Made by a program: the position numbers and the translations under genes
Source: Sulfurospirillum cavolei
Lineage (GTDB): Bacteria > Campylobacterota > Campylobacteria > Campylobacterales > Sulfurospirillaceae
Reading direction: 5' to 3'
Assembly (NCBI RefSeq): GCF_001548055.1
Contig: NZ_AP014724.1
Span: 2,232,001 to 2,296,000, forward strand
DNA length: 64,000 nucleotides
Shown: in pieces, positions 1 to 64,000 of the stretch
How positions within the stretch are numbered: the first letter of the stretch is position 1
Layout of the letters: each line of letters begins with the position of its first letter
The notes under the pieces: model-generated
The model's database searches: none
What the model saw: the letters and a program-made list of their open reading frames with translations, nothing else
What the model was told of the DNA's origin: nothing

Positions 1-1
1 C

Positions 2-535
2 GCGACGATCGAACCGACGATTCACGCCCCTAGCTCTAAAGCTTACATTTTGGAAGGATTGGCGCGTCCGGGACACTTTGACGGCGTTTTGCGCGTCGTT
101 TTAAAATTGTTCAATCTGACCAAGCCGACGCGGGCGTATTTCGGGAAAAAAGATGCTCAACAACTCTATCTCATTCAAAATATGATCACATGCCTCTTTT
201 TGGACATCACGATCGTTCCGTGCGAAATTATCCGCGAAGACGACGGATTGGCACTTTCGAGCCGTAACACTTATTTAAATCCCGAAGAACGCCGTGAAGC
301 TTTAAAACTGTGCGAGTCGCTCAAATGCGCAACCTATTTGGTTATGAAGGGAGAACGCGATATTTCCGTGATTCAAGCGGCGATGCTTCAAGCCTTAAAG
401 CCTTTACATGTCGAATATGCGGTTATTTTAAACCGCGATTTTGATACAATACCTACATTACATGTCGGTCATTCGATTATTTTAGTCTGCGCCAAAGTCG
501 GTACGACGCGTTTGATCGATAATTTATGGATTTAA
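2..535 (+). CDS. panC: Pantothenate synthetase, 3' part (5' end outside window)
   Basis: PanC condenses pantoate and beta-alanine with ATP to make pantothenate, the last step before coenzyme A synthesis. The reading frame is open from the first bases of the window, so only the C-terminal ~177 residues are present. Visible family motifs are [12 protein letters not shown], then FGKKDAQQL and the SSRNTYL segment. A methionine-like TTG at 50 falls inside the conserved core and is not the start. The end overlaps the next gene's longest frame, so the two are probably cotranscribed. Two TTACATGTCG copies lie near the 3' end. panB lies about 31 kb away rather than beside panC. Confidence 0.95.
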
Positions 536-543
536 GGACACCC

Positions 544-1854
544 GTGAAAAAACTCCATCTCGTCTCACTCGGATGCAACAAAAACCTCGTCGACAGCGAA
601 GTCATGCTCGGTAAACTCAAACAGTACGAGCTTTGCGACGATCCCGCGAAAGCCGACGTGCTCATCGTCAACACGTGCGGATTTATCGGTCCTGCGAAAC
701 AAGAGAGTCTCAATACGATTTTTTCACTTCACGAAGCGCGTAAAAAAAATTCTTTACTCGTAATGGCAGGGTGTTTGAGCGAGCGTTACAAAGAAGAGCT
801 GACCCATGAGCTCAAAGAGGTCGATCTCTTTACGGGTGTCGGCGATTACGACAAAATCGACGAGATTATCGCGCTTCGTCAAAATCGCTTTTCTCCCTCA
901 ACGTATCTTTTAAACGAAGAAGAACGCGTCATTACGGGTTCCAATGCCCATGCTTACGTCAAACTTTCCGAGGGCTGCAATCAAGCCTGTAGTTTTTGCG
1001 CGATTCCAAATTTTAAAGGAAAGCTCTTTTCGCGCACGCTCGAATCGATCGAAAAAGAGGTACGCTTCCTTGTTGCCAAAGGCTTTTTCGATTTTAGTTT
1101 TATCTCCCAAGACAGTAGCTCCTTTTTAAGAGACCGCGGCGAAAAAGAGGGGCTAATTCGTCTCATTGAAACGATTGAATCTATCGAAGGCGTCAAGAGT
1201 GCGCGTATTTTATACCTCTATCCGACAACGACGTCCAACGCGCTAATTGAACGCATTATCGCTTCGCCTTTGTTTCACAACTATTTTGATATGCCGATTC
1301 AACACATCAGCGATGCAATGCTGAAACGTATGAAACGAGGTGCCGGAAAAGAGCGCATTATCGAACAATTAACCCTGATGCGCCAAGCACCGAACAGTTT
1401 TATTCGTACCAGCTTTATCGTCGGACATCCGCAAGAGAGCGATGCGGAATTTGAAGAACTCCTTTCCTTTATGAAAACGTTTCGCTTCGATCGCGTCAAT
1501 ATCTTTGCATATTCGGACGAAGAAGATACTTCTGCGCATGCGATGGAAGGCAAAATCGATACCAAAACGATCAACGCACGCATTAAAAAGCTCGATAAAC
1601 TCGTTGCCGCGCAAACCATGCAAAGCCTCAAAAACGAAATCGGTAAAAGCGTAACGATCCTAATCGAAGGAGAGAGCAGCGAACACGCGCTTTTTATGGG
1701 AGCGCGCGAACTGCTTTGGGCACCGAGCATCGACGGCGAAATTCTCGTCAACGACTCGGACGTTGAAAACGTTCGCATCGGAGCGTGCTACCAAGCGCGC
1801 ATCAACGAACTTGCCGGAGATAAGCTCATTGCCGCCATCACCGCTCTTGCATGA
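544..1854 (+). CDS. rimO: Ribosomal protein S12 methylthiotransferase
   Basis: RimO is a radical-SAM enzyme that adds a methylthio group to an aspartate of ribosomal protein S12. Starting at GTG 544 the protein has 436 residues, normal for the family. The N-terminal MTTase domain has its cysteines in SLGCNKN, NTCGF and AGCLSE. The radical-SAM cluster is CNQACSFC, and a TRAM-like C-terminus follows. I chose GTG 544 over ATG 526 because AAGGA (534-538) sits just before it and the product then begins [11 protein letters not shown]. It follows panC and overlaps the tilS frame, suggesting one operon. miaB, the tRNA counterpart, is also in this window. Confidence 0.95.
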
Positions 1855-2818
1855 AGAAACCCTTGCTTTTCTTCGTAACCGCAAAAATCTTTTAGCCTTT
1901 TCGGGAGGCGGCGATTCGACCGCCCTCTTCTTTTTACTCGAACAAGCGAACATTCCTTTCGATATTGTCTTCGTCAATTATCAAACCCGAGCGCAAAGCG
2001 ACGCCGAAGAGTGCTATGCCAAAACGCTTGCGACACGTTACCGTAAACGCTATTTTGTCTTTACATGTAAGCTTTCTTCGTCTAATTTTGAGCATCGGGC
2101 TCGTTATGAGCGTTACGGCTGTTGTGAAACCTTGATACACTACTACGGGTACGACACGTTGGTGACGGCACACCATTTGGGCGATCGTTTGGAGTGGTTT
2201 TTGATGCAACTCTCCAAAGGTGCGGGTTTGGTCGAGATGCTCGGTATGCATACCTACGAGAAGCGAAAGACTTACATGTTGGTTCGTCCGCTTCTGCATC
2301 TTACTAAAGCGGCATTGGAACACTTTTTAGACGAACGAGGCGTGGAGTATTTTCACGACGCAAGTAACGACGATACCTCCGTGTTACGCAACCGTATCCG
2401 CCATACGTTTGCAACGCCTTTTCTTGGCTTAAACGAAGCAGGGATCACTCAAAGCTTTGCTTACCTCGAAGCAGATGCTAAACGCCTTTTACCCGAAGGT
2501 TCCAAGCGGCTCGGCGATCTTTTTATCTGTGCTAGAAACGCCGATGATTTGATCAATATTCGCCGTGTCGACAAAGCGTTAAAATGTTTAGGGAAAGTCC
2601 TCTCTAAAGCCGAGCGCGATGAAGTGTTACGTACCAAAGACTGCGTTGTCGGCGGAAGATTTGCGGTGGTGTTTGACGAGTCTACAATTTACGTCGCGCC
2701 TTTTCTTAAAACCGTCATGCCCAAATCCTTTAAAGAAATCTGCCGCAAGGCACGCATTCCCCTCAAGATTCGTGCATACCTCTTTACTTCCGAGCTGAAT
2801 CCTTCGTCGTTGCATTGA
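1829..2818 (+). CDS. tilS: tRNA(Ile)-lysidine synthase
   Basis: TilS attaches lysine to C34 of the CAU-anticodon isoleucine tRNA so that it reads AUA. The PP-loop ATP pyrophosphatase motif SGGGDS is near the N-terminus, and HHLGDRLEW and RNRIRH motifs are present. The protein is short (about 329 residues) and lacks most of the extra C-terminal domain of the E. coli enzyme, as in other epsilonproteobacteria. An in-frame TTG at 1763 exists. TTG 1829 is preferred because GGAGA (1816-1820) lies eight bases upstream; TTG 1847 is a further option. All starts overlap the end of rimO, implying coupled translation. An exact TTACATGTAA lies in the coding sequence at 2061. Confidence 0.85.
2061..2070. 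repeat. TTACATGTAA dispersed word
   Basis: Exact copy inside tilS, followed by GCTTT; see the finding on the dispersed word. Confidence 0.7.
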
Positions 2819-3341
2819 GGTCGTAAACTTTAATTTTAAACGTTGAAGAGATCGTTTGCGCGTTAGATTCTAAATGAATCGGAAAATCGGCTTGCACGAT
2901 ATTGTTGTAGCGGTTAAGCCCTTCGAGGAAATTGTAAAAATTCGTTGGGGTTTTGAGTGTCGAAGTCACGTTGAGCTCATACTCGACAAACTCTTTTTTA
3001 TAATCGGATTTTGAAACTTCGACCAAGGAGACGTTGGTAAAAAACTTTCCGGCATAACGTATAAATTCGGCGGGTGCAAAAGTATGTTTAAACGCCTGAA
3101 TCGCATGAACGTTCTCCGCTTTAAGCTTCGAAAGTTCGGCTTCGCGCTCCAAAAAAAGATTTTCGACGCGCGTTTTATGCACTAAAACCCTCTTGTATTC
3201 GGCTTGCAATACGCGGTACTCTTTGACGTTGGGAATAATCAAAATAAAAATAAACCCAAACGTAATCACGAGAAACACCATCAAGAAAAGCAAGAGTTTC
3301 ATCAAATCTATTTTCTCAAGACTACGATCAAAACTAGTCAC
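2784..3341 (-). CDS. PilO-like inner-membrane protein
   Basis: About 185 residues: a short cytoplasmic N-terminus, one strongly hydrophobic helix (LLLFLMVFLVITFGFIFILI), a charged coiled coil and a small alpha/beta C-terminal domain. This is the layout of PilO/GspM-type inner-membrane alignment proteins of type IV pilus and transformation machines. GTG 3341 is preferred because GAGGAG stands seven bases before it; an in-frame GTG 3374 is also open. It overlaps the end of the PilN-like gene by 8 bases and ends the three-gene minus-strand unit, convergent with tilS. The assignment rests on architecture and gene order, not on a recognised sequence motif. Confidence 0.6.
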   Translation of the reverse strand: MTSFDRSLEKIDLMKLLLFLMVFLVITFGFIFILIIPNVKEYRVLQAEYKRVLVHKTRVENLFLEREAELSKLKAENVHAIQAFKHTFAPAEFIRYAGKFFTNVSLVEVSKSDYKKEFVEYELNVTSTLKTPTNFYNFLEGLNRYNNIVQADFPIHLESNAQTISSTFKIKVYDLNATTKDSARK

Positions 3342-3855
3342 CGATGCTCTCCTCTGCGATGATTTTATTAACACTGACGAAGTTATACCAGCCCTCTTTC
3401 GTTAAATAAAAATTCGTATTGCTAGTATGAAAAATTGATTTTAAAGGCGCCGCCAAGAGAAAATTGAACGTATCTTGCGTCGGCGTTACCCCGTATAAAA
3501 TCAACGAGTTGCGCTCCATTTCGACTTTTTTCAGCGTAATTTGATCCGGAACCAAATCAAACAAGTTTTTCATACTCTCTTTTAAAAGCGTGTTGTTGGA
3601 AAAAATCTCTTCCGCAAGTGCTTTTTGACGCAAGATCAACCCGATAATCTCATCGTCTTCGTCAATGCGTTTTTCAAGTGTTTCACGCTCGTTCGTTAAA
3701 TCGACCATACCGGTTTTAAACGAGCGAATTTCATACGCAAGATAGCCGTCGAAAAGCAGCATAAAACCCGACATCGACAGAATAAAAATGACCCACATTT
3801 TGCTAAAAAGCGATAAAAAGGGCTTTGGTCTTGGCGTTATAAAGCTGTATTTCAT
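3334..3855 (-). CDS. PilN-like inner-membrane protein
   Basis: 173 residues with a short cytoplasmic tail (MKYSFITPRPKPF), one transmembrane helix at about residues 20-42, a coiled coil rich in E, K and R, and a C-terminal ferredoxin-like domain. PilN proteins have this form and bind PilM through the N-terminal tail. The start overlaps the stop of the upstream PilM-like gene (ATGA), and the end overlaps the PilO-like gene, so translation is coupled across the trio. In Campylobacterota such genes usually belong to the competence (transformation) apparatus. No pilin, secretin or ATPase gene is next to them here. Confidence 0.6.
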   Translation of the reverse strand: MKYSFITPRPKPFLSLFSKMWVIFILSMSGFMLLFDGYLAYEIRSFKTGMVDLTNERETLEKRIDEDDEIIGLILRQKALAEEIFSNNTLLKESMKNLFDLVPDQITLKKVEMERNSLILYGVTPTQDTFNFLLAAPLKSIFHTSNTNFYLTKEGWYNFVSVNKIIAEESIGD

Positions 3856-4913
3856 TGAAACACCTCGCGAACCGCCAAATCGCAGACTTTTTCGCCGATA
3901 TCGACTTTGTGAAGTTCGACGTCCATCATAAGTTCGTCTTCGATTTGATGGATCAAGTCCGAGCTGACTTCATAACCGTCGAAAATAATGATCTCTTCGA
4001 TAAATTCGCTCGGATAGAGGGGATTGTGGTAGTACTCTTCCAGCGACGATTTTAAGTATTTGTAAACCGTTAAATCCCGACCGTAAAGCTCTAAGCTCAC
4101 GTCTTCTTCTTTAATTTCGTTGAGCCCTTTAAAAAACCCGAGCGTTTTATCGTCTACGTCGGAGAACGTATCCGCTGAACGTAATTCGTCGATCGTGTCT
4201 AAATCGCTAAGCTCCCCTAGTTCGTCCAACTCTTCTGGTTCAGGCTCGTCATGCGCCAACTCCGGAAGCTCCCCCGCACCGACGATTTCTTCTTCTTTTT
4301 GCTCGTTTTCCCAATCGTTGAGATCGTTGCTACGCGTAAAAGAGGATTCGTTTTGCGTTTTAAAAAAAGCACCGAAATGAAGGCGCATTTCGTTAAACAC
4401 CGCCATAATAAAAAAATTATGACCGTTTAAAAGATAACATGTAGGTTTGTTTTTCGGTTTTTGACTGCTGACAAAATCGCTTAAAACGATAAAAGGAGAG
4501 ACGACAAAGTCAACGCCTACTTCCGAAAAAAGATTTTTGACGCTCTTGATTTCCATCGAAGCGGCATATGCCGTCCATTGATTACGAACCGGTAGACAAT
4601 AAGTAGTCTCCGTATCGATATTGTGTCTTTGCAGGCTTTTTTTATCGACGCCTTCGACTGCGCCTTGTCCCAAAGCATCTAATAAATAAGCGATATAAAC
4701 GAAGCGGTATTCGTCTTGTAAATGCATTAAATAATTTTCGAGTGCTTGATCCAACGCCTCGAGCGGAAGTGTGAGGGCAAACGTTTTCGTAAACGTTTTG
4801 AGAACCGCTCCTTTTTTGAGAACCTTGCAGCGCAAAACGCATTCGGCATCGTTTACCACGATAGAGACAAAAAGATTTTCAAATTTTTTTTGCAGAACCG
4901 TTTTAATGCTCAT
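3852..4913 (-). CDS. PilM-like cytoplasmic protein (divergent)
   Basis: 353 residues, no signal peptide and no membrane helix. Its position directly before PilN- and PilO-like genes suggests the actin-fold cytoplasmic partner PilM. Sequence support is weak: I cannot point to the full set of phosphate-binding motifs. A strongly acidic stretch rich in E and D at about residues 195-255 separates the N- and C-terminal parts and is unusual for PilM. The C-terminal part (LYGRDLTVYKYLKSSLEEYY) is ordered-looking. ATG 4913 is the first gene of the operon. The function is inferred from context. Confidence 0.5.
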   Translation of the reverse strand: MSIKTVLQKKFENLFVSIVVNDAECVLRCKVLKKGAVLKTFTKTFALTLPLEALDQALENYLMHLQDEYRFVYIAYLLDALGQGAVEGVDKKSLQRHNIDTETTYCLPVRNQWTAYAASMEIKSVKNLFSEVGVDFVVSPFIVLSDFVSSQKPKNKPTCYLLNGHNFFIMAVFNEMRLHFGAFFKTQNESSFTRSNDLNDWENEQKEEEIVGAGELPELAHDEPEPEELDELGELSDLDTIDELRSADTFSDVDDKTLGFFKGLNEIKEEDVSLELYGRDLTVYKYLKSSLEEYYHNPLYPSEFIEEIIIFDGYEVSSDLIHQIEDELMMDVELHKVDIGEKVCDLAVREVFQ

Positions 4914-5030
4914 ACGTCGTCTCTTTTATTCACTTGCTTGCTCACGGAGGTTAATTTTAGCTTATATATTAGACTAATCTTGCTTAAGCTTTCTAAAAGT
5001 GCAAGCAAAAGACGTACCGATTGAATACCG

Positions 5031-5672
5031 TTAAACATTTGCCGCATGCACAAGGAGTTCGCGTTGAATCAAAGCTTTTGCCTCTTCAAGCGAAAGTCCG
5101 TCCACGTAAAAAGGATTGCTGTAATAAAAATGAAGCGTACTAAAAGGTTTGGGGATACAAAACGCATCCCAACTGTTCATCGTCCAAAAAGAGCTTGGAC
5201 GGCAGTTAACCGCGATAATCGGAGCACGGCGCATCTGCGCTAAAATGACGACGCCGTCAGCGACGGAATAACGAGGCCCTCTTGGTCCATCGGGCGTGAT
5301 AGCCACGTCGCGTCCGTTTTTCAAGCTCCGCAAAGCCGCTCGTAAAACGGTGCTACCGCCTTTGGACGAACTACCGCGAATCGTCTGCGCACCGGCAAGT
5401 TCCACCACCCTCGCAATCATTTCACCGTCACTATGACGACTAATAATCGCATCCACTTTGATCTGTTTTGCATAATACATGTAACCGAAAATTAGCGCTA
5501 AAATATCGCCGTGCCATGCCGCATAAATACTCGGCGTATCGGCACCGTTGATCTCTTCGTGTAGCACTTTTTTACATGTCGCAAAAAGAATTTTCGTTAA
5601 AAGATAAACGACGGGCGGCGCAACCCGCACAAGCAATGCGCGCCGACTTTTTTTAGAGAACCAATTCGCCAT
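5031..5672 (-). CDS. DUF374-type lysophospholipid acyltransferase
   Basis: About 213 residues. The acyltransferase motif is AAWHGDIL in place of HX4D, followed by RHSDGEMI and [12 protein letters not shown], hallmarks of the DUF374 group related to lipid A and lysophospholipid acyltransferases. The longer open frame upstream lies wholly inside miaB and is not coding. ATG 5672 gives the natural N-terminus [11 protein letters not shown] and a 20-base overlap with the end of miaB. A hydrophobic stretch follows the basic N-terminus, consistent with inner-membrane association. The acyl acceptor cannot be read from sequence. Confidence 0.8.
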
Positions 5673-6969
5673 AGAGCGAAAGCCGTTTAGGGTTGGTAAT
5701 TTTAATATTGACGGTACGACCGAGCAGGCTCTCGTCGCCCTTAATCTGAACCAGTGCATTATTGTCGCTTCTTCCGGCAAGGTAACCGCTATTGCGAAGT
5801 TCGTCGATATACACGGGATAGATCTTATCAAGGTGCGATAAAGCGATCTCGTCTAAAATGTCGTCTTGTAAAAGTTGCAGTCGCTCCAACCGCGCCGAGC
5901 CAATTTCCGAATCGATTTGATCGGTAAACTCTGCCGCTTTGGTTAAAGGACGTGCGGAATACTTAAACGCAAATACCTGCTCAAATTTGACCTGTCGCAT
6001 CACGTCGAGCGTCTCTTCGAAATCTTCGTCGCTCTCACCCGGAAATGCCACGATAATATCAGTGCTAATCGAAACATCGGGAATCATTTCGCGCAATTTC
6101 AACGCCCGATTTAAAAACCACTCTTTACTATAACCGCGTTTCATCCGCTCCAAAATGCGTGTTGAACCGCTTTGTAGGGGCATATGCATCGACTTACACA
6201 CTTTGGAATTTGAAGCAAACGTCTCTAAAAATTTATCGTCCATATGCAAAGGATGCGGAGACGTAAATCGAATGCGCTCAACTTCGGGAATTTCGGCAAT
6301 GCGATTTAAAAGATCCGAAAAGTCCATATCTAAATGTACGTTGCCGCTAAAACGCTTTCCGTAATTGTTGACGTTTTGACCCAATAAGAAAATCTCTTTT
6401 GCCCCGTTTTTAGCCGCTTTACGGGCTTCATTTAAAATGAGATCGGCGGGAATAGATATCTCTTCGCCTCTGGTATGCGGGACGATGCAGTAGGTGCATT
6501 TTTTATCGCAGCCGATAGAGATATTGACGTACGCCTTATAAAGACTGTTACGATACTCTCCAAACGCGTAAGCACTTTCATCGTAATCGGTATCGACGCT
6601 TAAAAATTTTTCGTTATTAACCGCGGTTGAAATTTTGGAGACGTTACGCGCACCGATCACAAAACTGACGTAAGGGGCACGTTTAAAGATTTCTTTGCCT
6701 AAGTGGCTTGCGGTGCATCCGCATACGCCGATTTTAGCACCCGCTTTTTTTTGAAGGTTGTATTTTCCGATTTCTGAAAAAAGTTTACTGACGGGTTTTT
6801 CGCGCACGCTACAGGTGTTAATCACGATTAAATCCGCTTCTTGTATATTTTGCGTTAGAACATAATTTTCAAGACTTCCGAGTTCTGCGATGATATGTTC
6901 GGAATCCCGAACGTTCATCGCACACCCTAGAGTCTCAATAAAAAGCTTTTTCTCTTCTTTTATACCCAA
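5653..6969 (-). CDS. miaB: tRNA-2-methylthio-N6-dimethylallyladenosine synthase
   Basis: MiaB is the radical-SAM methylthiotransferase that modifies i6A37 of tRNAs reading U-starting codons. 438 residues, usual length. The MTTase domain has cysteines in TLGCAMN, NTCSVRE and CGCTAS; the radical-SAM cluster is CDKKCTYC; a C-terminal TRAM domain follows. The start is TTG 6969, with AAGG seven bases upstream in the end of the HP0268-family gene. It lies in a three-gene minus-strand unit with that gene and the acyltransferase. Confidence 0.95.
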
Positions 6970-6978
6970 AACACGACC

Positions 6979-7221
6979 TTATAAAATATGAACTTCGTAC
7001 ATGTAATCGCCTTCGCCTAAACCGTAACGAATATCGCGTAAATAAACGCTCAACCCTTTTGCCTCAAAATGCTCGACGAGCGCGACAAGATCTTTATGAG
7101 AGTTTTCCTTGTCGAAATAAAAAATTTTTTGTCCCTCTTTTTCAATAATTTCGGCTACTTTTTCTAAGGTAATCGTTTTGGGTTTTCCGTTGATTTCGTT
7201 TCTTGCCAATTTAATTTCCAT
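6979..7221 (-). CDS. HP0268-family small protein (putative nuclease)
   Basis: 80 residues: a compact alpha/beta protein (MEIKLARNEINGKPKTITL) ending in DYMYEVHIL. It matches the small Campylobacterota-specific family typified by H. pylori HP0268, described as a nicking endonuclease and ribonuclease; activity here is inferred only from the family. ATG 7221 follows AGAGG. The gene begins a unit with miaB and ends nine bases before the miaB start. An ACATGTAA word lies inside the 3' end. Confidence 0.75.
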   Translation of the reverse strand: MEIKLARNEINGKPKTITLEKVAEIIEKEGQKIFYFDKENSHKDLVALVEHFEAKGLSVYLRDIRYGLGEGDYMYEVHIL

Positions 7222-7483
7222 TTGCCAACCTCTTTTCTATCGCAAAAATTATCGTATGTGTTCACTATGCACAAAGATATATCGCGAAGTATACTTTATT
7301 TACGATAAATTCCTCATTAAAAGCATACTACTTTACTCTTATAAAGAAAAATAAAAGAAGAGTTTGGCTATAATCATTTTTCCTCAGCTCGCTATCGTTT
7401 AAATTTCCATGATTTAATTTTGAGTTTTCATCATTGCGATACCTATCGAAAGCGTAAAATACGTTAATTTTTTAAGGATACCT
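7222..7483. promoter_or_regulatory. Divergent intergenic region, HP0268-family gene / nusA
   Basis: 262 bases between divergent genes. The region is AT-rich, with several TATAAT-like words near 7335-7375 that could serve promoters in both directions. I see no strong hairpin, tRNA or riboswitch-like conservation. AAGGAT stands just before the nusA ATG. Confidence 0.4.
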
Positions 7484-8614
7484 ATGGAAAGAATTGTTGA
7501 TATTATAGAATCCATTGCTCACGAAAAAGGGTTAGATATTAATGAAGTGAAGAACACCGTTACGGTGGCACTCGTTAAAACCGCCAAGAAAATTTACGGC
7601 TCGCAATACGAGTACGATGCCGAAATCGATCCTGCGACCAAAGCCCTTAAATTGTATCAAAAAGTGCTCGTCGTCACGCCCGAAGATGAACGTTTACAAG
7701 AAGGCAATGAAAATTTTATCGCAATTAAAGACGCTAAAGAGGTCGATCCCGAAATTGAAATCGGTGATGAGCTGACCTATGAATTACCTTTAGACAATTT
7801 AGGACGAACCGCTGCTGCCACCCTTCAAAAAGAGCTCGAATACCATATTCAACGCCTTTTGGAAAACAATATTTTCGAAAAATATCAAAAACTGGTCGGT
7901 AAAACCGTTTTCGGAACCGTCGTACGCGTCGATAACGATGAGAACACCTATATCGAAATCGACGAAATTCGCGCGGTACTTCCTCGAAAAAATCGTATCA
8001 AGGGCGAAAAATTTAAAGTCGGCAACGTCGTCAAAAGCGTTATTCGCAAAGTACTTATCGACAAATCGCAAGGTATGTACGTCGAACTCTCCCGTACCAG
8101 TCCAAAATTTTTAGAATCGCTTTTAGAGCTTGAAGTCCCCGAAATTAAAGACGGTATGATCAAAATCGTGGGTAGCGCGAGAATCCCCGGAGAGCGTGCA
8201 AAAATTGCTTTAATGTCGTTGCATCCGAACATCGATGCCGTCGGTGCGACGGTCGGAACAAAAGGGGTGCGTATCAATGCGGTAAGTAAAGAATTGCATA
8301 ATGAAAATATCGACTGTATCGAATTTTCAAACGTTCCGGAAATTTTCATCGCCCGTACGTTGGCACCGGCGATTATTTCCAACGTTAAACTGCAAAACGG
8401 TAAAGCGATCGTCACGCTTCCGAGCGATCAAAAATCAAAAGCAATCGGTAAAAACGGCATCAACATCCGCTTAACGTCTATGCTGTGCGGCGTCGAAGTC
8501 GAACTGCACGAATCTTCAAGCACGGCAGCATCTGCGCTTCCATCAGGTGAAAGTGCACCTGAACAAGCCGAGCGCAATCCAGACGCCTTGAAAAAACTCT
8601 TCGGCGGACTTTAA
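7484..8614 (+). CDS. nusA: Transcription termination/antitermination protein NusA
   Basis: NusA binds RNA polymerase and nascent RNA and modulates pausing, intrinsic termination and antitermination. 376 residues: an N-terminal polymerase-binding domain (MERIVDIIESIAHEKGLDIN), an S1 domain (GKTVFGTVVRVD) and two KH domains (VGATVGTKGVRINAVSKEL and SKAIGKNGINIRL). It lacks the C-terminal acidic repeats of E. coli NusA, as is usual in this phylum. It ends at a hairpin built from two inverted TTACATGTAA copies. It is monocistronic and does not lie in the rimP-nusA-infB order of other bacteria. Confidence 0.96.
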   Translation: MERIVDIIESIAHEKGLDINEVKNTVTVALVKTAKKIYGSQYEYDAEIDPATKALKLYQKVLVVTPEDERLQEGNENFIAIKDAKEVDPEIEIGDELTYELPLDNLGRTAAATLQKELEYHIQRLLENNIFEKYQKLVGKTVFGTVVRVDNDENTYIEIDEIRAVLPRKNRIKGEKFKVGNVVKSVIRKVLIDKSQGMYVELSRTSPKFLESLLELEVPEIKDGMIKIVGSARIPGERAKIALMSLHPNIDAVGATVGTKGVRINAVSKELHNENIDCIEFSNVPEIFIARTLAPAIISNVKLQNGKAIVTLPSDQKSKAIGKNGINIRLTSMLCGVEVELHESSSTAASALPSGESAPEQAERNPDALKKLFGGL

Positions 8615-8620
8615 TTTTCG

Positions 8621-8652
8621 TTACATGTAAAGCTTTTTCGCTTTACATGTAA
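8621..8652. terminator. Bidirectional hairpin made of two inverted TTACATGTAA words
   Basis: TTACATGTAAAGC (8621-8633) pairs perfectly with GCTTTACATGTAA (8640-8652) around a six-base T-rich loop, a 13-bp stem. It lies between convergent nusA and the small lipoprotein gene, so it can end transcription from both sides. Using an inverted pair of a dispersed word as a terminator is typical of DNA uptake sequences in Neisseria and Haemophilus. Confidence 0.75.
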
Positions 8653-8656
8653 GACT

Positions 8657-8806
8657 TTATTCCGTTTTCTCTTTGACGTAGGTCGCTCCGTCGTTTACCT
8701 TCTCTTTCGTCCATTCATAGCCGTCTTTCGCATCTTTTTTAATGCCGCCCCAAGTAGCGCAACCGCTCAAAAGCGCAATACAAAAAAGGGGGAATAAATA
8801 TTTCAT
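8657..8806 (-). CDS. Entericidin-like small lipoprotein
   Basis: A 49-residue protein too small for most gene finders. It begins MKYLFPLFCIALLSGCAT, a signal peptide with lipobox LSGC, and has a short charged remainder rich in K, D and E. AAAGGAGAA precedes the ATG, and the ATG overlaps the stop of the upstream permease gene (ATGA), which supports real translation. The size, lipobox and lysine-rich tail resemble entericidin-type envelope lipoproteins; a toxin role is not implied. It ends at the inverted TTACATGTAA hairpin. Confidence 0.75.
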   Translation of the reverse strand: MKYLFPLFCIALLSGCATWGGIKKDAKDGYEWTKEKVNDGATYVKEKTE

Positions 8807-9768
8807 ATGTTTCTCCTTTTAAAATGTGGATTGAGTTTTACTAAGATCAAATCGGCAATCATATTGCCTAAAAGCGTCAAGAACGAAGCGATAATGAGTA
8901 TACCCATAATCACGGGATAATCACGGCTTAAAGCACTTTGGTAAAAAAGTAAGCCCATGCCGTTGATGGCAAAAATCGATTCTAAGATCACGCTCCCTCC
9001 GATCAGTCCCGGTAGCGACAAGCCTAAAATCGTAACGATCGGAGGAGCAAGATTGGGAAGGATAAAATGCCTTAAAAGAACTTTGCCTTCAATACCCCTG
9101 CTTTTGGCAAAAAAGACGTAGTCGCTTTTTAAAACTGCCAAACTCAAACTGCGAACGTACAAAATCAAACTTCCCACGCCTCCGAAAACCATCACGAAAA
9201 TGGGCAAACTGACATGCCAAGCAACATCGGCATACGCGATCCAGCCTTCTTGAGGAAGACCTTGCGAATGCAGTCCCGAAATCGGAAAAAGTTTATAACG
9301 TACCGCAAACACGATGATCGTTAAAAGTGCTAAATAAAACGAAGGCATGGCATAACTGATCAAGGCAAACTGTTTCACGCTTTTGTCGTAAAAGCCTTGT
9401 TTCATCGCCGCTTTGATACCCAAATAAAGCGAAATAACCAATACCAAAACTAAACTGACGCCGTTGAGAACTAACGTAATCGCAAGCCGATCTAAAATCT
9501 CGTCGCGTACCGGCTTTCCGCTTGCAAACGAGATGCCAAAGTCTAAATGCAAGATCGCTCTTAGCCACGAAAAAAATTGCATGAAAAGGGATTGATCGAG
9601 TCCGTAAACCCGTTTGAGTTGTTCTAAAGATTCTTGCGTAATATTAGGATTGAGCTCGCCGCTCGCAAAAAAAGAGTTGGGAGCTAAATGAATAGCTCCA
9701 AAAGAGATTAAAGAAATAAGACCTAGCATCAGTACCACGTAGGAAATTTTTTGCAGTACCGTTTTCAT
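8803..9768 (-). CDS. DppB/OppB-type ABC transporter permease
   Basis: 321 residues with six hydrophobic helices. It has the permease signature around SRGIEGKVLLRHFILPNLAPP and a large periplasmic loop after the first helix, typical of the B-subunit of peptide/nickel importers. ATG 9768 is preferred with AAGGA nine bases upstream; an in-frame TTG 9777 lacks space for a ribosome site. It follows fabI closely in the glycolytic operon. No matching DppC permease, ATPases or binding protein lie in this window, so its partners must be elsewhere. Confidence 0.85.
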   Translation of the reverse strand: MKTVLQKISYVVLMLGLISLISFGAIHLAPNSFFASGELNPNITQESLEQLKRVYGLDQSLFMQFFSWLRAILHLDFGISFASGKPVRDEILDRLAITLVLNGVSLVLVLVISLYLGIKAAMKQGFYDKSVKQFALISYAMPSFYLALLTIIVFAVRYKLFPISGLHSQGLPQEGWIAYADVAWHVSLPIFVMVFGGVGSLILYVRSLSLAVLKSDYVFFAKSRGIEGKVLLRHFILPNLAPPIVTILGLSLPGLIGGSVILESIFAINGMGLLFYQSALSRDYPVIMGILIIASFLTLLGNMIADLILVKLNPHFKRRNI

Positions 9769-9780
9769 CCGATGCAATCC

Positions 9781-11330
<1,550 letters not shown>

Positions 11331-11332
11331 CG

Positions 11333-12532
11333 TTATTCGCTTTCGCTTTGGCTTAAAACTTTAACGCCGGGAAGCTCTTTTCCCTCGATCAATTCCAAGC
11401 TTGCACCGCCGCCCGTGGAGATGAACGTCATTTCGTCGGCATCTCCCGCACGCGCCACCACGTCGGCCGTATCGCCGCCGCCTACGACGGTCGTTGCATG
11501 TGCTTGAGCAATGTCGTGCGACATTTTGAAACTTCCTTTGGAAAATTTTTCAAGCTCGAAAACACCCATCGGACCGTTCCATAAAATCGTCTGAGCATCC
11601 GCAAGTGCTTCTCTAAAAAGGCGCGACGTCGCAGGTCCTATGTCAAGCCCCATCCAGCCTTTGGGAATTTCTTGAACCGTTACAAATTTAATCGTTGCGT
11701 CTTGTGAGCATGTTTGCGCGGCAACGACGTCGACCGGAAGGTAAATTTTGACGCCCAAACGCTTGGCTTCTTCCATGACGCGATTGGCTTCATCGATCAA
11801 TTCGTCCTCTACGATCGAATTCCCGATATCAAGCCCTTGCGCTTTTAAGAACGTAAACGCCATACCGCCGCCGATAACGAGTTTATCGACGCGAGGCAAT
11901 AAGTTGACCAAGGCCTGAAGTTTGCCGCTGACTTTGCTACCGCCCACGACGGCAACAAACGGACGGGTCGGACGGCGTAATAAATTGCGTGAAAATTCGA
12001 TCTCTTTTTGAAGCAAAAATCCCGCCGCCGAAGATTTTTCATTGAAATAATGCGTAATCGCCTCAACCGAGGCATGCGCACGGTGGCATACGCCGAAGGC
12101 ATCGTTAATATAAACTTCCGCCATATCGGCAAGCGCTTTGGCAAACTCTTCGTCGTTTGCCGTTTCGCCTTTGCAAAAACGGAGGTTTTCTAACAGTAAG
12201 ATTTCTCCCGCTTGCAACGCCGCCGCTTTTTCCGTCGCATCTTTTCCGATCACGTCCGAACTCAAAACCACTTCTTTGGACAACAGACGTTTAAGCCTCA
12301 TCTGAACGGGGGCAAGCGAATATTTTTCGTCCACGGCGCCTTTAGGTCTGCCTAAATGACTCGCGAGAATAATCGAACATCCGTGATCCAAACAATAACG
12401 AATCGTCGGAATTGCCGAACGAACCCTGCGATCGTCGGTAATATTGGCAAACTCGTCTAAAGGCACATTGAAATCACACCGAATAAAAACTTTTTTACCT
12501 GCAATATCGAGATCTCTAATGGAACGAATCAT
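11333..12532 (-). CDS. pgk: Phosphoglycerate kinase
   Basis: Transfers phosphate between 1,3-bisphosphoglycerate and ADP. 399 residues. N-terminal RCDFNVPLD and HLGRPKG substrate motifs; hinge and nucleotide-binding motifs [18 protein letters not shown] and the C-terminal [13 protein letters not shown] 12532 follows AAGGAAAA. It is the second gene of gap-pgk-tpiA-fabI. Confidence 0.97.
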
Positions 12533-12546
12533 ATGTTTTCCTTACT

Positions 12547-13554
12547 TTATTTGCTAACGTAAACGGCCATATCGACTAAACGCGTCGAATAACCCCACTC
12601 GTTGTCGTACCATGCCATAACTTTGACCATATCGCCGCAAATGACTTGCGTTAGATCAAGTGCCACGACGGAACTCCATGAACTGGTCACAAAATCTTGA
12701 GAGACTCGTTGCTCCGTATCGACTTCTAAAATGCCTTTGAGTTTTCCTTTGGCGTGTTCGCTAAAAAGCGCATTGACCTCTTCTTTGCTCGTCTCTTTTT
12801 TCAATAAAACGTTCAAATCGACCATCGAAACGTTCGGCGTCGGTACACGCACGCTTTGTCCGTGTAAGCGACCTTTAAGGTGAGGAAGAACCAAACCGAT
12901 CGCTTTTGCCGCACCCGTACTGCTCGGAATGAGATTGACCGCCGCCGCACGCGCTCGACGTAAATCGTTTTTACGGTGTTTCACGTCTAAAATATTTTGA
13001 TCGTTGGTGTAAGAGTGAACGGTCGTCATAAGCCCTTTGTCGATACCGAAAGCATCGTCTAATATTTTAGCGACGGGGCCCAAACAATTGGTCGTACAAC
13101 TGGCATTGGAAATAATCGTTTGACCGGCATATGCTTCTTCGTTGACACCCAGCACGAAGGTCGGCGTGTCATCTTTTGCCGGAGCAGAGAGCACGACTTT
13201 TTTAATGCCGTTATCGATAAAAACCTGCATATCTTTTTGTGTTAAAAGAGCACCCGTACACTCAAGAACGACGTCTACGCCGTAATCGGCAAAGTTCAGC
13301 TCTTTCGCATCGCGGGTAGAAAACATTTTGACTTTGGATTTTCCCATTTGCATATAATCATCTTCAAGTTCAAGCAATTCGACATGTCCTAAAAATCCGC
13401 CGTGCACGCTATCGTATTTGAGTAGTTGTTTTGTGGTAGCACGATCTGCGGTGTCGTTCACGCAGACAAGTTCAACGTCATCGCGAGAATCGATAATTCT
13501 GGCGACACATCTTCCGATGCGACCGAATCCGTTTATAGCAATTTTGAGTGCCAT
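12547..13554 (-). CDS. gap: Glyceraldehyde-3-phosphate dehydrogenase
   Basis: 335 residues. NAD-binding start INGFGRIGRCVARI, catalytic cysteine in SNASCTTNCLGP, and the substrate loop WYDNEWGYS. AAAAGGAAAA precedes ATG 13554. It is the promoter-proximal gene of the minus-strand glycolytic operon and diverges from nadD; the 112 bases between them hold both promoters (AT-rich, with TATAAT-like words near 13565 and 13630). Confidence 0.97.
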   Translation of the reverse strand: MALKIAINGFGRIGRCVARIIDSRDDVELVCVNDTADRATTKQLLKYDSVHGGFLGHVELLELEDDYMQMGKSKVKMFSTRDAKELNFADYGVDVVLECTGALLTQKDMQVFIDNGIKKVVLSAPAKDDTPTFVLGVNEEAYAGQTIISNASCTTNCLGPVAKILDDAFGIDKGLMTTVHSYTNDQNILDVKHRKNDLRRARAAAVNLIPSSTGAAKAIGLVLPHLKGRLHGQSVRVPTPNVSMVDLNVLLKKETSKEEVNALFSEHAKGKLKGILEVDTEQRVSQDFVTSSWSSVVALDLTQVICGDMVKVMAWYDNEWGYSTRLVDMAVYVSK

Positions 13555-13666
13555 AGGTTTTCCTTTTGATATAATAGTCGTTTTAATCTACAATTTGCTT
13601 TGATAAAAGCGAACTATTTTATCTAAAATGTAGTATAAAAAAGTTTAAAGTAAGGAAGACACACCG

Positions 13667-14548
13667 TTGCATATCGCTCTTTTTGGCGGCTCGTTCGATC
13701 CGCCGCACACGGCTCACGAAAAAATCGTACTTGAAGCACTGCGCCGTCTCAATCTTTCCAAACTCTTCATCGTTCCAACCTACCTAAGCCCTTTTAAGGA
13801 GAGCTTTTGCGCACCGGCACCGATGCGACTCGAATGGCTAAAACGTATGTTTTGCCACCTTCCCGACGTCGAGGTTCTTTCGTACGAAGTAGATCAACAA
13901 AGGCAAGTACCGACGATCGAAACGATCTTACATGTCAAAAGCCGTTATCCGAATGCACATTGCTACCTCATCGTCGGAAGCGATTCGTATGCGAATCTTC
14001 CGCGATGGAATCGATACGAAGAAATCGTACGAAACGTTGAAATCGTTGTCGCCCAACGCGGAAGCTTTATCCCGCCCGAAGACTTGAAAATTTTACCGAT
14101 TAATGTTAATATCAGCTCTTCAAAGCTGCGCTCGTTTTTGGACCCGAGATTTATCCCCAAAGCCATCGAAAATGAAGTGATAGCGTTTTATACAAGGAAT
14201 CCAATGGACAATAGAATCGAAAGAATTATCACCGCGTTAAGTGATAAAAAAGCGGAAGATATACAAGTGTTTGATATGAGCGGGAAAGACTATTTCGTCA
14301 ACACCGTTATTATCGCAAGTACGATGGGAGAACGACACGGACTCTCTTTGCTCGATCATCTTAAAACCGAGCTCAAAAGCGCGGGAGAAAACTTTTTAAA
14401 CGTTGATGCCGACGATAATTGGACGGTCATCGATATGGGCGATCTTTTAATTCATCTGATGACGCCTGAATACCGTAAAAAATACAATATCGAAGTTTTT
14501 CTCAAAGAGAGAGAAGAAGAGATGAAAAAAATCAGAGGCGTAGAGTAA
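13667..14548 (+). CDS. nadD: NadD-RsfS open frame: nicotinate nucleotide adenylyltransferase joined to ribosome silencing factor
   Basis: One uninterrupted 293-residue frame holds two normally separate proteins. Residues 1-179 are NadD (NAD synthesis): GGSFDPPHTAH nucleotide motif, SDSYANLPRW and ISSSKLRS. Residues 180-293 are RsfS, which binds uL14 and blocks subunit joining: VFDMSGKDYFVNTVIIAS and WTVIDMGDLLIHLM. There is no stop codon between them. AAGGA at 14194-14198 precedes an in-frame ATG at 14204, so a separate RsfS can also start there. TTG 13667 follows AAGGAAG. In C. jejuni the pair is adjacent but annotated as two genes. Confidence 0.9.
   Translation: MHIALFGGSFDPPHTAHEKIVLEALRRLNLSKLFIVPTYLSPFKESFCAPAPMRLEWLKRMFCHLPDVEVLSYEVDQQRQVPTIETILHVKSRYPNAHCYLIVGSDSYANLPRWNRYEEIVRNVEIVVAQRGSFIPPEDLKILPINVNISSSKLRSFLDPRFIPKAIENEVIAFYTRNPMDNRIERIITALSDKKAEDIQVFDMSGKDYFVNTVIIASTMGERHGLSLLDHLKTELKSAGENFLNVDADDNWTVIDMGDLLIHLMTPEYRKKYNIEVFLKEREEEMKKIRGVE
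14204..14548 (+). CDS. rsfS: Ribosomal silencing factor RsfS from internal start
   Basis: A 114-residue RsfS-length protein (MDNRIERIITALSDKKAED) beginning at ATG 14204, in frame with nadD. The upstream AAGGA with five-base spacing is a good ribosome site, so independent initiation is likely whether or not a fused product is also made. RsfS slows translation under starvation by preventing 30S-50S joining. A TTACATGTCA word follows shortly after the stop. Confidence 0.8.
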   Translation: MDNRIERIITALSDKKAEDIQVFDMSGKDYFVNTVIIASTMGERHGLSLLDHLKTELKSAGENFLNVDADDNWTVIDMGDLLIHLMTPEYRKKYNIEVFLKEREEEMKKIRGVE

Positions 14549-14579
14549 TCTACACCTCCTTACATGTCAGCTTTCGAGT

Positions 14580-15608
14580 TTAGAGTTTTGCATCGGGCTT
14601 CGGTGTTTTTTCACTGCTTTCCGGAAGTTCGGGATACGTAATAACAGGCTTTCTTCCCTTTAATGCTTTTAAGAACGTCTCGATTTTAGCACTGTCCGCA
14701 TCGCTGATCGTAATTCCAAGTTGCGTACTTCCCATCTCTTTAATCGCATCTTTCAAGGTCCAAATCGCGCCGTTGTGAAAATACGGAGCCGTTTCGGTAA
14801 TATTTCTCAAGGTCGGCGTTTTGACCATACCGTTTGCATCGCCTTTAAAATCTCCGACTTGCGCGAACTTATATTTTCCCGCTACCTGAAACGCTTGCAT
14901 CGTACCGCCTAAAGCAATACCGTTATGGCACGCCGCACACCCTTTGTCGATAAACACTTCCAATCCTTCTTTCTCGGCTTTGGAAAGCGCGTTATCGTTT
15001 CCGTTCATAAAATCATCGAAACGTGAAGGCGTAACCAACGTTTTTTCAAAAATAGCAATCGTCGACGTAATCTTCTCAAACGAAATTTTAACGTTATCGC
15101 CGTAAACAAATTTAAACTCATCGACGTAAGCCGGAATTGAATTAATGCGCTCTTCGACTAATTTAGGTGGGGCAGCCATTTCAGGACCTGCTTGAACGGG
15201 ACCTTGCGCTTGATCGGCTAGGTGCGGGCTTCTACCGTCCCAAAATTGTGCTTTAAAAAAAGCGGAGTTGTAAACCGTCGGAGAGTTGAGATGATGCGGA
15301 TTGGCCGTCCATCCGTGACCGATTGCCGCACTAATCCCGTCCGTACCTCCGGTAGCTAGATTGTGACAGGTATTGCAACTAATCAAAGAGCTGCGCGACA
15401 TTCTCGGATCAAAATAGAGTTTCTTCCCAAGCTCCACTTTCGCCGAAGTAATTGGATCTTTAGGATCATCAATTAATTTTAAAACCTCAAGCTGGCTTAC
15501 GGGAATCGCCTCAATTCCGTTTTGCTTAACTTTTTCTACCAAGCTGTTTGCACCGAAAACTACGGTAGCACTCAACGCACAAAGGCTTAGAACCTTAGAA
15601 ATTTGCAT
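14580..15608 (-). CDS. Di-heme cytochrome c peroxidase
   Basis: Periplasmic enzyme reducing hydrogen peroxide with electrons from cytochrome c. 342 residues: signal peptide MQISKVLSLCALSATVVFG, two heme-attachment sites CNTCH and CAACH, and FDPRMSRSSLISC typical of the CcpA/MauG family. FWDGRS and PYFHNG motifs flank the heme domains. AAAAAGGAGATGAA precedes the ATG. It diverges from a PerR-like regulator across an AT-rich region with repeated words, fitting peroxide control. Confidence 0.93.
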   Translation of the reverse strand: MQISKVLSLCALSATVVFGANSLVEKVKQNGIEAIPVSQLEVLKLIDDPKDPITSAKVELGKKLYFDPRMSRSSLISCNTCHNLATGGTDGISAAIGHGWTANPHHLNSPTVYNSAFFKAQFWDGRSPHLADQAQGPVQAGPEMAAPPKLVEERINSIPAYVDEFKFVYGDNVKISFEKITSTIAIFEKTLVTPSRFDDFMNGNDNALSKAEKEGLEVFIDKGCAACHNGIALGGTMQAFQVAGKYKFAQVGDFKGDANGMVKTPTLRNITETAPYFHNGAIWTLKDAIKEMGSTQLGITISDADSAKIETFLKALKGRKPVITYPELPESSEKTPKPDAKL

Positions 15609-15800
15609 TTCATCTCCTTTTTAAGAATATGGAAGCATTATAAAGATATCTATCTTAAATAGTAATTAATCTTATTTAGAATTTATTCCTATAATTAATT
15701 ATTCTTAAATAGGATAGTTAATATCTTATTAAGCTCTCCTGCTATAAAATTACGACATTTACGGTATTTTTAACATTATTATAAAGGATCAGTGCGTTTT
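15609..15800. promoter_or_regulatory. Divergent peroxidase/PerR control region with repeated CTTAWWTAG words
   Basis: 192 very AT-rich bases. Related 9-mers occur at 15654 (CTTAAATAG), 15671 (CTTATTTAG), 15704 (CTTAAATAG) and 15725 (CTTATTAAG). A palindrome-like TATAATTAATTATT lies at about 15691-15704. Together these look like overlapping operators for a Fur/PerR-type repressor serving both divergent genes. The function is inferred from position and symmetry. Confidence 0.5.
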
Positions 15801-16205
15801 ATGGAAAGATTTAAAGATGTGCTCAAAGCAAGCAACCTCAAATCGACGCATCAACGTTTAGCAATACTCGATTCCATCGATCAGTTCGGACATATCGACA
15901 TCGATACGCTTTTTGACGTTATTATCCGTAAATATCCGACGATGTCGAAAGCTACTCTCTATCGTAACATTAATGATCTGATTAATTTTCATATTTTAGA
16001 AGAAGTGAAACTCCCGCATCAAAAACAACAATACGAAATCAAAAAAGTACCGCATATTCATCTTTTATGTTCCAAATGCGGTAGCGTCGAAGATATTTTT
16101 ATCGATACGAAACCTCTTTTAGAAGCAATTTCCCACCAAAGCGGCTTTATCATCAATAGTAGCTTTATGGTAATGAACGGTATTTGCCAACACTGCCGCT
16201 CTTAA
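15801..16205 (+). CDS. Fur-family transcriptional regulator, PerR-like
   Basis: About 134 residues. N-terminal winged helix (KSTHQRLAILDSIDQFGHIDID, shown here in parts: STHQRLAILD) with recognition-helix SKATLYRNIN, then the metal-binding HIHLLCSKCG and C-terminal CQHC. The two CxxC pairs fit the structural zinc site of Fur/PerR proteins. An in-frame GTG at 15792 is only three bases from AAGGA, so ATG 15801 is preferred. The divergent peroxidase and the TTATAAAAATTATAA box after this gene support a peroxide- or iron-sensing role. Confidence 0.85.
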   Translation: MERFKDVLKASNLKSTHQRLAILDSIDQFGHIDIDTLFDVIIRKYPTMSKATLYRNINDLINFHILEEVKLPHQKQQYEIKKVPHIHLLCSKCGSVEDIFIDTKPLLEAISHQSGFIINSSFMVMNGICQHCRS

Positions 16206-16251
16206 ACTTAGGCATCTTATTATTATTTTTGATTACCGATACGTAACCGTT

Positions 16252-16266
16252 TTATAAAAATTATAA
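16252..16266. promoter_or_regulatory. PerR-box-like operator
   Basis: TTATAAAAATTATAA differs at one position from the PerR consensus TTATAATNATTATAA. It lies about 85 bases before the TonB-dependent receptor frame and just after the perR-like gene. It is a plausible site for peroxide or iron control of the receptor cassette. Confidence 0.55.
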
Positions 16267-16349
16267 GATCTTAAGTTCTCTTTTTTTATACTGTAACCTA
16301 TTGTATACGCCTACGTAATCGTAGCAAAGCATTAAAGGGTATCGTTATT

Positions 16350-18263
16350 TTGATCAAAAGTGTTCTATGTTTAGTTTTATCCGTCTCATTTGTATTCAGC
16401 GAAACCATAGATTATTTATTAAGCGAATATGAGCGCGCCTCCGATAATTCATTGCAAACCGTCGATGAAAAAATAGGGCATGTCATTAACTACTCCCAAC
16501 AAGAGATTCGGTTGATGCAATACCGAACCCTCAACGACATTCTTCGAGAATTACCCGTTTTTAACGTAAATTCCAACCGTTTTGGTCTTTCTACCCCTTC
16601 TTTGGTCGGCACGAAAACGACGACAAGCGGCTTCTTTCGCTTTTTTATTAACGATCATGAACTGAGCTCCGGATACGACCAATCGACTTTGCTCTCATGG
16701 GGCGATCTTCCTCTGGATTTTATCGATCACGTCGAAATCTATTACGGAGAAAGTTCTTTTTCCTTCGGTAATGAAACGGGAATGTATTATATTCGTATCT
16801 ATACGAAAGAGCCTGAAAAAGAAAATGCCTCGGCAATTAATCTAGGAATCAACTCCCAAAAAGCGTATTCGCAAAGTTTTACGCAGTCGCAAACCTTTGA
16901 AAACGGTTGGAAATACCTTATGTTTGTCAATCAATCCCGAATGTTTAAAGAGTCGGATTATAAAAACCAGACCCTTAATGCTAACGGAATACGAAGGTAT
17001 CTCTTTGCCGATGCCAGTAACGAAACCTCTCGCATCAGCGCGGCGTATACCGATTTTTCAAGCAACAATTACGCGGGACTTTCCATCGATGCTATCCCCG
17101 ATAGCGGACGTATGCGCTCCAAGGATTTTTTCGTTGACGTAACGCACTTTTTTTTAGACGACCGCTCCATCAAGGCAAACCTCTCCTTTGATGCGAATAA
17201 CCGAGAGTATTACGAAGAGAACGCCCAAGGATTATGGCTCGTTCCCGTCCTCGATTTTACGCAATTGGGATTAACGATTCCCATCGCGTTCGATGAAGAA
17301 TTAGAAGTTTTCAAAACCAACGCATTTCTTTCAAAAACCTTCACAAGTGAAGAAAACACGTTTCTCACGGCATTCAACGTTCAACATAAAAGTTACGACG
17401 TTAACACTAGAAAAACAATCAATATGCTGCATCAAACAACCGATGTAGGAGCATACAACGACTTCGATACCGAGACGATCGGCTCTTTGATCGTACAAGA
17501 CAGTTACCGCTTAAACGACGAGATCATTCTCGTCGCCAACGCAAAATCGGATCGACACCGACGTGACGGATTTATGGAAGACTCGACCGATTCGCTTTAT
17601 CGTATCGGGGCAATTTATACGCCGACAGATTATCTCGGTCTCAAAAGCTTTTACACGAAAACTGCTATTGCACCCACATTTTATACGATCGATTATGCTG
17701 CCTTTTTCGACAAAGAACTCCAATCGCAAGCTTACCGTTTTTATACCTTGGAAGCGGCATTAACGTTTGGTGACTCTAAAGTAAACGTTACGTACGATCA
17801 TGTCGCTATCAACGATTTTATCTACTACGAACCTACGGTCGGATTTTTAAACGTCGATCATACGATTCATACCGAAGGACTTATCTTTGATTACGAATAC
17901 GCCTTATCGCGTAACGACAAACTGCACCTCAACTATTACACGTCTACACTTAGCGAAACGATCAATAATTCAACTAAGGGCGGCTATATCAAATATATGG
18001 GCAGTTACCAAAAGTGGGACTACTTTACCTCTTTGATTTATAAAAATGCCTAGCGTTACGAGACTATCCATGTCCCGGCAAGCTACAACGTAAGCCTCGG
18101 TGCAACCTACCATTTAACGAAAGATCTGAGCTATAGCGTCAAAATCAATAATATTCTCGACAAATCGACGCGTTCTCTCTACCAAGAAAACGTCAACGGC
18201 TCTTTCACGCTCGAAGACGATAGCGATAGAAACATCTTTTTTTCGCTGCAATGGATTTTTTGA
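16350..18263 (+). pseudogene. TonB-dependent outer-membrane receptor with in-frame TAG
   Basis: Signal peptide MIKSVLCLVLSVSFVFS, a plug domain (NDILRELPVFNVNSN, DHVEIYYGESSFSFGNE) and a beta-barrel. The frame stops at TAG 18051-18053 after 567 residues. It then continues without another stop or shift for 69 codons to TGA 18261-18263. The continuation reads as a normal receptor end: SYNVSLGATYHL, SVKINNILDKS and a terminal FSLQWIF ending in phenylalanine, the usual barrel-assembly signal. So a single substitution appears to have removed the last barrel strands. TTG 16350 is the likely start. The next gene overlaps the final TGA. Possibilities are a recent nonsense mutation, read-through, or a sequencing error. 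Confidence 0.85.
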
Positions 18264-18721
18264 TGAAGCATGTCATAATCATTAGCTTACTTGCGATTTT
18301 CACGTATGCGGATAATTATACGTTTTTGGTTAAGCCTTATCAAAAAGAGATAGAGTTGGAAGCAAAAATTATTGCCGAAATTGCCGCTTCCTCTTTGAAC
18401 GAACCCCTTAGACTCTTTATTCCGGAAATGTCAAAACTTGAAAAAAGTGTCTACGCGCAGTATGCAACGCTTAGTGCAACATGTGAAGATGCAAACTTTA
18501 TTTTTATCAATAAAAACATCGATGCAAATAGTATCTGCCACGCTAAAAACACGCTTTACTTTACCAACAATTATCGGAAGCTTCTTTCCGACGAACGTTA
18601 TTTCGGTGCTTTTTTTTGGAATAAAAGCCGACCGAATATCGTTTTTATCCAACGACGACTCCAAGCACACCGCATCCATTTACCGAGCTCTTTTGAACAG
18701 TTTATCGAGTCGATCGAATGA
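18263..18721 (+). CDS. Small periplasmic protein, YfiR-like
   Basis: 152 residues with signal peptide MKHVIIISLLAIFTYA. The mature part carries two cysteines (CEDANFIF and SICHAKNT) and ends GAFFWNKSRPNIVFIQRRL before PSSFEQFI. That ending and the size resemble YfiR/DUF4154-type periplasmic regulators of membrane diguanylate cyclases; I propose this from pattern and context only. ATG 18263 overlaps the original stop of the receptor gene (TGATG), and the end overlaps the GGDEF-EAL gene, so the three form one translationally coupled cassette. Confidence 0.6.
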   Translation: MKHVIIISLLAIFTYADNYTFLVKPYQKEIELEAKIIAEIAASSLNEPLRLFIPEMSKLEKSVYAQYATLSATCEDANFIFINKNIDANSICHAKNTLYFTNNYRKLLSDERYFGAFFWNKSRPNIVFIQRRLQAHRIHLPSSFEQFIESIE

Positions 18722-20634
18722 CACTGCGCTCGTTATGGCATAAAAGTCCGTTTTATTTTTTTATCCCGACGCTTTTGATTGCTTTTGTTCTGCTTTTACT
18801 TCTTAGCTATACGATTAAACTTGAAGAGCAAATCGGTCGCAAACTCTTTACGATTTCCACTTCCGATCTTTTCAGCATCACCCAAAATTGTGCTTCACAA
18901 GTCGAAAATTTGCTTCATTCCCAACAAGATTACGTCGAAGCGTTGAAAAACGACGTCACGTTACAACGCCGCGTCGAATCGTATCTCAAAACACTCTTAA
19001 CGCCCAATATCAAATACGCATATTTGGTTTACAAAGACGACCGCGGCATCTTTCGCTTTTTAAGCGATGCATCCAACAAAGAAGACAAAGCGATGATCAA
19101 TCAAAAACTAGATATCGAAAGTCCCGAATGGTTTCGTATCTATGAAGAAAAACGTCCCGTTATTATTCATCATACGCTCTTGCATCAACTATCGCTTACC
19201 TACCTCCTGCCCATTCAATACGACCATCAGGTGCAACTCGTCTTGGCTATTGATTTTTCGGTTCAAAAAATCGAAGAAGTGAACTATGTTTTGACGATTT
19301 TAAAACGTGGAATTATCGGCATAATGGTGATTATCGGCGTTATTTTATTCTTTTTGATCCTGCAGGCGATTCGTTTGAAAGATATACGCAAAAATAGCTT
19401 TATCGATAAACTGACCGGCGTTTATAACCGTAACTACCTGCAACATTACCAAGATTTGATTCCGCTCGACGATTATATTATTGCGGCGTTAGACATCGAC
19501 TATTTTAAAAAAATCAACGATACCTACGGACACGATAGCGGCGATCAGGTGCTAACGCAAATCGCTCAAACGCTTTTAACTTCAACGCGAGAAAAAGAAG
19601 ATATCGTCATTCGATACGGAGGAGAAGAGTTTTTAATCTTAGCGCGTATGCAAAAAAATGATCCGAGCACACCGCTTAATATCATTGAAAAACTCTTCAG
19701 CACGATTCAAAATACCCGTTTTGTATTGCCCTCCAATGAATCGATTCAGCTTAGCGTTTCGATCGGCGTTAATCTCGTTCCTCAAAAATCACGTACGTTT
19801 CAAGAAGCTTTTAAACTTGCCGACGTCGCACTTTACAATGCCAAATCGAAAGGGCGCAATACCATTGAGATTTACGACGAATCCGGACACAAAGATCAAC
19901 GCGGTCATTTATCCTTAGCCGAAATTAAAGCGGCAATCGAAGAAGATCGCCTTACATGTTACTATCAAAAAATTATCGATGTCGAAACCGCTCAGATTTC
20001 ACATTACGAAGCTCTTTTGCGCCTTTTCGACCATGAAAACTGCATCGTAACGCCCGATAAAATCCTTCCGAGCATTCAAGGTACGTTTTTATTGCGGAAC
20101 ATTACGCAAAAAGTTCTCGGTGTCTGCTATCAACAACTTCGTCTTCATCCCAAGCTTTGCATCAACGTGAATCTCAATCCTCAAGATATTATCGACGAGA
20201 CAATCTTATCGCTTCTAAAAACCTACGCACAAGACCCTTTGATCGCAAAACGCTTAGGTTTAGAGCTGGTTGAGACGGAAGATTTGGTACGTAAAGAAAA
20301 AGCAAAAGAGAATTTGTCGATGCTGAAGCGCTTAGGGTATCAAATCTTTATCGACGATTTTGGGAGCGGATATTCCAACTTTATTTACCTTGCCGAATTA
20401 AAACCCGATTTTATTAAAATTGACGGGAGTATTATTCAAAAAATTCTAACCGATACGATTTCATTTTTATTGGTCAAAAATATCGTGACGTTTGCCAAAG
20501 AAGCCGGTATCCAAGTCATCGCCGAATACGTAAGCGATGAAGGCATCTGTGAACAAATTCGCGATTTAGGCATTCGCTACGCCCAAGGCTTCTTTTTCTC
20601 TCGCCCCGAACCGGCTTCCTCACTTTGCGATTAA
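18718..20634 (+). CDS. Membrane GGDEF-EAL protein (c-di-GMP synthesis and breakdown)
   Basis: 638 residues: helix at about 12-32, a periplasmic sensor domain (about 35-195), helix at about 197-216, GGDEF domain and EAL domain. The cyclase site is GGEEF at 301-305, intact, so synthesis is possible. The phosphodiesterase motifs are EALLR at 431-435 and DDFGSG at 546-551, also present, so the protein could work either way. The upstream receptor and YfiR-like genes suggest that the periplasmic domain receives an envelope signal. The stop overlaps that of the convergent nuclease gene by four bases. Confidence 0.93.
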   Translation: MTLRSLWHKSPFYFFIPTLLIAFVLLLLLSYTIKLEEQIGRKLFTISTSDLFSITQNCASQVENLLHSQQDYVEALKNDVTLQRRVESYLKTLLTPNIKYAYLVYKDDRGIFRFLSDASNKEDKAMINQKLDIESPEWFRIYEEKRPVIIHHTLLHQLSLTYLLPIQYDHQVQLVLAIDFSVQKIEEVNYVLTILKRGIIGIMVIIGVILFFLILQAIRLKDIRKNSFIDKLTGVYNRNYLQHYQDLIPLDDYIIAALDIDYFKKINDTYGHDSGDQVLTQIAQTLLTSTREKEDIVIRYGGEEFLILARMQKNDPSTPLNIIEKLFSTIQNTRFVLPSNESIQLSVSIGVNLVPQKSRTFQEAFKLADVALYNAKSKGRNTIEIYDESGHKDQRGHLSLAEIKAAIEEDRLTCYYQKIIDVETAQISHYEALLRLFDHENCIVTPDKILPSIQGTFLLRNITQKVLGVCYQQLRLHPKLCINVNLNPQDIIDETILSLLKTYAQDPLIAKRLGLELVETEDLVRKEKAKENLSMLKRLGYQIFIDDFGSGYSNFIYLAELKPDFIKIDGSIIQKILTDTISFLLVKNIVTFAKEAGIQVIAEYVSDEGICEQIRDLGIRYAQGFFFSRPEPASSLCD

Positions 20635-21464
20635 AACCACTGCTCTCCTTGCGAGGCTTCTATTTTTTCTTCCAGAGCCTCGTCTAAGTCGCATAAAAAA
20701 TCAAACCCGCTACGACGTTCGATTTCATCGATACTAACCGCATAACGTTCGAAAGAATCGTTTGGCTTGGCGTTTTGAGGAATAATCACGCCGAACGTAT
20801 GAAGCTGATCGGTTGCATCGATACCGACGTAAAATTTATAAAATGCCGAGGGAACTTGAATCCATGCCGAACTTTTTAACGTTTGAGAACGTCCTTCAAA
20901 CAAGGGCCCGGTATACACCCACAATACTTTGTATTTTGGAGCGAACGTCTCGATTTCCGCCTCTTCTAGACGTTGCCAAATTTTTTGATTTAAAGAGGGT
21001 TTTTGCGGCGTAATATTGGTCATCAAAAAGGTCTCGTATTGAGCGGTTTTACCGTAGAGACGGGCTATCGCGAAATTGGGTGCCATATGCCCTCGATCAT
21101 ACCCGCTATTGGTATAATCGTCTTGTGCGATTAAGCCGAGATTTCGCCAATCGCGACTAAAACTTTCAGGGCGTTTGAGTGAACCTGTCTCGCTAGAAGA
21201 AGGTGTAAGTTTATAAACCACCCAAAGTGGATTGGCTTTTATATCCGAATATCCTACCATATACGCACGATTGCGAAAAACACGCGTCCAATGTTCGCTA
21301 CGTGCATCGAGTGCTTGCGGAACACCTTTAAAACACATCGTATCGCGCGCGATAAAAACTTCGTACATGTAAGAAAGCCCTCCTAAAAGAAGGGCTACGA
21401 TTAAGAGTTTTGGATAGCGTATCGCTAAACGCAGAAGCGTCGTGAAAAGGCGTTCGCGTCGCAT
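20631..21464 (-). CDS. Membrane-anchored DNA/RNA non-specific endonuclease
   Basis: 277 residues of the NUC1/EndA family. An N-terminal helix (LLIVALLLGGLSYMYEV) anchors it with the enzyme outside the cytoplasm. The catalytic motif DRGHMAPN, with the general-base histidine, is followed by MTNITPQKPSLNQKIW carrying the metal-binding asparagine. Relatives degrade DNA at the cell surface, sometimes in competence. It stands upstream of argS with a nine-base gap and is probably in the same unit as a first gene or follows its own promoter; the direction is minus, ending convergent with the GGDEF-EAL gene. Confidence 0.88.
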   Translation of the reverse strand: MRRERLFTTLLRLAIRYPKLLIVALLLGGLSYMYEVFIARDTMCFKGVPQALDARSEHWTRVFRNRAYMVGYSDIKANPLWVVYKLTPSSSETGSLKRPESFSRDWRNLGLIAQDDYTNSGYDRGHMAPNFAIARLYGKTAQYETFLMTNITPQKPSLNQKIWQRLEEAEIETFAPKYKVLWVYTGPLFEGRSQTLKSSAWIQVPSAFYKFYVGIDATDQLHTFGVIIPQNAKPNDSFERYAVSIDEIERRSGFDFLCDLDEALEEKIEASQGEQWF

Positions 21465-21473
21465 GAAGAAAGA

Positions 21474-23063
21474 CTACATTCTCTCTTTAGCATGAATGCC
21501 GATCATGCGAAGCCCTACGCGTAAAGAGAGTGCAACGACGGCAAATAGTTTAAGTAGCTTGGCTTCGTCGTCACTTCCGACGACACGATTTTCGTTGTAA
21601 AATTTATGCAGTGCCGCCGCAAGGGATTTTAAATATTCGGTTACTTTTTGTACTTGTCGGGAATGAAATGCATCATCTAAAACTTCGGGAAGTAAGAGAG
21701 CACTAAAAAGAAGATTTTGAGCCTCTTCGCTTAAGTTTTCTAATGTGACATGTACGATATCTTGAAGCGATTTTTCAGCTTTTGCAAAAATCTGATTGAC
21801 CCTTGCATGAGCGTAATTCACGTAAAAAATGGGATTGTTATTGTCTTCTTGCTTAAACACGTCGATGTCAAACTCAAGGTGCGTATCCGATTTTTTGCTG
21901 AGAAAAACGAAACGTAATGCGTCACTGCCTATCTCGGCAACGACGTCGCTCATCAAAATAAAATTTCCGGCACGTTTACTCATTTTATACGGCTCTTTGC
22001 CTTTGAGCAAAGAGACCATTTGCGCCAATAATACTTCCAGTTTGGATTCGTCGTAGCCTAAGAAATTAATCGCCGCTTTCACGCGTGCAATATAACCGTG
22101 GTGGTCTGCGCCCCAAATGTTAATATAGTGATCGTAACCGCGCTGAAACTTATTGTCGTGGTAGATAATATCTCCCGCCAAATAGGTCGGTCTTCCGTCT
22201 TCTCTCACGACGACGCGATCTTTTTCGTCGCCCAAGTCAGTCGAACGGATCCACACTTTGCCGCCTTCTTCATACGTTTTAGCATTGTTGCGCAATCGCG
22301 TAAAGCTGGCGTCCCATTGATCATAAAGGGATTTTTCGCTGACAAACTGCTCAAAATGGATTCCTACGTCCGCAAGATTGGATCGAATGAGCTCTAGCAT
22401 CTTGTCTTTGCCCCAGACGGACAAACGTTTGATATTTTCTTCGTTATGGAAAATCGCTTCCCCGAGCTCGTCTTTGGCGACAAACGCCAAATCGACGATG
22501 TACTCACCGCGATAGAACTCTTCGGGCCATTGCACGTCAACGTTCAGTATATGCTCACGTCCGGCAAGGTAAATCGAAAGTCCTAGCAAATCGACTTGAT
22601 TCCCCGCATCGTTGACGTAATATTCGGTCGTAATTTTATACCCTAGATGCGTTCCGATACGATAGAGAGCATCGCCCATGACCGCGCCTCTGGCATGTCC
22701 AATATGCAAAGGTCCTGTAGGATTTGCACTGACGTATTCCAATAAAATGGATTCGTCATGCGTATCGCTGCCAAATTCGGCTTCATGTTCCAACGCCCAT
22801 GTCGCATAGTGATCAAGAAACGACTCGCTCAATTTAAAATTGATGTACCCTTTGATCGGCGTAACGGCTTGAAAAATACCGTCGGTATCGAACTTGGAAC
22901 AAAGTTCTTCGGCAATCGCAATAGGAGATTTTTTCAACTCTTTTGCTAACGAAAATGCGATCGGCGTTGCATAATGCCCAAAAAAAAGATTGGTCGGTTT
23001 TTCTAAAACAAACTCTCTTTGCAGTGTCTTTTGAATGACTTCGGTAACTCTTTTTTTCAACAC
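21474..23063 (-). CDS. argS: Arginine-tRNA ligase
   Basis: Class I synthetase, 529 residues, the short form usual in Campylobacterota. It has an N-terminal additional domain, the HIGH motif in GPLHIGHARG, and KMSKR in YKMSKRAGN. The C-terminal anticodon-binding domain ends RVGLRMIGIHAKERM. Start GTG 23063 or TTG 23060 follows AAGG, seven bases after the tatA stop. It is the last gene of a conserved series running from rpsB. Confidence 0.97.
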   Translation of the reverse strand: MLKKRVTEVIQKTLQREFVLEKPTNLFFGHYATPIAFSLAKELKKSPIAIAEELCSKFDTDGIFQAVTPIKGYINFKLSESFLDHYATWALEHEAEFGSDTHDESILLEYVSANPTGPLHIGHARGAVMGDALYRIGTHLGYKITTEYYVNDAGNQVDLLGLSIYLAGREHILNVDVQWPEEFYRGEYIVDLAFVAKDELGEAIFHNEENIKRLSVWGKDKMLELIRSNLADVGIHFEQFVSEKSLYDQWDASFTRLRNNAKTYEEGGKVWIRSTDLGDEKDRVVVREDGRPTYLAGDIIYHDNKFQRGYDHYINIWGADHHGYIARVKAAINFLGYDESKLEVLLAQMVSLLKGKEPYKMSKRAGNFILMSDVVAEIGSDALRFVFLSKKSDTHLEFDIDVFKQEDNNNPIFYVNYAHARVNQIFAKAEKSLQDIVHVTLENLSEEAQNLLFSALLLPEVLDDAFHSRQVQKVTEYLKSLAAALHKFYNENRVVGSDDEAKLLKLFAVVALSLRVGLRMIGIHAKERM

Positions 23064-23069
23064 CGAACC

Positions 23070-23309
23070 TTATACGGATTTTTTTTCGTCGACGTGAGGC
23101 ACTGTCGTCGACGCCGTAACGTCTACTTTAGACTCTACTTTTTCGCTTGGTGCTACGGCTGTAGCTTCCTCGTCTTCTTTAATTGCTTTTTTAAAATCTT
23201 TAATTCCCTGTCCAAAGCCCTTGGCCAATTCAGGAATTTTTTTTGCACCGAAAAGCAAAACAACCACGGCTAAAATAACTAACCAATGTCCCATACTAAA
23301 CGTACCCAT
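23070..23309 (-). CDS. tatA: Sec-independent translocase component TatA (copy 1)
   Basis: 79 residues. One N-terminal helix ([17 protein letters not shown]), the FGxxKIPEL hinge ([12 protein letters not shown]), an amphipathic helix and a charged tail. TatA forms the Tat pore for folded proteins such as Fe-S and molybdenum enzymes. AAGGAGA precedes the ATG. It is adjacent to a second tatA; the mature cores are nearly identical while the tails differ. Confidence 0.93.
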
Positions 23310-23339
23310 TTTTTCTCCTTACGTAATTGATCTCAACGC

Positions 23340-23564
23340 TTAATTTGATTTTTTTTCTTCATGCGGCGGCGTTGTCGTCGCAGTCGTATCGTTTTTTGTT
23401 TCCATATTTTCTATCGTCGGCGTCTCTTCTTCTTTTATCGCTTTTTTAAAGTTTTTGATTCCTTGACCGACCCCTTTAGCAAGATCGGGGATTTTTTTCG
23501 CACCGAAAAGCAAAACGATAATCAGCAAAATGACGAGCCAGTGTGAAATACTAAACGTTCCCAT
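23340..23564 (-). CDS. tatA: Sec-independent translocase component TatA (copy 2)
   Basis: 74 residues with the same core as the neighbouring copy ([21 protein letters not shown], then [20 protein letters not shown]). The tail is shorter and still acidic, ending EEKKSN. The tandem pair lies between gmk and argS, where C. jejuni has one tatA, so a local duplication is likely. AAGGAACACA precedes the ATG. One copy may have TatB-like duties, but both look like TatA. Confidence 0.92.
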
Positions 23565-23633
23565 TGTGTTCCTTATACTCTAAAAGTAACTTATTATAGC
23601 ATTTTTTCCTAAACGAAAAATGAGGCGGACTTG

Positions 23634-24248
23634 CTACTCGATATTCGCCCAAGAGCTGATGAATTCGCCCAAATCCGTTAAAGCCGTTTTCGTACGTGAA
23701 GCTAAAGCGATCGCAATAAGCGTATGTGCGGTTTCTTCCAAATCGTCGTTAATCAGTAAATAATCGTATTCTTTGATACATGTCATCTCTGAAACGGCAT
23801 TCGCCAATCGCTTGTCGATGACGTCATTCGAATCCGTACCTCGAAAACACAGTCGTTCCCGTAAGCTTTTTTGGTCCGGAGTCGTAATAAAAACCGAAGT
23901 AATCACGTCGCCGAATTTTTCGCGAGCGATTTTATGCCCTTGAACATCGATGTCGCATACAACCAAACGCCCCTCGTGCAACGCTTTTAAAATAGGCTTT
24001 AAAGAAGTTCCGTAATAGTTGTCGTGCACCTTTGCCCATTCTAAAAAGTATCCCGCTTCCATGTCCTGCTCAAAAGCCTCTTTGGAAATAAAATGATAAC
24101 TGACACCCTCTTTTTCGCCTTCACGTATCGCGCGTGTCGTACTCGAGATAGAAAAATAAGCATCGGGAATTGCCTGAAGTACATGCTTCATCAAAGAACT
24201 TTTTCCCGATCCGCTAGGACCTGAAAGCACTAAAAGATTGCCTTTCAT
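23634..24248 (-). CDS. gmk: Guanylate kinase
   Basis: Phosphorylates GMP to GDP. 204 residues with P-loop SGPSGSGKSSL, the GMP-binding segment STTRAIREGEKEG-VSYHF (read as two parts) and the lid around RLCFRGTDS. It starts three bases after the acidic protein gene, with AAGG next to the ATG. Position is as in C. jejuni. Confidence 0.96.
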   Translation of the reverse strand: MKGNLLVLSGPSGSGKSSLMKHVLQAIPDAYFSISSTTRAIREGEKEGVSYHFISKEAFEQDMEAGYFLEWAKVHDNYYGTSLKPILKALHEGRLVVCDIDVQGHKIAREKFGDVITSVFITTPDQKSLRERLCFRGTDSNDVIDKRLANAVSEMTCIKEYDYLLINDDLEETAHTLIAIALASRTKTALTDLGEFISSWANIE

Positions 24249-24251
24249 CCT

Positions 24252-25730
24252 TTATTTCTCGTCAAAGGTAATGGAAATATTAATACGCATTCCTTTTAAG
24301 GCTTCCCGTAAAATATCGCTTTGAGCAAGTCCCGAAATACTTCTGGAAATGCTATTTTCGATTTCACCGCGTATAACGTCTATTTTTTCTTCTTCTTGCA
24401 CGTCTTCTGAGTCATCTGGCGTTAAAGACTCAGGAGCATCTTCCTCTATGGTTTCTCCGAACGCCGATTTGAGAAGATTTTCGTTCAAATCGTCCAACGA
24501 TGCGATGCTAATATCTTGGGTGCGAGAGGCAGCAACGTCGATAGTGGCAACGGGGTCTAATAAAGCGTCTTCGTGTTCAAGCTCTTCCACGGCATCGTCG
24601 ACATGTGGAATCATAAGCGCGTCATCTTCTGGAAAATCCGCTTCGTCTTCATCTTCGGATACTTCCTCCGTCGCTTCGACCAACGTTTCTTCAAAAGAGT
24701 CGATGATCTCTTCTTGCGGAAGGATTTCTTCTTCACTTTCTTCTTCACTTTCTTCTTCATCTGCTTCGTCAATCTGCGCTATCGTCATTTCATCTGCATC
24801 GGACGCTTCCTCCAACGCCAAATCTTCGTCTTCAAGCGACTCTAAAGAGAGTACGTCCGTCTGATCTTGCATTTTTGTGTCTTCTTCAAATGCAAAATCG
24901 TCTTCTTCCTCTTTTTTCTCGTCTTCGTCTTCATCGTCGAGGAAAGCTAAAGTATCGTCGATTTCATGCAAAGCTTCGTTTTCTTCTTCTTGGTCGCTGT
25001 CGTCTAAAAGCTGTTTAACTTCATTAATATCATCTTTGTCTAAAATACACGGCGTTGCTTCATCTTTTCCCTCTTCAAGGAGTTCTTCGTCGTCTTCTTG
25101 CGCCGGCACCGCACCTAAGCTTTTGTCTTCTTGAAGCAATAACGACGCGTCATCCAATTCATCTAAAGCCAACTCTTCTTCATTTTTGGATGGCATATCT
25201 TGAGTATGCGCGTCGAGTAATGTTTCATCTTCAAACGACATTTCACCGAGCTCCACTTCCCCTAATTCTAACGATGTATCTTCATCATCGGAAGGGATCG
25301 GAAGCGTTAACGGCTCGTCTTCGTCTAAGGTATCGATATTGTCGATATCGAAGGCTTTTTCTTCGTCGTTTTGCTCCGGCAATACGATCGGATCTTCAAC
25401 TCTAACGCTCAAAAGCGTATTTTTCGCTTTTTCCAGTAACGTTAGAAAATCGGTCGGTAAAAAGGGTTTTTCCAAAAGAACGTTTACGCCTTGGGGTTTT
25501 TGCGTACCTCGTTGCCCGATATAAACAACATAGTTACATTCACTCGTCTCTTTCACGCCTTCAAGGGCTTCTTCTTCATACACCTCGTTATCTACCAATA
25601 TGACGTCGTATTGAACCAAGGGAACCAACCCGTAATCGTCAAATTCGTCCAACTCATACCCGACCTTATCGGTACTAAGTTTGATAAGCCTTGAAACGGC
25701 GGGGTTCGTGTTGAGTAGTAACAGGCGCAT
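24252..25730 (-). CDS. Highly acidic (poly-E-rich) protein with degenerate receiver-like N-terminus
   Basis: 492 residues from ATG 25730, which has GGAG five bases upstream; the open frame to 25763 adds no ribosome site. Residues 1-110 look like a two-component receiver fold (MRLLLLNTNPAVSRLIKL, YDVILVDNE, then VLLEKPFLPTDFL). Residues 120-440 are dominated by E, D, A and L in repeated short units such as SEEESEEE. A conserved C-terminal block, IENSISRSISGLAQSDIL, then RINISITFDEK, ends the protein. Relatives in C. jejuni and H. pylori (poly-E-rich protein) occupy the same locus beside gmk. fliR lies directly upstream, so a flagellar or polar role is possible but not shown. Confidence 0.8.
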   Translation of the reverse strand: MRLLLLNTNPAVSRLIKLSTDKVGYELDEFDDYGLVPLVQYDVILVDNEVYEEEALEGVKETSECNYVVYIGQRGTQKPQGVNVLLEKPFLPTDFLTLLEKAKNTLLSVRVEDPIVLPEQNDEEKAFDIDNIDTLDEDEPLTLPIPSDDEDTSLELGEVELGEMSFEDETLLDAHTQDMPSKNEEELALDELDDASLLLQEDKSLGAVPAQEDDEELLEEGKDEATPCILDKDDINEVKQLLDDSDQEEENEALHEIDDTLAFLDDEDEDEKKEEEDDFAFEEDTKMQDQTDVLSLESLEDEDLALEEASDADEMTIAQIDEADEEESEEESEEEILPQEEIIDSFEETLVEATEEVSEDEDEADFPEDDALMIPHVDDAVEELEHEDALLDPVATIDVAASRTQDISIASLDDLNENLLKSAFGETIEEDAPESLTPDDSEDVQEEEKIDVIRGEIENSISRSISGLAQSDILREALKGMRINISITFDEK

Positions 25731-25790
25731 GCTCACTCCTGAATGAGAATTAGTATTTCCCATTGTAGTATAAAAAAATTTATGATTGCT

Positions 25791-26564
25791 TTAACGTAGA
25801 AAAAGAAGTGACAAATGGTTCATCGCTTCGATAAATTCCCGCTTGAAAATCAGCATCATCGATGCCAAAACGGCAATCAAAACGACAAACGAAACAGCAA
25901 TACGAATCGGAAATCCGACGACTAACAGGTTGAATTGAGGCATGGTTTTCATGAGCATACCGAAAACAACGTCGAGTAGGAGCGAAAATGCCACAACGGG
26001 AAATGAAAGAACAAAACCGTAAACAAAAATCCCCGTCGTTGCTTTGATTAAGTAGGTCAAAACGTTCATGTGAGGGTAAAACGTCCCCAGCGGTAAAAGT
26101 GTCAAAGAATCGGCAATAAATAAAAGCATTTGATGATGTCCGTTAAACGCCAAAATGACCATTAAACCTATTAACGCTAAAATTTGAGAAATAACCGGTA
26201 CCGACGAACTGGTTTGAGGATCCATAACACTTGCCATCGTAAAGCCCATGACAAAAGCGATTTGCATTCCCGCCATTTGTAAAATTGAAAGAACGATCGT
26301 TAACATTAATCCGCCGATTAAACCGATCAAAAGTTCGGAGAGAATTGCAAGCAATAAGTTAAGCAAAGTCGGCACAAACGGTAAAGGAGGCAATAAAGGA
26401 TAAAGAAAAATAACCATAAAAAACGTTATCGACGTTTTAATGCTTAAAGGAATCGTCGCATGCGAAAAAAAAGGGAAAAAGGCAAATAAGCCGCTTAGTC
26501 GGGCAAAGAGAAGAAAAAAAAGAATCACATGTTCTTCGCCGAAGAGTCGAATAAGCGATTCCAT
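25791..26564 (-). CDS. fliR: Flagellar export apparatus protein FliR
   Basis: 257 residues with about six membrane helices. FliR is part of the core FliPQR export gate in the inner membrane. Family-like segments are ARLSGLFAFFPFFSHATIPL near the N-terminus and AGMQIAFVMGF in the middle. It follows the ABC ATPase gene by three bases and precedes the acidic protein gene. Confidence 0.93.
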   Translation of the reverse strand: MESLIRLFGEEHVILFFLLFARLSGLFAFFPFFSHATIPLSIKTSITFFMVIFLYPLLPPLPFVPTLLNLLLAILSELLIGLIGGLMLTIVLSILQMAGMQIAFVMGFTMASVMDPQTSSSVPVISQILALIGLMVILAFNGHHQMLLFIADSLTLLPLGTFYPHMNVLTYLIKATTGIFVYGFVLSFPVVAFSLLLDVVFGMLMKTMPQFNLLVVGFPIRIAVSFVVLIAVLASMMLIFKREFIEAMNHLSLLFLR

Positions 26565-26567
26565 CGT

Positions 26568-27212
26568 TTATACTTCCTCTTTCAATCCGTCGACGTGAAG
26601 ATGTTTGACGTACGTGCATTGTCGTGCAAGTTGCCGATTGTGCGTCACGAGTAAAAGAGCGGCATTTTCGCGTTCGATGTATTCGAAAAGCACGTTCATG
26701 ACCTCTTGAGCCGTTTTATCGTCCAAATTGCCCGTCGGTTCATCGGCAAAAATAATTTTAGGTTTTTTTGCAAGAACGCGTGCAATGGAAACACGCTGTT
26801 GCTGTCCGCCGGAAAGATCTCCGACTCGATAATGCATAAACTCCGCGATACCCAAACGCTCCAAAAGCATCGGATCAACCGTTTGATCGCTAATAAACGA
26901 GGCTAATTCAACGTTTTCGTCGGCAAAGAAACCTTTAAAAAGGTAATGGGATTGAAAAATAATCCCGACGTCGTAACGTCGTAATTTTAAACGCACATCA
27001 TCGCTATCTTTGTAGATCTGGTGATCACATAAAACAACTTCACCTTTATTCGGAGCTAAAAGCGTCGAACAAATATGCAATAAAGTTGATTTACCGCTAC
27101 CGCTCACGCCTAAAATCGCCATAGATTCTTTTGCAGCCAAGTCAAACGTAACATTGTCGAACAGCAGGTAGTCAAAAGAGTGTGAGAGTGCGTTTGCGTG
27201 TAGTAAAGACAT
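26568..27212 (-). CDS. LolD/FtsE-type ABC transporter ATPase
   Basis: 214 residues from ATG 27212 with AAGGA six bases upstream. Walker A is GVSGSGKST, the signature LSGGQQQR, and Walker [13 protein letters not shown], followed by THNRQLA with the H-loop. The sequence is closest in pattern to LolD and MacB-like ATPases. The partner permease is not adjacent. Its place between tsf and fliR is conserved in C. jejuni. Confidence 0.88.
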
Positions 27213-27269
27213 CAATGTCCTTCCAAAAAAGAGGTGAAGAGTTGCCCCTTCACCGATCGTTTAAAATCG

Positions 27270-28337
27270 TTATTTCAGTTGTTCTGCAACTTCGGAAGCG
27301 AAGTCGCATGCTTTTTTCTCTAAGCCTTCGCCGAGTTCAAAACGAACATAACCTACCAGTTCGATTTTACCGCCGAATTCTTTGCTTTTTTCTTCAACCA
27401 CTTGAGCGATAGTTTTTTTATCGTCCATAACGTAGAATTGACTTAAAAGCGTATATTGTTGGTCAAGTTGCGTATTGTCGGCGATAAAGCGTTCAATTTG
27501 TCCCGGAATAATTTTATCCCAAATTTTTTCGGGTTTTCCTTGTGCTTTTAACTCTGCTTCCATCTCTTTTTGCGCTTGCACTAAAACTTCGTCCGTCAAT
27601 TGTACGCGAGAGACAAAAAGCGGTACACGTTTAAGAGGTTTTTTAAGGCGCGCCAACTCTTCGTTTTCTTTTTCGATATCGGCTTTAATACCGATCGTTT
27701 CTTGCTCTACGAATGCAGGATCGAGTTCGGTATAGCTTAAATACGTAGGCTTCATTGCCGCGGCATGCATACAAAGGTTACGAATAAATTCACCCGCTTT
27801 TTGCGCCGTCGCTTCACTGTCGCAACTTGCCGCAATTAAAACACCCACGCGTCCGTTGGAGTGAACATAACCGTTGACGACGCCGTTGGCACCTGCTTTA
27901 AGCGTTGCAAAGCGTCTTACGACCAAGTTTTCACCGATTGTTGCGACTTTCGTAGCAAAATACTCTTCAAACGGCGTACCGTTGATGGTCGTTTTCATAA
28001 GTTCTTCTGTCGTCTCGACGTTCGTTGCTTGAATATGTGCCGTCGTATCTTTCGTTAAAGCGATAAAACCTTCGTTTTTCGCGACAAAATCCGTTTCCGC
28101 ATTGATCTCGCTCACGGTTGCCGTTTTAAGTGTCGGATCGACGTAAACGTTGACCAAACCTTCACTTGCCAACCTGTCCGCTTTTTTAGCCGCTTTTCCC
28201 AAACCTTTTTCTCTTAAAAGGTTCGTAGCCGCTTCAAAATCGCCGTCCGTATCGACGAGTGCTTTTTTACAATCCATCATACCGGCACCGGTGGACTCGC
28301 GTAACTCTTTTACTAAAGCAGCGGTAATTTCAGCCAT
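27270..28337 (-). CDS. tsf: Elongation factor Ts
   Basis: 355 residues. EF-Ts exchanges GDP for GTP on EF-Tu. The N-terminal UBA-like domain begins [20 protein letters not shown] and has the TDFV motif in AETDFVAKN. It shares a base with the rpsB stop, so it is coupled to rpsB. No oddity seen. Confidence 0.97.
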   Translation of the reverse strand: MAEITAALVKELRESTGAGMMDCKKALVDTDGDFEAATNLLREKGLGKAAKKADRLASEGLVNVYVDPTLKTATVSEINAETDFVAKNEGFIALTKDTTAHIQATNVETTEELMKTTINGTPFEEYFATKVATIGENLVVRRFATLKAGANGVVNGYVHSNGRVGVLIAASCDSEATAQKAGEFIRNLCMHAAAMKPTYLSYTELDPAFVEQETIGIKADIEKENEELARLKKPLKRVPLFVSRVQLTDEVLVQAQKEMEAELKAQGKPEKIWDKIIPGQIERFIADNTQLDQQYTLLSQFYVMDDKKTIAQVVEEKSKEFGGKIELVGYVRFELGEGLEKKACDFASEVAEQLK

Positions 28338-29128
28338 TATTCGCCTTCCTCTACTACTGCTTCTTCTTCGCTCATCGCTTCATCGATCAAGTCGTTTTTC
28401 TCTTCTTCGCTTGCTTCAACCGCTTCTTCAGCCGCAGGGGCGTCTTTAGCGCGAATTTCCGCTCCTTCGCTCATTGCTTCACACATCTCTTTACAGAAAA
28501 GTTGAATCGAACGAATTGCATCGTCGTTGCCGGGGATCGGTAAATCAACCATATCGGGATCACAGTTCGTATCAAGCGGAGCAACGACCGTAATACCTAA
28601 ACGTCTTGCCTCTTGAACGGCAATTTTTTCTTTCACGGTATCAATAACAAAGATCATATCGGGTAAGTTTTTCATATTGCGGATACCGCCGAGGTAATCC
28701 AAAAGTTTCTCTTTTTTTCTTCGAAGCATCAAGGCTTCTTTTTTAGTGAGAAGATCGATTTGTCCGTCTTCTTCCATTTTTTCGATAATGTCAAGTTTAC
28801 GGATAGATTGTCTGATGGTTTGGTAATTCGTTAGCATACCGCCTAACCATCTGTGGTTAACGTATGGCATACCGCATTTTTCCGCGTATTCGCGAATAGC
28901 TTGGCTTGCTTGTTTTTTGGTTCCTACGAACAACATTGATTTACCCTCAGCTGCTGCATCTTTAACAACATTGTAGGTATATCTGAAATAACGTAGCGTT
29001 TTTTGAAGGTCTACGATATAAATATTTTTTCTCTCTCCGAAGATGAATTTTTTCATCTTTGGATTCCAGCGTCTTGTTTGGTGTCCGAAGTGTACACCGC
29101 ACTCCAATAGGTCTTTCATGGTTACCAT
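28337..29128 (-). CDS. rpsB: 30S ribosomal protein S2
   Basis: 263 residues. Conserved motifs [28 protein letters not shown] and [10 protein letters not shown]. The C-terminal tail after about residue 225 is acidic and rich in E and A, an extension common in this phylum. It is the first gene of the operon leading through tsf, the ABC ATPase and fliR to argS. Confidence 0.98.
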
Positions 29129-29355
29129 GAAGCTCTCCTTTGTTTAATTTTTGGTTTTGCCTCCACACCCGTCAACAGTTCAACACTGCAACCGTAAAGG
29201 ATTGGTGTGTGTGAGATTAGGACGGAGATTATAGTCAAAACAAGATTAAAATTTGCTTGTTCTATGCTAAAGAAAGGCACCGTTCATAAACTTTAATCTA
29301 AAATAAATTAGAAAAGTTCTATAATTGCGACAATTTTACTATTTCGGAGTTGCCG
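29129..29355. promoter_or_regulatory. Divergent region rpsB / mlaA
   Basis: 227 bases. The rpsB side has a leader of moderate G+C with short inverted words around GTTCAACACTGCAAC, possibly an S2-type control leader, which I cannot prove. The mlaA side is AT-rich with TATAAT at about 29320-29325, a good -10 box for the plus-strand mla genes. Confidence 0.4.
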
Positions 29356-30099
29356 GTGCGTCTATTATTTTTAGCATGTTTTTTCAGTTTATCGCTATTA
29401 TGGGCGGCAAACCCTACGCCGCAACAAGCAAGCGAAGACGTTGAAACCGAATTTGCCGATAAAACAAGCGAAGCTCTTTTTGATCCGTTGGAAGGATACA
29501 ACCGTTTTATGACGGACGTCAACGATCATTTTTACGAATACCTTCTTAGACCGACGGCGCAAGGATACGCTTATCTCGTGCCCGAGAGCGCACGTAAAGG
29601 TCTTTCCAATGCGTTTGAAAACCTTTTTTTCCCGATTCGTTTCGTCAATAATCTTTTGCAATTTAAATGGCTCAATGCTTTTGAAGAATCCGAGCGTTTC
29701 GTCTTGAATTCAACGATGGGTATCTTGGGTTTTCGCGACGTTGCCGCAGAAGAGTTGCACATTTACGCACACGATGAGGATTTCGGACAGACCTTGGGTG
29801 CTTACGGCGTCGGTAGCGGCTTTCACATCGTACTGCCGATTATAGGACCGTCCAATGCCCGCGATCTTGTCGGGCTTGCGGGTGATTATTGGTTGAATCC
29901 GCTTACGTATATCGAAGCGCGCGACGCAAATATGGTCGACAATACCGCCGAATCTCTCGGCGTAACGGCATTTTATATGATCAATCGAACGTCTTTACAT
30001 GTCAACGAATACGACAGTCTCAAAAAAGATGCAATCGAACTTTATCCGTTTTTACGCGATATTTACGAATCGCGTCGAAACAAACTGATAAGCGAATAA
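29356..30099 (+). CDS. mlaA: MlaA/VacJ family outer-membrane phospholipid transport protein
   Basis: About 247 residues from GTG 29356, with GGAG six bases upstream. MlaA removes misplaced phospholipids from the outer leaflet and delivers them to MlaC. Family motifs: PLEGYNRFM, SARKGLSNAFENLFFP, then DFGQTLGAYGVGSG and IIGPSNARDLVG. The N-terminal signal (LLFLACFFSLSLLWA) has a cysteine but no clear lipobox after it, so it may not be lipidated. mlaC follows immediately. Confidence 0.93.
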   Translation: MRLLFLACFFSLSLLWAANPTPQQASEDVETEFADKTSEALFDPLEGYNRFMTDVNDHFYEYLLRPTAQGYAYLVPESARKGLSNAFENLFFPIRFVNNLLQFKWLNAFEESERFVLNSTMGILGFRDVAAEELHIYAHDEDFGQTLGAYGVGSGFHIVLPIIGPSNARDLVGLAGDYWLNPLTYIEARDANMVDNTAESLGVTAFYMINRTSLHVNEYDSLKKDAIELYPFLRDIYESRRNKLISE

Positions 30100-30103
30100 A
30101 ACC

Positions 30104-30718
30104 ATGATGCAAAAATTACTTTCTAGCATTTGGGTTATGCTCATATGCGCACATTCGCTTCTAGCGCTCCCCGAAAGCGATATTACGCCTTTTATGCGCT
30201 CTAATATCGATCTTGCTACGTCTATTTTACGCAATACGCATCTCTCAAAACCAGAGCGTTCGGGTAAAATTTTTGCCATTTTCGATTCCGTGTTCGATTA
30301 CACGTTAATGGCAAAACTATCGATAGGCGCAAAACAATGGGAAAGTTTATCTTCAGAGAAACAGCACGAATTTACGAAGTTGTTCGAGATGCGCTTGAAA
30401 AATTCCTACATGGAAAAACTCGATCTGTATACCGACGAAAAAATCGTGATTAAGAACTTAGAGAAAATCAAAGACACGCGGATTCACTTAACGACCCATC
30501 TCATGAAAAACGGCGAAGTGTACGAAATTATTTACAAATTTTATAAAACCGCCAATGCCGGAGAATGGATGATTTATGATGTCGATATTTTAGGCGTGAG
30601 TATTATCCAAACGTACCGTACGCAGTTTGCGGAAATTTTAGCGAAAGAACCGTTCGATCAATTGTTAGCAAGGCTCAAAGAACCCGAGCCTGCCGATACA
30701 AAAAAAGCTTCTCAATAA
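30104..30718 (+). CDS. mlaC: MlaC/Ttg2D-type periplasmic phospholipid-binding protein
   Basis: 204 residues with signal peptide MMQKLLSSIWVMLICAHSLLA. The family core FDSVFDYTLMAKLSIG and YDVDILGVSIIQTYRTQF is present. It carries phospholipids between MlaA and the inner-membrane Mla complex. It starts four bases after mlaA. The mlaFEDB part is not in this window. A lysine- and proline-rich tail ends the protein. Confidence 0.92.
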   Translation: MMQKLLSSIWVMLICAHSLLALPESDITPFMRSNIDLATSILRNTHLSKPERSGKIFAIFDSVFDYTLMAKLSIGAKQWESLSSEKQHEFTKLFEMRLKNSYMEKLDLYTDEKIVIKNLEKIKDTRIHLTTHLMKNGEVYEIIYKFYKTANAGEWMIYDVDILGVSIIQTYRTQFAEILAKEPFDQLLARLKEPEPADTKKASQ

Positions 30719-30723
30719 AACGC

Positions 30724-31464
30724 TTAAGCGTTAATTTTTTCTTTGATGATGCGTGCTTTTTCCGCAATTTTTTCGATTTTTTGAGTACCGCTTAGGCTCT
30801 CATCCAATAAGACTTCGACAAACGCACTTCCTACGATAACGCCTTCAACGCCTTTTGCCCGTTCCTTAGCCGTCTTTTCATTCACACCGAATCCTACGAA
30901 CACCGGCGTTTGACTCTGTTCTTTAATCGCATGAATCGTTTTGCTCAAATCTTCGCCGGCATGTGCTCCCGTAATACCGGCATACGCGACGAGGTAAATA
31001 AACCCTTGTGCATGCTTGACGATATGTGCGATACGCTCTTTAGTATCGGTCGGTGCGACGAAGCTAACCATTGAAAGGCGGCGTTGCTGCATCAAAGGCA
31101 TGTAACACAATGCTTCTTCATGCGGCAAATCGGGGATAATAAAACCTTTAACGCCCAAATCGAGTGCTTTTTGCGTGATAGCATCTAAACCTTTATGGTA
31201 AAAAGGATTAAAATATCCCATCCAATACGTCTCAAGTTCCGTCGCAACGACGGAAGATATTTCAAAAAGCGTTTCAAGTTTAAAACCGTTTTGTAAGGCT
31301 TTAAGGTTTGCCGATTCGATGATCGGACCATCCGCCACGGGATCGGAAAAAGGAATACCTAACTCTAATTTATCGACGCCCGATTGTTTTAAGGACGATA
31401 CCAAATCCAATGTAAATGCTTTATCGGGGAAACCCGCCGTTACGTACGCGACTAATTGCTTCAC
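30724..31464 (-). CDS. trpA: Tryptophan synthase alpha chain
   Basis: 246 residues, TIM barrel. Motifs: ELGIPFSDPVADGP with the catalytic glutamate and aspartate, and FVGFGVNEKTAK phosphate site; IVGSAFV near the end. It makes indole for TrpB. trpB is not adjacent, and the gene overlaps the end of an HPt gene by four bases, an unusual partner. Confidence 0.96.
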   Translation of the reverse strand: MKQLVAYVTAGFPDKAFTLDLVSSLKQSGVDKLELGIPFSDPVADGPIIESANLKALQNGFKLETLFEISSVVATELETYWMGYFNPFYHKGLDAITQKALDLGVKGFIIPDLPHEEALCYMPLMQQRRLSMVSFVAPTDTKERIAHIVKHAQGFIYLVAYAGITGAHAGEDLSKTIHAIKEQSQTPVFVGFGVNEKTAKERAKGVEGVIVGSAFVEVLLDESLSGTQKIEKIAEKARIIKEKINA

Positions 31465-31871
31465 TCTTTCTCCAACTGATGGGGTACTTTTATAATCAAG
31501 GGATTTAACACGGTAAAAAAGGGCGCGTCGTCTTCAACGTCCTTGCGGTATTTTTCAAACTGATCGCTGACCAAAAGCAACCAATCGATAAACGCTTCAC
31601 TTGCGGGTCCTTTTAACACGCGCGCTTCTTCGGCAATGTCTTCGGCTAAAACCGCTAATTTGATAATCGGGTCTAATTTTAAAAAACCGGCGGCGGATTT
31701 CATATTGTGGAAAATACGAAAAAGATCTCCGATGTTATCGCTGTAGCGATCCGCTTTACTCATTCCGATAATTAAAGGTTCCATGTTTTCACACATGATC
31801 GCAAAATGGGAAACAAAATCTTCAACAATTTCCATATCAAAATCGACTTCCAATTGTGCCAGAATACCCAT
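31461..31871 (-). CDS. HPt-domain protein
   Basis: 136 residues, all-alpha. The histidine phosphotransfer motif is FHNMKSAAGFL with the phospho-accepting histidine at residue 55, on the pattern HxxKxxxxxxG. No kinase or receiver is fused. Free HPt proteins pass phosphate between histidine kinases and response regulators. It is cotranscribed with trpA and divergent from panB. Confidence 0.8.
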   Translation of the reverse strand: MGILAQLEVDFDMEIVEDFVSHFAIMCENMEPLIIGMSKADRYSDNIGDLFRIFHNMKSAAGFLKLDPIIKLAVLAEDIAEEARVLKGPASEAFIDWLLLVSDQFEKYRKDVEDDAPFFTVLNPLIIKVPHQLEKE

Positions 31872-31938
31872 GGTGCATACCTCCGAAGTGACTCATTGTA
31901 CCATTTTTAATCTAAAATTTTCTTATCCCAAATTAGGG

Positions 31939-31952
31939 TATAATCCTCTTTA
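31939..31952 (+). promoter_or_regulatory. panB promoter with possible leaderless start
   Basis: TATAAT at 31939-31944 ends seven bases before the panB ATG (31952). Transcription would therefore begin at or next to the start codon. There is no ribosome-binding sequence between them. Confidence 0.55.
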
Positions 31953-32740
31953 TGAAAACAATTACATCCATTCAAAAACATAAAGGAACGACTCCTTTAA
32001 CCGTCATTACCGCGTATGATGCGCTTTTTGCTTCCCTCTTCGATCAAAAAGTCGATATCATTCTTGTGGGCGATAGTCTCAATATGAGCTTTAACGCCAA
32101 ACCCGATACGCTCTCGGCATCCATGGACGTTATGCTCTACCACACGAAAGCGGTTTGTGCGGGAGCAAAAGAGACTTTTATCGTTTGCGATATGCCTTTT
32201 GGTACTTATACCGACGAAAAAACGGCGATTTACAACGCCTCACGCGTTTATGCCGAAACCGATGCACATGCCGTGAAGATTGAAGGCGGCATAGCCCGTG
32301 CGCCGATTATCAAAGCCTTGACGCAAAATTCCATTGCGGTGATGGGACATATCGGTTTAATGCCGCAATTCGTACGGAGTGAAGGCGGATACAAAGTACG
32401 CGGTCGCACCGAAGAAGATATTGTAACCCTCATCGAAGACGCCAGAGCCGTCGAAAAAGCCGGCGCATTTAGCGTCGTAATCGAGGGTGTTGTCGAAGAA
32501 GCCGCCAAACGTATTTCCGAAGCGATTTCTATTCCTACGATCGGCATCGGCGCAGGGAAATATACCGATGGGCAAGTCTTGGTTTGGAGTGACATGTTAG
32601 GCTTTTTCCAAGCTTTTCAACCTAAATTCGTCAAGCGTTACCTTGAGGGTGCCACCTTGGTCCAAACAGCACTTGACGCTTATATCAAAGAGGTTCAAGA
32701 GCGTTCTTTCCCGCAAACCGAATACACCTATCAAAAGTAA
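31952..32740 (+). CDS. panB: 3-methyl-2-oxobutanoate hydroxymethyltransferase
   Basis: 262 residues. PanB makes ketopantoate, first step to pantothenate. Motifs: [28 protein letters not shown] and GHIGLMPQF, then [17 protein letters not shown] 31952 lies directly after a TATAAT box with no ribosome site. ruvB follows four bases later. panC is 31 kb away at the other end of the window. Confidence 0.96.
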
Positions 32741-32744
32741 GAGA

Positions 32745-33767
32745 ATGGAACGCATCGTCGAAATCGAAAAAGTCTCTTTTGAGAGCGAATACGAAAAAAG
32801 TTTAAGACCGACCTCTTTTGAAGAGTACATCGGACAAGAAAAGATCAAAAAGAATCTCCATGTCTTTATTCAAGCCGCCCTTAAACGCTCCGAATGCTTA
32901 GACCATATTCTTTTTTTCGGTCCTCCCGGTCTTGGTAAAACCACTTTGGCGCATATTATTTCCAACGAAATGCGCGCTAATATTAAAATTACCGCTGCAC
33001 CGATGATCGAAAAGAGCGGTGATTTGGCGGCAATTTTGACCAACCTTCAAGAGGGCGACATTTTGTTTATCGACGAAATCCACAGGCTCTCGCCTGCCAT
33101 TGAAGAGATTTTGTATCCGGCAATGGAAGATTACCGACTGGATATTATCATCGGCTCTGGACCTGCGGCACAAACGATCAAAATCGACCTGCCCCGCTTT
33201 ACCCTTATCGGGGCGACCACGCGTGCGGGTATGATCAGTTCACCTTTACGCGATCGTTTCGGAATGCATTTTCGTTTGCAGTTTTACACCAAAGAGGAGT
33301 TGGCGCAGATTATTACCAAAGCCTCCGGCAAACTTGAAAAACTCTGTTTGCAAGACGCCGCTTTGGAGATGGCGCGCCGTTCGAGGGGAACGCCGCGTAT
33401 CGCATTGCGTCTTTTAAAACGTATTCGCGATTATGCCGACGTGAGCGATGAAACCTCTATCACGAAAGAGCGTGCACGTTACGGCTTGAATGAACTAGGC
33501 GTTAACGACTTGGGCTTTGATGAACTCGATTTAAAGTATTTGGAGTTACTGATTCAAGCCAAAGGTCGCCCTTTAGGACTGAGCACGATTGCCGCGGCGC
33601 TTAGTGAAGACGAAGGCACGATCGAAGATGTAATCGAGCCTTATTTGCTGGCTAACGGCTATATCGAGCGCACCGCGCGCGGACGGGTTGCGACGCCTAA
33701 AACGTATGAGCTTTTCAGGCTTACGCCGCCTTTGATGCAAAACGGATTATTTGAGGACCATGTATGA
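32745..33767 (+). CDS. ruvB: Holliday junction branch migration helicase RuvB
   Basis: 340 residues from ATG 32745; the longer open frame upstream lies in panB. AAA+ motor with Walker [12 protein letters not shown], Walker B DEIHRL, sensor 1 GATTRAG and a C-terminal winged helix ending with [10 protein letters not shown]. RuvB drives branch migration with RuvA. Translation is probably coupled to panB; the permease gene overlaps its end (ATGA). Confidence 0.97.
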
Positions 33768-34804
33768 ACGAACATCGCTTTTTTTTAACGGCTATTTTTC
33801 TGGCGGTCATTTACTCGATCATCAAACTTTACGAGCCTTTTTTGATGATTATTACGATTGCTTCTTTACTGGCGATGGCAACGTACAATATCAATTTTAA
33901 GCTCTACACGATCTTTCGCAACAAACATGTTTCAGCATTGTTGTCGACGCTTTTGCTCTTGGTATTGCTGTTCGGACCTATCGTCTATACGATCACTTCC
34001 GTCGGCGGTATCGTTAACAACTTCGATCTTTCGATGATCGAAAAAGTACAAACCTATTTGCGAAACCTCGACTATAGACTACCCGACGCACTAGCCTTTT
34101 TACAACCTAATTTGGACGATTTTATCAATAACCTCAATATCGCTCAAATTTCGACGACGGCACTCTCGTATTTAGGAGCTATCGGTAAAAACAGTGCCGG
34201 CTTTTTAAAAGACATGCTTCTGATCGTCGTTTTCTTCTTTTTCGCGCTTTTAAACGGCAAAGATTTGATCGACTATTTTAAAAGCGTGATGCCGATGGAC
34301 GCAAAAGAGGTCAATTTCGTTTTTGTCGAAGTGACCAACGTCATGAGCGTCGTTTTTTACTCTATTTTACTGAGTGCCATTTTTCAGGGTGCGCTTTTTT
34401 CGATCATCGGTATGGTTTTTGGATACGACGGCTTATTGCTTGGGATTTTCTACGGTTTTGCTTCGCTGATTCCTATTATCGGGGGAGCTTTGATGTGGGT
34501 GCCTTTATGTGCTCTGGAGTTGGCACACGGTAACGTTACTGCCGCCGTCGTGATCGCGCTTTATTCGATTATCGTGATTTCTATTATCGCAGATACGTTC
34601 GTCAAGCCGCTTTTTATCAAGTACATCAATAACAAATTGGTCAAAACGCCGACCGCCGTTAACGAGCTTTTAATCTTTTTCGCCATCTTCGCGGGTTTGA
34701 CGACGTTCGGTTTTTGGGGAATGATTTTAGGACCTGCGATTACGACACTTTTTATTTCACTTTTAAAACTCTACAAACTGCTCAAAGAAAAACGTTACAT
34801 GTAA
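33764..34804 (+). CDS. AI-2E family (PerM/TqsA-like) transporter
   Basis: 346 residues with about eight membrane helices: a first pair near 10-40, one near 60-80, a long soluble loop (about 85-150) and a C-terminal cluster with [19 protein letters not shown]. This is the layout of the AI-2 exporter-like family; the real substrate is unknown. The stop codon is part of an exact TTACATGTAA (codons TAC ATG TAA). Confidence 0.9.
34795..34804. repeat. TTACATGTAA dispersed word
   Basis: Exact copy forming the stop codon of the AI-2E-family gene. Confidence 0.7.
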
Positions 34805-34831
34805 GATTTTTACCTGTCGTTTCAACGCCGG

Positions 34832-34855
34832 TTTTTCGTGACATGTTACGAAAAA
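34832..34855. terminator. Palindromic terminator centred on ACATGT
   Basis: Five T, CGT, then a TGACATGTTA core, ACG and five A form a near-perfect 24-base palindrome between the convergent permease and dynamin genes. It can end transcription both ways. The centre is the same ACATGT word that is scattered through the window. Confidence 0.55.
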
Positions 34856-34861
34856 TCGACG

Positions 34862-36889
34862 TTACGCTATCTCGTTTACCAAAAGAGTAATCTGCTCTAT
34901 AAACTTCAAATGCCGTGCTTTTTTCTCTTCGATAAAGGCTACTTTCGCGTCTTTAATCTCTTGAAAATGCACAATCAAACGATCGTAATCTTTGCTCAAA
35001 AACGTATGGCGCGTATTCATCATATTTTCAAGTTCGTAGAGGTGAAAAGCGGTGCGAAGCCGTTCTTTGATCTCGTCGATTTTAGGCTGATATAACGAAA
35101 ACTTCGTCGGATTCTCTTCATAAAGTTTGAGCGATTTTTCGATCTTATTTTCCAAAAACGCCACGCAAACTTCGGTAGCGTTTTGATAATTAAAGCTCAC
35201 GGCACTGCTAAGGTGGTTAAATTCCGAACTGATCTTGGCGTAAGAGTCCGCAATTTCATCGTTAAAAGGCTTTAAAATCGTCTCATAGACTTTGGAAGCG
35301 AAACGGCGAAGGTTAGCAAATTCGATATCCGAATGCAACGCTTCGCTTTTTCGGATAATCTCATAAGGTGCTTGCCATTTTAAAATGCCGTGTTCCAAAG
35401 AGCGATAAACCAAGCGGTTTTTATCGTTGACTTCGTTTTGAATCGCACCCAAGCTTCGTACGTACTGTTTGAACATTTTTCCGATGACGTTATCGTCGTA
35501 GAAAAGGTTTTTATAGATCAAATCGGAATTGATTTTGGGGGCCAAATACTCAAACGGCACATAAGCGATTCGTTTGGAAAAAAGTCCTTCTTTTTGAGCT
35601 TCGTAGCGCACTTTTTTTTCGCGCGTCACTTGGTTGTAAATCGCATCGGCAATGGTGTCGATAATCTGTTCGATACGCATAAAAGCACTTTTTAGATCGT
35701 GTGAAAATTTTCCCTTAAGATCCGTAAACAGTGCCGTCGCCTCAGACTCAAAACGTAAAATTTCATTCAAAAGTTGATCGTAAATCGCGATAAAAAGTTC
35801 GTGTTGCGCGATGAGTTTACCCGTAATCTCTTCAATCTCTTTTTTGATGGCAAACTCTTTGGATTGGGTCGCTTTGGGTTGTATTTCGTTGCGAATGAAG
35901 TCTAAGACTTTATCGATATTGGACGCTTTTAAAAGTTCGAGATTGGCTCCCAAATCGCTTTGTAAAATAATGTCCAACGAGGCTTCATACGCTTTAAAAT
36001 CTTGCTCAATTTGTGCAAAGTCAAGCTTATCGCCGCTTTTTTCAAGCTTGACATGTAAGCTTTGCATAAAAGCGTCAAGCCGTTCTTGCATCATCACTTT
36101 TTTATCGTGGCTTCGTGACTCCAACGCCTGACGTGCCGAAATGGGAATGACGTCGCTAAAAAACTCTTTGAAGGCGGTTTTAACGTATTCCTCGGTTTGA
36201 GAGACTTGCGCTTCGGTAAACTTGTCTTTTTGATTGAGAACGCATAAAGATTTATTTTGGTATTTTCCGAGGTACGCTTCTAGCACATGCAGTTCGCTCA
36301 TTTTCCCCGCATTGTCGATCAAGGTCAACCAGATAATGCCGTCTACCTCGCGTAAGACTTTTTCCGTCGTTTGCGTGTCGCTTGCCGCTTGAGAATTGAG
36401 CCCCGGCGTATCGACGAAGACAATGTCTTTGAGAATATTGAGCGGTGCGTACAAAACCAAATACGCAATATCTTCGACGTTTTCCCGTTGATCGGTAAAG
36501 CGCGCGATCGTAGCAATATCGTGGTATTCGTCGCGACCGTCCTTATAATGGACACGAATCTTAAAAGCGTCGCCGTAGCGAATGTAATTGACCTTCGACG
36601 TGACCGGCGTAATGCCCGTCGGCAAGATATTTTTTGCCAAAAGCGCATTTAAGAACGTAGACTTACCGCTGGAAAACTGCCCCGTAATGGCCACTTTCAT
36701 CGGTTCTTCGGAACGTATTTGCAACTGTTCGAGTGCATACGTCAGTTGTGCGGAAGGTAAATGCGATTCGTCCAGCAGAACATACTGAAGTTTTTTGAGA
36801 AATCCTAAAAGCGTCGCGTCAAACGTCGGCGTTTGCTTTAAAAAACGTTCGTGATAACACGCGATAAAAGTCTCTAAAATACGGCTCAT
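34862..36889 (-). CDS. Dynamin-like GTPase (downstream partner, DLP)
   Basis: 675 residues from ATG 36889, with GGAGG upstream; the open frame to 36928 lies in the previous gene. GTPase motifs: P-loop GQFSSGKST at about residues 70-78, switch threonines in PTGITPVTS, G3 DTPGLNS, G4 NQKDKF. Long helical regions follow, with hydrophobic stretch limited, as in bacterial dynamin-like proteins that remodel membranes. It overlaps the stop of the larger paralogue by four bases. C. jejuni Cj0411/Cj0412 (DLP1/DLP2) is the known matching pair, reported to form hetero-oligomers. Confidence 0.9.
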   Translation of the reverse strand: MSRILETFIACYHERFLKQTPTFDATLLGFLKKLQYVLLDESHLPSAQLTYALEQLQIRSEEPMKVAITGQFSSGKSTFLNALLAKNILPTGITPVTSKVNYIRYGDAFKIRVHYKDGRDEYHDIATIARFTDQRENVEDIAYLVLYAPLNILKDIVFVDTPGLNSQAASDTQTTEKVLREVDGIIWLTLIDNAGKMSELHVLEAYLGKYQNKSLCVLNQKDKFTEAQVSQTEEYVKTAFKEFFSDVIPISARQALESRSHDKKVMMQERLDAFMQSLHVKLEKSGDKLDFAQIEQDFKAYEASLDIILQSDLGANLELLKASNIDKVLDFIRNEIQPKATQSKEFAIKKEIEEITGKLIAQHELFIAIYDQLLNEILRFESEATALFTDLKGKFSHDLKSAFMRIEQIIDTIADAIYNQVTREKKVRYEAQKEGLFSKRIAYVPFEYLAPKINSDLIYKNLFYDDNVIGKMFKQYVRSLGAIQNEVNDKNRLVYRSLEHGILKWQAPYEIIRKSEALHSDIEFANLRRFASKVYETILKPFNDEIADSYAKISSEFNHLSSAVSFNYQNATEVCVAFLENKIEKSLKLYEENPTKFSLYQPKIDEIKERLRTAFHLYELENMMNTRHTFLSKDYDRLIVHFQEIKDAKVAFIEEKKARHLKFIEQITLLVNEIA

Positions 36890-39255
36890 TGTGCCTCCAT
36901 TATCGTTCGCAACTCGTCTCGTACGCATAGCAATACGCGCTCTTTTTCGCCAATTTCGTCCAAACGAACTTCACGTCTAAACCCTTGATCTTGAATGCGA
37001 TGCATCGCTTTTTCCAAGAGTTCGCCCTCTTGAATAAAACGCATCTCAAGGGTGTGTGCAGGAGCTTCACAGTGTGCGATGAAGGCTTGTAAAAGCGCGG
37101 CGTTCATCGGGACGAGCTTGGCTTCGATCATCTCTTTGATTTGCGCAAACTCTTCATCCAAAACAAGATCGCACTCTTGCGAGAACCGGCTTAAATCGCT
37201 TTTTGCGTGACGATGCATCGCGCTTTCAATGCCTTGCATCAGTGCCGCATTATTTTTAAAGACCGATAATGCGCTTAAATGTTCTTCACAAAAACTGCGC
37301 GCATCAAGCATTACGGCACTGCTTTCGTGCTGAAACTCTCCGTATTTGGCGTTCATGTATTCAAACATACCGTGCGTTTTTTTCTCGAATTCGTAACGAT
37401 AATCCCGAATCAAATCGACCATTCCGTCTTTCATTGCCGTTTCGATCATCGAAGCAATACGCTCTTCTTTGGGTAAACGTTTGTTTTTCGTCGTTTCGTA
37501 ACTCACGTCATCGTAAATGCGGCGTTTCAAAACACCTTGCAAAGTTTCAAGTCTTTGCAGCGCAAACTTCTGAAGCGTCGTAAAGTAGAGTTGCATGTCG
37601 TTTCGACTCTCGTTTAGCGTTTGTTTTATCTGCTCTAAAAATGAAGCGATGCGCCCTTTTTGTGCTTGATGTTCTTCGTATGCCGCCGCCACCTCTTCTT
37701 TGGAAACGTCTAGCAAACGCTTCTCGTGCGCAAAGGCACTCAAGGCACTTTCAACGATGCTTTCGAGTTCTTTGCGGTTAGAGGAGACGATGAGTCGCGC
37801 TTTATGGCTTTTTTCTCCGAACAAGACCTCTTCCAAATACGCTTCCAAAGCTAAAATACCCGTTTTTTGCTGGTCGTATCCGAGGGCTAACGCCTCTTCC
37901 CCTCGTCCGAGCTTGTGCAGCAACGCCAATTTTCCTGCCATCGGAAGAAAAACGATCCGTGCGATCACGTCGTCTAAGCGTGAAGCTTTGTTTTGTTCTC
38001 TCAAACGCGCTTCAATGCTTTGTTTGGTATACGTGATGACCTCTTCGAGTTCGTCTTCCCGCACGGCGTCGATGCGCGTAATGACGACCAATAGCTGAGC
38101 AACGTTGCGGTAGAGTAAAGCATCGATGATAAAATCGACGTCTTTTTGCGTCGCCGCTTGTGCCGCATTCATCAAGTGAATCATTAAATCGCATTCGCTA
38201 AGGTACGATACGGTTATCTCTTCGCGTTGGACGACGGGATCGTCTAAGCCCGGAGTATCGACGATGACGACGCCTTCTTTAAGAAAGTTTAAATCGGTGT
38301 AAAGCTCAACGCTTTTGACGAGATTGCATTTTTTATCGGAATGTTTTGCGGAAGTAAACTGCGCTAATTGATCGGTACGAATAGTTTGGCTGAGTCCTTG
38401 AGGCGTAATAAAGCTTTCAAATTGCGTACCGAAATGCGTCTTTGACTCGTGTACGAATGCCTCGAGACTTTTAAGCCTCGTTGCGCCCTCTTCGATACGT
38501 TGCCACTCTTTTCGATTCCAAAAATGAACAATCGCATAAGGCTGTTGCGCATAACGAATCAGCGTTAAATTGGCCGTTTCGGGAACCACGGACGTTCCGA
38601 GTACCTCTTCACCGAGTAAGGCGTTGAGCATGGTCGATTTACCGGCATTCATGACTCCCGTTACGCCGATAGAAAAGTCTCCTTTCGTCAAACGCTCGTG
38701 CGTTTGATTTAGTCGCTCGCGAAACGTATCGTTTTCAACGACGTTATGCAGGTTGGAAATCGCCGTTTGCAAAAGATTCAATGCATTTTGATAGTAATTT
38801 TTTCCGCCGAGCGCACTTTTGATTTCAAAAGGAAGCGTTTCGACTTTTTTCTCTTCGATTAAGGCAAGAACGCTGCTTAAACTACGCAAAGCGTCGTAAG
38901 AGATAATGCCTTCTTTTCGTAAACGCTCTAAACGCTCCTCGATTGAAACGACCAACGAAAGATTGCCTAAGCGAACCAAACACTCTAAGGCATGTTTTTG
39001 GGCATACATGCATGTTTTTTGCGTCGGAAGGTTTGAAAAAAGTGTCGTAAAGACGGTTTGAGTCGGTTCAAGCGATGCGACGCTTGAGAGGTTTTGCGGC
39101 GTTAGCATCAAAACAATCGTCAGATGATCGCAAAAAGCGTCTTGATCGCGCGCGGCAAACCGCATCAGCGCATCCATAAGCGTTTCGTCGAAAACAGCGG
39201 GTTGTTGTAGCCGTTCGTTCCAAATCAGCAGAAAAAAATCGTGAATCACATGCAT
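36886..39255 (-). CDS. Dynamin-like GTPase (upstream partner, DLP)
   Basis: 789 residues. An N-terminal helical region of about 190 residues precedes the GTPase core: P-loop GVMNAGKST, GTSVVPETANLTL switch, G3 DTPGLDD, G4 TRIDAV. Long coiled regions follow. It forms a two-gene unit with the other DLP and stands next to frdCAB as in C. jejuni. The two have the same fold but low visible similarity outside the GTPase motifs, consistent with an old functional pair rather than a recent duplication. Confidence 0.9.
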   Translation of the reverse strand: MHVIHDFFLLIWNERLQQPAVFDETLMDALMRFAARDQDAFCDHLTIVLMLTPQNLSSVASLEPTQTVFTTLFSNLPTQKTCMYAQKHALECLVRLGNLSLVVSIEERLERLRKEGIISYDALRSLSSVLALIEEKKVETLPFEIKSALGGKNYYQNALNLLQTAISNLHNVVENDTFRERLNQTHERLTKGDFSIGVTGVMNAGKSTMLNALLGEEVLGTSVVPETANLTLIRYAQQPYAIVHFWNRKEWQRIEEGATRLKSLEAFVHESKTHFGTQFESFITPQGLSQTIRTDQLAQFTSAKHSDKKCNLVKSVELYTDLNFLKEGVVIVDTPGLDDPVVQREEITVSYLSECDLMIHLMNAAQAATQKDVDFIIDALLYRNVAQLLVVITRIDAVREDELEEVITYTKQSIEARLREQNKASRLDDVIARIVFLPMAGKLALLHKLGRGEEALALGYDQQKTGILALEAYLEEVLFGEKSHKARLIVSSNRKELESIVESALSAFAHEKRLLDVSKEEVAAAYEEHQAQKGRIASFLEQIKQTLNESRNDMQLYFTTLQKFALQRLETLQGVLKRRIYDDVSYETTKNKRLPKEERIASMIETAMKDGMVDLIRDYRYEFEKKTHGMFEYMNAKYGEFQHESSAVMLDARSFCEEHLSALSVFKNNAALMQGIESAMHRHAKSDLSRFSQECDLVLDEEFAQIKEMIEAKLVPMNAALLQAFIAHCEAPAHTLEMRFIQEGELLEKAMHRIQDQGFRREVRLDEIGEKERVLLCVRDELRTIMEAQ

Positions 39256-39342
39256 ACGAATCTATCTTTAAATGTTTTTTTGATTATATCAGCTTTTATT
39301 ATAATAAAAACCAAAATACGGAGTTAACGGAAAAGATTAAAC

Positions 39343-39370
39343 AAAGGACGAAGCAAGTGCTTCGTCCTTT
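39343..39370 (-). terminator. Rho-independent terminator of the frd operon
   Basis: AAAGGACGAAGC pairs with GCTTCGTCCTTT across a four-base loop (12-bp stem). On the minus strand the stem is followed by a T-rich run. It lies just after the frdB stop at 39382. Confidence 0.8.
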
Positions 39371-39381
39371 TTGAAAGTCGA

Positions 39382-40107
39382 CTATTTATCGCGAAGTGCG
39401 ACGAGTTTTCGTCTCATATACGCAATTTTAGATTGAAGCGGTAAGTGTTTAGGGCAGTTGTCTTCACATGCGACCAAACTCATACATCCAAAAATTCCGT
39501 CATCGTCGCCGATAAGCTCGTAATAATCCTCATCGGTTCTTTCATCGTGAGGGTCCATGGCAAAACGGGCCACTCTGTTGATACCGACCGCACCGATAAA
39601 GTTAGGGCGCATCAATTTCGTACCGCACGCCGCGACGCAGATACCGCACTCGATACAACGATCCAGCTCAAACGTCTCGTCGGCAAGTTTCGGATCCATC
39701 GGTGCTTCGAGTTTTGCGATGTCGGGTTTATGGTTGGTGTGAATCCAACTCTCGACGCGTTTACTCATACCGTTCATCCAGTTACCCGTATCGACGGAAA
39801 GGTCTTTAATCAACTTAAACGCCGGCATCGGCATTAATTGAATTACACCTTCAGGAAAGTTTTTCGTCAACGTACGGCATGCAAGTGCGGGTTTACCGTT
39901 AACCATCATACCGCAGCTACCGCAAATACCGGCACGGCATACGAAGTCAAACGATAAGTCGGCATCCAACGTTTCGCGAATCTTTGTTAAGGCGATAAAC
40001 AAAGTCATACCATCGGTTTCTTCCAGCTTGTACTCTGCAAAATGCGCCTTTGAAAGTTTTGATTGCGGGTTATATTTCATAGCCCTGATGGTAATAGTTC
40101 TACTCAT
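39382..40107 (-). CDS. frdB: Fumarate reductase iron-sulfur subunit
   Basis: 241 residues. The [2Fe-2S] domain has CRAGICGSC and ACR; the C-terminal cluster motifs are [12 protein letters not shown] and CEDNCP. It carries electrons from the di-heme FrdC to FrdA. ATGA overlap with the frdA stop. Same operon order CAB as in Wolinella and Campylobacter. Confidence 0.96.
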
Positions 40108-42089
40108 TTTGCATCTCCAAATCTCTCATTTTTAGCTTTATAGTAAGGTTGAAGTTCAAATGGCATCAACGCGTCTTGAATTTCGTGTCGATCTTTGCCT
40201 GCGGCTTCCATCTCTTCTCGGATTTTATCCACTTCTTCTTGGCGTTTAAGGCTGAGTTCGTTTTCGATAATCATACCTTTTGCGCCGTATCCGCGGAACG
40301 CCGGCGGGATTTCCATTTTCATAATGTCTAAATCTTCATAGCTTACGGTTGGAAGAGTCGCGCCCTCTTTCCATGACGTAAGGGTACGTTTCAACCAGTT
40401 GGCATCATCACGTTTCAAGAAGTCTTCTCGGTAATGCGCACCACGGCTTTCCGTTCTCTCGCGAGCACCCATAGCCACACAAAGAGCCAGTTTGAGCATC
40501 ATCGGTACGCGATACGCTTCTTCAAGCTCCGGATTGGCAGAGGTTGTTTTGGATTTAACGGTAACGTCGTGTGATTTTTTGAGTAGCTCTTCAAGCTCGT
40601 TTACGGCTTCGGCAAGACCTTTACCGTCACGGAAAATCGCTACTTTTTCCCACATAATGTCGCGCATTCTGTTTTTGATTTCAAAAATGTTGTATTTACC
40701 TTTGTTGGTTAACAAGTGGTTGATGAAATCGGATTGTTTTTTCAACGTTTTTTCGATAGTCGCCGTGTTGACGTCTACTTCGTTGGACAAACAAAAATCT
40801 GCAAAATAATCACCCACGATCATACCCGCAACAACGGTTTCGCTGACGGAGTTACCGCCCAAACGGTTAAATCCGTGCATATCCCAACATGCCGCTTCAC
40901 CCGCACTAAAAAGTCCTTTTAACGTCGGAGACTCGCCGGTCGGTTTGGTTCTGATACCGCCCATAGAGTAGTGTTGCATCGGAAGAACCGGTGCCCAACC
41001 TTTTGGACCTTCATCCGCAGGATCGATGCCGTTAAAGATTTGGCAAATTTCTTGTACGTCTCTTAGGTTACGCTCGATGTGCGCACGACCGAGAATCGAA
41101 ATATCAAGCCATAAGTGCTCGCCGTACGGAGATTTGACACCTTTGCCTTTACGAATGTGTTCCATCATACGACGGCTTACGACGTCGCGGCTGGCGAGTT
41201 CTTTTTTCTCAGGTTCGTAGTCCGGCATAAAACGGTGACCGTCAACGTCGCGTAAAATACCGCCGTCTCCTCGGCAACCTTCCGTTAAAAGAATGCCTGA
41301 CGGAACGATCGGAGTCGGGTGAAATTGTACCGCTTCCATATTGCCGAGCTGTGCAACGCCCGTTTCAAGTGCAATCGCCGCGCCGATACCGTCGCAGATA
41401 ACCGCATTGGTCGTTTGTTTGTAAAGTCTTCCGTAACCGCCTGTTGCGATGAGTGTTCCTTTAGCAACGTAAGCCCAAAGCTCACCGGTTACAAGGTCTC
41501 TTACGATCGCACCGTAACAACGGTTGTTTTCATGAATCAACGCAATCGCTTCTTTTCGATCTTCGATATTGACGTTATGTTTCAACGCTTCATTCGCAAC
41601 GCCGAAAAGCATGGTATGTCCCGTAGCATCCGCCGTATAACAGGTTCTCCATTTTTTCGTACCGCCGAAGTCGCGAGAGTGAATGTAACCGTGGACTTCG
41701 TCGTCTTCAACGATCGTCGTTCTCTCCGCGTTGATGATCGCTTCTCTTGGGCCTTTGGCAATTCGCGTCCAAGGCACGCCCCAGCCAGCAAGCTCACGGA
41801 TCGCTTTAGGCGCAACCGTTACGAACATACGTGCAACTTCTTGGTCACAACCCCAGTCGCTACCTTTAACGGTATCGGCAAAGTGAACGTCTTCGTTGTC
41901 GCCGCGACTCATTTTTGAGTTACCAAGACTTGCTTGCATACCGCCTTGTGCCGCCGCAGAATGCGAACGTTTTACCGGACATAAACTTAAAACCGTTGTA
42001 CTCAAACCTTTGGATTGCGTCGCAATCGCCGCTCTTAAACCTGCTAAACCGCCACCGATGACCAGTGCATCACAATATTTTACGTTCAT
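40104..42089 (-). CDS. frdA: Fumarate reductase flavoprotein subunit
   Basis: 661 residues. FAD-binding Rossmann start [17 protein letters not shown], the covalent FAD histidine in [13 protein letters not shown], and active-site [18 protein letters not shown] region. It reduces fumarate to succinate on the cytoplasmic side. It lies between frdC and frdB, tightly spaced. Confidence 0.97.
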
Positions 42090-42091
42090 TT

Positions 42092-42874
42092 TTACGCCCT
42101 AACCTTCTCATCAAATCTTACTTCAACTTGTGCCGTAGGTTTATATTTATCGACCAAACCGTGGCTATATTCGTACCCGTATTTGACGTATGCGGCCAAT
42201 GTTAAGAGTCCTAACGCCAAGAAGAACGCCGTAACGGCCCATTTTGCTTTTTTGAGGTTCTTGCGAGACTCTTTTGCGTTAGCACCTTCGAACCAACCCC
42301 ATTTAACACAGAGGCGATACAAACCGATGCCGCCGTGGAACTCTACGGCTAAAAGAAGAAGAAGGTAAAACGGCCACATAAAATCGCCGTACATACGCTC
42401 TGACGATCCGAACGGTCCGATTTTATCGGATTGTGCCGCCATCATCAAAAGGTGCGCCGATCCCATAAAAAACATCGCAAAACCGGTAAATGCTTGTGTA
42501 AACCACATCGTCGTATCATCGTGTTTCATCATGCCCATATGGGTTTTATAGGCTTGGTATTGTCGAAACGTAATAGGTAATTTTCGCATTCCGAGCATCG
42601 CGTGAACGATAAATACGGCGAAAACGAACAATACGATTCCTGAAACGATCCAAGGTTTCGGCTCGCTTAAGAACATACTGCCTTCGAACATTTTGGTTAT
42701 GGTGTACATAAAGTCTTTGCTAATTAAAATCGTTGAAACAAAGAACATATGTCCCCACATAAACAAACCTAAGAAGAGGCCGGTCGCACTTTGAATATAA
42801 TCAAGTTTTGCCGGAACTCTACTCTTTTTCCCTTCTACGCTGGTACCTAGAAAACCTTCAAGTAGGTCACTCAC
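42092..42874 (-). CDS. frdC: Fumarate reductase di-heme cytochrome b subunit
   Basis: 260 residues with five membrane helices and several intramembrane histidines ([46 protein letters not shown]), the pattern of the Wolinella-type di-heme FrdC that oxidises menaquinol. The GTG start ([10 protein letters not shown]) follows AAGGATGAG. First gene of the frdCAB operon. Confidence 0.96.
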
Positions 42875-42900
42875 ATCTCATCCTTTTTGTGAAGTTTAAT

Positions 42901-42943
42901 AAACACATCAGAAGGCGCATCGTTTGCGCCTTCTGATGTGTTT
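42901..42943 (-). terminator. Strong hairpin terminator after lgt
   Basis: AAACACATCAGAAGGCGC pairs perfectly with the reverse complement at 42926-42943: 18 bp, or 19 with the next A-T pair, and a short loop. The stem ends in T/A-rich sequence. It separates lgt from frdC, both on the minus strand. Confidence 0.8.
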
Positions 42944-43063
42944 AATCGCGTCGTTTTCAACGCTTTCAGCCCAACAGCCTCGGCTACTTTGTACTTTTTT
43001 TCGTCAATTCAAAACTCGGTTTACGAAATTATAATATAGCCGAGGGGATTTAAAAGGGATTTT

Positions 43064-43882
43064 TTACCCCCTCTTCATCCGCCTTTTAATTACCCCGTAT
43101 AAGACAAGCGACGCAACCGCCATCACGAGCGAAAGGGCTTGACCTTTACTCATCCAGCCTCCGTACACAAAGCCGATTTGAAAATCAGGCTCGCGCCAAA
43201 ACTCCGCCGTAAAGCGCGCCAAAGAGTAGAAAAGACCGTACAGCGCAATCAATTCGCCGTCGAATTTTTTAGACGAACGGTACAGGTAAAGCAAGAGAAA
43301 AACCGCCAATCCTTCCAATAACGCTTCGTACAATTGAGAAGGATGACGCAAAACACCGTCCACGTAAATGCCCCACGGTACGTCGGTTACGCGGCCGAAA
43401 AGCTCTTGATTTAAAAAGTTCCCGATACGCCCGAAAATATACCCCACGGGTACGCTTAAAGCGACAAGGTCCAAAAGTCGCCAGATATTTACTTTGTATT
43501 TGAGGTAGAAAAACCACGTTCCCAGTAAAAATCCTACAATCGCGCCGTGATAGCTCATACCGCGAATACCGACGAACGTTCCGTCCATAAAAGGGTTAAA
43601 CATCTGCCACGGATGTGCCAAATAATAGTCCAAATGTGGATCGTAAAACAAAATATACCCGATGCGTGCGCCTAAAACGATCCCGATTTCGATCCAAATA
43701 AAATAACTTTCCAAAATTTGATTCGAAAAACCGAGCGCATCTTTTTTGACAAAAAACTTTGCGGCATAGAGTGCCCCTAAAAGGGCTAACATGTACATCA
43801 ATCCGTACCAATGTACGGCGACCGGACCTAATTTAAAAGCGACCGGATCAAAATGAGCGTAAATATGGTTCCAAAACGGCAT
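43064..43882 (-). CDS. lgt: Prolipoprotein diacylglyceryl transferase
   Basis: 272 residues from ATG 43882 with AAGGA five bases upstream; the open frame to 43909 lacks a better site. Seven helices; signature GRIGNFLNQELFGRVT and SYHGAIVGFLLG. Lgt adds diacylglycerol to the lipobox cysteine of prolipoproteins. Precedes frdCAB as in C. jejuni. Confidence 0.96.
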   Translation of the reverse strand: MPFWNHIYAHFDPVAFKLGPVAVHWYGLMYMLALLGALYAAKFFVKKDALGFSNQILESYFIWIEIGIVLGARIGYILFYDPHLDYYLAHPWQMFNPFMDGTFVGIRGMSYHGAIVGFLLGTWFFYLKYKVNIWRLLDLVALSVPVGYIFGRIGNFLNQELFGRVTDVPWGIYVDGVLRHPSQLYEALLEGLAVFLLLYLYRSSKKFDGELIALYGLFYSLARFTAEFWREPDFQIGFVYGGWMSKGQALSLVMAVASLVLYGVIKRRMKRG

Positions 43883-43970
43883 TATTTTCCTTATAATCAA
43901 TCTTGACATGTAGACTTTTTACCGTAGCCTACGGCATGCTAAAGTTTGCCGACACCGTCGGTCAAATGAA

Positions 43971-43991
43971 AAGAAAAGTTTACCTTTTCTT
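43971..43991 (-). terminator. Likely terminator after the CHASE-PAS-GGDEF gene
   Basis: AAGAAAAG and CTTTTCTT flank a five-base loop and are followed on the minus strand by T-rich sequence. The stem is short (8 bp) and AT-rich. Nearby CCGTAG-C-CTACGG (43922-43934) is a second small inverted repeat. Confidence 0.5.
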
Positions 43992-44005
43992 GGTTAAGAA
44001 AGTGT

Positions 44006-46306
44006 TTAGAACGAGATATCTTGCGTATAAACTTCGCATTCGACACGATTACGTCCGTGCGCTTTTGCACGGTACAACGCTTCGTCCGCTCGCGCGACCA
44101 TACTTTGTTCATCATCGCCGATATGAAACGTCGCCACGCCGAAACTAACCGTTTTGCTTCCGACGCGGCTCAACGCGTGGCTTTCGACCAAAGCGCGTAA
44201 CTTTTCTGCCAAAGCATACGCCGCCGCAAGATCACATTGGGGCAGCAAAATCAAAAATTCTTCGCCGCCCCATCGTCCGAGCGCGTCTTCTTTACGAATA
44301 CGGCTTTTCAACACCGAAGAGAGCTCTTGCAACACGATGTCGCCGACTTGATGACCGTAAGTATCGTTGATTGACTTAAATTTATCGATGTCTAAAAGTG
44401 CAATCGAAAACGCCGAGCGGTGCCGTTTTGCCAAGCTCAAATACAACGCGAACAGTTCATCGAGTTTCAAACGATTGTACAATCCCGTCAATTGATCGGT
44501 TACCGAAAGTTCCTCGATACGCTTTTTATCGGTAATGTCGTTACGAATCGCCATATAGCCGATCAAGCGGTCCGCATCGTCGTAGCGTGGCGTAATGATC
44601 GTATCGACCCAATACGTCGAGCCGTCTTTACGCCGATTTTTAATCTCTCCGTGCCATGAAGTACCCGTTTGTAGCGTTTTCCACATCGCTTCGTAAAACG
44701 AAAGCGGAACGTCCGGGTGCCTCAAGAGACGGTGCGTTTGAGCTATCAATTCCTCTTTGGTATAACCCGAAATTTTACAAAACGCGTCGCTTGCCTCGGT
44801 AATCACTCCTTGCGTATCGGTGCTAGAGATCATGACGCAGGTATCGATAATATGTAAATAGCGTTCGATTTCCCTTCTTGATTTTCGGTATTCGCTCATA
44901 TCGCTACAGGTTACGACCACCTTTTCGATCGTTTCAAAATCGGCTTTGAAAATCGGTTGCGCGTTAATCAAAAACCATAACACTTCGCCCTCTTCCCGTC
45001 GATGCCCCATCATCACGTTGTAACACGCTTGCTTGGTCGCCAAAACTCTGTAAACGGGGCGTTCTTCTTTCAAAAACGCGCTTCCGTCTTCATGACAGGC
45101 ATTGAGCGTTGAAGGCGACACATTGAGCATATCGCCCAAAGAGAGGTTAAACATCTCTTGCGACGCAAGATTGCACTCAATCAAATTACCTTGTGCGTCA
45201 AATACCATCACGCCTTCGCTCATTGCTTGAAAAATCGAGCGGATTTCCGCTTCAGACTCCAACAGTCGATGCGTTTTTTCCTCGGCAATACGATACGCTT
45301 TTTCGCGTGTGTGCTGCAATGCATAAATCCATGCGCTTAAAAGGGCAAACAAAAGCACGCCTAAACTCATCTGAACCGCGGGAAGGTAGCGTCCTAAACC
45401 GATATCGAGCACTTGATCGGATTTAAAATAAAGCGTCCATTTTTTACCGTAAAATTCCAATACGATGTAACGTTCGAATTTTGGCATCGTTAAAGCGGGT
45501 TTTGAGTCGTAAAGCCTCTTTTGAAGCACCGGCGTATCGCCGTCGTAGATTTCAAAATCGACCATAATATAGTTGGCTTCCAAAAGCGTTTGAAAGAGCG
45601 TTTGTGCTTTAACCGCCACAAAAATAATTCCCTTAGTTTGCGCCAAACGCTGTGCATCGGATAACGGAAGTGCCGTATGAGTGTAGACCGGATGCAAAAT
45701 AATAAAACCGGGTTTTTGGTCGTCGGTCTTTTCTTGAACCAGATCGATTTTAGACGAAAGCGTCGTTTCCGCACGTGAAATCGCATGAAAAATCGCCTCT
45801 TTACGTACTTTCTCGCTCATCAAGTCGTATCCGAGTCCTTTTTGGTTGTGTTCGGTAAAAGGCTCCAAATACATAATCGGAAAAGCAATTTCGCCGGCTT
45901 CTTCTTGCGGAAAAATCGTATAATAAGGAAACCCTTCATTCCACAATTCGCGTTCGTGTTCGGGACGATCGTGTGCTCTGACAAGCGGCGCGAAACCTAA
46001 AGCGTGAAGCCCCGGAAAGTTTTGCTCGACATGGTGTTGATCGGCAAAACGTTTCCATTCCAGACGCGTTACGTTCGAAGATGCGTTCATAAACGCAACC
46101 GCGCTTTGAAGCAATTGCACGTTCGAATCGAGTGCTTTTTCGATCAGTAAAATGACTTGGTTTGATGCGTTGGTAAAACGGGTTTGTTCCGTTTGCTCGA
46201 TCCACTCTTCGCTCTTCCATGCAACGACGGCAGAGACGAAAACGCCGATCAGAAAGATCAGTAAGGGCCATAAAATTTTTTGAAAAAGACGTTTCACCGC
46301 TTCCAA
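44006..46306 (-). CDS. CHASE-PAS-PAS-GGDEF membrane diguanylate cyclase
   Basis: 766 residues: helix at about 14-31, a periplasmic CHASE domain (about 80-280, LEWKRFADQHHVEQNFPGLHALGF in parts such as FADQHHVEQNFPGLHALGF), helix at about 310-330, PAS domains at about 350-465 and 470-600 (TDTQGVITEASDAFCKISGY), then GGDEF. The active site is GGEEF at about 680-684, intact. It senses a small extracellular ligand and makes c-di-GMP. Ends at a short hairpin. Confidence 0.93.
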   Translation of the reverse strand: MEAVKRLFQKILWPLLIFLIGVFVSAVVAWKSEEWIEQTEQTRFTNASNQVILLIEKALDSNVQLLQSAVAFMNASSNVTRLEWKRFADQHHVEQNFPGLHALGFAPLVRAHDRPEHERELWNEGFPYYTIFPQEEAGEIAFPIMYLEPFTEHNQKGLGYDLMSEKVRKEAIFHAISRAETTLSSKIDLVQEKTDDQKPGFIILHPVYTHTALPLSDAQRLAQTKGIIFVAVKAQTLFQTLLEANYIMVDFEIYDGDTPVLQKRLYDSKPALTMPKFERYIVLEFYGKKWTLYFKSDQVLDIGLGRYLPAVQMSLGVLLFALLSAWIYALQHTREKAYRIAEEKTHRLLESEAEIRSIFQAMSEGVMVFDAQGNLIECNLASQEMFNLSLGDMLNVSPSTLNACHEDGSAFLKEERPVYRVLATKQACYNVMMGHRREEGEVLWFLINAQPIFKADFETIEKVVVTCSDMSEYRKSRREIERYLHIIDTCVMISSTDTQGVITEASDAFCKISGYTKEELIAQTHRLLRHPDVPLSFYEAMWKTLQTGTSWHGEIKNRRKDGSTYWVDTIITPRYDDADRLIGYMAIRNDITDKKRIEELSVTDQLTGLYNRLKLDELFALYLSLAKRHRSAFSIALLDIDKFKSINDTYGHQVGDIVLQELSSVLKSRIRKEDALGRWGGEEFLILLPQCDLAAAYALAEKLRALVESHALSRVGSKTVSFGVATFHIGDDEQSMVARADEALYRAKAHGRNRVECEVYTQDISF

Positions 46307-46373
46307 TCCTCATGGTAAAATCCACACGAAGATTGTAGCAAAAAAGAGAGAAAAGTAAGGAATCAAGGGGAAG

Positions 46374-46396
46374 AAGGCAAGGAAAACCCTTGCCTT
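46374..46396 (-). terminator. Terminator after hsp20
   Basis: AAGGCAAGG pairs with CCTTGCCTT across a five-base loop, followed on the minus strand by TTCTTCCCCTT. It stands 18 bases after the hsp20 stop. Confidence 0.6.
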
Positions 46397-46413
46397 GAAG
46401 AAGATTCAGAGGC

Positions 46414-46842
46414 TTATTTGACTTCGATTTTTTTGACTTCGGCTTTCTCGATCTTGAGTTTAGGAAGCACCACTTCCAGTACGCCGTTTTCGCTACTTGC
46501 CTCAATATTTTCGACATCGACGTTATCGGGAAGCGCGAAACTTCTTTGGAATTTACCGTAGGAACTTTCGACTTTATAGTAGTCTTTTTCTTTGCGCTCC
46601 TCTTTGAAGCTTCTCTCTCCTGAAATAATCAACTGATTTTCTTTCAAGTCGATGTGAATATCTTCTTTTTTAACACCGGGAAGATCAACCTCGACGTGAT
46701 ACGCAAATTCGCCCTCTCGGGTGCTCACACTCGGCTTAAACGCGGAGATACCGTTCTCGTCCGACTGATCAGGATAGTAGCCGAACAACTTGTTCTCAAG
46801 CTCTTTAAGTTCTCTAAACGGATTGAATCGTGTCACTAACAT
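46414..46842 (-). CDS. Hsp20/alpha-crystallin small heat-shock protein
   Basis: 142 residues. An alpha-crystallin domain from about 45 to 135 contains VEVDLPGVKKEDIHIDL and ASSENGVLEVVLPK. N-terminal MLVTRFNPFRELKELENK is typical of bacterial Hsp20. It holds unfolding proteins under stress. About 190 bases precede it, without a recognised CIRCE or HAIR element. Confidence 0.95.
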   Translation of the reverse strand: MLVTRFNPFRELKELENKLFGYYPDQSDENGISAFKPSVSTREGEFAYHVEVDLPGVKKEDIHIDLKENQLIISGERSFKEERKEKDYYKVESSYGKFQRSFALPDNVDVENIEASSENGVLEVVLPKLKIEKAEVKKIEVK

Positions 46843-47032
46843 GGCTAACTCCTTGTATTGTTTTTTGATGAGAGAAGTTTAGCCCAATCCTATCAAGGAT
46901 GTCTGCCACTTAAGTAGCACAAAAACCCTTTTTTCATCACGGCTTTTAGGCAAAGCCCAAAAGCCTACGCTAAGCCGCTGTAGCACTAAATGACTTGCCT
47001 CTTGAGAGGGTAGCACGTGGTTTGTATGACGT
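46843..47032. promoter_or_regulatory. Intergenic region between Crp/Fnr gene and hsp20
   Basis: 190 bases. A GGCTTTT...AAAAGCC hairpin (about 46941-46965, including GGCAAAGCCC) may end the regulator transcript. The rest likely holds the hsp20 promoter. No heat-shock operator of known type is visible. Confidence 0.4.
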
Positions 47033-47731
47033 TTATTTCTCGGGAAGGTGTTCGAGCAGGTTTTGGGAGTCTTTGATGAAAATTTCTTTGCGCTTCACGT
47101 CAATCAATCCTTGTTTTTTGAGCGATTGAAGGTTTCGGTTGAGCACTTTGCGCACCGTGCCGATCAAACTCGCAAGCTCTTCGTGCGAAAGGTTGTTGAT
47201 GAGTTTGAGCGTCTGTTTTCCCTCGTGCTCTTCGATGTTCCGCGCGATCAGCTTCATCAAGCGCGTCGTCGTATCGTAGAGGGAGAGTTCGCTTGCCAAA
47301 TTTTCGACGTCGCGCAACTGCTTGGCGACATAAGGGAGAAACAGTTTGTTGAACGAAGGTTTCGTTTCGATCCATTCGCGAAACAGTTCGATGGGGAAAA
47401 CAAGCACTTTAACTTCGTCCAATGCCATAGCGACGTTTTCGTGAAGCTTGCCGTCCAACAAACTGACAACGTCGTACATGTCGCCTTTGCTCAGCAAGTA
47501 CAAAATCTGTTCTTTGCCGTTTTCAAAGTTAATTTGAGAGACTTTCACGCGCCCTTCCAAAATAACGAAAAAGTGCTCCAAACACTCTTCCGGACGCATC
47601 AACACCTCGCCTTTTTTGACAAAACTCATTCGTCCGAAGCGTGAAATATCCTCGTGAAGCTCTTTTTGAATCACGTCTAATGCATACATGTTAAGGGGAC
47701 TCTCTCTTTGAAACGATTTATGGTTTAGCAT
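47033..47731 (-). CDS. Crp/Fnr family transcriptional regulator
   Basis: 232 residues: a cyclic-nucleotide-binding-like domain (about 35-140, FFVILEGRVKVSQINFENGKEQ in parts such as FFVILEGRVKVS) and a C-terminal helix-turn-helix (SHEELASLIGTVRKVLNR). It lacks the FNR cysteine set, so it is not an oxygen-sensing Fe-S FNR. ATG 47731 or 47689 could be the start; neither has a strong ribosome site. Divergent from the HD-GYP gene. Confidence 0.9.
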   Translation of the reverse strand: MLNHKSFQRESPLNMYALDVIQKELHEDISRFGRMSFVKKGEVLMRPEECLEHFFVILEGRVKVSQINFENGKEQILYLLSKGDMYDVVSLLDGKLHENVAMALDEVKVLVFPIELFREWIETKPSFNKLFLPYVAKQLRDVENLASELSLYDTTTRLMKLIARNIEEHEGKQTLKLINNLSHEELASLIGTVRKVLNRNLQSLKKQGLIDVKRKEIFIKDSQNLLEHLPEK

Positions 47732-47784
47732 TATTCTTGACGTAAATTATAGTATGATTTTGTAAATTTCTCGGGAGTTTCACA

Positions 47785-49068
47785 GTGAATCGTACCATTT
47801 TGCGTTCTTTCATCTTACGCGCATCTTTCGCAACCCTGATTTTACTCGTTTTTGGCGTATGGGGCGCGGTGTACTTTATGCAACGCGATTTTGAAAAAAC
47901 GCTCGGTCGACACCTCGAAGAACAATTAGGTAGTTTAAAAGAAGAGTATTCCTACTCTCTCAAACAACATTATCAAGAAAAAAGCGAGTTAATGCGGCAT
48001 AATGCACAAACGCTTATGAATAAAATGGAGTTTATCCATCTTGAAATTTATGATGAAAACCATGAAGAGCTTTTTGACCTTTCGCCTCAAACGCAAAAGG
48101 CAAAAATCTTAGATGACGTGATTCAACAAAATCATGATCGTGTTTTGCTGCATACGTTTCCCAAAGACGCCCGTCCCGTCTATAATTTTTTTAGCCTTCA
48201 AGAACAGTTGTTTGTACAAGTTTTTTTTCCTTTAGTCGTCAATACGCATAAGATCGGTTACATCGAAGGTGTTTTACTTATCAATCCTTTGAGCGTCAAA
48301 CAGTTTAAGAACAGCCTCGTGATGACGGTAGCCGCCATTTGCATTAGTACTTTGTTGTTATCTCTCATCATTTTTCCGCTGATTGTTTTAGCGTATCGGC
48401 AGTTGAGTCAAAAGCACTCGGCGCTCATCAACAGCAATATTCAAATCATTCGCTCTTTAGGTAATGCGATTGCCCAGCGCGACAGTGATACGGACGAACA
48501 CAACTATCGCGTGACACTTTACAGTATCGCATTGGCCGAACGTATCCGCCTGCCGCGTGAAGCGATCCAAAAGCTTATCAAAGGTGCTTTTTTGCACGAC
48601 ATCGGAAAAATCGGTATCGCCGATGCAATTTTGCTCAAACCGGGCAAATTGACCGATGAAGAGTTCTCGTACATGCAAGAACATGTCAGTAAAGGCATTG
48701 AAATCGTTCAAAGTATCGAATGGCTAGATGAAGCCAAAGAGATTATTTTATACCATCATGAAAAATTTGACGGAAGCGGCTATGCCCACGGTCTCAAAGG
48801 AGAAGATATTCCTTTAGCGGCACGTATTTTTGCCGTCGTAGACGTTTTTGACGCATTAACCTCTAAGCGCCCTTATAAAGAGCCTTTCCCTTTGGAAAAA
48901 GCCGTTGCGATTTTACAAGAAGGAAGCGGAAAGCATTTTGATCCGAAGATTGTCGAAGAATTTTTACAACTGATCGCACTCTCGTATGAAACGATGCTTC
49001 TCATGGATTCTGCTCATTTTAAAACCAAGCTCTATGAAAAAATCGCTTTTTATTTCGATGAGGACTAA
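47785..49068 (+). CDS. Membrane HD-GYP c-di-GMP phosphodiesterase (GYA variant)
   Basis: 427 residues: helix at about 13-33, a periplasmic sensor region (35-175), helix at about 182-204, then HD-GYP. HD pair H271-D272 in HDIGKIGI and the second motif HHEKFDGSGYAHGLKGEDIP at about 324-343. The canonical GYP is GYA here (Pro to Ala), the other metal and substrate residues are present, so hydrolysis is likely. Convergent with the YchJ-like gene, overlapping by four bases. Confidence 0.92.
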   Translation: MNRTILRSFILRASFATLILLVFGVWGAVYFMQRDFEKTLGRHLEEQLGSLKEEYSYSLKQHYQEKSELMRHNAQTLMNKMEFIHLEIYDENHEELFDLSPQTQKAKILDDVIQQNHDRVLLHTFPKDARPVYNFFSLQEQLFVQVFFPLVVNTHKIGYIEGVLLINPLSVKQFKNSLVMTVAAICISTLLLSLIIFPLIVLAYRQLSQKHSALINSNIQIIRSLGNAIAQRDSDTDEHNYRVTLYSIALAERIRLPREAIQKLIKGAFLHDIGKIGIADAILLKPGKLTDEEFSYMQEHVSKGIEIVQSIEWLDEAKEIILYHHEKFDGSGYAHGLKGEDIPLAARIFAVVDVFDALTSKRPYKEPFPLEKAVAILQEGSGKHFDPKIVEEFLQLIALSYETMLLMDSAHFKTKLYEKIAFYFDED

Positions 49069-49463
49069 TCCACTTCTCCGTCTAAATACATCCACGCTTT
49101 GCCGTAACGTTTGAAGCGTGAATGTTCGACATGTAAACCCTCTTTGCCCTCATGAACGTACGTTGCGCGAAACGAAACTTTGCCGACTTTGTCGTTGACG
49201 CCGCCTTGCCATACGCTTAGAACCTCTACGTTCACCCATGCGATACGCTTACATGTAGCGATAATCTCTTCTTTGAGATGTTTGTCGCGCGAATGCGGAT
49301 GCGTCGTTTGCACCAAATAATCCGCCAAACCGAAGACAAACGCACTAAAACGCGAACGCATTAATGCTTCACATGTCGGCGCGTTAATTGCTTGATGGTA
49401 AGGTTCACAACACGTTTCGTACGGTTTTTGGCTACCGCAAGGACACAAATCGGCTTTTTTCAT
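49065..49463 (-). CDS. YchJ family SEC-C motif protein
   Basis: 132 residues. The N-terminal SEC-C zinc motif is CPCGSQKPYETCC and the body contains RSRFSAFVFGLADYLVQTTH, the UPF0225/YchJ signature. The function is unknown; related proteins bind zinc. Two ACATGT words (49129, 49249) and one at 49369 lie inside this small gene. Confidence 0.88.
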   Translation of the reverse strand: MKKADLCPCGSQKPYETCCEPYHQAINAPTCEALMRSRFSAFVFGLADYLVQTTHPHSRDKHLKEEIIATCKRIAWVNVEVLSVWQGGVNDKVGKVSFRATYVHEGKEGLHVEHSRFKRYGKAWMYLDGEVD

Positions 49464-49551
49464 GAGACGTCTTTTTGGGTGAAATTCAACGCTTATTATA
49501 GCAAACCTTCTTTCAACTTCTTTTGTACGTGTTTTGGTTACACTTCGCGTT

Positions 49552-50739
49552 ATGAAAGTTTCATCGCTCCCGTTTTACACCTCGCTTCGTCCGTGGTTTC
49601 CCGTTTTTTGTTTAACGATTTGCGCGTTTATTTTCAACACCACCGAATTTGCGCCCATCAGTCTTTTATCCGACATCGCCCGCGATTTTCGTATGAGCGA
49701 AGCGCAAGCGGGGCTGATGATGAGCGTTTACGCGTGGATCGTCGCGACCGTGTCGTTGCCCTTAATGCTCTTAACCCAGTCGGTCGAACGCAAAAAACTT
49801 CTGTTGATACTTTTGGTATTTTTTATCGGCGCACATCTGCTCTCAAGCGTTGCGTGGAGCTATACGACCTTGATGGTCTCACGCGTCGCCATCGCGTTTG
49901 CCCATGCGATTTTTTGGTCGATTACCGCTTCGTTGACCTATCGCTTAGCCCCCAAAGGTCAAACCACGCGCGCACTCAGCATCTTGGCAACGGGAAGTGC
50001 TTTGGCGGTGGTGTTGGGATTGCCGATCGGGCGTATTATCGGGCAAGCGTTGGGATGGCGTTTTACGTTCGGATGTATCGCCGCATTATCGACTCTCATG
50101 CTTTTCTTTCTCGTCAAACTTCTGCCTTTGCTTCCAAGCGTCAACGCCGGATCGCTTAAAAGTCTGCCGTTGTTATGGAAACGTCCGGCATTGCTGGGCA
50201 TTTACTTGCTCACGATTGTCACGATTACCGCGCACTTTACCGCCTATACCTACATCGAGCCTTTTGTGCAACAAGTCTCGCTCTTGGGAGAGACGTTTGC
50301 CACGACCGCACTTTTTATCTTCGGAACGTCCGGACTTTTAGGAAGCGTGATCTTTGCCAAGTTCAAACAACGCCATCCGTTTCGCCTGATCGTCTTTGCT
50401 TTAAGCATGCTGATCGGCGTACTTTTGCTGCTCTTACCGCTTGGATTCTACCCTCTTAGTTTGAGTCTCTTGTGTGTCCTATGGGGCATTGCGGTTTGTT
50501 TGGTCAATCTTATTTTACAAATCAGCGTCTTGGAACTTTCTCCCGACGCGACCGACGTGGCGATGTCGATGTACTCGGGCATTTACAACATCGGTATCGG
50601 TGGAGGTGCGTTTGTAGGCAGTCTGGTCATTTCGCACAGTTCTATGGCATACGTCGGCTTCGTCGGCGCACTGTTTGGGAGCTTTGCGCTGGCGTTGGCG
50701 GTTTGGCTTTGGAAGCGGTATCTTGTAGAGCGACGCTAA
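49552..50739 (+). CDS. MFS transporter, sugar-efflux (SotB/YdeA)-like
   Basis: 395 residues with 12 helices. The N-terminal motif FNTTEFAPISLLSDIARDF is characteristic of the SotB/AraJ branch of drug and sugar exporters. ATG 49552 begins MKVSSLPFY; an in-frame ATG-less extension to 49534 is unlikely. Its substrate is not readable from sequence. Ends convergent with the triple-SBP gene. Confidence 0.88.
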   Translation: MKVSSLPFYTSLRPWFPVFCLTICAFIFNTTEFAPISLLSDIARDFRMSEAQAGLMMSVYAWIVATVSLPLMLLTQSVERKKLLLILLVFFIGAHLLSSVAWSYTTLMVSRVAIAFAHAIFWSITASLTYRLAPKGQTTRALSILATGSALAVVLGLPIGRIIGQALGWRFTFGCIAALSTLMLFFLVKLLPLLPSVNAGSLKSLPLLWKRPALLGIYLLTIVTITAHFTAYTYIEPFVQQVSLLGETFATTALFIFGTSGLLGSVIFAKFKQRHPFRLIVFALSMLIGVLLLLLPLGFYPLSLSLLCVLWGIAVCLVNLILQISVLELSPDATDVAMSMYSGIYNIGIGGGAFVGSLVISHSSMAYVGFVGALFGSFALALAVWLWKRYLVERR

Positions 50740-50742
50740 ACC

Positions 50743-53592
50743 TTACATGTCAAACGCAACGACGCGGTTTCGCCCTTGCGCTTTGGCTTCGTAGAGTGCT
50801 TTATCGGCTTTGTCGAAGACTTTGACGATACTATCGTATTTTTCAAATTGCGCTACCCCGAAACTCGCCGTAATTGAAACCACTTCGGGAAACCTGTACG
50901 CGGCAATGCTTTCGCGCAATTTTTCCGCCAAAGTTTTAGCCCCGTTTTTGTCCGTGTTGCGGCAAATGAGCAAGAACTCTTCGCCGCCCCAACGTCCGAA
51001 CACGTCGCTTTCGCGTTTCGCACGCATCACGATTGCGGCGATGCTTTTGAGTACCTCATCGCCTCGTTTATGCCCGTAATTGTCGTTCACGTTTTTAAAA
51101 TAATCCAAGTCGAATAAAACAATTGAAAGCGGCGATTGATAGCGATCGAACAACTTTTTTTCCTGCTCTAAAATATCATCCAGCTTCAAACGATTATGAA
51201 TACCCGTAAGCTTGTCGGTGTTGGAGAGGATTTCCAGTTTTACGTTGTATTGATGGAGTTGATACTGCCTGATCAAGACGATAAAAACAATAAAACCGAT
51301 GAACGCCGAAATAATATAAACATACGTATAGTCCATATGCCCCTCGACGTTGACCGAAATCCATTTGTTTAAAACGGTTTGTTTTTGAGTCGCATCGATC
51401 AAATCGATCGCTTTTTCAAATAACGAGAGCAAAAGCGGTTCATCGTTTCGCGTCGCGATGCTCAGGTCTATTCTTTCATCCAGTTTGCTAATGATTTTTA
51501 ACGAACCGAAATAGTCTTTTTGAATCTGATACGCCATCGTCGGTAACGTCCCGATAAACCCGAAAAGCTTCTTTTGCGCGACTTGTTTAAGTCCCTCTTC
51601 GTCGCTTGGGGTATCGATAAATTGAAGATTCGGATAATGAACCCTCAAAATATCGCCGTACGCATACCCTTTGGTTATCCCGATGGATTTGCCCGCAAGC
51701 GCGTTGATGTCTGCGTAAAACACTTTGTCTTCCCCCGAAACCAACACAAGCGGTATTTGCATGTACGGATGGGTAAAATTGAGATACGCCTTGCGTTCGG
51801 GCGTCGCGATGGAAAGCGATAAAATGTCGCACTGACGCTCTTTGGCTTTGAGAAGCGATTCCGCCCACGTGCGCGTCGGTATCAAATCGATCGGAACGCC
51901 TAAAAACGTCTCCATAAGAGCGATATAATCGGCAATGATGCCCACGTGCTTCCCGTTTTGGTTCATCTCCAAAGGCATTTGATCGGGATTGATACACATA
52001 CGAATACGGTTTTTTTGCGCAAGGTATATCTGCTCGTCTAAGGAAAGAGCCAATCTCGACTCTTTGGACATAATGCTTTTCGACCACTTGGATTTCAGCG
52101 CGTCTAGTTCATCGGGCGTGACGCTGTGCAAGGCTTTGTTAATAATCCCTTGCAAGACTTCGTCTTCCGGTTGCATCACGATGTAAAGGTTGCTATCTTC
52201 CAAATTTTTGAGCGCGACTTTAAAAGCAACATGTAAGTTGGTGAGCATCTCTTTTTCGATGACATAATGCGCCGTAAACGCATCGTCGACTCCGGCATCG
52301 ATCAATCCGTATGCGATCGCTTCGAGCATCTCTTTGGCGGTTTCATACTCCACAACGTTGAGCTCGGGATACTCCTCTTTAAGGTATTGCGTTGTCGGCC
52401 ACCCTTTGCCCGCACCGACGGTTTTACCTTTGAGCGTTTCCATCGTGCTGATGTCGTGACGCTTGGTTTGGGTGATGAGGGCTAAGTCCATCGTGATAAA
52501 TTTATCGCTGAAACGAAAATGGTGACGTCGCTCCGCGGAGGGAATGAGCGGTTGCGCCATCTGAATCTCTTTGTTTTGAAACTTTTCAAACACGACAGGC
52601 CATGTACCGCTGATAAAATTGAAATGTATGCCTACTTTTTTGCCTAAAAGTTTCAAATAATCCACCGAAAAACCTTTTGCCTCGCCCTCTTCGTTAAAAT
52701 CGTACGGATACCAGCCAAGCTCGTTGGTCACGCTAATGATGGGATGTGTCGCGATATACATTTTTTCATGTTCATTTAGCTCGATACTTTGCGTGGCGGC
52801 AAGCGAATTTTTTTCCTGAACCAGTGGAAGGTATTTGCGTTTGATCTTGACATGTACGTCTTGCGGCATGACCTCCAACATCTTATTAAAAAGCGAGATA
52901 AACTCAGGCCAATCCTTCGCCACAGCAACAGACTGCTCTTCGGTAGCGTAGCGCGTGAGATTGGAAATCTTGACGTTATCGAGACGATAGTTTTTAACAA
53001 ACATGCTCATAATCGCAATATCGCCGATAAAACCGTCGACTTTATGCTCGTTGACCGCCCTCATCGCTTCAAGAGAATTGGCATAAGTGACGTAGGTAAA
53101 ATGCGGAAAATCGTGTTTAAGCTTCTCGTTAATCACGTAATGAGGAACCACGGCAATTTTACGCATACTTCCGTTAAAGAAGATTTCGGAAGGAAAGGTT
53201 TTGGACGTTAAAAGCGAGAAAGGAAAAGCACAGTAGGATTTGCTAAAGAGCATCGTTTGGTGAAGTTGAGAATTAGGCGTCAACCGTAAAATGACGTCAA
53301 TACCCTCGTGCGTTTTCACACGCTCCAACGCTTCCGCCCAACTGCCGCGGGCGTCGTATTCGATTTTGAGATTGAACATGGAAGCAAAAAATTTGATGTA
53401 CTCAACGCTGATGCCGACGTACTCGCCCTCTTGCATAAATTGGTACGGCGGAAGGTCTTTGGTGATGCGAACGTGAAGGGTTTTGGTTTTATCCAACCAT
53501 GCTTGCTCTTGTGGGCTTATCTCAACCGTTGCGGCATGCAACCATCCAAGAAAGTACGCCGTTATAAAAAAAAGGGAGACGATCACTTTCAT
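50743..53592 (-). CDS. Three tandem SBP_bac_3 domains fused to GGDEF
   Basis: 949 residues from ATG 53592. After a signal peptide (MKVIVSLFFITAYFLGWLHA) come three amino-acid-binding-protein-like domains (about 25-275, 276-520, 521-760). Each begins with the same kind of leader, ISPQEQAWLDK, LNEHEKMYIAT or LSLDEQIYLAQ. A single helix (about 765-785, YVYIISAFIGFIVFIVLI) leads to GGDEF, with GGEEF at about 869-873 intact. The design resembles BvgS-like sensors with a cyclase output, and triple sensing is uncommon. The stop overlaps an ACATGTAA word (GAC ATG TAA). Confidence 0.92.
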   Translation of the reverse strand: MKVIVSLFFITAYFLGWLHAATVEISPQEQAWLDKTKTLHVRITKDLPPYQFMQEGEYVGISVEYIKFFASMFNLKIEYDARGSWAEALERVKTHEGIDVILRLTPNSQLHQTMLFSKSYCAFPFSLLTSKTFPSEIFFNGSMRKIAVVPHYVINEKLKHDFPHFTYVTYANSLEAMRAVNEHKVDGFIGDIAIMSMFVKNYRLDNVKISNLTRYATEEQSVAVAKDWPEFISLFNKMLEVMPQDVHVKIKRKYLPLVQEKNSLAATQSIELNEHEKMYIATHPIISVTNELGWYPYDFNEEGEAKGFSVDYLKLLGKKVGIHFNFISGTWPVVFEKFQNKEIQMAQPLIPSAERRHHFRFSDKFITMDLALITQTKRHDISTMETLKGKTVGAGKGWPTTQYLKEEYPELNVVEYETAKEMLEAIAYGLIDAGVDDAFTAHYVIEKEMLTNLHVAFKVALKNLEDSNLYIVMQPEDEVLQGIINKALHSVTPDELDALKSKWSKSIMSKESRLALSLDEQIYLAQKNRIRMCINPDQMPLEMNQNGKHVGIIADYIALMETFLGVPIDLIPTRTWAESLLKAKERQCDILSLSIATPERKAYLNFTHPYMQIPLVLVSGEDKVFYADINALAGKSIGITKGYAYGDILRVHYPNLQFIDTPSDEEGLKQVAQKKLFGFIGTLPTMAYQIQKDYFGSLKIISKLDERIDLSIATRNDEPLLLSLFEKAIDLIDATQKQTVLNKWISVNVEGHMDYTYVYIISAFIGFIVFIVLIRQYQLHQYNVKLEILSNTDKLTGIHNRLKLDDILEQEKKLFDRYQSPLSIVLFDLDYFKNVNDNYGHKRGDEVLKSIAAIVMRAKRESDVFGRWGGEEFLLICRNTDKNGAKTLAEKLRESIAAYRFPEVVSITASFGVAQFEKYDSIVKVFDKADKALYEAKAQGRNRVVAFDM

Positions 53593-53684
53593 GGCATGCC
53601 CTCTCAAGACAAGAGTGTTTCGGGACTTCGGGACTTAGTATACTAAAAATTTTCTACAAATGCGTTATGCCGAAACGTTTAGCC

Positions 53685-53694
53685 TTACATGTAA
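53685..53694. repeat. TTACATGTAA dispersed word
   Basis: Exact copy just after the LysE-type gene, in its 3' region. Confidence 0.7.
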
Positions 53695-53699
53695 CGTTT

Positions 53700-54326
53700 T
53701 TAATGCTCATCAAGCAACAGTTTCAGCCCTAAAAAGAGGAAGAGAGCTCCGACGGTTTTATGAAACCATCGAATTGCGAAATGATCTGACGTTAGTTTTT
53801 GCAGTGCAAGCGTTGCACTCCATGCGATCAAAATATTCCATAACGTTCCGTTCACGTTAAAGACGACACCTAAAAAGAGCATGCTTAAGGAGTGGTATTG
53901 CGCTTGTTGATCCACAAACTGAGGTAAAAATGCTAAGAAAAAAAGTGCGACTTTGGGGTTGAGCGCATTGGTTAAACACCCTTGCCAAAAAATCGTTTGA
54001 AACGAGACAAATCGCGCACGTTGCGACGAAACGAGAGAGGCACTTTGAAAGATCATCTTAAAGCCTAAATACAAAAGGTACAACGCACCGATGACCTTCA
54101 CGACCGTAAACGCCGTTGCGGAAGCAACGAGAAGGGCCGATAATCCGACGCTTGCCGCCACGATATGAACCATACATCCCGTCGAAATTCCCAAAGCCGC
54201 CGCCAAACCGCCTTTAAAGCCTCGTGACGAAGCGTGTGAAAGAATATAAAGCGTATCGGCTCCGGGCGTCATATTGAGCAGTAAACCGGAGACGACAAAA
54301 AGCCAAAGATCGTGTGTTCCGAACAT
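53700..54326 (-). CDS. LysE/RhtB family exporter
   Basis: 208 residues with six helices. The N-terminal motif LNMTPGADTLYILSHASSRGFKGG (cited as TPGADTLYILSHASSRGFKG) is the RhtB/LysE signature; CLTNALNPKVALFFLAFLPQ is a second one. It exports amino acids or related compounds; the substrate is unknown. An exact TTACATGTAA lies just after its stop. Confidence 0.93.
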   Translation of the reverse strand: MFGTHDLWLFVVSGLLLNMTPGADTLYILSHASSRGFKGGLAAALGISTGCMVHIVAASVGLSALLVASATAFTVVKVIGALYLLYLGFKMIFQSASLVSSQRARFVSFQTIFWQGCLTNALNPKVALFFLAFLPQFVDQQAQYHSLSMLFLGVVFNVNGTLWNILIAWSATLALQKLTSDHFAIRWFHKTVGALFLFLGLKLLLDEH

Positions 54327-54368
54327 CGTTCTCCTTGCGTTGTTTCAAGGTGCTCTGTTTTAAAGAGT

Positions 54369-54764
54369 TTATCGCTTACTATTATAGTGCGAACTTCCCC
54401 AAAATCCAAGCAATCCCACCGGTAAAAGCAATATCCATTGCGGTAATTTAAACCACCAACCGCTTGATGTTTGCATTGCTATCACGGCTAAAAAGATACC
54501 GCCGAAAGAGCACCACAAAAAAGCAATGCACTTCACGGTTACAAGCAGCTCTTTCGTACAGGCATAAGAACTTCGCATGAAAATCAATGCCGACAACCCT
54601 AGCGTTACCGAAACCATATGCCATAGGGCATACAAAACGAGCTTCGCTTCTTCATCCATAGGCGTCGCGAGCAATACCGAAGCGACATCCGCCCCGCCTG
54701 CAATGACGTGAATCAGCGTCGTTACCAGTGCCAAAAGCCCTGCTAGCAAAAGTTTTATATTCAT
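54369..54764 (-). CDS. Small four-helix membrane protein, unknown function
   Basis: 131 residues with hydrophobic helices near 5-25, 40-62, 72-95 and 105-125. The sequence (MNIKLLLAGLLALVTTLIHV) matches no family I recognise with certainty. It is between lysE-like and araC-like genes on the same strand and may be cotranscribed with them. Confidence 0.7.
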   Translation of the reverse strand: MNIKLLLAGLLALVTTLIHVIAGGADVASVLLATPMDEEAKLVLYALWHMVSVTLGLSALIFMRSSYACTKELLVTVKCIAFLWCSFGGIFLAVIAMQTSSGWWFKLPQWILLLPVGLLGFWGSSHYNSKR

Positions 54765-54782
54765 CGTATCGACCTTAATTTT

Positions 54783-55550
54783 TTACCGTATTGTAGGGTG
54801 AAACGACGCTTTTGTCTTGTAAAAAACCGACATAATCTCATGCGTGGGAAAAAACTGTGAGAATTTTTTGAACTCTTTATTGAAGTGAGATTGGTCACAA
54901 TAGCCAAAGTCATACGCAATCGCGGAAAAATTGGAAATATCGTTTTTGATCACCTCTTTAAACACCGTAAAAAAGCGCAAAATAGTGCAAAATTTTTTCG
55001 GCGTATACCCTATGAAATGTTTGAAAAGTCGTTCAATCTGCCTGCTACTAAGCTTGGCGTAATTTTCTAAATCGCGCATCGTTCGAACACCTTGATGCAA
55101 CGTGATATGATCAACGAGGTCGAGTATCGGTTGATGAAATGCCGTCGCTTTGCATAAAGATTCAAAAAGCGCGTCAAGGAGAATGACTTTTTGAGCCTCA
55201 TCCGATCCGTAACGATCAAGCTGATAGTGCAACGATGGAGACACTTCCGCTAAAGGGACGATACGATCGGTCAAAATATGGGCTTCGATGTGTAACAGTT
55301 GAGGTAAAACGGAAGGACGAAAACGAATTCCAAACGCATCATCGCCCGCTTCAATCGGCATAATCTTACTCTCACTCATCGCTCCGACAAGCATCCATTG
55401 CCGCTTTTGATAGACAAGATCCATGCATCCATCCGGCACGATGGGTATTAAAATGCTTTTGGACGAACTGTTTTGAAGGCTCCAATACGTATCGATGAAA
55501 GTTTGAAGAGCAAAAGAAGGGTGGTATTTTTGAGTCTTCAAAAACTGCAA
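54783..55550 (-). CDS. AraC family transcriptional regulator
   Basis: 255 residues. The N-terminal region (about 1-145, SLQNSSSKSILIPIVPDGC, GIRFRPSVLP) is of the DUF6597-like sensor type. The C-terminal double helix-turn-helix has SSRQIERLFKHFIGYTPKKF and FGYCDQSHFNKEFKKF. TTG 55550 follows AAAGG at eight bases. It probably controls the membrane-protein and exporter genes downstream. Confidence 0.9.
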   Translation of the reverse strand: MQFLKTQKYHPSFALQTFIDTYWSLQNSSSKSILIPIVPDGCMDLVYQKRQWMLVGAMSESKIMPIEAGDDAFGIRFRPSVLPQLLHIEAHILTDRIVPLAEVSPSLHYQLDRYGSDEAQKVILLDALFESLCKATAFHQPILDLVDHITLHQGVRTMRDLENYAKLSSRQIERLFKHFIGYTPKKFCTILRFFTVFKEVIKNDISNFSAIAYDFGYCDQSHFNKEFKKFSQFFPTHEIMSVFYKTKASFHPTIR

Positions 55551-55568
55551 ATCAATGACCTTTTGTGT

Positions 55569-55578
55569 TTACATGTAA
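55569..55578. repeat. TTACATGTAA dispersed word
   Basis: Exact copy at the left border of the accessory island, between araC-like and the first island gene. Confidence 0.7.
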
Positions 55579-55587
55579 CAAGATTCT

Positions 55588-56241
55588 CTACTTGCCCCCA
55601 TAAAAAGAGCCTATTATTTGCCAGATTTCATCTATCTCTTCCTCACTCCACTCTTTACGTTTTGGTATCGGCGTATCTTTTTGTTTTTGCGTAAGCTCTA
55701 TGTAAGAATAACGCTTGGGATTATTTTGTATTTGCTCAAGAACATGGTAATAGTTGTCGTCACGGTACCTATCACTTAAAATGCATTTTTTGTGGACTCT
55801 ATCCCACATAATGCCTTGGTCTGCTTTTTTACCGTCTCTTATCCTTAGCCTCTCATCAACCCAAAGAAAAGCATCGTAAAAACTACCGATAAAGCTATGA
55901 CCTGTTATCATTTTACTTTCATTTCGATTGTCTTTCAAAACTTCAGTAAATCTACCTATCTCTCGTAAAGAACGATGGGTTAATGACATGACAATGATTT
56001 CATAAAATCCTAAACTATAATCATATAAAGAATAAATCTCTCCATGTTTTACAAAATATACACCGCATACCATACTGACGTCATCACAATGTTCGAAAAA
56101 ACTATGCGCATTTAATTTTCGAAAATCATTTGACCATATATAATATCCAGTAGTATCGCATTCGATGTAGAAATCTCTTATCATGTTTTGCTTGCCAAGA
56201 TGCAAGTCTCGTGTTGGAAGTAAATGAGCAGTATTATACAC
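55588..56241 (-). CDS. Unknown protein of accessory island
   Basis: 217 residues from GTG 56241, or 198 from ATG 56184 (MIRDFYIECDTTGYYIW); neither has a clear ribosome site. It is rich in aromatic and charged residues, with EWSEEEIDEIWQIIGSFYGG at the C-terminus. I recognise no family and no catalytic motif. It starts three bases after the frameshifted gene, so the two were probably one unit. The codon usage and AT content differ from the flanking core genes. Confidence 0.7.
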   Translation of the reverse strand: MYNTAHLLPTRDLHLGKQNMIRDFYIECDTTGYYIWSNDFRKLNAHSFFEHCDDVSMVCGVYFVKHGEIYSLYDYSLGFYEIIVMSLTHRSLREIGRFTEVLKDNRNESKMITGHSFIGSFYDAFLWVDERLRIRDGKKADQGIMWDRVHKKCILSDRYRDDNYYHVLEQIQNNPKRYSYIELTQKQKDTPIPKRKEWSEEEIDEIWQIIGSFYGGK

Positions 56242-56244
56242 TAT

Positions 56245-57373
56245 TTAGATCTCTATAAGATTGCTTTTATTTCCAACATAAGCATCAACAAAATTTAAAA
56301 TATCTCGAACCCTTGAAATAGAATGTTCTTGCAATCTAAAACGCATATCAGAACAAGAGACACAATAGTATTTAGCAATATCATACTCTCGTTTCCAAAA
56401 TGAAGGATATGTATCGTTATCATGAATAAAAAATCCTAAACATTCTTTTATCGCTAATAAATCCGCATCTCTTAGGGTATTTCTACGCACATGGCTGTAA
56501 AGCCTTTTAGTATCGCCTATCTCCACAATTTCATCAAAAAGAGTAGCTATTTTATTTGGTAAGTCTATATCACAGACGGTATCGTTAAAGCAGGCATTAA
56601 TATATTGTGTCGATATGGTCAAAATTCTTAATTTTTGTTCTTTAGAGACATTTGTTCCCGCACAAAGACTCTCACCGCTTTTAAAACGACTTAAAATTTT
56701 ATTGGCAATAAATCTAGCAAAACCGTAAAAGACCTCATAATCAAAAATCATGTCCAAGTAATTAAGACGATTGAGACTTTTCATCTTAGTCACTTGTACA
56801 TTCTTACCATTTTGTATCAAGTTTATCATTTCTAAAAGCTTTTTGCTAATATGATATTTATCGGGCTTTTTTTTAGGTTGTTTGATTGTTAAAGTTCGTC
56901 TGAAGTGTTTTTTTGTGTGATATTTCCAAGCCAACGAACCTTCCTTTATCGTTTTGGCACTAAAGTATTTCAAAAAACTTCCAAACGTCATCATTTTTTT
57001 ATCTAACATCTGTAGCTGTTGATGTCGTTTAGCATACTCAGGATACACGCCACGCATCCAAGCATTAAACGAACCTCTCCCAAAAATAAACTTTAAAAAT
57101 GGCTTTTCTCCGATAGTATATACGGCGAGATTCTTTTTTTAATTTTCCTTTTTCCTGCCATAACCGAAATAGACTTCCTGAAATATGAACATAATCTCGG
57201 TCATGCTTATAATAAAAAATGCCCTCTTTTTTTCTATTTTTTTTAGTCCTTTCGGGGTAAAAAAGAGCCTTATTATTTTTAAAAAGCCACTTATCGGGAA
57301 ATAAAATATAAAACCCTCCGGTATAGACGATAACCGTGTAATGTTCTGAGAATGTGACCTGCATATGTAGCAT
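56245..57373 (-). pseudogene. Unknown island gene split by a +1 frameshift in an A7 run
   Basis: Two frames, 57373-57065 (102 codons) and one ending at 56245, join at a run of seven A (minus strand; 57134-57140). Reading straight across with one A removed gives a continuous protein of about 375 residues: FRLWQEKGKLKK then NLAVYTIGEKPFLKFIFGRG and GSFNAWMRGVYPEYAKR. The second frame is open and protein-like upstream of its first ATG (57057), up to the run. The protein has basic regions, cysteines and no recognised domain. The run could be phase-variable, a real inactivation or a base-call error. Confidence 0.8.
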
Positions 57374-57507
57374 TATTTATATTGTATATTATTTACCATT
57401 TCTATATATTACACTAAGTAAAAGCTTTTATATTGAAATGAAAATTTTTCTTTAAAACCAACATTTTAACCTCTTGTTTGATATTCTTTAAAATTTACAT
57501 GGTAATT
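57374..57507. other. AT-rich gap between the unknown genes and the restriction gene
   Basis: 134 bases, extremely AT-rich: only 12 of the 60 bases at 57361-57420 are G or C. TATATT and TATAAA words could be promoters for the unknown genes. No coding potential seen. Confidence 0.4.
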
Positions 57508-58257
57508 TTATAAAAGTTCACTTCGCATTCCTAGTATTCTAACCCAGTTTTGTGTGAAGCCTAAACCTTCCAAAACAACCTTCGGAGAGAGTTGTTCTGG
57601 CTGTTTAATAATAATGGCTAATCTGTCATCTGGAACATGCTCAATGATAGTAAATTGTGCCCCATGCGGTTGCCATGTAAACTTATGCTCTCCATCTTCG
57701 TTAAAACCTTCAATATTATGATTTTTATTCCACTTCCATGTAAATGAGTCTTGATTATAAAGAACCGTGTCGTGTTCAAATAAAGCTAATTCTAATAGAT
57801 CTTCACTTTTGATCAAAACTGTTGTTCTCAAATGATGATATTTACTTCTGATAGCAGCGACACGTTCATTCCATATGGAAAGAACCATAGCACCGATCAT
57901 ATTTGGATTTTGCGAAAAAACGGCATCCTGCCCAAATGAAAACGATGGAGAATTACGTCCTGAGATTAAGCGTACTTTTTTCGCTTTTGATGGAGAAATT
58001 GCTTTTACCGTTTTAGCACTCCAAGCGGTTTGTTCTAAAACGATATCATCCAAACCAACATTGGACGGCTTCCAACGTCCTTGGATTATTCGTGAAAATA
58101 TCTGCTCCCAATCTGAACCTTCAAGAGAAGGTGTCATACGTGTTGCTAAGAGGTATACAATCTCTTTCGCTAAGTCACATGCAACATTGTTCGGAAAATG
58201 ATTCAGTGGGTAGGGCGGTATATATTTTTCGACTGTTTTTAATTTTGGGCGTAACAC
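57508..58257 (-). CDS. Putative type II restriction endonuclease
   Basis: 249 residues, GTG 58257 with GAGGAG seven bases upstream. Directly follows and overlaps (83 bases) the cytosine methyltransferase, the usual place for a cognate nuclease. The segment DDIVLEQTAWSAKTVKA fits a D...xAK form of the PD-(D/E)XK core, and a second conserved-looking segment is KVRLISGRNSPSF. I cannot name the family or recognition site. The nuclease role is inferred mainly from context. Confidence 0.65.
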   Translation of the reverse strand: MLRPKLKTVEKYIPPYPLNHFPNNVACDLAKEIVYLLATRMTPSLEGSDWEQIFSRIIQGRWKPSNVGLDDIVLEQTAWSAKTVKAISPSKAKKVRLISGRNSPSFSFGQDAVFSQNPNMIGAMVLSIWNERVAAIRSKYHHLRTTVLIKSEDLLELALFEHDTVLYNQDSFTWKWNKNHNIEGFNEDGEHKFTWQPHGAQFTIIEHVPDDRLAIIIKQPEQLSPKVVLEGLGFTQNWVRILGMRSELL

Positions 58258-59188
58258 CGTCTAACTCCTCTTGCGAAAGTAATAAAGATTTAATAACAAC
58301 CTCAGCTACATTCACAGGCAAAGAATTTCCTGCTTGTTTACGCAACTGACTCTCACTTACCGTTATTTTAAAGCTTTCAGGAAATCCTTGTAAACGTAGC
58401 ATTTCTCTAGAACTCAAACGACGTTCTCCATTAACAAGAAGATAATTATAAGATGCTCCTGCGCGCAATGCACATGAATACGGATGCGCACTAACACTAC
58501 CGCTCTTATTTTCATGCCAAATCGTCGTTTCTCTAGGTATCGTTTTTATTTTTTCTTTACGATTTGCCTGAATTTTTGATGAGGCATATAACGATTCAGG
58601 AACTTCTTTTTCGAGAATATCATCAAGCGATTTTGACATAATTTTTTTAGTCGGTAGAGAAAAATTATCTAAACCATGAAGAGAGCCGATAATCCAGATG
58701 CGCTCACGTTTTTGAGGTAATCCAAAATCTAATGCATTGAGCAATAAATATTCAACGGCATATCCCATATCTTTTAATACATTTACTATCGTTTTAAGCG
58801 TTTCACCTTGATTATGACCCATCAGTTGCTTGACATTTTCCAAGACAAACATTTTAGGTCGTTTAACAGAAAGAATCCGTGCGATATCAAAAAAAAGCGT
58901 TCCTCTCGTATCTTCAAAACCCTTACGATTTCCAATAATGCTAAAAGATTGGCAGGGAAACCCTCCTAAAAGTACTTCAAAATCTGGAATCGTATATGCA
59001 TCTATTTTTGTAATATCTCCATAGGGTAATTCATGAAAATTTTCGGCATACGACATACGGCATGCAGGATCTATATCTGAGCTAAATACACATTGATGCT
59101 TGATCCCAAGTGAACGACATGCTCCCTCCATACCATAGCGGAACCCGCCTATGCCGCAAAAAAGATCTATAAATCGAATCATCATCAT
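58175..59188 (-). CDS. DNA (cytosine-5)-methyltransferase
   Basis: 337 residues with motif I FIDLFCGIGGFRYGME, motif IV GGFPCQSFS with catalytic cysteine, motif VI ENVK, motif VIII QKRERIWI, and C-terminal motifs IX-X RLSSREMLRLQGFP and RKQAGNSLPV. The target-recognition region (about 180-260) sets the site. It overlaps the putative nuclease. The pair is surrounded by AT-rich, unrecognised genes, pointing to horizontal gain. Confidence 0.95.
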   Translation of the reverse strand: MMMIRFIDLFCGIGGFRYGMEGACRSLGIKHQCVFSSDIDPACRMSYAENFHELPYGDITKIDAYTIPDFEVLLGGFPCQSFSIIGNRKGFEDTRGTLFFDIARILSVKRPKMFVLENVKQLMGHNQGETLKTIVNVLKDMGYAVEYLLLNALDFGLPQKRERIWIIGSLHGLDNFSLPTKKIMSKSLDDILEKEVPESLYASSKIQANRKEKIKTIPRETTIWHENKSGSVSAHPYSCALRAGASYNYLLVNGERRLSSREMLRLQGFPESFKITVSESQLRKQAGNSLPVNVAEVVIKSLLLSQEELDGVTPKIKNSRKIYTALPTESFSEQCCM

Positions 59189-59313
59189 ATCCTTAATTAT
59201 TAGTGATCGTATTATAATTTTTTTTGCTTACATACCTGTAAAATATTGCATAATGACATATTTAATACGTTGAACTTTTCGGCTTAAGCAATATCTATGC
59301 CTAGATTATTTGG

Positions 59314-59338
59314 GTAAGGTCGAAAATTTCGACCTTAC
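59314..59338 (-). terminator. Hairpin directly after the Fe-S protein gene
   Basis: GTAAGGTCGAAA pairs with TTTCGACCTTAC around one base, ending two bases before the stop codon of the gene on the minus strand. A T-run is lacking, so it may slow rather than end transcription. It also marks the right border of the accessory island. Confidence 0.5.
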
Positions 59339-59339
59339 A

Positions 59340-60605
59340 TTATCCCTCTCTTAGCGCTTTAGCGATCAATTCTATCGGGTTTTTAAACACAACATCGACT
59401 TTTTGCCCGTGCATCGCGTCACTCAGTTGCATACGACACGCACTGCATTCGGCACTGACAAACTGCGCTCCCGTTTCTTGAATCATCGCCGCTTTAGGTA
59501 CGCCTGCGGCTTTAGCGAAACGGTAATTTCCCGTTTGCATCGTCACGCCGCCGAAACCGCAACAACGGTTCGGGTCGCTCATCTCTTTGATGACGTAGTT
59601 TTGGGAGATGAGATTGCGAGGTTCCTTCCAAACACCTTGCATTTTGCGTGCGTGGCAAGGGTCATGGTAGGTGACGGCATCACTTTGTTTGGCTTTGGTT
59701 GCCAAGATTTGCGCTAAGTTGGTTTTCTTTTCCAAGTATTCCGTTGCCATAAAGATGTGTGGAGCGATGGCTTTTGCACGTGATTGCCATTCAGGTTGGT
59801 CGTGGAAGAAATGCGCGTAGTCTTCTTTGATCATCGCGCTACAGGTCGCTTCGGGAATAATGATGGCGTCTAACTCATCTTTAAAGCCCTCGATGTACTC
59901 GATGTTAAACTTTGCAAGCGCATCAACGCTCTCAAAATCGCCCGTGAAGTATTGAGGTGCGCCGCAGCATTTTTGCTGTTTGATAAGATACGCATCGATT
60001 TCCAAGACTTTGAGAATCTCTAATAGTGCCTTACCGATGTCGGTGTACATGTAGTTTGCCAAACACCCGATAAAAATGCCCACTTTGCCTTTGCCGCCGT
60101 TATAAATCACGTCGGGGTGGGAATTCAAAAACGTTTTCTTTTTCAAGCTCGGGAACAATCTGTCCATTTTAATGATCGGAAAGTTTCGCATATACATAGA
60201 GCTTTGTTTGTCCACCAGTTTAAAGCCGCATGTTTGAAACATATAACCCAAACGGGCTAAGACGTCCATAATATTACGGTTGCGTAGCAAAAAGAACGCA
60301 AGTTTTTTATACCATGCAAGCCCGAATTTTTTACGAATATCGTTACGCGCTTGCTCGATGAGCCCGTCGACCGGCAAAGAGTTGGGGCAGACACTCACGC
60401 AATTGGTACACAAAAAGCAGCTTTCAAAAATCTTTTTAGCGTTTTTATCGAGTTCCAGTTCACCGCGTTGGTACGCACCCAAAAGGTCTAAAAATCCTCT
60501 AGGAGAGGTAACTTCATCACGGTTGACTTCGTGAATCGTACACACGGGGATACATTTTCCACACTTCACACACGCATCGCTCGTTACATTAAATTTAAAC
60601 ATCAT
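59340..60605 (-). CDS. GlpC/GlcF-type iron-sulfur oxidoreductase subunit
   Basis: 421 residues. Two [4Fe-4S] motifs near the N-terminus, CVKCGKCIPVC and CFLCTNCVSVCP, then two CCG domains: GCLANYMYTDIG...KCCGAPQYF and YHDPCHARKM...NRCCGFGGV. Such proteins pass electrons from flavin dehydrogenases. It begins at the end of hemN as in H. pylori (hemN-glpC). The partner dehydrogenase is not visible here. Confidence 0.9.
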   Translation of the reverse strand: MMFKFNVTSDACVKCGKCIPVCTIHEVNRDEVTSPRGFLDLLGAYQRGELELDKNAKKIFESCFLCTNCVSVCPNSLPVDGLIEQARNDIRKKFGLAWYKKLAFFLLRNRNIMDVLARLGYMFQTCGFKLVDKQSSMYMRNFPIIKMDRLFPSLKKKTFLNSHPDVIYNGGKGKVGIFIGCLANYMYTDIGKALLEILKVLEIDAYLIKQQKCCGAPQYFTGDFESVDALAKFNIEYIEGFKDELDAIIIPEATCSAMIKEDYAHFFHDQPEWQSRAKAIAPHIFMATEYLEKKTNLAQILATKAKQSDAVTYHDPCHARKMQGVWKEPRNLISQNYVIKEMSDPNRCCGFGGVTMQTGNYRFAKAAGVPKAAMIQETGAQFVSAECSACRMQLSDAMHGQKVDVVFKNPIELIAKALREG

Positions 60606-61979
60606 CTACACCGTTTTGCTAAAGCGTCGTAACGCTTCGGGAATTTTTTTAAGATACGCATCAAAGGGCATCACGATATTGCGAATGAGCAGTGTGCCTG
60701 TGGTATTGACGAGAATTTTTTTCTCCACTTTATCGATCATCACCAAATCTTCTTCGACAAACGGTGCAAGCGCCTCAATCGCGTCGGCAAAGTAGTCAAA
60801 AAAGTCGATGCCAAACTGCGCTTCGATGCCTGCGATGTTGAGCTTGAAGTTGCTCATCATCTCCATAATAACGGCTTTTCGAAGCACATCATCGTCGTTT
60901 AAGATGAGCCCACGATGCACGGGTAGTTTTCCCTCATCGATCGCTTTTTCATACGCGTCCATCTCTTTGAAGTTTTGCACATAGTGGCGCACGCCCTCAC
61001 CGATGCTGGTTAAACCAATACCGATCAAATCCGCCCCGCCTTTAGTGGTATAGCCTTGGAAATTACGGTGCAATTCGCCCTTTTCGATGGCAAGAAACAG
61101 CTCATCATCAGGTTTTGCAAAGTGATCCATACCGATCATTTTATAGCCATTGGACTCTAAATAATCAATCGTGTAGCGCATAATGGCAAGCTTGACACTA
61201 GGGTGCGGAAGCGTAGTCTCATCGATCTTGCGCATCGACTTTTTCATCCACGGCACGTGCGCGTAGTTAAAGACCGCCAGACGGCTTGGATCAAGTGTCA
61301 CGGCAAGACGAAGCGTCTCTTGAAAGCTCTCAAAGGTTTGGTAGGGAAGTCCGTAGATCAAGTCCATATTGATCGACTTAATGCCCGAGCTTTTTGCCAT
61401 CTTTACAACATTTTCCGTCACATCGTAAGGTTGAATGCGGTGGATCGCTTTTTGAACCTCATCGTTAAAGTCTTGCACACCATAACTCACGCGGTTAAAC
61501 CCGTTACATGTAAGCACCTCTAACTGCTCTTTGGTGAGGTAACGAGGGTCGATCTCACAGCTGATCTCGGCATCTTTGGCGAAGTTTTTAAAATGCTTCT
61601 TGATAGCACCTATAATGCGCTCTAACTGTGCGGTGCTAAAAAATGTCGGCGTACCGCCACCAAAGTGCATCTGAATCACTTCGCGCGACGTGTCGAGGTG
61701 TTTGGAGAGTAACTCTAATTCACGCTCCAAATAGTCGATATAACGCTCTTTTTTATCTTCTTTACTCGTGTAAACGACATTGCATCCGCAAAAATAACAG
61801 GCACTTCGGCAAAAAGGAAGATGAAAATAAAGAGAGAGTTTTCGGTTTTTATCTTGGGTTGCCAAGACGTCTTCATAACTTTTACATGTAAAGCTCTCAT
61901 GAAACTCAGGAGCCGTAGGATAGCTGGTGTATCTAGGTCCTGCTTTGGAGTATTTGGCAAATTTATCAAAATCAATCAT
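60606..61979 (-). CDS. hemN: Oxygen-independent coproporphyrinogen III dehydrogenase
   Basis: 457 residues. Radical-SAM cluster CRSACYFCGC near residue 60, preceded by YFHLPFC, then GGGTPTFFS. It makes protoporphyrinogen IX for heme without oxygen. Next to argF and hemB; two exact TTACATGTAA words (61504, 61882) lie in it. Confidence 0.95.
   Translation of the reverse strand: MIDFDKFAKYSKAGPRYTSYPTAPEFHESFTCKSYEDVLATQDKNRKLSLYFHLPFCRSACYFCGCNVVYTSKEDKKERYIDYLERELELLSKHLDTSREVIQMHFGGGTPTFFSTAQLERIIGAIKKHFKNFAKDAEISCEIDPRYLTKEQLEVLTCNGFNRVSYGVQDFNDEVQKAIHRIQPYDVTENVVKMAKSSGIKSINMDLIYGLPYQTFESFQETLRLAVTLDPSRLAVFNYAHVPWMKKSMRKIDETTLPHPSVKLAIMRYTIDYLESNGYKMIGMDHFAKPDDELFLAIEKGELHRNFQGYTTKGGADLIGIGLTSIGEGVRHYVQNFKEMDAYEKAIDEGKLPVHRGLILNDDDVLRKAVIMEMMSNFKLNIAGIEAQFGIDFFDYFADAIEALAPFVEEDLVMIDKVEKKILVNTTGTLLIRNIVMPFDAYLKKIPEALRRFSKTV
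61504..61513. repeat. TTACATGTAA dispersed word
   Basis: Exact copy inside hemN. Confidence 0.7.
61882..61891. repeat. TTACATGTAA dispersed word
   Basis: Exact copy inside hemN, followed by AGCTC. Confidence 0.7.
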
Positions 61980-61987
61980 ACTTCATC

Positions 61988-62476
61988 CTAACGCGTCGTC
62001 GCGCTGATAATACTAGCACCTTCAGGCAAATAGAGGTCTTTGAGGTCTAAAAAGAGATTGGGGTGATCTTTTTTGATCTTTTTGATCAATTTATCAAAGT
62101 CTATCTCTTTCTTTTTGCTCTTGTTGATCTCTTCCATCGCCACCGTCCAAACATCTTGAAAGTCCAGTGGTAACTGCTGAAGAATGCTTTTTTCCAGTTT
62201 GAGAAAAAGGGTCTCTTGCTCGGCTTGTTTAAAATGTTCGATCATTTTACTCAGCGTCTCAATAGAGAGAAGCGCGTGCAATTGTTGCTTTTCATCATAC
62301 ACCAGCCACGGCTCTTTGGTGTTGTCCCATGAACCGTTTTTAAGGCGCAAAAGTTTCGTTTCGTCTGTATCATTTGGAAGAATTTCCAAAACCGTCTGTT
62401 CTTTTTGTTTGGTTGGGCTTAAATTTTTAGAAATTTTTTCTATCATCTTAAACTCTTTTCGTTTTTTAAATTCCAT
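61988..62476 (-). CDS. Conserved hypothetical protein between argF and hemN
   Basis: 162 residues, or 152 from MIEKISKNLSPTKQ. Charged, mostly helical, with the C-terminal half LPLDFQDVWTVAMEEINKSK and LFLDLKDLYLPEG. No known domain. A gene of similar size and position (Cj0993c) occurs between hemN and argF in C. jejuni, so it is conserved but unexplained. Ends and starts abut its neighbours. Confidence 0.75.
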   Translation of the reverse strand: MEFKKRKEFKMIEKISKNLSPTKQKEQTVLEILPNDTDETKLLRLKNGSWDNTKEPWLVYDEKQQLHALLSIETLSKMIEHFKQAEQETLFLKLEKSILQQLPLDFQDVWTVAMEEINKSKKKEIDFDKLIKKIKKDHPNLFLDLKDLYLPEGASIISATTR

Positions 62477-63402
62477 TAGTTATTTCTGTGCTTATCCAGC
62501 CATACCATCACGGCTTTTTGGGCATGAAGTCTGTTTTCTGCCTCATCAAAAATCTCATCGGCATGCGCTTCAAAGACACTCTCGCTCACTTCATAATCGC
62601 GGTACGCTGGCAAGCAGTGTAAAAACATTGCATCATCTTGTGCCAAGCTCATCATCGCATCATCGACCATAAACCCTTGAAAATCAGCGATGCGCTTCGC
62701 TTTTTCTGCCTCTTGTCCCATCGAAACCCAAGTGTCCGTGGTAACAACGGTAGCACCTGTGATCGCCTCTTTGGGGTCATTGCCGATTTTGATGACCGCA
62801 CCACTCTCTTTGGCAAAAGAGAGCGCATCTTCTAAGATTTGAGCATCCACTTCATACCCTTTAGGTGTGGCGATGCGAAGTTCAAAACCCAGTTTAGAAG
62901 CGAGCATCAACCATGAATGGGTCATGTTGTTGCCATCGCCCACGTAGGCTACGATGGGGTTTTGATCTTTTTTGTATTCGACCATTGTAAGATAATCCGC
63001 CATCAACTGCACAGGATGGTACGAATCGCTCAAACCGCTGATAACAGGAACACGTGAATACGCCGCAAACTCTTCGAGCGTACTTTGCGCAAAAGTTCGG
63101 ATCATCACCATGTCGACCATGCGACTAATGACACGCGCCGTATCTTTCATCGGTTCACCGCGTCCAAGTTGTAAGTCATTTGAAGAGAGGAACAACCCTT
63201 TTCCGCCAAGCTGATGAATCCCCACTTCGAAGCTGACACGTGTTCGTGTACTGCTTTTTTCAAAAATCATGCCTAAGGTTTGATTTTCAAGGTAGGGTTT
63301 AAATTTGCCTTTTTTCGCCTGTTTTTTGATCTTGATCGCCAAATCGATGATCTCTAAAATCTCTTTTTTTGAAAAATCTTTCAGTGTGAGAAAGTGTCTC
63401 AT
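62476..63402 (-). CDS. argF: Ornithine carbamoyltransferase
   Basis: 308 residues from ATG 63402 (AAGGAG nine bases upstream); TTG 63408 is too close to the ribosome site. Carbamoyl-phosphate site [13 protein letters not shown], ornithine site [13 protein letters not shown] (here [12 protein letters not shown]) and [11 protein letters not shown]. Third-last step of arginine synthesis. Confidence 0.96.
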
Positions 63403-63476
63403 ATTCAATGTCTCCTTTTATTTGGGCAAAGCCCACATAAAATTCCCCGCACTAAAGCTTACGCTTTGCGTAGAAT

Positions 63477-64000
63477 TTACTTTTTTCTTAAAATCTCAGC
63501 TACTTCTTTCGCGTGGTAACTGATGATGATGTCAGCCCCCGCGCGTTTAAACGCGATCATCGTCTCCATCATCACACGCTCATAATCGATCACACCTGCT
63601 TTTGCGGCCGCTTTTAAGAGCGCATATTCGCCACTCACGTTGTAAACACACAGCGGTGTCGACGTTGCTTCACGCACATCACGCACGATGTCGAGGTATG
63701 CAAGAGCGGGTTTCACCATCAAAATGTCAGCCCCTTGCGCTTCATCTTCGATCGATTCAGCAATGGCTTCTCTGCGATTGGCTGGGTCCATCTGGTAGGT
63801 TTTACGATCGCCAAAAGAAGGAGCAGACTCTGCCACATCGCGAAATGGTCCATAATAAGCACTGGCAAATTTGGTCGAATAACTCATGATCGGAAGGTTG
63901 ATGAAACCCTCACGATCCAAAGCCTCACGTAACGCTTCGATCATCCCGTCCATCATGCCAGAAGGGGCGATCATATCAGCACCCGCATGCGCGTGAACCA
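63477..64000 (-). CDS. hemB: Delta-aminolevulinic acid dehydratase, 5' end outside window
   Basis: Porphobilinogen synthase, with the frame open to the window edge, so the N-terminal part is missing. Present: [30 protein letters not shown] with one active-site lysine, and [12 protein letters not shown] with the Schiff-base lysine, then [10 protein letters not shown]. It is upstream of argF in the same direction, so heme and arginine genes share a transcript. Confidence 0.95.

Follow-up and report, generated by a model that had tools for sequence, protein, structure and literature searches.

The window, a 64,000-nucleotide stretch of the Sulfurospirillum cavolei genome, carries at positions 16350-18263 of the plus strand a gene for a TonB-dependent receptor (TBDR) with a stop codon inside its reading frame. 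Translation runs through 567 sense codons to a TAG at 18051-18053, continues for 69 sense codons and reaches a TGA at 18261-18263; of the 637 codons of the gene, the TAG, codon 568, is the only one to interrupt the frame. The preliminary description had reported both an in-frame TAG with the frame open on either side and the loss of the last 69 codons; translation bears out the former, with homologues reading through, and the latter figure is exact. The truncated open reading frame (16350-18053, plus strand, 567 aa) begins at a TTG with AAAGG upstream, and the orphaned tail (18054-18263, original TGA included) closes with the residues FFSLQWIF. The gene is single-copy in a single-contig genome of 2.70 Mb.

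Homologues were compared from the same genus, from Arcobacteraceae-like bacteria and from other Campylobacterota. The nearest relative, Sulfurospirillum sp. UBA4058 (G014), is 91% identical and syntenic with the window, at ~81-92% nucleotide identity across most of it; its receptor is intact, with Tyr at codon 568. Tyr occupies this position in nearly all homologues and another aromatic residue in a few. Homologues free of lesions of their own all read through it, and among those compared none shows a TAG or a natural end there. The tail aligns with those of intact relatives at every residue, and this collinearity indicates that the open frame past the TAG is not due to chance.

The assignment to the TBDR family is supported by a plug domain (Pfam PF07715, E=8e-08, above the gathering cut-off), by profile matches to BtuB and the colicin I receptor, and by the model of the read-through frame, which displays a plug and 22 barrel strands (pLDDT 80.6, pTM 0.82). 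Foldseek matches this model to solved TBDRs over nearly its whole length at E ~1e-27; matches from a PDB sequence search with the receptor alone were judged to be chance ones. BtuB, YncD/PqqU and FhuE share the plug and 22-strand barrel of the read-through frame, but the receptor is only ~13% identical to them and, unlike them, is truncated here and encoded together with a YfiR-like protein and a GGDEF/EAL enzyme. In the strand list of the model, the break near residue 568 falls in strand 19; 19 of the 22 predicted strands remain ahead of the TAG and strands 20-22 lie past it. Also missing from the truncated product is the C-terminal aromatic residue, which is Phe both in relatives and when the frame is read through.

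The receptor opens an operon whose order, TBDR, periplasmic protein of YfiR-like fold and GGDEF/EAL c-di-GMP enzyme, is conserved in relatives, several of which have a GGDEF-only form of the enzyme. The small periplasmic protein (18263-18721, plus strand, 152 residues) starts at an ATG that overlaps the original TGA of the receptor by one base (TGATG), and the inner-membrane GGDEF/EAL protein (18718-20634, plus strand), intact and with RYGGEEF and EAL motifs, overlaps the small gene by four bases. Neither downstream gene has a clear Shine-Dalgarno sequence, the consensus being matched over at most three bases at both. Given the overlapping genes and the lack of clear ribosome-binding sites, translational coupling is plausible from the gene layout, and the TAG would then probably be polar on downstream translation. 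Upstream of the operon lies an intact gene for a Fur/PerR-family regulator (15792-16205, plus strand), which adjoins it in several relatives as well. No description of such an operon in Campylobacterota was found in the literature searched.

The arrangement recalls the YfiBNR (TpbB) system of Pseudomonas aeruginosa, composed of the Pal-like lipoprotein YfiB, the periplasmic YfiR and the inner-membrane GGDEF protein YfiN (PMC3375315). The operon shares with it an outer-membrane component, a periplasmic protein of YfiR fold and an inner-membrane GGDEF protein, the enzyme here having hydrophobic N-terminal segments. It differs in that a TBDR occupies the place of the OmpA/Pal-like YfiB, in that the enzyme, unlike YfiN, carries an EAL domain too, and in that the small protein, unlike the YfiR sequence family, has no credible Pfam match (19 members searched); it has no PDB sequence match either. 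Its scattered and weak Pfam hits (Recombinase, Cadherin_2, PI3K_p85B and others) were taken as chance. Its model (pLDDT 84) superimposes on P. aeruginosa YfiR (4xjy) with a VIA-align Z of ~10.3, at 3.4 A over 123 residues, and also matches other periplasmic binding-protein-like folds. Since the Foldseek E-value is only ~0.02 and sequence matches are lacking, the link to YfiR is based on fold and gene context.

The substitutions separating the receptor from its UBA4058 orthologue bear on the age of the stop. The dN/dS ratio is 0.058 before the stop and 0.062 after it, the tail showing 9 nonsynonymous and 23 synonymous differences. As judged from these differences, the tail is evolving under purifying selection. 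A lower ratio than the receptor's was obtained for 30 of 47 further window genes, which places the receptor within the normal range. Had the tail been unconstrained for its whole own branch, 63 nonsynonymous changes would be expected; with 16% of that branch unconstrained, 17 would be expected (P = 0.026 for nine or fewer), and any model with a neutral tail over at least 16% of the branch is rejected (P<0.03). Since the tail still looks selected, the stop must be young, or else not real. If real, its age is estimated at less than about 15% of the time since the lineage split from UBA4058; a selected tail also fits a base-call error or read-through.

Lesions of the operon were also surveyed in 44 distinct genomes that carry it (17 of the genus, 23 other relatives and four more), and the receptor is broken in six of them, by different lesions. 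Besides the TAG at codon 568 in the window, these are (i) a TGA at codon 319 in G011, (ii) a TAA at codon 254 in G005, together with an insertion carrying istA/istB-like reading frames near codon 328 (L053 6258-8178), (iii) a TAA at codon 237 in UBA1877, (iv) a break near codon 457 in UBA6810 (G385), followed by a minus-strand transposase reading frame (L046 6350-7484), and (v) a deletion in G009 (L055 ~5048) that joins receptor codon ~96 to the EAL end of the enzyme gene, the remainder of the operon being lost. Both G005 and G011 are ~97-98% identical to G004, where the receptor is intact, and their lesions thus arose separately. The YfiR-like gene has an in-frame stop in G237 (L129) and G387 (L140), with receptor and enzyme intact in both. 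In the length-matched enzyme gene no lesion was detected besides the G009 deletion, which it has in common with the receptor. An apparent insertion in G012 proved to be a run of N, the stop of an apparent GGDEF gene lesion in G360 precedes the ATG, and in G016 and UBA7394 the alignment simply overruns the natural end of the GGDEF-only form.

Fisher's test gives a two-sided P = 0.055 for receptor versus enzyme with the shared deletion excluded, and P = 0.012 for receptor plus small protein versus enzyme. As both tests were made post hoc, on related genomes that include metagenome assemblies and with no genome-wide background of broken genes to set them against, the recurrent lesions must be regarded as a lead only. 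At this level, the genome comparison is suggestive of recurrent lesions on the receptor side while the enzyme is kept. A second, distantly related module occurs in G001 (L058 611-6368), which has no receptor of the window type; it comprises a TBDR, a YfiR-like protein, a histidine kinase-like protein and an EAL-domain response regulator.

The reading we consider probable is that a three-gene operon for envelope-to-c-di-GMP signalling has recently lost the function of its outer-membrane receptor through a single-base nonsense mutation. When the reading frames of the window and of UBA4058 were compared in both directions, the receptor was the only clear gene intact there and with an internal stop here, the other frames flagged being, by their coordinates, upstream extensions, small overlapping frames or edge genes. 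Among the three origins contemplated in the preliminary description, a fresh nonsense mutation is consequently the best supported, being a single substitution with a still selected tail and the only such lesion in the window. A base-call or consensus error, with the receptor of the strain intact and the TAG absent from the cell, appears unlikely, although it would account for the intact orthologue in UBA4058 and for a tail under the full purifying selection expected of a working gene, and although a single wrong base in this one assembly would look identical to a substitution. Against it, the assembly consists of one contig with a completeness rating of 99.99%, the same gene carries other lesions in relatives, and no other window gene has a premature stop relative to its UBA4058 orthologue, so that the local error rate looks low.

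The selected tail would equally be expected if read-through or amber suppression yielded a full-length receptor, perhaps as a switch, and this we hold to be very improbable. The suppressor tRNA proposed as a check in the preliminary description did not turn up: no CUA anticodon was found among 45 tRNA genes (RF00005 matches, with ARAGORN run on their loci, apart from four matches within repeated copies of the Ile-Ala tRNA pair). RF1 is intact (prfA, 534 bits, no internal stop), TAG is the ordinary terminal stop of six window genes, and in the window an in-frame TAG was found in the receptor gene only. Moreover, the lesions of relatives lie at other positions and consist of TGA and TAA codons, a deletion and IS elements, which speaks against a conserved recoding site and led us to reject codon-specific recoding. 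It is also improbable, though slightly less so, that the truncated protein is functional, for instance as a 19-strand barrel or with the released plug as a signal; the head still evolves as slowly as before, though this only dates the lesion, and against function stand the loss of the C-terminal strands and Phe that the barrel requires to close and the lack of homologues naturally ending at this point. The broken gene is therefore most probably an accessory outer-membrane receptor hit by a recent nonsense mutation. It resembles young bacterial pseudogenes in its single substitution, still selected tail and intact orthologue in the nearest relative, and differs from them in that the receptor was hit independently in several relatives, the downstream c-di-GMP enzyme staying intact.

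Under a recent nonsense mutation, translation would end after barrel strand 19 of 22, giving a product devoid of the closing strands and of the C-terminal signal recognised by the BAM machinery, which should then fail to assemble and be degraded. The block in assembly anticipated in the preliminary description, which had overlooked the operon and the independent lesions of relatives, fits the model, where three of the 22 strands go missing along with the terminal Phe. Neither the YfiR-like nor the GGDEF/EAL gene downstream is damaged. The early stop probably lowers the translation of both, and by analogy with YfiBNR the YfiR-like protein, freed of its outer-membrane partner, would lock the c-di-GMP enzyme in a single state. 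A wider and rather speculative proposal, to which we give little weight at present, is that of a Campylobacterota circuit with a TBDR in place of YfiB as outer-membrane sensor, in which the sensing side, TBDR or YfiR-like protein, is lost again and again with the GGDEF/EAL enzyme kept, switching off the sensor being recurrently favoured, e.g., in culture or planktonic life.

Comparison with UBA4058 also brought out other features of the region. In the syntenic stretch no counterpart exists for several genes at 53700-54326 and 55588-59188, and 53700-59188 looks like a variable segment, while a 954-codon reading frame at 50743-53607 is continuous here and split into two frames in UBA4058. Just outside the window, a release-factor homologue (G000:C1:2230502-2231524, L090) has an in-frame TGA; it is probably RF2, in which a programmed frameshift is known.

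Taken alone, the stop is unremarkable, a case of ordinary gene decay or a mistake in the assembly. More useful is the conserved receptor-periplasmic-enzyme operon, whose receptor gene has been disrupted in several lineages by lesions that differ from one to the next. Were this borne out, naturally occurring mutants would be at hand to test whether c-di-GMP switches can take input from a TBDR, and it would be a warning that such lesions may make sequenced Sulfurospirillum strains unlike one another in their surface behaviour.
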